Part shown: piece by piece, positions 1 to 36,929 of the stretch
Position numbering within the stretch: the stretch's first letter is position 1
Layout: each line of letters begins with the position of its first letter
DNA from: Magnetospirillum sp.
Lineage (GTDB): Bacteria; Pseudomonadota; Alphaproteobacteria; Rhodospirillales; Magnetospirillaceae
DNA length: 36,929 nt
Direction: 5' to 3'
NCBI GenBank assembly: GCA_016212565.1
Contig: JACRFY010000012.1
Coordinates: 1-36,929, forward strand
Made by a program: the position numbers and the translations under genes
Notes under the pieces: model-generated
The model's input: the letters and a program-made list of their open reading frames with translations, nothing else
Database searches by the model: none
Told to the model about the DNA's origin: nothing

Positions 1-6
1 AATAAT

Positions 7-107
7 CGTCATGCCCGGACTTGATCCGGGCATCCACGTCTTTCCGCATGACTATCGTTGTCGAAAGCGGCACCACGTGGATGGCCGGGTCAAGCCCGGC
101 CATGACG
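7..107. repeat. Palindromic intergenic repeat, gtcatgcccgg type
   Basis: Two 32-base arms, at 7-38 and 76-107, are near-complementary; each arm also folds on itself around ccgg. The left arm begins cgtcatgcccgg and the right arm ends cccggccatgacg. The 37 bases between them show no coding potential. This is the alphaproteobacterial style of dispersed palindrome. Its sequence class differs from the gtcatccccgcg class found elsewhere in the window. No gene lies in 1-185. Confidence 0.75.
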
Positions 108-147
108 GCAATTCCTTGATCTAAATGGACAAAATGTGTGAGTGCCG

Positions 148-185
148 TAGCGCCTTCGCGGGGATGACGACCTTGTTTGCGGGAC
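148..185. repeat. Partial palindromic repeat next to the Nudix stop codon
   Basis: The stretch cgccttcgcggggatgacgac followed by cttgtttgcgg matches one arm and the flank of the repeat at 16074-16103. Only a single arm is present, so it looks like a remnant. It ends right beside the stop codon (186-188) of the Nudix gene. Confidence 0.6.
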
Positions 186-1040
186 TCACCACCCCTGGCG
201 CAGGCCGCGGACGATGTCGACGTAGTCGGGTTCGCTGTCCGGGGCGAGGACGCCGCGGCGGATCAGGAAATCGAGGATCACCAGGTTGACGTTGAACTTG
301 AAGGCGTCGCCGTCCCGCGCCCGCGCCGCCACCTCGGCAATCGGCATCAGGGCGAAACTCTCGATCTCGCCGTCGGTGTTGCGGGGGACGAAATCCGCCG
401 GCAGGGCGAGGTCGAAGACGAACATGGTGTCCGGCTTGAGCCCCCACTCGTCCTCCAGGCAATAGGCGATGGCGCCGGCCGGACGGGCGGTCCGGGCCAA
501 GGCCTCGGGCACCGCCGCCTCCTCGGCGGCCTCCTTGACCAGATTGTCCATCAGGGCGAGATGGGCCGGCTGGCCGCCGGCGATCAGGTTGTCGAGCTTG
601 CCCGGGGCCACCTCGCGGTCGTCGGCGCGGCGGGCGATCCACAGCTTGAGGCCGCCTTCGTCCTCGACCACGCCGTTGACGTGCACCCCGTAGGCGCGGA
701 CGCCGAACACGCTGGCCAGGCCGCGGTCGATGGTCAGCAGGGCCGCCTCACCCCAGCGCGGGGCTACGCGATAGCGTTCGCCGCGCAGGCGCGGCCAGCC
801 TTCTTCCATGGTCAGGGTGCGGCACACCCCGTCCACCGCCGCCGAGCGGGCTTCGACGGTATCCAGCCGCGGGGCGAGGCGGACGGCGTCGTCGTCGACG
901 CGGAACACGGCGGGAAAGCCGGACAGCAGGCCGGCGATGTCGGCGCGGACCCAGCCGACGTGGCGGCGCTCGACGATGAAGGGGCGGAAGCGGGTGATGT
1001 CGTGGGCGTTGCAGGCGCGGATGTGATCGAGCCAGGCCAT
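186..1040 (-). CDS. DUF4743 / Nudix hydrolase family protein
   Basis: 284 aa. The N-terminal half (about 1-115) resembles the DUF4743 domain that precedes a Nudix domain in a family annotated as thiamine-pyrophosphokinase-related Nudix hydrolases. The C-terminal half (about 115-260) carries a Nudix box at residues 155-177. Against the GX5EX7REUXEEXGU pattern, G1, E16, E19 and E20 are present, E7 is Leu, R15 is Lys and G22 is Ala. The metal-binding glutamates therefore remain but the box is degenerate. Nudix enzymes hydrolyse nucleoside diphosphates linked to another moiety; the substrate cannot be told here. The ATG at 1040 lies 2 bases after the stop of the kinase gene upstream, so it is the last gene of the signalling operon. 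A repeat abuts its stop codon. Confidence 0.85.
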   Translation of the reverse strand: MAWLDHIRACNAHDITRFRPFIVERRHVGWVRADIAGLLSGFPAVFRVDDDAVRLAPRLDTVEARSAAVDGVCRTLTMEEGWPRLRGERYRVAPRWGEAALLTIDRGLASVFGVRAYGVHVNGVVEDEGGLKLWIARRADDREVAPGKLDNLIAGGQPAHLALMDNLVKEAAEEAAVPEALARTARPAGAIAYCLEDEWGLKPDTMFVFDLALPADFVPRNTDGEIESFALMPIAEVAARARDGDAFKFNVNLVILDFLIRRGVLAPDSEPDYVDIVRGLRQGW

Positions 1041-1042
1041 GG

Positions 1043-2086
1043 TCACTCCTTGACCGGCGCCACCAGGGGAACGGTGACGGTGAAGGCGGTGCCGCGACCC
1101 GGCGCGCTGTCGACCGTCACCGAACCGCCCAGCGGGCCGGTGACCAGGTTGTAGACGATGTGCAGCCCCAGCCCCGAGCCGCCGCTGCCGCGCCGGGTGG
1201 TGAAGAAGGGGTCGAAGATGCGGGTGCGGTGCTCTTCGGCGATGCCCTTGCCGTCGTCGGAGAACACCAGCCGCACGGTGGCGGCGTCCGGCAGGTCGAC
1301 GCTCACCCGCAGGTGGCCGCCGACGCCCGGGTCGTAGCCGTGGATCACCGCGTTCATGACGAAATTGGTCAGAACCTGCGACAGGGCGCCGGGATAGCCG
1401 TCGACGGCGATGGTCTCGGGACAGGCGATGGTCACGGTGTGGCCGTCTTGGCGCAGGCGCGGCGACAGGCTGGCGACGGTCTCGCGGATGGTGGTGGCGA
1501 GGTCGAAGGTGCGCCGCTCGCCGCTGGTGCGGTCGACCGCCACCTGTTTGAAGCTGCGGATCAGCGCCGCGGCGCGCTCGCAATTGGACAGCACCAGCGC
1601 CGAGGCCTCGCCGGCGGTGTCGAGGTAGCGCTGGAAGTCGTCGACGCCGATGTCGTCGGCCGCGAACAGCGTGCGCAGGCGGGCGGTGGCGTCGGCGAGG
1701 TGGGAGGCGCAGGACAGGGCGATGCCCACCGGGGTGTTGATCTCATGGGCGACGCCGCCGACCAGGGCGCCCAACGAGGCCAGCTTCTAGGCCTGGACCA
1801 GGGTTTCCTGGGCCTCCTTGAGGCGGTCGAGCGCCTCCTCGGCCTCGGCCTTGCGTCGGGCCAGTTCCTGGTTGACGGTCGCCAGCTGACCCTGCAGGCG
1901 GTCGCTGACCTTCACCAATTGGCGCTGCTCGCGCACGCTGCGGCGATAGGCCTCGATCAGTTGGTCGGCATCGCCGCGCAGGTCGGCGGGCAGGTCGTCG
2001 AGGCGGCGGCGCAGGTTTTCCGCCAGACCGAGGATGCGTTCCTCGGCGTCGAACAGGCTGAAGCCGGCCTCCCGCGTTGCCGCCAC
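1043..2086 (-). pseudogene. Histidine kinase interrupted by an in-frame TAG
   Basis: Read through one stop, this is a 347-codon histidine kinase. Codons 1-99 form a charged coiled coil, codon 100 is TAG (1787-1789), and the same frame continues with KLASLGALVGGVAHEINTPVG. The phospho-accepting His is about codon 114. The N-box includes NFVMNAVIHGY, the G1 box DDGKGI and the G2 box GSGGSGLGLHIV. In such kinases a Glu normally precedes KLASLG, so a single GAG to TAG change explains the stop. The frame is otherwise clean to the TGA at 1043. The GTG start at 2086 lies 3 bases after the siaC stop. A TTG at 1774 could restart the catalytic half, but I see no ribosome-binding site before it. Alternatives are a sequencing error or true inactivation. 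The kinase assignment is firm; its state is uncertain. Confidence 0.8.
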
Positions 2087-2089
2087 CGT

Positions 2090-2494
2090 TCAATCCGCCC
2101 CGGCGCTCTCGACCAGATTGAAGGTCAGGTGGTCGAGGTCTTCGGAGAAATCCTCGCCGAATTCGCGCATGGTCTCGTCGTCGGCGGCCGACACCCAGTT
2201 GACCACCACCGTCACCCCCGCGGCGGCGGCGCGGTCGAGCCTCAGGAACATGTTCATCAGCGCCTTGGCCGACGAGCTGTTGAAGTAGATCATCTCGAAG
2301 TCGAAGCGCACCGTGCGCTCCGTGGCGGTGGCGAGGAACGCCTCCAGCGCCTGGAAGATCGGGCCGTAGACCGCCGACGCGTCCTCGGGATAGGACTCGC
2401 CCTTGAGGGACAGACGGCCGGCGGCGAAGTCGAATTCGACCGCGGGCGAGCGCTCGGTGGCGGGGATCGTGAGATTTTCCATGACCGGGCTCAT
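2090..2494 (-). CDS. SiaC-like regulatory phosphoprotein (DUF1987)
   Basis: 134 aa, the usual size of the SiaC/DUF1987 family. The conserved core DFEMIYFNSSSAKALMN (about residues 65-80) is the family signature; the phospho-acceptor in known SiaC lies in this region, probably one of the Ser residues here (inference). In Pseudomonas aeruginosa, SiaC is phosphorylated by SiaB and dephosphorylated by SiaA, and unphosphorylated SiaC activates the diguanylate cyclase SiaD. No SiaA or SiaD is present in this window; a histidine kinase follows instead. Its start overlaps the siaB stop (TGATG), so the two are translationally coupled. The partner may be the downstream kinase or a cyclase elsewhere. 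Confidence 0.85.
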   Translation of the reverse strand: MSPVMENLTIPATERSPAVEFDFAAGRLSLKGESYPEDASAVYGPIFQALEAFLATATERTVRFDFEMIYFNSSSAKALMNMFLRLDRAAAAGVTVVVNWVSAADDETMREFGEDFSEDLDHLTFNLVESAGAD

Positions 2495-3051
2495 CAGATC
2501 AGCACCTTGAGACAGAAGAACGACTTGCCGTTGTCCAGCGGTTCGAAATCGAAGGCGATGGGTTCGCTGGCGCGCCGGGCGATCTCGATCAGGCCGATGG
2601 TGGCGCCGCGGCTGTCCTCCTCGGGCGGCTCGCGCAGTTGCTCCTTGTAATAGGCCTTGATGGCGTCGCGGTCCATGTCGCGCAGTTTTTCCAGGCGGGC
2701 GCGCAGCTTGGCGACGTCCTCGGCCAGCACGGTGTTGCCGCAGACGATGAAGGTGCGTCCGCCCTCCTGGCCGATGCTGACCATCCCCGAGGACAGCTCC
2801 ACCGCCCGGCCGCCGCCGGTGCCGCCCTGCACCTTCTCGGCCGAATAGCGGATGATGTTCTGCGCCTGCTCGATGAACACCGAGAACACCTTCTTGATGG
2901 TGGTGACGTCGGTGTCCTCGATGGCCATCTTCTGGCGCAGGGCATCGCCGAGGGAATAGAGAATCCCCTCGGACAGATAGCCGGAGAACGAGAAGATGAT
3001 CCCCCGGTCGTCCAAGGCCCGTTTGAACGAGCGGTAGTCTTTAGCGAGCAT
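2494..3051 (-). CDS. SiaB-like protein kinase (DUF6272)
   Basis: 185 aa, without membrane segments. The family is a GHKL-type fold that phosphorylates SiaC on Ser/Thr. An N-box-like helix FIEQAQNIIRYS lies near 60-71, a glycine-containing strand SIGQEGGRTFIVCGN near 92-106, and a late ATIGLIEIARR motif near 152. The ribosome-binding sequence GGGGAG precedes the ATG by 7 bases. It is the immediate partner of the SiaC-like gene, and the pair forms the core of the operon. Upstream lies the solute-binding protein gene, 39 bases away on the same strand. Confidence 0.85.
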   Translation of the reverse strand: MLAKDYRSFKRALDDRGIIFSFSGYLSEGILYSLGDALRQKMAIEDTDVTTIKKVFSVFIEQAQNIIRYSAEKVQGGTGGGRAVELSSGMVSIGQEGGRTFIVCGNTVLAEDVAKLRARLEKLRDMDRDAIKAYYKEQLREPPEEDSRGATIGLIEIARRASEPIAFDFEPLDNGKSFFCLKVLI

Positions 3052-3090
3052 CGTCGATCTCCCCGTGGGAGTGATGGTAGCGCCGCGGCG

Positions 3091-3867
3091 TCAGCGGTTC
3101 AACGCCGTCTCTTCGGCCAGGAAACGGGAGTAGCGCTCGACGATGCGGCCATACTCGCCGCTGGCCCGCAACGCTTTCAGGCCGCGGTCGAAATCGTCGC
3201 GCAGGTGGGGATCGCGAAAGGCCACGGTGTATTCGGTGGGGAGAAAGATCGGGTGCATCCGCACCTGCTGGCGGGTATCGGCCTTGCCCATCACCTCGGG
3301 CGAATTGGCGAACCAGGCGAAGATGTGGCGGTCGGCGATCACCACCTCGGTGCGGTCGAGGAACAGCAGCGTCGGCTGCACCGCCTGCCGGGCTTCCTCG
3401 CGATAGCGCGGATTGCCGGACACCGCCGCCGCATAGGCGGGGCCGAGGTAGCGGCTGGCGTTCTGGAACGCCACCACCGCCTTGCCGGCCAGATCCTCGA
3501 CCCCGGCGATGCGCAGGTTGTTCTTGGCCAGGGTGATGGCGTAATTGCGATAGGCGATGTGCGAGGCGGAGTAATGGGCGGGAACGCCGGAATTGGCGCG
3601 CATGGTCATGGCGGCATCGACCATCCCCGCCTCCAGCTCCTTCGACACCCGGCCGAAGGCCATGAAGCGCGTCTTCATGGTGTGGCCGGCCTGGGCCAGG
3701 GCACCCTTGACGATGTCGTATTCCAGGCCGCGTTCCTCGTCGACGAAGATATAGGGTTCGAGCGACAGGCCGATCGCCATGACGATTTCCGCGGCGGCGG
3801 CCGGTCGGACCTGGGCGAGGGCCAGGGCGAGGGCCAGCGGGATGGTGGCGATCGGTCTCATTCTCAT
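3091..3867 (-). CDS. Periplasmic solute-binding protein, SBP_bac_3-like
   Basis: 258 aa. A signal peptide is clear: basic RMR, a hydrophobic run of Ile/Leu/Ala, and cleavage near ...RPAAAA|EIVMA at about residue 26. The mature protein has the two-lobe pattern of family-3 solute-binding proteins, with EPYIFVDEERGLEYDIV near the front and a late HPIFLPTEYTVAF segment. No permease or ATPase gene is nearby, so it is an orphan binding protein. Lying between a kinase and the SiaBC pair, it may present a ligand to a sensor rather than feed a transporter (inference). The ATG at 3867 overlaps the kinase stop (ATGA) and has GGAGAAGG upstream. The ligand is unknown. Confidence 0.85.
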   Translation of the reverse strand: MRMRPIATIPLALALALAQVRPAAAAEIVMAIGLSLEPYIFVDEERGLEYDIVKGALAQAGHTMKTRFMAFGRVSKELEAGMVDAAMTMRANSGVPAHYSASHIAYRNYAITLAKNNLRIAGVEDLAGKAVVAFQNASRYLGPAYAAAVSGNPRYREEARQAVQPTLLFLDRTEVVIADRHIFAWFANSPEVMGKADTRQQVRMHPIFLPTEYTVAFRDPHLRDDFDRGLKALRASGEYGRIVERYSRFLAEETALNR

Positions 3868-5150
3868 GTCCTTCTCCTGCGGCGGGGGGCGGTGCGAAGA
3901 CGGACGGTGACCACGGTCCCTTCGCCGACGGCGCTGTCGATGTTCAGCGAGCCGCCATGGAGGTCGACGATCTGGCGGACCATGTGCAGTCCGATGCCCG
4001 AACCGGCAACCCCCTCGACGTTCGAGGCGCGGAAGAAGCGCTCGAACACCCGGGCGAGGTCGGCGGCGGGAATGCCGATGCCGTGGTCGCGGATCGACAC
4101 CGCGACGCCGCCGCCGCCGTCGGGGGCCGCGCCGACCTCGACCGGTGCGCCCTCGGGGGAATACTTGACGGCGTTGCCGATCAGGTTGTTGAACACCATG
4201 CCCAGCATGGCGGGATCGCCCCACACCGGCGCCATTTGCGGCGCTTCGAAGACGAAGGATCGGCCCGGGGCGGCGGTGCGGAAGCCGTCGAGGACGGTTC
4301 GCAGCACCGGGGCCAGATTCAGCTCCTGCTCCTGAAGGGCGATGCGCCCGGATTCCAGTTGCTCGTCGGCCAGGCAGGTGTCGATCAGGGCGATCAGGCG
4401 ATTGACGGCGCCGCGGATGGTGCCGAGCCGCGGCATCAAGGTGCTGTCGGTGGCGCTGGCCCGCATCGACAGCATCTGCGCCGCCGAATCGATGATCGCC
4501 AGTGGGGTGCGGAATTCGTGGCTGACCATCGAGAGGAACTGGCGCAACTGCCCCTTGGCCTCGGTTTCGCGATGGAGCGCCAGTTCGGCGGCATCCTTGG
4601 CCCGGGCCAGTTCGGCGGTGCGCTTGGCCACCCGGCGTTCCAGCGAGGCGTTGGCGCTGGCCAGTTCGTCGTTGAGCGCCTCGATGGTCACCAGATCGCG
4701 CCACGCCCGCACCGCGCCGACCAGGGCGGTGAACAGCCGCTGGGCGGTGAGCTCGGTCTTGCTCTTGTAGTCGTTGACGTCGTAGGCCAGCACCACCTCG
4801 CGCTCGGGCGCCTCGCCCGGCTGGCCGGTGCGCAGGATGATGCGGATGCGGCGGTTGCCCATCTCCTCGCGGATCCGCCGCACCAGCTTGAGGCCGGCAT
4901 CGGGGGTCTCCATCACCACGTCGAGCAAGGCCACGGGAATGTCCGGCCGCAGGGCCAGCAACGCCTCGGCCTCGGCCGCCGAATGGGCCGGCAGGGCCTC
5001 GAACCGGCGGCCGTCGAAGGTGAAATCGGCGAGCAGCAGCCGGGTCATGGCATGGACCTGGGCATCGTCGTCGACCACCAGCACCGGCCACGGCGCCTGG
5101 GCGGGAAGTACCGGCCGGGCGGTCCGCAGACGGAGCCGGGCGGGAGTCAC
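3864..5150 (-). CDS. REC-histidine kinase hybrid, cytoplasmic
   Basis: 428 aa without transmembrane segments. The N-terminal receiver spans about 22-145: acidic VVDDD at 25-29, phospho-acceptor D77 in LLDVVMET, then RTGQPGEAPEREV and NDYKSKTELT. This resembles the receiver class often coupled to DUF3369, but DUF3369 is absent. A coiled coil (about 155-200) leads to HisKA with H211 in SHEFRTPL, then HATPase_c with N-box NNLIGNAVKYSPEG, G1 DHGIGI and G2 GSGIGLHMV. I place the start at the GTG at 5150, which overlaps the regulator stop as GTGA; an upstream extension would run into that gene. Likely role: it receives phosphate or a protein partner at the receiver and signals to the OmpR-type regulator beside it (inference). 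Confidence 0.88.
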   Translation of the reverse strand: MTPARLRLRTARPVLPAQAPWPVLVVDDDAQVHAMTRLLLADFTFDGRRFEALPAHSAAEAEALLALRPDIPVALLDVVMETPDAGLKLVRRIREEMGNRRIRIILRTGQPGEAPEREVVLAYDVNDYKSKTELTAQRLFTALVGAVRAWRDLVTIEALNDELASANASLERRVAKRTAELARAKDAAELALHRETEAKGQLRQFLSMVSHEFRTPLAIIDSAAQMLSMRASATDSTLMPRLGTIRGAVNRLIALIDTCLADEQLESGRIALQEQELNLAPVLRTVLDGFRTAAPGRSFVFEAPQMAPVWGDPAMLGMVFNNLIGNAVKYSPEGAPVEVGAAPDGGGGVAVSIRDHGIGIPAADLARVFERFFRASNVEGVAGSGIGLHMVRQIVDLHGGSLNIDSAVGEGTVVTVRLRTAPRRRRRT

Positions 5151-5845
5151 TTCACCGTCACCGGGGCGGTGAAGGCGTAGCCGAGGCCGTGCATCGCTTC
5201 GACCGGCAGCTCCCGTCCGGTGGCCTGTTCGCCCTTGGCCCGCAGGCGGCGGACCATCGAATCGACCGAGCGATCCGAGGGATCCCATTCCCGCTTGCCC
5301 AGGGCGCGGAAGATCTCGGCCCGCGACACCCCCTCGCCCGGGCGAACCACCAGCAGCGACAGGAAGATCCGCTCGTTGCCGGTCAGCTTGACCGCGGCGC
5401 CGTCGGGCGTCGCCAGGGTCCAGGCGGTCTGGTCGTAGGTCCAGGGCCCCAGCGGCGCCACCGGAGTCGCCGCCGTGTGGGCGACCTTGAGCCGCCGCGC
5501 CAGGGTGCGCACCTGGGCCTCCAGCTCGCGCAGCTCGACCGGCTTGACCAGATAGACGTCGGCGCCGACTTCGAGGCCGACCACGCGGTCGACGTTGATG
5601 CCGCGCGCCGTCAGCATGATGATGCCGATCTCGGATTGCTCGCGCAGACGGGCGGCGATGGAGAAGCCGTCCTCGTCGGGCAGGTTCACGTCGAGAATGA
5701 TCAGATCGACCGGCCCGGTGGCCAGCGCGCGGTCAAGCGCGCGCGCATCCTCGCAGCCCACCACCCGATGGCCGCAGGCTCCGAGGTATTCGACCAGATC
5801 GCCCCGGAGGGGCGCCTCGTCTTCGACAACTGCAATGTGCGCCAT
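5147..5845 (-). CDS. OmpR/PhoB-family response regulator
   Basis: 232 aa. The receiver domain (1-118) has acidic residues VVEDE at 6-10, phospho-acceptor D52 in IILDVNLPDEDGF and K101 in LVKPVEL. The winged-helix DNA-binding domain (about 135-229) contains LTGNERIFLSLLVV, DRSVDSMVRRLRAK and HGLGYAF. It is the first gene of the minus-strand operon and shares GTGA with the downstream kinase. I chose the ATG at 5845 because GGGGGGAGCAGG sits just before it and the receiver begins at once. A weak -35-like TTGACG lies at 5903-5908 without a good -10. Its targets are not known. Confidence 0.9.
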   Translation of the reverse strand: MAHIAVVEDEAPLRGDLVEYLGACGHRVVGCEDARALDRALATGPVDLIILDVNLPDEDGFSIAARLREQSEIGIIMLTARGINVDRVVGLEVGADVYLVKPVELRELEAQVRTLARRLKVAHTAATPVAPLGPWTYDQTAWTLATPDGAAVKLTGNERIFLSLLVVRPGEGVSRAEIFRALGKREWDPSDRSVDSMVRRLRAKGEQATGRELPVEAMHGLGYAFTAPVTVK

Positions 5846-5916
5846 TCCTGCTCCCCCCGCGCACGGCACCATTCCCCACAGAAAGCCGAACCTGTGCCGC
5901 GGCGTCAATCGGATCC

Positions 5917-6093
5917 CTAGCAGGCTGCGGAAAAAGCCGGCTCCGCCTGCCCCAACTCGTCACCCCCGCGAAAGCGGGGGGCCACATTGTGTCTCGCAGC
6001 AGAGCGAGATGCTAAATATGGATGCGACTGCGCCATGGATTCCCGCTTTCTCGGGAAAGACGATCCAAAAAGGCATTTTTCCGCATCCTCTAG
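5917..6093. repeat. MITE-like palindromic element flanked by ctag
   Basis: Near-identical inverted ends, left caggctgcggaaaaagcc at 5921-5938 and right ggcatttttccgcatcct at 6072-6089, are flanked by ctag on both sides (5917-5920 and 6090-6093). Inside are two palindromic arms, cgtcacccccgcgaaagcgg and ccatggattcccgctttc. It carries no gene. The right ctag contains the stop codon of the DnaA-like gene. The 4-base duplication is the kind left by some insertion sequences, so this is probably a non-autonomous element. Confidence 0.65.
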
Positions 6094-6455
6094 GCGCGGG
6101 CGATCACCACCTGTTCGACCAACCGGACCAGCAGGCGGTCCATCCGTCCCGCCCAGCTTTCGTCGTTGTCGATCAACTCGCGGCAGCGGCGGAAGGCGCG
6201 CAGCACGGTGGTGTGACTGCGGTCGCCGAAGATGCGCCCCAGCTCGGGCAGCGAGCACGAGGTCAGCAGTCGGGCGTAGTACATCGCCGCCATCCGCGGC
6301 TTCCACACGGCGTGGCTGCGCGTCGCTTCCATCATGTCCTCGACCGTCATGCCGAATTCGTCGGCGACGATGGCGATCACCTCGCCGACGAACGGATCGC
6401 TGGTCGACTGCGACATCACGGCGAACTGATCGATTCTGAAGGCGGTGGCCTGCAT
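6090..6455 (-). CDS. Stand-alone DnaA domain-IV (DNA-binding) protein
   Basis: 121 aa. Residues about 20-105 match the C-terminal DNA-binding domain of the replication initiator DnaA: a helix VADEFGMTVEDMMEATRS, then PRMAAMYYARLLT, and the signature GDRSHTTVLRAFRR, which compares with GRDHTTVLHA in DnaA. The AAA+ ATPase domain and domains I/II are absent, so it cannot be an initiator itself. Stand-alone domain-IV proteins exist in alphaproteobacteria; a role as competitor or regulator at DnaA boxes is inference. The ATG at 6455 has AGGGGG upstream. A DnaA-box-like site lies 31 bases before the start. The stop codon is formed within the edge of a palindromic element. Confidence 0.85.
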   Translation of the reverse strand: MQATAFRIDQFAVMSQSTSDPFVGEVIAIVADEFGMTVEDMMEATRSHAVWKPRMAAMYYARLLTSCSLPELGRIFGDRSHTTVLRAFRRCRELIDNDESWAGRMDRLLVRLVEQVVIARA

Positions 6456-6485
6456 CGGAATACCCCCTGATCTGACCTCTATCCC

Positions 6486-6494
6486 TTATGCACA
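6486..6494. promoter_or_regulatory. DnaA-box-like site upstream of the DnaA domain-IV gene
   Basis: The bases ttatgcaca fit the relaxed DnaA box TTWTNCACA and differ from TTATCCACA at one position. It sits in the spacer just upstream of the gene whose product is a DnaA DNA-binding domain, as if for autoregulation. One nonamer can occur by chance. Confidence 0.4.
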
Positions 6495-6568
6495 GGATGC
6501 CGCCGCGGGCGGGCCGGTTCCAGGCGCGATTTGGAACGGCTTGTGACGGAATGTGGCGGAGGCGGGGC

Positions 6569-7501
6569 CTAATTGAGCTGGCTGCGCATCGAGTCGACCG
6601 CCATCACCAGGGCGATGCGGATGCCGGTCTCCATCGCCGAATGCCCCCCCTCGGCAACGATGGCCAGCCGGGCCCGCGGCCAGGCGTCGGCGAGGCGCAC
6701 CGCCGTCGACGGGGGGCAGACCATGTCGTAGCGGCCCTGGACGATGGTGCACGGCAGGTGGGCGATGGCGCCCATTCCCGCCAGCAGGGCACCTTCGGGC
6801 AGAAAGCCGCCATGGACCATGTAGTGGCATTCCAGCCGGGCCATCGCCAGCGCCGCCTGCTGGTCCATCGGTGCCATCTCGACCCGCGGGATCAGGCGGG
6901 CGCAGGCTTCCTCGTAGGCGCACCACGCCTGTGCCGCCGCCAGATGCACCGCCGGGTTGGGATCGCCGAGGCGGCGGTGATAGGCGGCCAGCAGGTCGGT
7001 CTCGGGGGCGACGCGGGCGGCGAAGCGGGCCCAGGCCTCGGGAAAGAAGCGGCCCATGCCGCCCAGGAACCACGCCACCTCGTCGCGCTCGAACAGGAAG
7101 ATGCCGCGCAGCACGAAGCCGCTCACCCGCGCCGGCCACGCCTGGCCATAGGCCAGGGCCAGGGTGCTACCCCACGAGCCGCCGAACAGCATCCAGCGCT
7201 CGATGCCCAGGTGCCGGCGCAGGCGCTCGATGTCGGCGATCAGATCGGCGGTGGTATTGGCGGCCACCGTCGCCTCGGGGCGCGAGCGGCCGCAGCCGCG
7301 CTGGTCGAACAATACCACCCGCCACAAGGCGGGGTCGAAAAAGCGGCGATAGGCGGGGGCGGTGCCCGCTCCCGGGCCGCCGTGCAGGAACACCACCGGC
7401 ATGCCGGCCGGATTGCCCGACTGCTCCCAATAAAGGCTGTGGCCATTGCCGACGTCGAGCATGCCCGTCGCATACGGGTCGAAAGGGGGAAAGAGGTCCA
7501 T
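6569..7501 (-). CDS. pip: Prolyl aminopeptidase (proline iminopeptidase), S33 family
   Basis: 310 aa, the standard family length. It removes N-terminal proline from peptides in the cytoplasm. It is an alpha/beta hydrolase: oxyanion motif HGGPG at 40-44, DQRGCGRS at 66-73, nucleophile S109 in GGSWGS, Asp259 in GRYDMVCPP and His287 in EGGHSA. All catalytic residues are present. There is no signal peptide. It diverges from queA with 73 bases between the two starts and lies 113 bases upstream of the DnaA-like gene on the same strand. Confidence 0.93.
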
Positions 7502-7539
7502 GCCGTCATTGTGGCATGCCCGGACGCCGCAGGCGAGGG

Positions 7540-7568
7540 TTGACGGCCCTGGCCGGGTTGCCTACACC
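7540..7568 (+). promoter_or_regulatory. Putative queA promoter
   Basis: A -35 TTGACG (7540-7545), a 17-base spacer and a -10-like TACACC (7563-7568). The queA ATG follows after only 6 bases with no Shine-Dalgarno sequence, so the transcript may be leaderless. Confidence 0.45.
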
Positions 7569-7574
7569 CCGTCC

Positions 7575-8609
7575 ATGCGTGTCGACGACTTCGACTTCGA
7601 CCTTCCGCGCCAAGCCATCGCCGACCGGCCCGCCAGTCCGCGCGATGCCGCACGGCTGCTTCATGTGCGCGGCGATGCGTTCGTCGATTGCGGGGTGCGC
7701 GATCTGCCGCGCTTGCTGCGCCGCGGCGACCGGCTGGTGGTCAACGACACGCGGGTCATTCCCGCCCGCCTCAAGGGCCGCCGCGGCCAGGCCGAGGTCG
7801 AGGTCACCTTGCACCAGCGCCTTGCCGCCGATTCGTGGAAGGCCTTCGCCCGTCCGGCCAAGAAACTGCGGACCGGCGACCGCATCGAGGTCGCCGACGG
7901 CTTTGCCGCCACCGTTTCCGCCAAGGGCGACGCCGGCGAGGTCGAGTTGACGTTCGACCGCGGCGACGCGGCGCTGATGGCGGCGCTGGAGGCGTTCGGG
8001 CGCTTGCCGTTGCCGCCCTATATCCGCAAGGGCGAGGCCGACGCGCGCGACCGCAGCGACTATCAGACCGCCTTCGCCCGGGCCGAGGGCGCCGTCGCCG
8101 CCCCCACCGCCGGGCTGCATTTCACCCCCGAACTGCTGGCGGCGCTGGACGCGGCCGGCGTCGGTCTGACGGCCCTGACCCTGCATGTCGGCGCCGGCAC
8201 CTTCCTGCCGGTCAAGGTCGAGGACACCGCCGATCACCGCATGCATGCCGAGCACGGCGTGGTGACCGCCGAAGCCGCCGCCGCCATCAATGCCACCCGG
8301 TGTGCCGGCGGCCGGGTGGTGGCGGTGGGAACCACCGCCCTGCGCCTGCTCGAAAGTGCCGCCGACGAGGACGGAACCGTGCGGCCCTTCGACACCTCGA
8401 CAGCCATCTTCATCACCCCGGGCTATCGCTTTCGCTGCGTCGACGTGCTGATGACCAACTTCCACCTGCCGCGCTCGACCCTGTTCATGCTGGTCGCCGC
8501 CTTCTCGGGCCTGGAGCGCATGCGCCGCGCCTATGCCCACGCCATCGCCGCCGGCTATCGCTTCTACTCCTACGGCGACGCCTGCCTGCTGGAGCGGGAT
8601 GACGGTTGA
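7575..8609 (+). CDS. queA: S-adenosylmethionine:tRNA ribosyltransferase-isomerase QueA
   Basis: 344 aa, typical of QueA. It transfers and isomerises the ribosyl part of AdoMet onto 7-aminomethyl-7-deazaguanine in tRNA to give epoxyqueuosine. Family motifs visible are [20 protein letters not shown] at the start, [13 protein letters not shown] near 55, [20 protein letters not shown] near 176, [11 protein letters not shown] near 205, and the late [14 protein letters not shown]. The start is the ATG at 7575, which directly begins the conserved N-terminus. It is followed on the same strand by tgt, the enzyme acting two steps earlier on the same tRNA base, although 242 bases and a hairpin-rich spacer intervene. 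Confidence 0.96.
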
Positions 8610-8655
8610 TTCGATTCTGGAACGGCGCCCGCCGGCCGTGGTAAAGTCGAAGGTA

Positions 8656-8685
8656 GCCGGCATCGGGGTCCAGCCCGACGCCGGC
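8656..8685. other. Strong hairpin downstream of queA
   Basis: GCCGGC-a-TCGGG pairs with CCCGA-c-GCCGGC around a 6-base loop: 11 pairs and one mismatch. No T-run follows on either strand, so it is not a classical terminator. It is the first of four hairpins in the queA-tgt spacer. Confidence 0.55.
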
Positions 8686-8690
8686 CGCTC

Positions 8691-8771
8691 CTAGGTCCTG
8701 GTCACGGTCAGGCGGATGCACATCCGCCAGATCCGCAACCGGAGCACCAGGAGAAAGCCCATTTGGTTCAT
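8691..8771 (-). CDS. Candidate 26-aa small protein between queA and tgt
   Basis: The frame begins with ATG and MNQMGFLLVL, continues with a basic, hydrophobic segment (RLRIWRMCIRL) and ends TVTRT before TAG. A strong ribosome-binding sequence GGAGGAGG lies 8 bases before the ATG, stronger than for most genes here. The start codon falls within the stem of a hairpin (8754-8779), and another perfect hairpin (8711-8728) lies inside the frame. It could be a small membrane-associated peptide, a leader peptide or part of a structured RNA. I recognise no family. The length is too short for coding statistics. Confidence 0.35.
   Translation of the reverse strand: MNQMGFLLVLRLRIWRMCIRLTVTRT
8711..8728. 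other. Perfect 8-bp hairpin inside the small reading frame
   Basis: ggcggatg-ca-catccgcc is an exact palindrome with a two-base spacer. In RNA the two-base loop would force one or two pairs open. Confidence 0.5.
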
Positions 8772-8779
8772 GGGTCTTT
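8754..8779. promoter_or_regulatory. Hairpin enclosing the start codon of the small reading frame
   Basis: aaagcccat pairs with atgggtcttt across ttggttc, with one bulged base. Read on the minus strand, the ATG at 8771 is in the stem and GGAGGAGG lies just outside it, an arrangement that could limit translation. Confidence 0.4.
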
Positions 8780-8788
8780 CCTCCTCCA

Positions 8789-8828
8789 GACGGCGGCCCG
8801 GCCAATTCCGAGCCGCCGTCGTCATTTT
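8789..8828 (+). terminator. Possible rho-independent terminator before tgt
   Basis: gacggcggc (8789-8797) pairs with gccgccgtc (8812-8820) as 9 perfect pairs around a 14-base loop, followed by gtcatttt. The T-run is short. On the plus strand it would end a transcript from queA before tgt. Confidence 0.4.
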
Positions 8829-8851
8829 GACACGGCGACTGATATCCCCAT

Positions 8852-9979
8852 ATGAGTGAATTTCGTTTCGAGACCTTCGCCGCCGACGGCGCCGCGCGCC
8901 TCGGCCGCCTGCACACCGCCCACGGGCCGATGGACACCCCGGCCTTCATGCCGGTGGGCACCGCCGCCACCGTCAAGGCGATGCTGCCGCAATCGGTGGC
9001 CGCCACCGGCGCGCAGACCGTGCTCGGCAACACCTACCACCTGATGCTGCGTCCGGGTGCCGAGCGGGTGGCGCGGCTGGGCGGGTTGCATGCGTTCATG
9101 AACTGGCCGGGACCGATCCTCACCGATTCGGGCGGCTTCCAGGTCATGAGCCTGGCCAAGCTGCGCAAGCTCGACGAGCAGGGCGTGACGTTTCAGTCGC
9201 ACATCGACGGCTCGCGCCACCGGTTGACGCCGGAATCGTCGATGGAGATCCAGCGTCTGCTCGACGCCGACATCACCATGGCCTTCGACGAGTGCACGCC
9301 GTTTCCCGCCACCCTTGAGCAGGCCGCCGACAGCATGCGGCTGTCGATGCGCTGGGCCCGGCGGTCGAAGGAGGCGTTCGTCGCCCGTCCCGGCTACGGC
9401 CTGTTCGGCATCGTCCAGGGCGGCATCCATCCCGAGCTGCGCGCCGAATCGGCGGCGGCCCTGACCGGTCTCGGCTTCGACGGCTATGCCATCGGCGGGC
9501 TGGCGGTCGGCGAGGGCCAGGAGCTGATGTTCGCGACGCTGGAGACCACCGTGCCCCACCTGCCGGCCGACCGTCCGCGCTACCTGATGGGGGTGGGACG
9601 GCCGTCCGATATCATCGGCGCGGTGCTGCGCGGGGTCGACATGTTCGATTGCGTGATGCCGACCCGTTCCGGCCGCACCGCCCAGGCCTTCACCCGTCGC
9701 GGCACCGTCAGCCTGCGCAATGCCCGTCACCAGGACGACCCGCGGCCGCTGGACGAGGCGTGCGGCTGCCCCGCCTGCACCCATCACAGCCGCGCCTACC
9801 TGCACCACCTGACCCGGTCGGAAGAGATTCTCGGGCCGATGCTGCTGACCTGGCACAACCTGCATTTCTATCAGGACATCATGCGCGGCTTGCGCGCGGC
9901 CATCGCCGAGGGCCGGGGGCACGACTTCGCCGCCGCGGCGGCCGAAGAGGAGGCGCGGGGGGATATCCCCCCGCTTTGA
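8852..9979 (+). CDS. tgt: tRNA-guanine(34) transglycosylase (queuine/preQ1)
   Basis: 375 aa, full length. It exchanges G34 for preQ1 in tRNAs with GUN anticodons. Visible residues: D92 in [10 protein letters not shown] (base recognition), GIVQGG near 187, GGLAVGE near 215, nucleophile D266 in [11 protein letters not shown], and the zinc ligands C304, C306 and C309 in CGCPAC plus a later His. The ATG at 8852 opens the conserved FRFE N-terminus. No Shine-Dalgarno is seen. A perfect TTGACA at 8827-8832 is badly placed for a promoter of this gene. It is paired with queA. Confidence 0.96.
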
Positions 9980-10019
9980 TATGCCCCTCGCCGGGCGCAA
10001 CCCTGCGGTTTGCTTGGCC

Positions 10020-10036
10020 GCGGCCGCAATGGCCGC
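10020..10036. terminator. Weak hairpin between convergent tgt and ridA
   Basis: gcggcc-gcaat-ggccgc, 6 pairs, in the 75-base spacer between two convergent genes. There is no T-run, so termination is only suggested by position. Confidence 0.25.
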
Positions 10037-10054
10037 TGGGGATGGCAGACCGTC

Positions 10055-10429
10055 CTACCGCTTGAGAGCGGTGACCTCGATCTCGACCTTCATGCGGGCA
10101 TCGACCAGGCCGCAGACGATGGTGGTGTTGGCGGGGCGGATGCCCTTGAACGCCGTGCCCAGCACCGGTGCCACCTGCTGGAAATAGGCGGCGTCGGTGA
10201 TGTAGCAGACGACGCGGACCACGTCGGCCAGCGCGGCGCCGCCCTGCTCCAGCGCCGCGGCGATGGTGGCGATGGACTGCTCGGCCTGGGCGACGACGTC
10301 GTCGGCGATCTGGCCGTCCTTGAAGCCGGAGGTGCCGGCGACGAACACCCACGGGTCCTGGACCACGGCGCGGGAATAGCCGGCGACTTCCTCGAAAGCC
10401 GAACCGGAGGAAATCAGTCTGCGGGTCAT
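10055..10429 (-). CDS. RidA family protein (enamine/imine deaminase)
   Basis: 124 aa, the standard size of the YjgF/YER057c/UK114 family. RidA hydrolyses reactive enamines such as 2-aminoacrylate made by PLP enzymes. The conserved C-terminal part is present (QVAPVLGTAFKGIRPANTTIVCGL, about 88-111, then KVEIEVTAL). The position usually held by the catalytic Arg reads IRPANTT, and the C-terminal Glu is in KVEIEV. The start is the ATG at 10429 with AGGAAAGG upstream. It follows the LysE-family gene by 66 bases on the same strand and is probably the last gene of the glycine-riboswitch operon. RidA is known to protect one-carbon and glycine metabolism from aminoacrylate damage, which fits. Confidence 0.88.
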   Translation of the reverse strand: MTRRLISSGSAFEEVAGYSRAVVQDPWVFVAGTSGFKDGQIADDVVAQAEQSIATIAAALEQGGAALADVVRVVCYITDAAYFQQVAPVLGTAFKGIRPANTTIVCGLVDARMKVEIEVTALKR

Positions 10430-10495
10430 CGAACGATCCTTTCCTATGGAATTCCGCAAGGGGACGGTCATAGCCGATTTTGCCGCCGCCGTCGC

Positions 10496-11107
10496 CTACA
10501 TCGCCAGCGCCGCGACGCCGAACACCATCAGGGCCGCGCCGGAGACGTGGTTGAAGCGGCGCATATGCGCGGGGGTGAAGCGGCTGCGGATCGCCGAGGC
10601 CAGGCTCGACAGCACCAGCCACCACAGCGTCGAGCCGGCGAAGACGCCCACCACCAGCACCCAGGCTTCGGCAAGCCGGGTCGGGCGGGCGGCGGCGCCC
10701 AGGGCGGCGAACACCCCCATCACGCCGAGGATGGTGGCCGGATTGGTGATGGTGATGGCGAAGGTGGAGACGAAATCGCGCCATGGCCCCGGCCCCTTGC
10801 CGTCGGGCAGCTCGATGTCGAAGGCCGCCGCCGCCCAGGTCTTGACCCCGAGGGCGAGCAGGAAGACGCCGCCCACCAGCCGCAGCAACGGCGCATGCTC
10901 GGCGATCAGCTCCGGGACGGCGCCGAGGCCCAGGCCGACCACCGCGCCGAACACCGTGTCCGCCGCCGCGGCGCCGAGCCCGGCGACGAAGGCGGCGCTG
11001 CGCCCGTCGGCCAGCGCCTTGCGGATGCACAGGATGCCCACCGGGCCGATGGGGGCGGCGATGGCAAAGCCGATCGCCACCCCGCGCAGGAACAGCTCGC
11101 CGACCAC
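10496..11107 (-). CDS. LysE/RhtB-family amino-acid exporter
   Basis: 203 aa with about six hydrophobic segments, the LysE family size. The conserved front FAIAAPIGPVGILCIRKALADG (about 14-35) contains the family's PxGP motif; the middle segment ITITNPATILGVMGVFAAL (about 116-134) holds the NP motif. These proteins export amino acids or related compounds across the inner membrane. The GTG start at 11107 lies only 3 bases after the gcvPB stop, so it is expected on the gcv mRNA and under the glycine riboswitch. Export of glycine or serine is inference from this position. No other start fits. Confidence 0.88.
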   Translation of the reverse strand: MVGELFLRGVAIGFAIAAPIGPVGILCIRKALADGRSAAFVAGLGAAAADTVFGAVVGLGLGAVPELIAEHAPLLRLVGGVFLLALGVKTWAAAAFDIELPDGKGPGPWRDFVSTFAITITNPATILGVMGVFAALGAAARPTRLAEAWVLVVGVFAGSTLWWLVLSSLASAIRSRFTPAHMRRFNHVSGAALMVFGVAALAM

Positions 11108-11110
11108 CCG

Positions 11111-12616
11111 CTATTCGGCCGCTTCGGGTTTCCAGCGCAACACCGGCGTGCGGGCCGCCAGGGTCTCGTCGAGCCGCCGCCGCGGGGTGAAGCGCGGGGC
11201 CGCCTTGAAGGACTCCGCCGCCCCGGCCTTGGCCCGCTCGGCCAGACCGCGAACCACGGCGATGTACTGGTCGAGGGTCTCGCGGCTTTCGCTCTCGGTC
11301 GGCTCCATCAGCAGGGCCCCATGCACCACCAGCGGGAAGTACATGGTCATGGGATGGTAGCCCTCGTCGATCAGCGCCTTGGCGAAGTCGAGGGTGGAGA
11401 CGCCGGTATCCTTGAGGAAGCGGTCGTCGAACAGGCATTCGTGCATGCACGGCCCCTCGAAGGACGGCGACAGCACGTCCTTGAGCCCGGCCAGCAGGTA
11501 GTTGGCGTTGAGCACCGCATCCGACGACGCCAGGCGCAGGCCGTCGGCGCCCATGCTGATGATGTAGGCCAGGGCGCGGATGAAGACGCCGAACTGGCCG
11601 TGGTAGCCCTTGACGCGGCCGAACGGCTTGGCGCCGCTGTCGGCGGCGTGCTCGACCAGGGTCAAGCCCTTGTCGCCATGGACGACGAAGGGCAGCGGTG
11701 CATAGGGGGCCAGCGCGGAGGACAGCACGGTCGGGCCGGCACCGGGACCGCCGCCGCCATGGGGCGTGGCGAAGGTCTTGTGCAGGTTGATGTGCATGGC
11801 GTCGATGCCGAGATCGGCGATCCGCACCCGGCCGACGATGGCGTTGTAATTGGCGCCGTCGCAGTAGAAGAACGCCCCGGCGGCATGGACGGCTTCGGCG
11901 ATCTCCAGGATCTCGCGCTCGAACAGGCCGCAGGTGTTGGGGTTGGTCAGCATCAGGCAGGCGACGTCGTCGCCCAGCTTGGCCCTGAGCGCGTCGAGGT
12001 CGACGCGGCCGTTGTCCTTGGCCGGGATCGAGTCGACGGTGAAACCGCACATCGCCGCCGAGGCGGGATTGGTGCCATGGGCGCTTTCCGGCACCAGTAC
12101 CCGGCGGCGGTGGCCCTGGCCGTGGTCCTCATGGCAGGCGCGGATGGCCATCAGGCCGCACCATTCGCCATGGGCGCCGGCCGCCGGTGTCATCGCCACC
12201 GCCGGCATGCCGGTCAGCGACTTCAGCCATCCGGCCAGCGAATCGATCACCTCCAGCGCGCCCTGGACCGTCGATTGCGGCTGGAAGGGATGCAGGTCGG
12301 CGAGGCCGGGCAGGCGGGCCACCTTTTCCGCCAGGCGCGGGTTGTGCTTCATGGTGCACGAGCCGAGCGGATAGAAGCCGGTGTCGATGCCGTAATTCTT
12401 CTGCGACAGCCTCGTGTAGTGGCGGACCACCTGCGGCTCGGAGAGGTCGGGCAGGCCGACCGGCGCCTGACGGCGACAGCCCTTCAAGCGGTCCTCGTCG
12501 ACCGGCGGCGGCTCGGGCAGGTCGACGCCCAGGCGGCCGGGATGGCCGAGCTCGAAGATCAGCGGCTCCTCGATGGCCAGGCCGCGGTTTCCGGACAGGG
12601 TGGTGGTGTCGGCCAT
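11111..12616 (-). CDS. gcvPB: Glycine dehydrogenase (decarboxylating) subunit 2
   Basis: 501 aa. C-terminal half of the split P protein; it decarboxylates glycine with PLP and loads the aminomethyl group on GcvH lipoate. The PLP lysine is K280 in NLHKTFATPHGGGGPG. Other motifs are YPLGSCTMK at 82-90, PESAHGTNPASA near 176 and TNPNTCGLFE near 224. The start codon overlaps the gcvPA stop (TGATG), giving a stoichiometric pair. The P protein split into PA and PB is usual in many bacteria, in contrast to the single E. coli GcvP. Confidence 0.96.
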   Translation of the reverse strand: MADTTTLSGNRGLAIEEPLIFELGHPGRLGVDLPEPPPVDEDRLKGCRRQAPVGLPDLSEPQVVRHYTRLSQKNYGIDTGFYPLGSCTMKHNPRLAEKVARLPGLADLHPFQPQSTVQGALEVIDSLAGWLKSLTGMPAVAMTPAAGAHGEWCGLMAIRACHEDHGQGHRRRVLVPESAHGTNPASAAMCGFTVDSIPAKDNGRVDLDALRAKLGDDVACLMLTNPNTCGLFEREILEIAEAVHAAGAFFYCDGANYNAIVGRVRIADLGIDAMHINLHKTFATPHGGGGPGAGPTVLSSALAPYAPLPFVVHGDKGLTLVEHAADSGAKPFGRVKGYHGQFGVFIRALAYIISMGADGLRLASSDAVLNANYLLAGLKDVLSPSFEGPCMHECLFDDRFLKDTGVSTLDFAKALIDEGYHPMTMYFPLVVHGALLMEPTESESRETLDQYIAVVRGLAERAKAGAAESFKAAPRFTPRRRLDETLAARTPVLRWKPEAAE

Positions 12617-13965
12617 CACAGGATCTCCCCCAGGGCCGCCACCAGGGCGTCCATGTCGGCTTCGGTGTTGGTCTCGGTGGCGGCGAGGATCAGCACCGGC
12701 TTGAGTTCGGGATAGGTGGGGTAGAAGCGCGACGCCGGCACGCCGCCGAGGATGCCGCGCCCCGCCAGGGTCTCGACCACCGCCGCCGCATCGACGTCGT
12801 CGCCGAGATGGACGGCGAATTCGTTGAAGTAGCTGTCGGCGATCGGCTTCACCCCCTTGACCCGCCTCAGCTTGGTCTCCAGCCGCACCGCCTGCGCGTG
12901 GTTGAGTTCGGCCAGCCGCCCCAGCCCGGTCTCGCCCAGCAGGGTGAGGTGGATCGAGAACGCCAGCGCGCACAGGCCGGAATTGGTGCAGATGTTGCTG
13001 GTCGCCTTTTCGCGGCGGATGTGCTGCTCGCGGGTCGACAGGGTCAGCACGAAACCGCGGCGGCCGTCGACGTCGACGGTGCGGCCGGCGAGGCGGCCGG
13101 GCATCTGGCGGACGAACTTGTCGCGGGTGGCGAACAGGCCGAGGCCGGGGCCGCCGAAGTTCATCCCCGCCCCCAGCGACTGGCCCTCGGCGACGACGAT
13201 GTCGGCCCCCATGGCGCCGGGGGACTCGATCAGCCCCAGGCTGGCCGGATCGCCGACCGCCACCACCAGCAGGGCGCCGACCGCATGGCAGGCGGCGGCC
13301 AGCGGACGCAGGTCGCGGACATGGCCGAAGAAGCCGGGATTTTGCACCATCACGCAGGCGACGTCCTCGCCCAGGCGGCCGAACAGGTCCTCGAAGCCGA
13401 GCGGGTCGGGGTCGAGCAGTTCGGCGCTCATCTCGGTGTATTCGAGGGCCGTTTCGGTGGTGGAGCGGAAATGGGGATGCAGCGAGCCGGACAGGATCAC
13501 GCGGCGGCGCTTGGTCACCCGGCAGGCCATCGCCGCCGCCTCGGCCGTTGCCGTGGCGCCGTCGTACATCGAGGCGTTGGCCGCCTCCATGCCGGTCAGC
13601 AGGGCGACCTGGCTCTGGAACTCGAACAGCACCTGCAACGTGCCCTGCGCCACTTCCGGCTGATAGGGGGTGTAGGCGGTGAGGAACTCGCCGCGCAGCA
13701 GCAACTGGTCGACCGCCGCCGGGATGTGGTGGCGGTAGAGGCCGGCGCCGATGAAGAACGGCGCGCAGCCGGCCGACAGGTTCTTGCCGGCCATGCGGGT
13801 GAAGGCCCGTTCGACCTCCATCTCCCCCTGCGACCGCGGCAGATCGAGGGGCTGGGCCAGACGGGCGGCGGCGGGAACGTCGACGAACAGGGCGTCGACG
13901 TCGGCGGCGCCGATGGCGTCGAGCATCGCCCGACGGTCGGCCTCGGTGTGGGGGAGATAGCGCAT
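12616..13965 (-). CDS. gcvPA: Glycine dehydrogenase (decarboxylating) subunit 1
   Basis: 449 aa, the N-terminal half of the split P protein. Family motifs: RYLPHT at the start, [15 protein letters not shown] near 71, [18 protein letters not shown] near 93, [11 protein letters not shown] near 133, and [11 protein letters not shown] near 270. The start ATG at 13965 lies 8 bases after the gcvH stop. It forms a heterotetramer with GcvPB. All parts of the family are present. Confidence 0.95.
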
Positions 13966-13973
13966 GCGGGCTC

Positions 13974-14351
13974 TCAGTCCAGCGTTTGCAGATAGGCGTC
14001 GTAGGCGCCGCGGTCCATCAGCGTCTCGACCTCGGCCGGGTCGGACAGGGTCAGCTTGAAGAACCAGGCGCCGTCTTCCGGGCTTTCGTTGACCAGCGCC
14101 GGATGCTCGACCAGGGCGGCGTTGCCCTCGACGATGGTCCCGGAGACCGGGGAATAGACCTCGCTGGCCGCCTTGACCGACTCGACCACCGCCGCCTCGC
14201 CGCCCTTGGCGACCACGCGGCCGGCCTCGGGCAGGTCGACGAACACCACGTCGCCGAGCGCATGCTGGGCGTAGTCGCTGATGCCGACGGTGCCGACGCT
14301 GCCGTCGACGCGGATCCACTCGTGATCCTTGGTGAAACGCATCTCGCTCAT
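13974..14351 (-). CDS. gcvH: Glycine cleavage system H protein
   Basis: 125 aa, the family length. It is the lipoate carrier that shuttles the aminomethyl group between the P and T proteins. The lipoyl lysine is K60 in [17 protein letters not shown]. The N-terminus [13 protein letters not shown] is typical. It follows gcvT by 13 bases; the ATG at 14351 is preceded by AGGGGAG. Confidence 0.96.
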
Positions 14352-14364
14352 GACATGTCTCCCC

Positions 14365-15480
14365 TTAACCCTTGAAATAACGATGCGGGACGAACGGCAG
14401 CGCCGCCACCTTGGCCGGCAGCGGCTTGCCGCGCACCATCAGCTTGAGGTCGGTGCCGATGGCGGCCAGGGCGGCGGGCACGTAGCCCATCGCCACCGGC
14501 CCGTTGACCGACGGCCCGAAGCCCCCCGAGGTGATCTCGCCGACCGGCTGGCCGGCGCTGTCGGTGATCACCGTATGGGCGCGGGCCGGGGCGCGGTCGA
14601 GCGGCTGGATGCCGACCCGCAGCCGCGCCGGCCCCTCGGCCAGTTGGCGCTGGACCACGGCGGCTCCGGGGAAGCCGCCCTGCTCGCGGCGGCGCTTGCC
14701 GAGAATCCACGACAGGTTGCCCTCGACCGGGGTGGTGGCGGTGTCGATGTCCGAGCCGTAGAGGCACAGCCCGGCCTCCAGGCGCAGCGAATCGCGGGCG
14801 CCGAGGCCGATGGGGGCGACGCCGGGCAGGGCCAGCAGCGCGCGCGCCAACTCCTCGGCGCGGTCGGCGGGGACGCTGATCTCGTAGCCGTCCTCGCCGG
14901 TGTAGCCCGAGCGGGTGGCCAGGCAGGGGATGCCGGCGACGTCCATGGCGCGGATGGTCATGAATGTCTGCCCGGCGGCCGAGGGCGCCAGCTTTGCCAT
15001 CGCCGCGGCCGCGCCCGGGCCTTGCAGGGCCAGCAGCGCCCGGTCGAGCAGCGGCGTCACCGCCAGCCTGCCGCCGAGACGGGCGGCGAGGTGGGCGAAG
15101 TCGGCGTCCTTGCAGGCGGCATTGACGACCAGGAACAGCTTGGTCGGCGACAGCTTCGACACCATCAGGTCGTCGAGGATGCCGCCCGCCTCGTTGGTGA
15201 AGACGGTATAGCGGGTGCGGCCCTCGCCGAGGCCGGCGATGTCGCCGGGCACCAGCTCTTCCAGCGCCGCGGCGGGATCGTCGCCCTCCAGGGTCACCTG
15301 GCCCATGTGCGAGACGTCGAACAGCCCGGCGTCCTTGCGGGTGTGCAGGTGCTCGGTGAGGATGCCGGCGGGATACTGCACCGGCATGGCATAGCCGGCG
15401 AAGGGGACCATCTTTCCGCCCAACGCGCGGTGCAGCGAGTCGAGGGGCGTGGTCAGCAATGAGGTCTCGGAAGCGGTCAC
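14365..15480 (-). CDS. gcvT: Glycine cleavage system T protein (aminomethyltransferase)
   Basis: 371 aa. It transfers the methylene group from aminomethyl-lipoyl GcvH to tetrahydrofolate and releases ammonia. Motifs: [20 protein letters not shown] near the start, [10 protein letters not shown] near 56, [12 protein letters not shown] near 182, and [10 protein letters not shown] near 228. The start is GTG at 15480, where GGGAGGAACC gives a good ribosome-binding site; an upstream in-frame extension would run into riboswitch sequence. It is the first gene of the operon. Confidence 0.95.
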
Positions 15481-15535
15481 CGGTTCCTCCCGGCTGGGGG
15501 TCGAAATGGCCGGACGTGTGGCGTCAAGCCGATTG

Positions 15536-15712
15536 CCCCCCTCTGTCTGGGAACCTGAAAGATTCACCCCGGAGGGGGCTTACATCGTCGGTGGGCGAGG
15601 CTGTCGTTCCACGCCGGCTTTCCAGAGGTACATCCCCCCGCGGTCCTTTTGCCTGAGAGTTTCCAGGGGCGGTTGCTCCTTCGGCGCCAAACGGTCTCTC
15701 CCGCGGGGATCG
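15536..15712 (-). ncRNA. Tandem glycine riboswitch (gcvT motif)
   Basis: Read on the minus strand, the first aptamer (about 15712-15633) begins GCGGGAGAGACC, has GGCGCCGAAGGAGCAA and ends AACTCTCAGGCAAAAGGACC. The second (about 15630-15536) runs from CCTCTGGAAAGC through CGCCCACCGACGATGTAAGC to AATCTTTCAGGTTCCCAGA and CAGAGG, which pairs with its opening CCTCTG. These are the conserved elements of both glycine aptamers. It lies 56 bases upstream of gcvT, between promoter and start codon. In other bacteria glycine binding turns on gcv expression; that is expected here. No clear terminator stem follows, so translational control is more likely (inference). Confidence 0.95.
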
Positions 15713-15724
15713 TCTGCGGCGTGC

Positions 15725-15752
15725 ATCTTACCGGCCCGAGCGGGGGAGTCAA
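15725..15752 (-). promoter_or_regulatory. Putative promoter of the gcv operon
   Basis: On the minus strand, TTGACT (15752-15747), a 16-base spacer and TAAGAT (15730-15725). The predicted start near 15718 is just upstream of the first aptamer, which supports the call. Confidence 0.6.
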
Positions 15753-15804
15753 TCGAGAGCGGTGGGGTGACGGGGCAATCGGGTGCAGGACCACAGTCCT
15801 TTGC

Positions 15805-16105
15805 AGTGTCCGTCATCCCCGCGACGGCGGGGGTCCATGGTCGGGACGGATGATGCGCAAGGCCGAAGATCACGCCCGCGGACGCCTGGATCCCCGCGTT
15901 CGAGCTTGTGAAGGAATGTCGCCAACACCCCGGGAAACGTCATTCCCGCGGAAGCGGGAATCCATGCATCAACGAAAATGCCTTATGTTTCAAGGCAAAG
16001 CTGCGTTGCCGTGGATCCCCGCTTTCGCGGGGATGACGACTGGGGAGGCGTCCGCACGATTCCTTCACAAGCTCCTTCGCGGGGATGACGACCATGTTTG
16101 TGAGA
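15805..16105. repeat. Nested palindromic repeats between gcvT leader and topA
   Basis: The spacer between the gcv promoter and topA (15753-16251) holds no gene. An outer palindrome of the gtcatccccgcg type begins at about 15808 (cgtcatccccgcgacggcgg) and ends at 16074-16094 (ccttcgcggggatgacgacc). It is interrupted by an inner element (15902-16074) with perfect 16-base inverted ends, gagcttgtgaaggaat at 15902-15917 and its complement at 16059-16074. The inner element carries its own arms at 15938-15966 and 16009-16039. The bases 16106-16251 show nothing clear apart from a weak TTGACG at 16150-16155. Confidence 0.7.
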
Positions 16106-16251
16106 CCGCATTCCTTTGCCCGATTGCCTTGCCGCCATCGTGCATCGGGGTTGACGAACTCTCCGGCCAATGCCAATTGTCACCTTCCGTCGTGTCAAGG
16201 GCTCCGTTTGCGCCGGACGCCGTTTTTTTCCTCATACGTGTCGGGTCTTGC

Positions 16252-18909
16252 ATGAAGGTCGTCGTCGTCGAATCGCCCGCCAAGGCCAAGACCATCAATA
16301 AGTATCTCGGTTCGGATTTCGTGGTGCTGGCCTCCTATGGCCACGTTCGCGACCTGCCGGCCAAGGACGGCTCGGTCAAGCCCGATGACGGTTTCGCCAT
16401 GGACTGGGAGACCGATCCCAAGTCCGAGCGCCACCTCAAGGACATCACCAGCGCGGTCAAGGGCGCCGACAAGCTGTTCCTCGCCACCGACCCGGATCGC
16501 GAGGGCGAGGCGATTTCCTGGCACGTCAAGCGGGTTCTGGAAGAGCGCGGGGCGCTGAAGAAGGTCGAGGTCAAGCGGGTGGTCTTCAACGAGATCACCA
16601 AGACCGCCGTCCTCGACGCCATGCGCAATCCGCGCGACATCCACCAGGAGCTGGTCGACGCCTACCTGGCGCGCCGCGCGCTGGATTATCTGGTCGGCTT
16701 CACCCTGTCGCCGGTGCTGTGGCGCAAGCTGCCCGGATCGCGCTCGGCGGGACGGGTGCAGTCGGTGGCCCTGCGCCTGATCTGCGAGCGCGAAAGCGAG
16801 ATCGAGAGCTTCACCAGCCGCGAATACTGGTCGCTGGCCGCCGACTTCCTGACCCCCAAGGGGCAGATGCTGACCGCATCGCTGACCCAGCTCGACGGCC
16901 GCCGGCTCGACAAGTTCGATTTGGGCGATGCCGGCGCCGCCGCGGCGGCCAAGGCGCGGGTCGAGGCGGCCAGCTTCGCCGTCGACAGCGTCGAGCGCAA
17001 GAAGGCCAGGCGGCATCCCTTCGCCCCCTTCACCACCTCGACCCTGCAACAGGAAGCCAGCCGCAAGCTGCACTTCTCGGCCAAGCAGACCATGCAGACC
17101 GCCCAGCGCCTCTACGAGGGCATCGACATCGGCGGCGAGACGGTGGGTCTGATCACCTACATGCGAACCGACGGCGTCACCATGGCCGCCGAGGCGGTCG
17201 CCGCCATCCGGGCGCTGATCGGCGGCGAGTTCGGCAAGTCCTACCTGCCCGAGGCGCCGCGGGTCTACAAGACCAAGACCAAGAACGCCCAGGAAGCCCA
17301 CGAGTGCATTCGTCCCACCGACGTCTCGCGTCATCCCTCCCAGGTCGCCCATCATCTCGACCGCGACCAGTTGCGCCTCTACGAACTGATCTGGAAGCGC
17401 GCCGTGGCCAGCCAGATGGCCTCGGCCGAGCTCGATCAGGTGGCGGTGGACATCGCCGGCGCCGATCGCCGGATCGTGCTGCGCGCCACCGGCTCGGTGG
17501 TGGTGTTCGACGGCTTCATGAAGGTCTACCGCGAGGACCGCGACGACGCCCCCACCGCCGGGGCCGAGGACGACGACACCGACCGCCTGCTGCCCGACGT
17601 CGCCGGCGGCGACCGCATGGAGCGCAAGGACGTGCGCACCGAACAGCACTTCACCCAGCCGCCGCCGCGCTTCTCGGAAGCCAGTCTGGTGAAGCGGCTG
17701 GAGGAACTGGGTATCGGCCGGCCGTCGACCTATGCCTCGATCCTCAGCGTGCTGCAGGAGCGCAACTACGTCCGCCTCGACCAGCGCCGCTTCATCCCCG
17801 AGGACCGCGGCCGCCTGGTCACCGCCTTTCTCGAACAGTATTTCAAGCGCTACGTCGAATACAATTTCACCGCCGACCTGGAGAACCAGCTCGACGACAT
17901 CTCCGGCGGCCGCATCGACTGGCGCCAGGTGCTCGAAGAGTTCTGGCGGTCGTTTTCGGCCGCGGTCGGCGACACCAAGGAGCTGCGCGTCGCCGACGTC
18001 ATCGACGCCTTGGATCGCGAGCTGGGGCCGCACTTCTTCCCCACCCCCGCCGACGGCGCCGATCCGCGCGTCTGCCCGACCTGCGGCAGCGGGCGGTTGA
18101 GCCTCAAGCTGGGCAAGTACGGCGCCTTCATCGGCTGCTCCAGCTATCCCGAATGCCGCTACACCCGTCCGCTGGTGGTCGCCGACGGCGACGCCCCGGC
18201 CGAGGGCAGCGAGGGGCCGAAGGAACTCGGCCACGTCCCCGCCACCGGCGAGCCGGTCAGCCTGCGCACGGGCCCCTACGGCTGGTACGTGCAGCAGGGC
18301 GATGGACCGAAGCCGAAGCGGGTGTCGCTCTATGCCGGGCTGGAACCGGCGACGCTGGGCATCGACGTCGCCCTGCAACTGCTGTCCCTGCCGCGCGAGA
18401 TCGGGCTGCATCCCGAGACCAGGAAGCCGATCGCCGCCGGTGTCGGCCGCTTCGGTCCCTACCTGCTCCATGACGGCGCCTACAAGTCGCTGCCCAAGGG
18501 CGACGACGTGCTGACGGTGGGGCTGAACCGGGCCGTCGACCTGCTCGCCCAGGGCAAGGGGCGCAAGGCGGCGGCGGCGCTCAAGACGCTCGGCGATCAC
18601 GACGGCAAGCCGGTGACCGTGCATGAGGGCCGCTATGGCCCCTACGTGTCGCGCGACGGAATCCACGCCACCCTGCCGCGCGGCGCCGAGCCGATGGAGG
18701 TGACCATGGACGAGGCGGTGGCGCTGATCGCCGCCAAGGCGGCACGCAGCCCGGCCAAGCCGGTCAAGGCCAAGAAGGCGGCGGCGAAGCCCAAGGCGGC
18801 GGCCAAGCCGAAGGCGGAGGGGGCGGCAAAGGCGCCGGCCAAGACGGCGGCTGCGCCCAAGGCGGCGAAGAAGGCCCCGGCGAAGAAGAAGGCGGCGGTG
18901 AAGGCATAG
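16252..18909 (+). CDS. topA: DNA topoisomerase I (type IA)
   Basis: 885 aa. It relaxes negative supercoils through a transient single-strand break. The TOPRIM domain has E8 in VVVESPAKAKTI and DPDREGE at 80-86; the catalytic tyrosine is Y303 in ITYMRTDGV. HECIRPT, the late FSEASLVKRLEELGIGRPSTY and one four-Cys zinc finger (CPTCGSG...CSSYPEC, about residues 608-632) follow. Two more glycine-rich C-terminal repeats (about 710-820) resemble degenerate topoisomerase C-terminal repeats. The last 55 residues are a Lys/Ala/Pro tail (AKPKAAAKPKAE, APAKKKAAVKA). The ATG at 16252 begins the conserved KVVVVESPAK; earlier in-frame codons lie in repeat DNA. There is no clear Shine-Dalgarno. Confidence 0.96.
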   Translation: MKVVVVESPAKAKTINKYLGSDFVVLASYGHVRDLPAKDGSVKPDDGFAMDWETDPKSERHLKDITSAVKGADKLFLATDPDREGEAISWHVKRVLEERGALKKVEVKRVVFNEITKTAVLDAMRNPRDIHQELVDAYLARRALDYLVGFTLSPVLWRKLPGSRSAGRVQSVALRLICERESEIESFTSREYWSLAADFLTPKGQMLTASLTQLDGRRLDKFDLGDAGAAAAAKARVEAASFAVDSVERKKARRHPFAPFTTSTLQQEASRKLHFSAKQTMQTAQRLYEGIDIGGETVGLITYMRTDGVTMAAEAVAAIRALIGGEFGKSYLPEAPRVYKTKTKNAQEAHECIRPTDVSRHPSQVAHHLDRDQLRLYELIWKRAVASQMASAELDQVAVDIAGADRRIVLRATGSVVVFDGFMKVYREDRDDAPTAGAEDDDTDRLLPDVAGGDRMERKDVRTEQHFTQPPPRFSEASLVKRLEELGIGRPSTYASILSVLQERNYVRLDQRRFIPEDRGRLVTAFLEQYFKRYVEYNFTADLENQLDDISGGRIDWRQVLEEFWRSFSAAVGDTKELRVADVIDALDRELGPHFFPTPADGADPRVCPTCGSGRLSLKLGKYGAFIGCSSYPECRYTRPLVVADGDAPAEGSEGPKELGHVPATGEPVSLRTGPYGWYVQQGDGPKPKRVSLYAGLEPATLGIDVALQLLSLPREIGLHPETRKPIAAGVGRFGPYLLHDGAYKSLPKGDDVLTVGLNRAVDLLAQGKGRKAAAALKTLGDHDGKPVTVHEGRYGPYVSRDGIHATLPRGAEPMEVTMDEAVALIAAKAARSPAKPVKAKKAAAKPKAAAKPKAEGAAKAPAKTAAAPKAAKKAPAKKKAAVKA

Positions 18910-18912
18910 CGG

Positions 18913-20100
18913 GTGCGGCCGGCCATGATGTGGTTGCCGCGCGCCGTTCCCGGCTCGATCTGGGCGCTGGGAGTCGTCAGCCTGCTGATGGACGTCTCGT
19001 CCGAGATGATCCATGCCCTGCTGCCGGTGTTCATGGTCACCGTGCTGGGAGCCTCGGCGGTGGCGGTGGGCCTGATCGAGGGCATCGCCGAAGCCACCGC
19101 CGCCATCGTCAAGGTGTTCTCCGGCGTCGTCAGCGACCGGCTCGGCAAGCGCAAGCTGCTGGCGGCGCTGGGCTACGGCCTGGGTGCGGCGAGCAAGCCG
19201 CTGTTCGCCCTCGCCCCCAGCCTCGGCTGGGTGCTGGCCGCCCGTTTCACCGATCGCATCGGCAAGGGCATTCGCGGCGCACCGCGCGATGCCCTGGTGG
19301 CGGAACTCGCTCCGCCCGCGATGCGCGGCGCCTGCTTCGGCCTGCGCCAGTCGCTCGACACCGTCGGCGCCTTCCTCGGCCCGCTGCTGGCGGTGGCGGT
19401 GATGCTCGCCAGCGGCGGCGATTTCCGTCTGGTGTTCGCGCTGGCGGTGATCCCCGGCCTTCTGTCCGTCGCCGTGCTGGTGGCGGCGGTGCGCGAGCCG
19501 CCGCGGCCGGCGGCGGTGGCGGCGGTGCCGATCCGCTGGCGCGCCCTCGGCGGCCTGGGAGCGGCCTATTGGGCGGTGCTGGGCGCCGCGGCGGTGTTCA
19601 CCCTGGCGCGTTTCAGCGAGGCGTTCCTGGTCCTGCGGGTGCAAGGCCTCGGCCTCGGCGCGGCCTGGGTGCCGCTGGTGCTGGTGGCGATGAACGTCGT
19701 CTACGCCCTGTCGGCCTACCCGGCCGGCAGTCTCTCCGACCGCCTGGGGCGGCGGGGCCTGCTGGCGGCAAGTCTGGCGGTCCTGGTGCTGGCCGACGCG
19801 GTGCTGGCGGTGGCCGCGGAACCGGGGGTGGCGTTGGCCGGCGTCGCCCTGTGGGGCCTGCACATGGGCCTGAGCCAGGGCCTGCTGGCCTCGTTGGTGG
19901 CCGATACCGCGCCCGCGGCGCTGCGCGGCTCCGCCTTCGGCCTGTTCCACCTGGCCAGCGGCCTGTGCCTGCTGGCCGCCAGCGTGCTTGCCGGTACGGT
20001 GTGGGAAATGTTCGGACCGGCGGCGACGTTCCTGACCGGCGCCGGCTTTGCCCTCGCCGCCGTCCTCGCCCTCAAGGCGGTGCCGGCCGCGAGGCCCTGA
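18913..20100 (+). CDS. MFS transporter
   Basis: 395 aa with about 12 hydrophobic segments, the size of a major facilitator. The loop after the second segment, GVVSDRLGKRKLL (about 76-88), is the MFS motif A, and a second copy SLSDRLGRRGLLA lies in the C-terminal half near 275. The segment RFTDRIGKGIRGAPRDALV (about 112-130) is typical of a COG-level subgroup of unknown substrate. The start could be GTG at 18913 or ATG at 18925; neither has a strong ribosome-binding site. It begins 3 bases after topA and may be read from the same mRNA. Its end overlaps the convergent MFS gene by 29 bases. Confidence 0.85.
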   Translation: MRPAMMWLPRAVPGSIWALGVVSLLMDVSSEMIHALLPVFMVTVLGASAVAVGLIEGIAEATAAIVKVFSGVVSDRLGKRKLLAALGYGLGAASKPLFALAPSLGWVLAARFTDRIGKGIRGAPRDALVAELAPPAMRGACFGLRQSLDTVGAFLGPLLAVAVMLASGGDFRLVFALAVIPGLLSVAVLVAAVREPPRPAAVAAVPIRWRALGGLGAAYWAVLGAAAVFTLARFSEAFLVLRVQGLGLGAAWVPLVLVAMNVVYALSAYPAGSLSDRLGRRGLLAASLAVLVLADAVLAVAAEPGVALAGVALWGLHMGLSQGLLASLVADTAPAALRGSAFGLFHLASGLCLLAASVLAGTVWEMFGPAATFLTGAGFALAAVLALKAVPAARP

Positions 20101-21262
20101 GCGCCAGCGGCCCCAGCACCGCCACGGCCCCCCGCGAGACGAAGGCCAGCGCCCAGGCGCCCCGGCTGGCGCTGTCGCCGGCGCGGTCGAGCACCCAGCC
20201 GAAGGCCAGCGGCCCGGCGAAGGCGCCGGCGAAGCCGAGCAGCGAATGCAGCGCGATGGTCGTCCCCCGTCGTCCGCATTCCGCCTCCAGCATCGCCCCG
20301 GTGGTCAGGGCCGCGGAATCGAGCTGGACCAGGGCGTTGTGGGCCAGGATCAGCACCACCACCAGCAGATAGGGCCCGCCGGCCGAGATCCCGACCACCA
20401 CCGCCATCGCCGCCGAGGCCATGGCGGCCAGGGAACACAGGGTGCGGCGGTCGAAGCGTACCGCCAGATCGGCGCCGCCGATGCTCGCCGCCATCGCCAC
20501 CAGCGCCGCCAGGGTGGCGACGGCGGTCGGACTGGGGATTGCCGCCTCGCCCGACAGGGTGGCGGCGAAGGCGAGGAAGGCGACCATCCAGCTGCGCAGG
20601 CCGAACAGCTCCCAGGTATGGGCGGCGTAGCCGAAGATGTAGCCGAGCACCGGCCGGTTCCGCAGCACCGGGCGGAAGTCGAGCAGCGGCGTCGCCGCCA
20701 CCGGCACCGCCGGCGGCTGCGGCTTCAGCGCCAGCGCCACCACCGCCGTGGCCGCCAGGGCCGCGGCGGCGGCGGCGGCGAAGGCCGGGCGCCAGCCCCA
20801 GGCCGCGCCAACCCCGCCGGAGATCAGGAACGAGGTGCTGGTGCCGCGCGAGAAGCTGGCGGTGTACCAGCTCATCCATCGCGGCTGGCTTGGGCCTTCG
20901 GTGCGGTCGACCAGCGCCTTCAGCCCCGGCATGTAGGTGCCGGCGAGGCCGACGCCGCCCAGGGCGCGGAACGCCAGCGCGCTCCACAGGCCGTCGGCGA
21001 AGGCGGCGAACAGCGCCGCCGACGCCGCGGTCAGCAGCGCCCCGCCCAGCCACACCCGTCGCGCGTCGATGCGGTCGGTCAGCGCGGTCAGCACCGGCAC
21101 CGCCAGGGCGTATCCGGCGAAGCCGATCCCCGAGATCCAGCCCGCCTCGGTGTTGCTCAGTCCCCAGGCGGCGACGAAGTCGGGCAGCAGGGCCGCGAAG
21201 GCGAAGACCCCGGTCATGGTCAACACCTCGGCCAGACACAGGACGAGGACCAGGCGGGTCAT
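20072..21262 (-). CDS. MFS transporter (second)
   Basis: 396 aa with about 12 hydrophobic segments. Features: LPDFVAAWGLSNTEAGWISG near 26, ALTDRIDARRVWLGG near 59 as motif A, and LGGVGLAGTYMPGLKALVDR near 99. The substrate is unknown. It overlaps the TlpA-like gene at its start (ATGA), so the two are probably co-transcribed and coupled. Its 3' end runs 29 bases into the opposite gene. Confidence 0.85.
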   Translation of the reverse strand: MTRLVLVLCLAEVLTMTGVFAFAALLPDFVAAWGLSNTEAGWISGIGFAGYALAVPVLTALTDRIDARRVWLGGALLTAASAALFAAFADGLWSALAFRALGGVGLAGTYMPGLKALVDRTEGPSQPRWMSWYTASFSRGTSTSFLISGGVGAAWGWRPAFAAAAAAALAATAVVALALKPQPPAVPVAATPLLDFRPVLRNRPVLGYIFGYAAHTWELFGLRSWMVAFLAFAATLSGEAAIPSPTAVATLAALVAMAASIGGADLAVRFDRRTLCSLAAMASAAMAVVVGISAGGPYLLVVVLILAHNALVQLDSAALTTGAMLEAECGRRGTTIALHSLLGFAGAFAGPLAFGWVLDRAGDSASRGAWALAFVSRGAVAVLGPLALRASRPAPP

Positions 21263-21855
21263 GGCGGCGAAGGTTCGGCCATCACGGCGCGGATCGTCGC
21301 CAGCACCGCCTCGTCGCCCCATTCCCGTTTGCCCAGGCCGTGCCAGGCGACCCGGCCGTCGCGGTCGACCAGATAGGAGGCGGGGATCGCCTGGGTGCCG
21401 ATGCCGGCGCTGTCGCCGACATAGGGAACGATGCCCCACAAGCCCTTGCTATCCAGCCAGCGCGACAGGTAGGCGGGGCCGCCGCGCGACGGCGGGTCGA
21501 GCGACACCGCCACCAGGGCGAAGCCGGGGCCGAGGCGGGGCTCCAATCCGGCCAGGTCGGGCATCTCGGCGACGCAGGGCGGGCAGGTGGTCTCCCACAG
21601 GTTCAGCAGCACCACCCGGCCGCGGAAATCGGCCAGGGTCAGCGCTTTGCCGTCGGGGGCGGCGAAGCGCCATGCCGGGGCCGGCTGGCGCTGGGAGACC
21701 GGGGCGGCGCTTACCGCTCCGCCGAGGCTTGGGGATTGGGCGCGTTCGGTGTAGTTTAGCCCCCACGCCAGCCCCAGGGCCGCCGCCGCCACGACGGCGA
21801 CCAGGGCCGGCCAGCCTGTCAGGGTCTTTGTCTTACCTTCGCGACGAGTATTCAT
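21259..21855 (-). CDS. TlpA/ResA-like membrane-anchored thiol-disulfide oxidoreductase
   Basis: 198 aa. An N-terminal signal anchor (about 13-33, [17 protein letters not shown]) is followed by a thioredoxin fold. The active site is C91-P-P-C94 in [18 protein letters not shown], and the cis-Pro region is [13 protein letters not shown]. It would act in the periplasm, for example in cytochrome c maturation or disulfide reduction; the substrate is inference. A TlpA-like gene divergent from argH is common in this group. Its ATG overlaps the argH ATG by two bases on the other strand. Confidence 0.9.
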
Positions 21856-23266
21856 GACCGATCATCCCAAGGGCGTTTCCAGCATGTGGGGCGGCCGCTT
21901 CGCCGACGGCCCCGCCGCCATCATGCAGCAGATCAACGCGTCGATCGACTTCGATCGTCGCCTGTATGCCCAAGACATCCGCGGCTCGCAGGCCCATTGC
22001 CGCATGCTGGCGGCCCAGGGCATCCTCTCCCCGGCCGATGCCGACGCCATCGTCGCCGGTCTCGACGCCGTGCGCGCCGAGATCGAGGCCGGGACCTTCC
22101 CGTTCTCGGTCGCCTTCGAAGACATCCACATGAACGTCGAGAACCGGCTGTCCGAGCTGATCGGCGAGCCGGCCGGGCGCCTGCACACCGCGCGCTCGCG
22201 CAACGACCAGGTGGCGACCGACTTCCGCCTGTGGGTGCGCGACGCCATCGACGGCATGGGCCAGGCCCTGACCGGCCTGCAAGCGGCGCTGATCGCCCGC
22301 GCCGAGGAGCACGCGGCGACGGTGATGCCCGGCTTCACCCATCTCCAGGCGGCGCAGCCGGTGACCTTCGGCCATCACCTGCTCGCCTATGTCGAGATGA
22401 TCGGCCGCGACCGCGGCCGTCTCGCCGATGCCCGGCGCCGCCTCAACGAATGCCCGCTGGGCTCGGCGGCGCTGGCCGGGACCTCGTTTCCCATCGACCG
22501 CGCCCACACCGCGGCGGCGCTGGGCTTCGAGCGGCCGATGGCCAATTCGCTGGACGGGGTTTCCGACCGCGACTTCGCCCTCGAATTCATGAGCGCGGCG
22601 GCGATCTGTGCCGTCCACCTGTCGCGTCTCGCCGAGGAGCTGGTGGTGTGGACCTCGGCGCAGTTCCGCTTCGTGCGCCTGTCCGACGCCTTCACCACCG
22701 GCTCGTCGATCATGCCGCAGAAGCGCAATCCCGATGCCGCCGAGCTGGTCCGCGCCAAGACCGGCCGGGTGATCGGCGACCTCGCCGCGCTGCTGATCGT
22801 GATGAAGGGCCTGCCGCTGGCCTATTCCAAGGACATGCAGGACGACAAGGAGCCGGTGTTCGAGGTTGCCGACACCATGGAACTGTCGATCGCCGCCATG
22901 ACCGGGATGATCGGCGACATGACCGTCAACACCCAGGTGATGGCCGCCGCCGCCGGGGCCGGCTTCACCACCGCCACCGACATCGCCGACTGGTGCGTGC
23001 GCGAGCTGAAGACGCCGTTCCGCCAGGCCCACCACGTCGCCGGCCGGCTGGTCAAGCTGGCCGAGGACCAGGGCTGCGGCCTCGAAGACCTGTCTTTGGC
23101 CGAGATGCAGACCATCGAGCCGCGCTTGACCGAATCCGCCCGCGCCGTGCTCTCGGTGGCCAGTTCGGTGGCCAGCCGGACCAGCTTCGGCGGCACCGCG
23201 CCGTCGCGGGTCAAGGACGCCGTGGCCGCCGCCCGGCGGCGCTGGCTGGAAGGAGCCCAACCATGA
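21854..23266 (+). CDS. argH: Argininosuccinate lyase
   Basis: 470 aa. It cleaves argininosuccinate to arginine and fumarate, the last step of arginine synthesis. Family motifs: MWGGRF at 11-16, [13 protein letters not shown] at 111-123, catalytic Ser in [14 protein letters not shown] (about 281-294, S284/S285), and THLQ at 162-165 with the proton-transfer His. The ATG at 21854 precedes SSMWGGRF as in relatives. It is the first gene of a plus-strand cluster and overlaps lptM by ATGA. Its promoter must lie inside the divergent TlpA-like gene. Confidence 0.96.
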
Positions 23267-23502
23267 TCCGTCGCCTGACCATTCTCGCCCTCGTCGTGGC
23301 GCTGGCCGTGCCGCTGGCCGCCTGCGGCCGCAAGGGGCGGCCGATTGCGCCCGAAAACTCGGTCTATCCGCGCACCTATCCCCCCATCACCTTCGACGGC
23401 CAGCCGGCCGCCGCGCCCAAGCCGGCGGCGGAGGACGACGCGGCCGCGGAGAGCAACAAGCTGCCGCCGCAGGCGCCCACCTTCGAAGACATGAAGCGAT
23501 AG
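23263..23502 (+). CDS. lptM: Small LptM-like lipoprotein
   Basis: 79 aa. Signal [17 protein letters not shown], then a lipobox LAAC with C21 as the lipid-modified residue, then [13 protein letters not shown]. This is the small lipoprotein that sits between argH and lysA in many proteobacteria (YifL/LptM, which in E. coli helps assemble the LPS translocon). The start overlaps the argH stop. The C-terminal part (about 45-79) is Ala/Pro-rich. Its stop codon lies within a 16-base direct repeat caused by an insertion. Confidence 0.85.
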
Positions 23503-23714
23503 ACCATGATGGCTTATCCCGCTGTTTCAGGGTGCCTGCGACACGTTCACCACCAAGACACCAAGGCCGCCTTCGGCGGCATCGCCAAGGCACAAAGGCG
23601 TAGCGCCCCCCCTTGGTGTCTTGGTGCCTTCTTGGCGTCTTGGTGGTGAATTCGTCTCCTCCGCCACCACCAGCGGCGCCCATCGGATGCAACGGGATAA
23701 GCGATAGACCATGA
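23494..23714. repeat. Insertion element with 16-bp direct repeats between lptM and lysA
   Basis: The 16 bases aagcgatagaccatga occur exactly at 23494-23509 and 23699-23714. The DNA between has inverted ends gcttatcccg (23512-23521) and cgggataagc (23693-23702), and inner arms ttcaccaccaagacaccaag and cttggcgtcttggtggtgaa. Both copies of the direct repeat carry the lptM stop TAG and an ATG, so both genes stay intact. It holds no gene. The element is probably non-autonomous. The caccaagacaccaag palindrome is a widespread dispersed type. Confidence 0.75.
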
Positions 23715-24982
23715 ACCACTTCGATTACCGGGACGGCACCCTGCATGCCGAGGCGGTGCCGCTGGCCGAGATCGCCGCCCGCGTCGGCACGCCGTTCTAC
23801 TGCTATTCGACGGCGACGCTCGAGCATCACTTCCGGGTCTTCGCCGCGGCGCTGGCCACGGCCGGACTCGACGCCACGGTGTGCTTCGCGCTCAAGGCCA
23901 ATCCCAACATCGCCGTGGTCCGCACCCTGGCGGCGCTGGGCGCCGGTGCCGACGTGGTCAGCGAGGGCGAGCTGCGTCAGGCCCTGGCCGCCGGGGTGCC
24001 GCCGGCCCGCATCGTCTTCTCCGGCGTCGGCAAGACCCGCCACGAGCTGGAATTCGCCGTCGCCAAGGGCATCTTGCAGATCAACGTCGAGTCCGAGCCG
24101 GAACTGCTCGCCCTGTCCGAGATCGCCGCCGCCCGCGGGGTGAGGATGCCGATCGCGCTGCGCGTCAATCCCGACGTCGATGCCGGCACCCACGCCAAGA
24201 TCACCACCGGCACCAAGGAGAACAAGTTCGGCATCGAGTGGACCCGGGCCCACGAGGTCTATCGCCGCGCCCGCGACCTGCCGGGCGTCGAGGTGGTCGG
24301 CGTCGCCTGCCACATCGGCTCGCAATTGACCGACCTGGAGCCGTTTCGCGCCGCCTTTCTCCGCGTGCGCGATCTGGTGGCGATCCTCAAGGCCGACGGC
24401 TTCGCCATCCGCCGCCTCGACCTCGGCGGCGGGCTGGGCGTGCCCTATGACGACGGCACCGAGCCGCCGCCGCATCCCGACGACTACGCGCGGGTCATCG
24501 CCACCACGCTGGGCGATCTCGGCTGCCGCATCGTCGTCGAGCCCGGGCGGCTGCTGGTCGGCAATGCCGGGGTGCTGGTCTCCCGCGTGGTCTACCTCAA
24601 GGAGGGGGCGACGCGGACCTTCGTCATCATCGATGCGGCGATGAACGATCTGGTCCGGCCGGCGATGTACGAGGCCTATCACCATATCCTGCCGGTCCGC
24701 GAGGCCGATCCCCAGGCGCCGTGCGCGTTGAAGGACGTGGTCGGCCCGGTGTGCGAGACCGGCGACACCTTCGCCCGCCAGCGTCCGCTGCCGCCGTTGG
24801 CCTCCGGCGACCTGCTGGCGATGTGCACCGCCGGCGCCTATGGCGCGGCGATGTCGTCGTCCTACAACTCGCGGCCGCTGGTCCCCGAGGTCCTGGTCAA
24901 GGGCGACCGGTTTGCCATCGTCCGCGCCCGCCCCACATACGAGGAGATGCGGGCGTTCGAGAGCCTGCCGGACTGGTTGTAA
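23711..24982 (+). CDS. lysA: Diaminopimelate decarboxylase
   Basis: 423 aa. It decarboxylates meso-diaminopimelate to lysine, using PLP on K62 in FALKANPN. Other motifs: HIGSQ (about 197-201), LDLGGGLGVPY, EPGRLLVGNAGVLV, and CETGDTF, which holds the substrate-binding Cys. The ATG is in the second copy of the 16-base repeat, so before the insertion it lay 3 bases after the lptM stop. Downstream of it is the TIGR02302 gene, as in many alphaproteobacteria. Confidence 0.96.
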   Translation: MNHFDYRDGTLHAEAVPLAEIAARVGTPFYCYSTATLEHHFRVFAAALATAGLDATVCFALKANPNIAVVRTLAALGAGADVVSEGELRQALAAGVPPARIVFSGVGKTRHELEFAVAKGILQINVESEPELLALSEIAAARGVRMPIALRVNPDVDAGTHAKITTGTKENKFGIEWTRAHEVYRRARDLPGVEVVGVACHIGSQLTDLEPFRAAFLRVRDLVAILKADGFAIRRLDLGGGLGVPYDDGTEPPPHPDDYARVIATTLGDLGCRIVVEPGRLLVGNAGVLVSRVVYLKEGATRTFVIIDAAMNDLVRPAMYEAYHHILPVREADPQAPCALKDVVGPVCETGDTFARQRPLPPLASGDLLAMCTAGAYGAAMSSSYNSRPLVPEVLVKGDRFAIVRARPTYEEMRAFESLPDWL

Positions 24983-25022
24983 CCAACACCATCGGCCGTC
25001 ATGGCCGGAGAAGGTCGGCGCC

Positions 25023-27359
25023 ATGCACCCCATTCCGCCCGACGACGCGCCCCATACCGGCCTCGCCGGGCGGTTGCGTCTGGCGCGGGCGGTGCTGGTG
25101 TGGGAGCGCCTGTGGCCGGCCCTGGTGCCGCCGCTGTCGCTGGTCGGGTCGTTCCTCGCCCTGGCGCTGATGGACGTTCTGCCGCTGCTGCCCGGCTGGC
25201 TGCACGGGCTGGTGCTGGCCGGCCATGCCGGCGGCATCGCCTTCCTCGGCTGGCGCGGGCTGGCGCGGCTGCGGTTGCCGGCCGCGGCCGAGGCCGCCCG
25301 CCGCCTGGAGCGCGACAGCGCCCTGTCCCACCGGCCGCTGTCGACGCTGGCCGACCGGCTGGCCGCGGGCGGCGACGATCCCCTGGCCGCGGCGTTGTGG
25401 CAGGCCCACCGCCGCCGTCTCGCCGGGCTGGTGGCGCGATTGGCGCTGCGCTGGCCGTCGCCGGGAATGGCGGAACGCGACCCATGGGGCTGGCGCGCCC
25501 TGGCGGTGCTGTTGCTGGCCATCGGCATCGCCGCCGGGGGGCATGAGCCGGCGGCGCGAGTGTCCCGCGCCCTGGCGCCGGCCGTCGACGGTGCCGGCGG
25601 CGAGCGCCGCCTGGATGTCTGGATCACCCCGCCCGCCTATACCGGCGCCCCGCCGCAGGCCTTGACCGCCGCCGAGTCCGGCCGCCCCCTGACCGTACCG
25701 GCGGGCAGCGCGGTGCTGGCGGTGGTCGGCGGCGGCTGGGGAACGGCGACGCTGTCGCTGGGCGGCCGCGGCCTCGACTTCCAGCCGATGGGCGAGGGCG
25801 GCCAGCGCCTGGAGGCCCGCATCGACGGCGGCCGGACCCTGTCGGTGTCGCAGGGATGGCAGACCCTCGGCCGCTGGCCGCTGACGGTGATCGCCGACCG
25901 CCCGCCCGCGATCGCCGTCACCGCCGTGCCGGCGGACGGCGAGCGCGGCCGCCTGCGCCTGGGCTGGACCGCCGCCGACGATTACGGGGTGACCCGCGCC
26001 CGGGTGGAGATCCGCCGCGCCGATGCCCCCGAGGGCGAGACCCTGGTGGTCGAGCTGCCCCTGCCCGGTGGCGGCAGGCAGGCGGTCGATGGCGACAGCG
26101 TGCACGACCTCAGCGGCCACCCGTGGGCCGGCCTGGAGGTGATGGCGACGCCGATCGCCAGCGATGCGCTCGGCCAGGACGGCGCCGGCAAGGCGATTCC
26201 CCTGGTCCTGCCCGAGCGCAGTTTCGCCGATCCGGTCGCCCGGCGGCTGGCCGAGCTGCGCCGGCTGGTGACCGCCGACCGGCGCGTCGCCCTGCCGGTG
26301 GCCATGGCGCTGGATCCGATCATCGCCCAGCCGGCGCTGGTGCGCGGCGACCTTACCGTCCTGCTGGCCTTGGCCCTGGCCCGCGCCGGCCTTTCCGGCC
26401 CGTCGTTCGATCTTGCCGAGGTCCAGGATCTGCTGTGGAACGCGGCGCTGACGGTGGAGGAGGGCGATCTCGCCGGGGCCGAGCGGGCCATGGAGGAGGC
26501 GCGCTCCGCCCTTGCCCAGGCGCTCGACTCGGGGGCCTCGGAGGCGGAGATCCGCCAGTTGCTCGACCGTTTCCAGGCGGCGATGGAGCGTCTGGTCGCC
26601 GCCCTGGCCGCCCGTGGCGCCGTGTCGCCGTCCTCGGGGGAAGCGGGCAACGCCGTCTCGACCCAGGAGCTGGCGCAGATGATGCAGGCGATGCGCGGCA
26701 TGGCCGAATCCGGCGCTCGCGATGCGTTGCGGCGGATGGCCGATGCCCTGGCGCAGATGCTGTCGACCCTCGGCGCCGGTCCGCCGCCGCCCCAGGCCGC
26801 GGCGGCGGCGCGGGCGATGAAGACCCTCGAAGACCTTGCCCGCCGCCAGCAGGAGCTGATGGACCAGACCTTCCGCCGCGCCCAGGAGGGGGCTCCGGCG
26901 CGCGGCGACGGCGAGGCCGCCGAACGCCAGCGGGCGCTGCGCCAGGGTCTCGGTGCGGCGATGCGCAGCCTCGCCGAACTGGGCGGCGACGTGCCCGCGG
27001 GCCTGCGCGACGCCGAGGGGGCGATGGGCAGCGCGGTCGGCGATCTCGCCAAGGGGGCGTGGGGCTCGGCGGCCGAGGCGCAGGGGCAGGCGCTCGACCG
27101 CCTGCGCGAGGGCGCCCGTCAGGCGATGGAGCGGATGGCGCCGATGATGATGCCGGGCGCGGCGCTCGGCCCGCGCGATCCCATCGGCCGGCCGTTGCCG
27201 GGAACCGGGGCCGGCGACGACGGCGCGACGCGCATTCCCACCGTGGGCGAGGTGCAGAAGGCCCGCCAGCTCCTCGACGAGATCCGCCGCCGCTCCGGCG
27301 ACGCGGGCCGTCCGGCTGCGGAACGGGACTACCTGCACCGGCTGTTGAAACAGTTCTGA
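25023..27359 (+). CDS. TIGR02302 / DUF4175 family membrane protein
   Basis: 778 aa. Two N-terminal hydrophobic segments (about 35-80) and a third at about 160-178 precede a long part with [13 protein letters not shown] near 200, an SLSGL-like beta segment, and an Ala/Glu/Arg-rich helical region (about 460-720) that looks like coiled coil. The family is alphaproteobacterial, function unknown, and usually next to lysA as here. The start is the ATG at 25023 with GGAGAAGG 8 bases before it. The end [11 protein letters not shown] then DPIGRPLPG and the terminal [14 protein letters not shown]...YLHRLLKQF are conserved in the family. Confidence 0.85.
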
Positions 27360-27365
27360 GCGTTC

Positions 27366-27394
27366 TTGACAGCGGCGGCGGCGTGGCGCTTTCT
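27366..27394 (+). promoter_or_regulatory. Possible trpS promoter
   Basis: A perfect -35 TTGACA (27366-27371), a 17-base spacer and a poor -10 CTTTCT (27389-27394), in the 74-base spacer before trpS. Confidence 0.3.
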
Positions 27395-27433
27395 GGCGGC
27401 CTTCGGTTTCCACCCCCGACCAGCGAGCCCGCC

Positions 27434-28432
27434 ATGAAGCGCATTTTCTCCGGCGTCCAGCCGACCGGCAACCTGCATCTCGGCAATTACCTCGGCGCCA
27501 TCCGCAACTGGGTGCGGCTGCAAAGCGAGTTCGAGTGCCTGTTCTGCGTCGTCGACATGCACGCCATCACCGTGTGGCAGGACCCGCCGGAGCTCAAGCG
27601 CAACATCCGCGAAGTCACCGCCGGCATGCTCGCCGCCGGGGTCGATGCCGACAAGCACGTGGTCTTCGTCCAGTCCGCGGTGCCGGCGCATGCGCAACTG
27701 GCGTGGATCTTCAACTGCGTCGCCCGCATCGGCTGGCTCAACCGCATGACCCAGTTCAAGGAGAAGGCGGGCAAGAACCGCGAAAACGCCAGCGTCGGCC
27801 TCTACGCCTATCCCAACCTGATGAGTGCCGACATCCTGGCCTACAAGGCCACCCACGTGCCGGTGGGCGAGGATCAGAAGCAGCATCTCGAACTGGCCCG
27901 CGACACCGCCGCCAAGTTCAACAACGACTACAAGGTCGAGTTCTTCCCCCAGCCCGAGCCGCTGATCTTCGGCACCGCGGCGCGGGTGATGAGCCTGCGC
28001 GACGGCACCAGGAAGATGTCGAAGTCCGACGAATCCGACTATTCGCGCATCAACATGACCGACGACGCCGACACCATCGCGCTCAAGGTGCGCAAGGCCA
28101 AGACCGACCCCGAGCCGCTGCCCGACACCCTCGACGCCCTGGCGGCGCGCCCCGAGGCGGCCAATCTGGTCGGCATCTACGCCGCCCTCTCCGACCAGGA
28201 GTCCGCCGCGGTGCTGGCCACCTTCGCCGGCCGCCAGTTTTCGGAGTTCAAGAAGGACCTCACCGACATGGCGGTCTCGGTGCTGGGGCCGATCAACGCC
28301 GAGATGAAGCGCCTGACCGCCGATCCGGCACACATCGACGCGGTGCTGAAGCGCGGCGCCGAACGCGCCGACGCCATCGCCCGGCCGATCCTCGCCGAGG
28401 TCTACGACATCGTCGGCTTCTGGCGGGGATAG
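27434..28432 (+). CDS. trpS: Tryptophanyl-tRNA synthetase
   Basis: 332 aa, family length. It charges tRNA-Trp. The HIGH-like motif is [11 protein letters not shown] at 11-21 and the KMSKS motif is at 194-198. MHAITV and MQ-like [13 protein letters not shown] are typical of class Ic. The ATG at 27434 starts the conserved [12 protein letters not shown]. It stands alone or together with the small zinc-ribbon gene 4 bases downstream. Confidence 0.96.
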
Positions 28433-28436
28433 GGCC

Positions 28437-28679
28437 ATGCGCCGCGAACCCGGAACCGTATCCGAGCGCTTCCTGCTGGCCGATGGCGCGGTAGCCTTTT
28501 GCCCCAAATGCAATACGGCGCTGTTCGCCAAGCCGGTCGAGCATCCGCCCTTCGCCGGGGCCCCGGCCGGGGAATGGTTCCTGCTCTACTGCCCCGGCGA
28601 CGGCTGCGCCTGGGAGGAATACGTCCGCCTCGGCGCGGTCGAGCGCTGGAGCCCGGACGGGCGGTTGCTGAACGGCTAA
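28437..28679 (+). CDS. Small zinc-ribbon-like protein, unknown function
   Basis: 80 aa. Two cysteine pairs, CPKC at about 22-25 and C-x4-C in YCPGDGC (about 52-57), could bind one zinc. EWFLLYCPGDGCAWEEYVRLG is the most distinctive part. No recognised family; it may be a zinc-ribbon regulator or a protein-protein adaptor. The ATG begins 4 bases after the trpS stop, and the TAA overlaps the end of the convergent glycosyltransferase gene by 4 bases. That it is a real gene is supported by its fit between neighbours and the cysteine pattern. Confidence 0.6.
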   Translation: MRREPGTVSERFLLADGAVAFCPKCNTALFAKPVEHPPFAGAPAGEWFLLYCPGDGCAWEEYVRLGAVERWSPDGRLLNG

Positions 28680-30616
28680 TCCGCGGTGAACGGCCGCCGC
28701 ACCGCCCGGCTCAGCGCCGCCCACGGATCCAGGGTGTTGCCGGGCAGCGCCGCCGGGCCGGTGTAGAGCTTGCGGATCAGCGCGTCGCGGCGCCCCTCGG
28801 CATCGATGAAGCGCAGCGACAGCAGGGCGCCTTGGCGACGCACCACCTCGGCGGCGAGGGCGCCGATGCCGGCGATCTCGACCACCACCGGCCCCGCGGC
28901 CGGGCCGTCGGCACACCGCACCGCGGCGCCGCCCACCGACAGATCGGTCAGGTCCGCCTCCAGATGGACCCCGTCCGCTTCCAGCCCGACCGTCTCGCCC
29001 AGCGGCAGGCGGTCGTGGCGCCGCCGCCGCGGCAGTTCGACGCAGACCAGCAGGCCGAGGAACAGGAAGGCCAGCGCCGCCGCGCTCCAGGCCAGGTTGA
29101 GCAGTGCCGCGCCATGGGGCAGCACCGCCAGCTCCGGGCTCTGGTTGACGACGATGCCGCCGGCGATGGCCGCCATCAGCACCAGCAGCCACGCCGCCAT
29201 CCGCCCGTGGACGACGACGCCGGCGCGGTCGCCGCCCTTGACGGTGGCGCGGAAGGCCTGGCCGCCCGGCTGCAGCAGCGCCGCCAGCGCCGCGGCGCCG
29301 GCCGCCGGGGCGCTCAACAGGGCCCCGAGGCCGGACAGCACCGGGACGATCGCGCCGCGCGACACCCAGCTCATCGCCGCCGCCTCGGCGACGAAGCGGG
29401 GGCCGAACTGGCCCATGAAGGTGTCGGCGTCGGCGAGAAACGGCGGTACGCCGGTCCACCACGTCACCGCCGGGGCGACGGCCGCCAGCAGCATCAGCGG
29501 CACCGAGGCCAGCCAGTAGAGCTGGGCGTTGAGGAAACACAGGCGATGGCCCCACCCCACCGGCTGGCGCAGCGGGTTGAGGGGCGAGAACAGGGCCTGC
29601 ACCGTGCCCAGGCACCAGCGGCCGCGCTGGTTGATGAACTCCGGCAGTCCTTCCGGGGCCATGCCGGCCGACAGCGGCTCGTCGAGGTAGATGGTCCGCC
29701 ACCCCCGCGCCGCCAGGGCATAGGTGGTCATCATGTCCTCGGTCACCGTGCAGGTGGGCACGCCGCCGATGGCGTCGAGGCGGTCGCGGCGGACCACGAA
29801 CGAGGTGCCGCAGCAGAACGACGCCCCCCAGGCATCGAGGCTGGGCTGGAAGACGTGGTAGAAGAAGCGCTGTTCGTCGGCGAAGGCGGTGCCGCAGGCG
29901 AGGTTGCGCTGGATCGGGTCGGGATTGAAGAAGCTCTGCGGCGTCTGCACCAGCGCCACGCCGTCGTCGGCGAACAGTCCCATCACCCGGGTGAGGAAGC
30001 GCCGCTGGGGAATGAAGTCGGCGTCGAGGACCATCGCATAGGGCGCCGCCTCGCCGCCGCTGGCGGCCAGCCAGGCGTTGATGTTGCCGGCCTTGCCGCC
30101 GGCCCGCTCGGTTCGGGCGAGATAGCGCACCCCGCGGGCGGCGCACAGTTCGGCCAGCCACGGGCGGCTGCCGTCGTCGAGCACCCACACCCGGGCATCC
30201 GGCCAGTCCAGTGCCAGGGCGCCGACCAGGGTGCGTTCGATCACCTCCGCCGGCTCGGCGTAGGTGGGAACGACGACGTCGACCGCCGGCAACGTTTCCG
30301 TCCGGGCCAGCCGCGCCGCGCCGGCATCGGCGGCGGCGCGGCGGTCGGAGCGGCGCAGCAGGACCAGGACGGTGACGATGCCGTTGAGCAGCGCCAGCCC
30401 CTCGACACCGGCCATCGCCCACATCCACAGCGCCGCCGGATCGAGGGAGAGATCCGGCAGGGTCTCGGCGATCCGCCACACCAGATAGCGGCCCATCGCC
30501 GCCGCCGCGAAGGAGAGGACAACGACGCGGGCCACGGCCCGGTGCGGATCGAGCGACGGCAGCAGCAGCACCGCCAGTCCGGCGAGGATCAGGGTCGGCC
30601 ACAGGGCATCGGTCAT
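28676..30616 (-). CDS. BcsA-like family-2 glycosyltransferase with PilZ domain
   Basis: 646 aa, inner membrane. Two N-terminal hydrophobic segments (about 8-45, 65-88) precede the GT2 domain: DDGS at 147-150, DAD at 198-200, TED at 292-294 and QRGRW at 330-334, the processive synthase set D,D,D,Q(Q/R)xRW. More hydrophobic segments follow at about 365-395, 420-450, 475-492 and 505-525. FRATVK at 455-460 resembles the BcsA gating loop FxVTxK. The C-terminal PilZ domain has RRRRHDR at 530-536 and DLSVGG at 558-563, the RxxxR and D/NxSxxG c-di-GMP motifs. It follows the HlyD-type gene with no BcsB, BcsC or BcsZ. Product unknown: cellulose or another beta-glucan. The ribosome-binding site before 30616 is weak. 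Confidence 0.9.
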   Translation of the reverse strand: MTDALWPTLILAGLAVLLLPSLDPHRAVARVVVLSFAAAAMGRYLVWRIAETLPDLSLDPAALWMWAMAGVEGLALLNGIVTVLVLLRRSDRRAAADAGAARLARTETLPAVDVVVPTYAEPAEVIERTLVGALALDWPDARVWVLDDGSRPWLAELCAARGVRYLARTERAGGKAGNINAWLAASGGEAAPYAMVLDADFIPQRRFLTRVMGLFADDGVALVQTPQSFFNPDPIQRNLACGTAFADEQRFFYHVFQPSLDAWGASFCCGTSFVVRRDRLDAIGGVPTCTVTEDMMTTYALAARGWRTIYLDEPLSAGMAPEGLPEFINQRGRWCLGTVQALFSPLNPLRQPVGWGHRLCFLNAQLYWLASVPLMLLAAVAPAVTWWTGVPPFLADADTFMGQFGPRFVAEAAAMSWVSRGAIVPVLSGLGALLSAPAAGAAALAALLQPGGQAFRATVKGGDRAGVVVHGRMAAWLLVLMAAIAGGIVVNQSPELAVLPHGAALLNLAWSAAALAFLFLGLLVCVELPRRRRHDRLPLGETVGLEADGVHLEADLTDLSVGGAAVRCADGPAAGPVVVEIAGIGALAAEVVRRQGALLSLRFIDAEGRRDALIRKLYTGPAALPGNTLDPWAALSRAVRRPFTAD

Positions 30617-30661
30617 GGGGAGAACGCCTTCGGGCGGGGCCCCGGAAGTTCCTCGTCCGCT

Positions 30662-30817
30662 TGCGGAAGCTTTGCGCAATTCGCTTTTTTCGTCATCCCC
30701 GCGAAGGCGGGGATCCATGTCGAGGGAGGAATCGGCGCGAGATCCCATCGGTCGTGCCGACGGCCCCATGGATCCCCGCCTTCGCGGGGATGACGGCCAT
30801 TTAGCAAACTTCCCGCA
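30662..30817. repeat. Palindromic element between HlyD-type and glycosyltransferase genes
   Basis: Arms gtcatccccgcgaaggcgg (from 30692) and ccgccttcgcggggatgac (to 30794) are perfect complements, continuing into ggatccatg/catggatcc. Outer near-complementary ends are tgcggaagctttgc (about 30662) and gcaaacttcccgca (30804-30817). No gene. It lies inside what looks like an operon and could act as a partial terminator or mRNA stabiliser. Confidence 0.7.
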
Positions 30818-30833
30818 GGCATCCGATCCCTCC

Positions 30834-32063
30834 TCACCCGCGCAGCCTCCCCAGTCCGGCGCGGGCCAGCATGCCCACCACCGGGGTGAAGGCCGGCGTG
30901 GCGAAGGTCACGGTGGCGCGTTGGCCGACCTGGCACAGATTGTCCGAGCGGTTGCCGATGGCCCCACCCTGCACCGCCAGGGTTACCACCACCTCGCCGC
31001 CGTCCTCGGTGGCCGGGACCACCGCCGCCGAGCCGTTGGCCTGGGCGGCGCCGGCGGCGCGCACCGACTGCACCACCGCCGCCACCGCGCCCTCTTCGCC
31101 GGCCAGGCGGGCGCGGGCGCGGTCGCCGGCGCGAAGTTCGGCGAAATAGCGCTTGGGCAGCACCGCGGTGAGGAACAGCGCGTTGCAGTCGACCACGCCG
31201 AGCACCGGGTCTCCGGCGCGGACGCCATCGCCCTCGGCGGCGAAGCGCTGCCACACCACCCCGTCGACCGGTGCCGGCAGGTCGGCATCGGCGAGTTGCA
31301 CCAGCGCCCGCTCCTCGGCGGCGAGCAGGCGGGTCAGCTCGGCGACCTTGACCTCGGCGGCGGCGGCATCGGCGGTGCGCTCCAGCAGCTTGAGCCGGAC
31401 CTCGTCGCGCCGCTGCTGGGCGTAGGGAACGTTGTTGAAGCCGTCGGCGACGAAGGTGCCGGCGCGGGCGGCCTCCAACTCGGCGCGGCGGCGGCGCACC
31501 TCGGTGCGGGCGGCATCGATGCCGGCGGCGGTGCCGCGCGACTCGGCGGCCGCACTCTCCACCGCCACCGGAGCGACGATGTCCTTGGCCAGCAGCGCCT
31601 GCTTGCGCGCCAGGGCGGCGGCGTTCTTGGCATGGGCGGCTTCGGCGGCGCGGGCGCGCGCCTCGGCCTCGGCCAGCGCCAGGGCCATGCGGGCGGTGAC
31701 GGCGCCGCGGAAGGCGTTGCCGCGCCGGGCCAGGTCGCGGTCGAGCGCCTCCAGCCCGAGACGCTCCTCGGCCAGGGCGGCGGCGAGGCGGGTTTCGGCG
31801 GCCAGCTCCAGGGCCAACTGATCGCGGCGCTCGGAGGGCGGATGGAAGGCCGAGACCCGGCCCAAGGCGTCGCCCGCGGCCACCCGGTCGCCGATCGCCA
31901 CCCGGGTGCCGGTCAGGCGGCCGTCGATGGGGGCGCGGATCATCACCACCTCGGCATTGAGCACCGCGTCGCTGCTGATGGGATGAATCAGTCCCGGCAG
32001 CACCAGCCAGGCGCCCAGCGCCAGCAAGGCCAGTCCCAGCAGCAGGCGTCCTTTGCGTCGCAT
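30834..32063 (-). CDS. HlyD-family periplasmic adaptor (membrane-fusion) protein
   Basis: 409 aa. One N-terminal membrane anchor (about 6-26, LLLGLALLALGAWLVLPGL) precedes a biotinyl-lipoyl-like half (IRAPIDGRLTGTRVAIGDRV, about 42-61), a long alanine-rich coiled coil (about 75-260), the second half LPAPVDGVVWQRFAAEGDGV (about 265-284), and a beta-barrel part. The start at 32063 has GGGAGG 6 to 8 bases upstream; an ATG at 32078 is in frame but has no such site. It precedes the glycosyltransferase on the same strand. In Sinorhizobium bgsB (HlyD-like) and bgsA (GT2) make a c-di-GMP-activated mixed-linkage beta-glucan; this pair has the same order. Confidence 0.87.
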   Translation of the reverse strand: MRRKGRLLLGLALLALGAWLVLPGLIHPISSDAVLNAEVVMIRAPIDGRLTGTRVAIGDRVAAGDALGRVSAFHPPSERRDQLALELAAETRLAAALAEERLGLEALDRDLARRGNAFRGAVTARMALALAEAEARARAAEAAHAKNAAALARKQALLAKDIVAPVAVESAAAESRGTAAGIDAARTEVRRRRAELEAARAGTFVADGFNNVPYAQQRRDEVRLKLLERTADAAAAEVKVAELTRLLAAEERALVQLADADLPAPVDGVVWQRFAAEGDGVRAGDPVLGVVDCNALFLTAVLPKRYFAELRAGDRARARLAGEEGAVAAVVQSVRAAGAAQANGSAAVVPATEDGGEVVVTLAVQGGAIGNRSDNLCQVGQRATVTFATPAFTPVVGMLARAGLGRLRG

Positions 32064-32151
32064 GCGCGGCCCTCCCATGTGAATGAGGGCCAGGGGTAGC
32101 GGGCGGAGGGTTAACGAAGCGGTAAGATTAACCGATGCGTAACCGGCTCCC

Positions 32152-32523
32152 TCAGGTGCGCAGCAGGGCCACGGGATAATCGGTCATGCGGGCGTCGCCG
32201 CTGACCAGGACCAGATCCTCGGCCTGGGCCTGGGCGATCAGCATGCGGTCGAAGGGATCGCCGTGATACGGCGGCAGGGCGGCGGCGCGCTCGGCATGGG
32301 CGAAGGTGACGTCGAGGGGGGTGAAGCCATTGCGCAGGATCGCCGGCACCGGCGGCTCAGGCACGTCCAGCCGCCCGGCGGCGACCTTGATGGCGATTTC
32401 CCATACCGTGGCGGCACTGATCCACACCTGCGAGCCGACAATGCTGCGGCGAATGCCGGTCGACAGGCGGGGATCGTCGGCCTGCCACCACAGGAAGACG
32501 TGGCTGTCGAGCAACAGCCTCAC
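32152..32523 (-). CDS. VapC-type PIN-domain toxin
   Basis: 123 aa. PIN ribonuclease fold: LLLDSHVFLWW at the start with D6, TVWEIAIKVAAGRL with the second acidic residue near 42, and HGDPFDRMLIAQA with Asp near 88-91, then LVSGDARMTDY. Such toxins cleave RNA when the antitoxin is lost. The start is GTG at 32523, which overlaps the antitoxin stop (GTGA). The pair is complete. Confidence 0.9.
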   Translation of the reverse strand: MRLLLDSHVFLWWQADDPRLSTGIRRSIVGSQVWISAATVWEIAIKVAAGRLDVPEPPVPAILRNGFTPLDVTFAHAERAAALPPYHGDPFDRMLIAQAQAEDLVLVSGDARMTDYPVALLRT

Positions 32524-32765
32524 GGCAGCTTGCCTTCGAAGGCGTCCTGGATCTCTTGCGGCAGCGGATCGTTGAAATCGTCGCTGATCCAGATCTTGCC
32601 CTTCCACCGTCCGGGGACGCGCTCGACCTTCGGCACCGCCAGCGGCATCAGGCGGGCCTTGGGTTGGCCGGCCTTGGCGATGACGATTTCCTCGCCGGCG
32701 GCGGCCCGCTCGACCAGGTCGGACAGATGGGTCTTGGCTTCGTAGAGATTGACGGTCTCGGTCAT
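32520..32765 (-). CDS. Phd/YefM-type antitoxin of the VapC pair
   Basis: 81 aa. The N-terminal half TVNLYEAKTHLSDLVERAAAG then EEIVIAKAGQPKARLMPL is the Phd/YefM DNA-binding fold. The C-terminal part (about 45-81) with GRWKGKIWISDDFNDPLP is the toxin-neutralising tail commonly seen with this VapC class. Its ATG at 32765 is preceded by CAGGAGG. It should autorepress the pair; no operator could be resolved. Confidence 0.9.
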   Translation of the reverse strand: MTETVNLYEAKTHLSDLVERAAAGEEIVIAKAGQPKARLMPLAVPKVERVPGRWKGKIWISDDFNDPLPQEIQDAFEGKLP

Positions 32766-32904
32766 GGCACGGGCCTCCTGTTCCCAGGATATGGGGCGGC
32801 GCCCCGGTTGGTCAAGTTGGTCAAGCGGCCGAGCCCGCCCCGTCGTTGACAGGCCGCCGTCCCATCAGGCAGGGTGGTTGGACACGCCAACAGGGGGACC
32901 GGCC

Positions 32905-33255
32905 TTGGCCATTGGTAGCTCGCGCAACGACCGCCGCTTCGACGACCGCCATCCCGGAACCGGTCTGATCTGCCGCATCGGCGACGTGGAGATGGACGTC
33001 CTCGACATCTCCATCGGCGGCATGAAGATTCCCCCCATTCCCGGCCGCAACACCTTCATCAAGAACAAGCTGGACTTCATCCTCATCTCCACCCACTGGC
33101 CGGAAATGCGCCCGGCCGCCGGGCAGGGCGAGGTGCGCGCCGCCAACCGCACCTGGCTGGCGCTGCAATTCGAGCGTCCCACCTACGATCTGATGAAGTG
33201 CGTCAGCCGCCACGTCGGCACCCTGCTGTGGGGCGGCAAACCCTACGGCTATTGA
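32905..33255 (+). CDS. Small PilZ-domain protein
   Basis: 116 aa, essentially a lone PilZ domain. RFDDR near residue 11 and DISIGG near 35 are the RxxxR and D/NxSxxG motifs that bind c-di-GMP. The start is a TTG at 32905 with GGGGG 7 bases upstream; no ATG fits. It lies downstream of the divergent vapBC pair and upstream of dapF. The partner is unknown: a flagellar, polysaccharide or transcriptional target is possible. A -35-like TTGACA lies at 32846-32851, with no clear -10. Confidence 0.8.
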   Translation: MAIGSSRNDRRFDDRHPGTGLICRIGDVEMDVLDISIGGMKIPPIPGRNTFIKNKLDFILISTHWPEMRPAAGQGEVRAANRTWLALQFERPTYDLMKCVSRHVGTLLWGGKPYGY

Positions 33256-33275
33256 CGGCGGGACGGCGGCGGCGC

Positions 33276-33305
33276 TGGACTTGATCGGGCGCCCGCCCAT
33301 ATAAC
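33276..33305 (+). promoter_or_regulatory. Putative dapF promoter giving a leaderless transcript
   Basis: A -10 TATAAC (33300-33305) with a weak -35 TGGACT (33276-33281) at 18 bases. The dapF ATG begins 6 bases after the -10, so the expected start site coincides with the ATG. There is no Shine-Dalgarno. Confidence 0.45.
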
Positions 33306-33311
33306 TCAGGC

Positions 33312-34148
33312 ATGAACACCGGACGTCCTTTTCTCAAGATGCACGGGCTGGGGAACGACTTCGTCGTTCTCGACGCGCGCGCGCAACCGCTGACCCTCGA
33401 TCCGGGGGCGATCCGCCGGCTGTCCGACCGCCACACCGGCATCGGCTGCGACCAGTTGATCGTCGTCGAGGCGGCGCGCTCGCCGTTGTCCGACGTGTGG
33501 ATGAGCATCTACAACGCCGACGGCTCCGAGGTGTCCGCCTGCGGCAACGCCTCGCGCTGCGTCGCCTGGCTGTTGATGAAGGAAAGCGGCCGGCCGGCGG
33601 CGGTGATCGAGACCCGGGCCGGGCTGCTGGACGCCGAGTCCCGCGGCGACAGCCTGGTGGCGGTGGACATGGGCCCGGCGCGGCTCGACTGGCGCGAGAT
33701 CCCGGTGGCCGAGGCCGTCGACACCCTGCACATGGGCCTGACCGTCGGTCCGCTCGCCGATCCGGTGGGGGTGAGCATGGGCAACCCGCACGCGGTGTTC
33801 TTCGTCGACGATACCGAGGCGGTGGATCTCGCCGCTTGGGGGCCGGTGCTGGAAAACCACCCCTTCTTCCCCGAGCGGGCCAATATCGAGGTCGCCGAGG
33901 TGCTGTCGCGCGAGCGCATCCGCATGCGGGTGTGGGAGCGCGGCTCGGGCATCACCCGGGCCTGCGGCACCGGCGCCTGCGCCACCCTGGTGGCGGCGGC
34001 GCGGCGCGGCCTGACCGGGCGCAGGGCCGAGGTGCTGCTCGACGGCGGCACCCTGAGCATCGAATGGCAGGGCGACGACCACGTGCTGATGACCGGGCCG
34101 GTGGCGCAATCCTTTTCCGGCATCGTCTCCCCGAGCCTGCTGGCATGA
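33312..34148 (+). CDS. dapF: Diaminopimelate epimerase
   Basis: 278 aa. It converts LL- to meso-diaminopimelate, the substrate of LysA and of peptidoglycan synthesis. The two catalytic cysteines are C77 in SEVSACGNASRC and C218 in TRACGTGACATL. FLKMHGLGNDFVVLD at the start and GNPHAVFFVDD near 157 are conserved. Its stop overlaps the mtaB start (ATGA). The start is the ATG at 33312. Confidence 0.96.
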   Translation: MNTGRPFLKMHGLGNDFVVLDARAQPLTLDPGAIRRLSDRHTGIGCDQLIVVEAARSPLSDVWMSIYNADGSEVSACGNASRCVAWLLMKESGRPAAVIETRAGLLDAESRGDSLVAVDMGPARLDWREIPVAEAVDTLHMGLTVGPLADPVGVSMGNPHAVFFVDDTEAVDLAAWGPVLENHPFFPERANIEVAEVLSRERIRMRVWERGSGITRACGTGACATLVAAARRGLTGRRAEVLLDGGTLSIEWQGDDHVLMTGPVAQSFSGIVSPSLLA

Positions 34149-35383
34149 GCGCACCGCACGTCGTGACCTTCGGCTGCCGCCTCAACGCCTACGAATCCGA
34201 GGTGATGCGCGCCCAGGCCGGCGGGGACGGCGACACCGTCATCGTCAACACCTGCGCGGTCACCGCCGAGGCCGAGCGCCAGGCGCGCCAGGCGATCCGC
34301 AAGCTGCGCCGCGAACGTCCCGAGGCGCGCATCGTCGTCACCGGCTGCGCCGCCCAGATCCACCCCGACGCCTTCGCCGCCATGCCGGAAGTCGATCAGG
34401 TGCTGGGCAACGCCGACAAGATGAAGGCCGACGCCTTTGCCGTCCCCGCCCCCGAGCGCATCGTCGTTTCCGACATCATGCAGGTGCGCGAAACCGCCGA
34501 GCATCTGGTGTCCGGCTTCGACGGCCGGGCGCGGGCCTTCGTCGAGGTCCAGCAGGGCTGCGACCACCGCTGCACCTTCTGCATCATCCCCTTCGGCCGC
34601 GGCCCCAACCGCTCGGTGCCGATGGGCCGGGTGGTCGAGCAGGTGCGCACCCTGGTGGCGCAGGGCTTCGCCGAGGTGGTGCTGACCGGGGTCGACGTCA
34701 CCGCCTATGGCAGCGACCTGCCGGGGCGGCCGAGCCTGGGGCAGATGGTCCGCCGCCTGCTGGCCCGGGTCCCCGAACTGCCGCGGCTGCGGCTGTCCTC
34801 GCTCGATCCGGTCGAGGTCGACGACGACCTGCTGATCGCGGTGGCCGAGGAGGAGCGGCTGATGCCGCATTTCCACCTTTCGGTCCAGGCCGGCGACGAT
34901 CTGGTGCTGAAGCGGATGAAGCGTCGCCACGGCCGCGCCGACATTCTGGCCCTGGCCGACCGCCTGCGCGAGTTGCGCGGCACGGTGGCCCTGGGCGCCG
35001 ACATCATCGCCGGCTTTCCCACCGAGGACGAAGCGATGTTCCGGCGCTCGCTCGATCTGGTCGACGAGGCCGGCCTCACCCATCTGCACGTCTTCCCCTT
35101 CAGCCCGCGCCCCGGCACCCCGGCGGCGCGGATGCCGCAGGTGCCCGGCGCGGAGGTCAAGGAGCGCGCCGCGCACTTGCGGGCCAAGGGCGAGGCGGCG
35201 ATGGCCGCCTTCCTCGCCGCCCGCATCGGTGCCGAGGCCGAGGTGCTGGTCGAGGCCGACGGCGGCGGCCATTGCCGCCATTATCTGCCGGTGCGGCTGG
35301 CCAAGGCCGCCGCCGGCACCCTGGTGCGGGCGCGGATCGTCGCTGTCGACGGCGCGACTCTGATCGGTGAGGCTGTTCCATGA
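34145..35383 (+). CDS. mtaB: tRNA t6A37 methylthiotransferase MtaB (radical SAM)
   Basis: 412 aa. It adds a methylthio group to t6A37 in tRNA reading ANN codons. Three N-terminal Cys for one Fe-S cluster: C11 in TFGCRLN, C37 in NTCAVT and C68 in TGCAAQ. The radical SAM cluster is C139, C143, C146 in CDHRCTFC. FxxIIPFGRGPNRS and LTGVDVTAYG follow. The C-terminal part (about 345-412) is a TRAM-like domain. MtaB rather than MiaB is suggested by RLNAYESE and by its place beside dapF. It is coupled on both sides by ATGA overlaps. Confidence 0.9.
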   Translation: MSAPHVVTFGCRLNAYESEVMRAQAGGDGDTVIVNTCAVTAEAERQARQAIRKLRRERPEARIVVTGCAAQIHPDAFAAMPEVDQVLGNADKMKADAFAVPAPERIVVSDIMQVRETAEHLVSGFDGRARAFVEVQQGCDHRCTFCIIPFGRGPNRSVPMGRVVEQVRTLVAQGFAEVVLTGVDVTAYGSDLPGRPSLGQMVRRLLARVPELPRLRLSSLDPVEVDDDLLIAVAEEERLMPHFHLSVQAGDDLVLKRMKRRHGRADILALADRLRELRGTVALGADIIAGFPTEDEAMFRRSLDLVDEAGLTHLHVFPFSPRPGTPAARMPQVPGAEVKERAAHLRAKGEAAMAAFLAARIGAEAEVLVEADGGGHCRHYLPVRLAKAAAGTLVRARIVAVDGATLIGEAVP

Positions 35384-36390
35384 GCAAGAAGGGATTTTTC
35401 GGCCGCCTGCTCGGCGGCGGTGCCGCAGCGGACGCGGAGCCCGCCCCGGCGCCGGTCCCGGCTCCCGAAACCGAGGCGAGCTGGTTCGCCCGCATGAAGG
35501 GCGGGCTGTCGAAGTCGTCCTCCCGTCTTACCCAGGGCCTGACCGACCTGTTCACCAAGCGCAAGCTCGACGACGAGGCGCTGGAGGAACTGGAGGAACT
35601 GCTGATCACCGCCGATCTCGGCGTCGCCACCGCCGGGCGGGTGACCCGGCGGCTGGCCAAGTCGCGCTTCGGCGAGGACATCGACGCCGACGAGATCAAG
35701 GCGGCGCTGGCCGAGGAGATCACCGCCATCCTGGCGCCGGTCGCCCGCCCGCTCGCGCCCGATTTCTCGCGCAAGCCGCATGTGGTGCTGGTGGTGGGCG
35801 TCAACGGTTCGGGCAAGACCACCACCATCGGCAAGCTGGCCAAGCACTACAGGGACCAGGGCCGCACGGTGCTGCTGGCGGCCGGCGACACCTTCCGGGC
35901 CGCGGCGGTCGAACAGCTCAAGGTGTGGGGCGAGCGCACCGGCTGTCCGGTGATCGCCCGCGACACCGGTGCCGACGCCGCCGGACTGGTCTTCGACGCC
36001 TTGGCTCAGGCCCAGGCCGAGGGCGCCGACCTGCTGTTCATCGACACCGCCGGCCGGTTGCAGAACAAGACCGACCTGATGGACGAGCTCAAGAAGGTGG
36101 TCCGGGTGATCAAAAAGAACGACGAGAGCGCGCCGCACGACGTGCTGTTGGTGCTCGACGCCACCGTCGGCCAGAACGCCCATTCCCAGGTCGAGGTGTT
36201 CAAGGAGATGGTTTCGGTCACCGGTCTGGTGCTGACCAAGCTCGACGGCACCGCCCGCGGCGGCGTGCTGGTGGCGTTGGCGGAGAAGTTCGGCTTGCCG
36301 GTTCACGCCATCGGTGTCGGGGAACAGGCCGGTGACCTGCGGCCGTTTGCCGCCGCCGGCTTCGCGCGCTCGCTGGTGGGGCTGGAGTAG
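35380..36390 (+). CDS. ftsY: Signal recognition particle receptor FtsY
   Basis: 336 aa. It docks SRP-ribosome complexes at the membrane. After a short acidic/proline-rich N-terminal stretch (about 15-35) and the NG domain: G1 VGVNGSGKTTT at 139-149, GDTFRAAA near 170, DTAGRLQ near 223, TKLDGTARGG near 286 and GVGEQAGDLRPF near 313. The start overlaps the mtaB stop (ATGA). The stop codon TAG lies within a direct repeat ggagtagcgcc that flanks a repeat element. Confidence 0.96.
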   Translation: MSKKGFFGRLLGGGAAADAEPAPAPVPAPETEASWFARMKGGLSKSSSRLTQGLTDLFTKRKLDDEALEELEELLITADLGVATAGRVTRRLAKSRFGEDIDADEIKAALAEEITAILAPVARPLAPDFSRKPHVVLVVGVNGSGKTTTIGKLAKHYRDQGRTVLLAAGDTFRAAAVEQLKVWGERTGCPVIARDTGADAAGLVFDALAQAQAEGADLLFIDTAGRLQNKTDLMDELKKVVRVIKKNDESAPHDVLLVLDATVGQNAHSQVEVFKEMVSVTGLVLTKLDGTARGGVLVALAEKFGLPVHAIGVGEQAGDLRPFAAAGFARSLVGLE

Positions 36391-36560
36391 CGCCAGGGCT
36401 GTTCAGTCCTCCGTCATTCCCGCGAAGGCGGGAATCCATGTTTGGGCAAAGATGGCGGCGTTTCCTTACCGAAAGCCGCCGCCACGACCGCCATGGATCT
36501 CCGCTTTCGCGGAGATGACGAGGGGAATGGGGAGGACTGAACAGCCCTGGGAGTAGCGCC
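36384..36560. repeat. MITE-like palindromic element at the ftsY stop
   Basis: ggagtagcgcc occurs at 36384-36394 and 36550-36560. Between, ccagggctgttcagtcctcc (36393-36412) and its perfect complement (36531-36550) form 20-base inverted ends, with inner arms gtcattcccgcgaaggcggg and ccatggatctccgctttcgc. The left direct repeat contains the ftsY TAG. It carries no gene. Confidence 0.75.
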
Positions 36561-36586
36561 CCCCCTAGGCGAGGCGGTTTCACCAC

Positions 36587-36640
36587 CAAGACGCCAAGAA
36601 AAAATCAAGACGCCAAGAGAGTCGCCTCTCACCACCCATC
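36587..36640. repeat. Partial caccaagacgccaag repeat arm
   Basis: ttcaccaccaagacgccaag then aaaaaatcaagacgccaag. This resembles the arms of the element at 23494-23714, but only one side is found. It is probably a remnant. Confidence 0.55.
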
Positions 36641-36678
36641 ACGTTACAGGCCCAACCGGAACGGAAAGTGAACCACAG

Positions 36679-36807
36679 AGACACAGAGGCACAGAGATGC
36701 CTTTCGAGTGGATCCGCCACCGCGTTACGCGATCATTGATATATAATTCCCTCGCCGGGAGGCGAGTGCGGGGGGCGTCCGAACGTCCTCTCTGTGCCTC
36801 TGTGTCT
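36679..36807. repeat. Palindromic cacagagacacagag repeat with AT-rich core
   Basis: agacacagaggcacagag (36679-36696) and its exact complement (36790-36807) are 18-base arms. Between them lies an AT-rich piece tcattgatatataattcc and a hairpin ctcgcc-ggga-ggcgag. This is a widespread dispersed repeat type. I see no gene from 36391 to the window end; 36808-36929 holds nothing recognisable. Confidence 0.65.
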
Positions 36808-36929
36808 TGTATGTTGGTGGCGTTGATCATGGCACGTTGATCATCCGGCAGGGAGCCCGATTGTGTCTTGGGTCAAGCCCGTCACAGAGCATGGTGCCCC
36901 TGCCGCTAAACCCGCACAGTCCGAACAGT

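Follow-up and report, generated by a model that had tools for sequence, protein, structure and literature searches.

A candidate type I toxin-antitoxin-like module inserted between queA and tgt in Magnetospirillum and common in Azospirillum

A structured insert between queA and tgt

The window, that is, the whole stretch of DNA analysed, comprises 36,929 nucleotides of a Magnetospirillum sp. contig. Within it, queA and tgt, whose identities were confirmed by Pfam, are separated by 242 bp. We regard this whole interval, from the queA stop to the tgt start (8610..8851), as an inserted unit because, in 25 of the 27 other relatives with both genes on the locus, the two genes either abut or overlap, mostly by 4 bp. 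The two exceptions are L220, with 29 bp between the genes, and L210 (genome G016), where the junction is split by a different sequence, 162 bp of unrelated DNA. Besides the window genome, only G004 carries the element between queA and tgt (232 bp). In other relatives, the element lies between the gene for an rsmD-like methylase and rmuC, and its further neighbors include accA and genes for a RecQ-like helicase, a TypA/EF-Tu-type GTPase, a trypsin-like protease, a malate/lactate dehydrogenase, and a branched-chain amino-acid permease, among others. The sequence-only reading had proposed, as one possibility, a unit antisense to the queA-tgt transcript. The element is not tied to that transcript, as it is an independent insert at many loci and apparently has its own antisense promoter.

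All four hairpins previously described within 173 bases (8656-8828) were found. H4 (8656-8685; 12-bp arms, 92%) and H1 (8789-8820; 13-bp arms, 92%) can form on both strands. H4 would be the 5' hairpin of a plus-strand RNA and the 3' hairpin of a minus-strand mRNA. H1 would be the 5' leader hairpin of that mRNA, and on the plus strand it is terminator-like and followed by CGTCATTTT. A third hairpin (8708-8731) lies within a minus-strand peptide frame, and the hairpin said to enclose the ATG of this frame is present at 8749-8785. The predicted fold and the consensus structure additionally place a minus-strand stem over the distal part of the ORF and the stop region (8686..8746), with the inner palindrome TGGCGGATNNNNATCCGCCT in the WRIxIRL codons. 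The density of structure is beyond that of a plain spacer, as had been suggested. The 173-nt fold has a free energy of -93.2 kcal/mol on the plus strand (z -7.1) and -106.6 kcal/mol on the minus strand (z -9.2). In either case, none of 200 dinucleotide shuffles was as stable, and the region is an insert absent from most relatives. An Rfam scan placed no family at gathering on the element (best score 15.9 bits, against a cutoff of 42.8). Elsewhere in the window, a tandem glycine riboswitch is located at 15533-15713 on the minus strand, with two RF00504 aptamers scoring 71.5 and 37.3 bits.

The minus-strand peptide frame and its sequestered start

The minus-strand frame (8691..8771; ATG 8771-8769, TAG 8693-8691) encodes a 26-aa peptide, the candidate toxin MNQMGFLLVLRLRIWRMCIRLTVTRT. 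Exactly 8 bases separate the putative Shine-Dalgarno sequence GGAGGAGG (8780..8787, minus strand) from the ATG, the spacing originally reported, and homologous loci have a site of the GGAGG/GGAG type. The peptide is basic and hydrophobic, also as reported, with a net charge of +5 and 58% hydrophobic residues. An in-frame ATG further upstream, at 8825, would extend the frame to 44 aa; the conserved start is the internal ATG at 8771. A peptide profile that included the window sequence matched the window peptide in its own genome with an E value of 1.3e-13.

Intact copies all encode a peptide of 24-29 aa with the form MxKMPFLLVLxxRxWRIxIRLxVTRA. The ATG and the ribosome site are at the same place in every intact copy, a stop follows close behind at homologous loci, and copies from the window genome's own family differ by a single 3-nt indel within the frame. 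In a coding test based on column shuffles, the peptide frame reached a z of 3.05 in the family and 3.5 with distant members included, no more than 1 of 500 shuffles did as well, and there were no internal stops. Coding-like substitutions were found in only one of the six frames, the minus-strand peptide frame; for the best of the other frames, 21 of 500 shuffles were as good. The small-protein gene that had been offered as one possibility is supported, in that conservation is seen at the level of the peptide and the substitutions in its frame look coding-like.

Type I toxins are commonly small, hydrophobic, and membrane-associated, often with a cationic C-terminus (PMC8309996). Across the family, the peptide has a charge of +5 to +8 and 50-62% hydrophobic residues, which makes it the kind of small, cationic, coding-conserved ORF expected of a type I toxin. 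The window peptide is mildly hydrophobic (GRAVY 0.56), and some Azospirillum copies have a negative GRAVY. The computed amphipathic moment was significant for none of the peptides, and searches of the peptide in Pfam, NCBIfam, PHROGs, and PADLOC returned no family matches.

The ribosome site is predicted to pair with codons 5-8 of the frame in all 35 loci compared. Sequestration of this kind is a common, though not universal, feature of type I toxin mRNAs. In the window, GGAGGAAAG pairs with the in-frame anti-Shine-Dalgarno sequence CTTTCTCC, and the start codon lies within the same predicted hairpin (8749-8785, minus strand). The pairing is kept by different sequences at different loci: CAGGAG/CTCCTG in L048 and GACGACATG/TGTCGT in L049. 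Alternative pairs occur at positions -3/14 and -2/13, the latter as G-C, A-T, C-G, and G-T. H1 and H4 are likewise found at homologous positions with pairing retained, H1 through 24 distinct 5' arms and H4 through 31 distinct arms in the 35 loci. The structured RNA offered by the sequence-only reading is supported by these hairpins, which are kept despite sequence change.

Not all of the structure behaves in this way. The inner palindrome within the peptide codons is not kept in all distant loci and is lost in L049, L055, and L122 while the peptide stays. In synonymous shuffles, the ribosome-site hairpin showed little extra stability (mean z -0.65), with no clear selection beyond the peptide's own constraint. 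Assignment of the structure to a strand is weak because the ratio of G-U to A-C is only 12:5 in the helices common to both folds.

Promoter-like signals and distribution of the element

We compared promoter-like signals in 31 diverged loci, using a spacer-aware test for the plus strand since the distance from the -10 to the hairpin varies among loci. A promoter signal of the type TTGAAA-17-TATA[GT]T lies on the plus strand immediately beyond the 3' end of the peptide gene. Its mean best score was 8.77 compared with 6.90 in dinucleotide shuffles (z 14.9). The z values for these loci overstate the number of independent observations, since the 31 include loci related to one another. A score of 8.5 was reached in 22 of the 31 loci, against 1.9 expected, whereas adjoining control DNA in the same test gave z values of 0.0 and -0.7. 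Judged by its motifs, this promoter appears to be of the sigma70 type. It is the strongest of the conserved signals. The homologous position in the window (8618..8647, plus strand) carries a putative antisense-RNA promoter with a -35 of TGGAAC (8618-8623), an 18-nt spacer, and an extended -10, TGgTAAAGT (8639-8647). It is weak (TGGAAC-18-TAAAGT, 7/12, with extended -10 TGg), and a strict scan does not call it. Given the promoter position, H1, and the T-rich stretch, the predicted antisense (antitoxin-like) RNA would span 8650..8828 on the plus strand, about 175-180 nt, and by position would overlap the toxin mRNA fully.

On the minus strand, a weaker -10-like motif, TA[TG]AAAT, precedes the 5' hairpin at a constant distance; 0 of 1,000 shuffles were as good, and a separate test gave z 4.1. 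Because the motif shares bases with the T-rich stretch predicted to end the plus-strand RNA, its conservation may be due in part to termination. In the window, the putative -10 of the peptide mRNA is CAAAAT (8824..8829, minus strand), and the -35 is indistinct. The minus-strand mRNA has no clear U-tract terminator in most loci.

To survey the element, we built a covariance model from 11 copies and counted family members at E ≤ 0.001. In the window genome's own family, the model matched 14 of 55 genomes (about a quarter), a count that includes G035, whose locus L041 was rejected on inspection. A second alphaproteobacterial family, in which Azospirillum predominates, had the element in 51 of 82 genomes; the carrier names and matching loci indicate that this is the family of Azospirillum itself. 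Low-scoring model matches at L045 and L047 were rejected on inspection as L041 was, and reverse-strand model matches proved to be hairpin cross-matches. Carriers in a pattern scan include Azospirillum species, Paramagnetospirillum kuznetsovii, a Phaeospirillum MAG, Magnetospirillum sp. UT-4, and Aerophototrophica crusticola, which has three copies. About half of the pattern matches in genome contigs were due to chance, with the rest of the peptide missing and many of them in unrelated phyla. Two pattern matches in viral contigs were discarded, as the peptide profile scored neither of them above 12 bits. No phage or plasmid homologues were found by short-query tblastn, a method of low sensitivity for peptides of 24-26 aa.

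Occurrence is patchy inside genera. A search for own-genome repeats found none in the window genome, where the element is single copy. Tandem copies occur in other genomes. G021 has three head-to-tail copies spaced by about 257 bp, the last of them truncated where the contig ends; G012 has at least two, with a third partial; and G054, G765, and G769 have two each. The two tandem copies of G054 (L046, 1470-1933) are distant members in which Gly replaces the conserved Trp. Each also has an additional hairpin upstream of the ribosome site and, on the coding strand, a T4 terminator downstream of the peptide. In two Azospirillum loci, L092 and L159, the peptide is frameshifted mid-frame and the strong plus-strand promoter is kept, which fits a harmful peptide, although two such copies are a small number.

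Readings of the element and known systems

The conserved peptide, the kept hairpins, and the strongly conserved promoter on the opposite strand together have the architecture of a type I toxin-antitoxin system. We put the probability of a stand-alone type I toxin-antitoxin-like module at roughly 70%, with toxicity, transcripts, and antisense repression as its predicted components. The three possibilities raised at the outset, a structured RNA, a small-protein gene, and a type I toxin-like unit, are supported together by the comparative evidence. The element is type I-like by its layout, and we infer the toxin label from architecture and distribution.

We also infer that both transcripts exist. 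In the proposed mechanism, a weak minus-strand promoter would give an mRNA of about 170 nt that begins with a stable hairpin and encodes the 26-aa cationic, hydrophobic peptide, which would probably act at the inner membrane and may be toxic there. In the full minus-strand transcript, pairing with peptide codons 5-8 would close the ribosome site and the start codon into a fold and so keep translation low. A stronger, conserved sigma70-type promoter on the plus strand would produce an RNA of about 175 nt, fully complementary to the mRNA and ending at H1. This RNA could repress the peptide by blocking translation or by triggering decay of the duplex.

The peptide could instead be a non-toxic small membrane protein, a regulator or stress peptide that modulates a membrane protein and is made under the control of RNA structure and antisense RNA. 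Its coding and ribosome-site conservation, its mild hydrophobicity, and its broad spread through the second family, with 51 of 82 genomes carrying it, agree with this reading. However, we consider it unlikely, as patchiness within genera, tandem copies, unrelated neighbors, and decayed peptides beside a retained plus-strand promoter better fit an addictive or dispensable module.

It is more doubtful still that the functional product is the plus-strand RNA, a structured regulatory sRNA whose CCUCCU could bind the ribosome sites of other mRNAs, with the minus-strand frame a by-product of DNA palindromes. The prominence of the plus-strand promoter among the conserved signals, the terminator-like hairpin, and the CCUCCU motif in the sequence would suit such an sRNA. 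In contrast, coding-like substitution in the minus frame only, the retention of start, ribosome site, and stop, and a sole small indel of 3 nt speak for the peptide, as do the distant loci L049, L055, and L122, which keep it without the nucleotide palindrome inside.

Empty sites in relatives, strong palindromes, and differing insertion sites might suggest a miniature mobile or repeat element, a palindromic intergenic repeat without a gene product that landed by chance between queA and tgt. We think this very improbable, as such repeats usually occur in many copies and the window genome has one, and as two promoter-like signals and coding conservation point to gene products. A cis-acting leader or attenuator of tgt, suggested by the queA-tgt position in two genomes and by a terminator-like hairpin in the operon's path, is contradicted by the distribution and can be dismissed: association with tgt is not constant, nearly all relatives lack the element upstream of tgt, and it also lies beside rsmD/rmuC, accA, the recQ-like helicase gene, the malate/lactate dehydrogenase gene, and others.

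Under the type I toxin-antitoxin-like reading, it is probable, if slightly less so than the reading itself, that the element represents an undescribed chromosomal type I family in Alphaproteobacteria, found in Azospirillum and relatives and in Magnetospirillum-like bacteria. Its unit would be about 200 bp with two fully overlapping genes, inserting independently, even into an operon overlap, and duplicating in tandem. The papers searched, which did not include T1TAdb and Fozo 2010, gave no description of this family or of any type I system from these organisms. A module of a tiny peptide and a putative antisense RNA of this kind would be new in Rhodospirillales.

The Ibs/Sib and Ldr/Rdl systems of Enterobacteria have a very small hydrophobic peptide and an overlapping antisense RNA, and tandem copies are possible. 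The element resembles them in its very small hydrophobic peptide, its predicted overlapping antisense RNA, and its tandem copies, but differs in peptide and RNA sequences and in having a strongly cationic peptide (+5 to +8) with W-R motifs. The gene for the Zor antitoxin adjoins the toxin gene and is not fully antisense to it, unlike the antisense RNA proposed here, and no common sequence family was found. Zor/Orz of E. coli O157, with a 29-aa toxin, repression by the 5' region of the toxin mRNA itself, and tandem copies (PMC11264685), is similar to the element in peptide size, in repression by its own mRNA, which is predicted here, and in tandem copies. AapA/IsoA of Helicobacter pylori shares with it a peptide of about 30 aa, a cis-antisense RNA (predicted for the element), and several chromosomal copies. 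In that system, the Shine-Dalgarno sequence is sequestered by hairpins, one of which, in AapA3, has the anti-Shine-Dalgarno inside the toxin ORF (PMC6733600), the arrangement predicted here. In contrast to AapA/IsoA, the GC-rich element has stable 5' hairpins on both predicted RNAs, and no common sequence family was found in the libraries searched.

Members of the element family are frequent in the plant-growth-promoting genus Azospirillum, and gene callers easily miss a peptide frame of 24-29 codons. Natural variants, including the frameshifted ones, provide a ready set for testing how the module spreads, duplicates, and decays. The Azospirillum copy L136 is decayed, with the stop lost and the W-R motif altered. 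In L065, L067, and L068 (second family, Azospirillum-like), the usual stop is lost and the frame extends into or through the 3' hairpin. L091 and L117 of Azospirillum sp. TSO22-1 are divergent (MKKMPFLLVFAWRDWVIAITKRRRRKA; MRRMPFLLVLLWKDWLITIRRIRRTRR), keeping the N-terminal half of the peptide, with a very basic tail in place of the C-terminal half.
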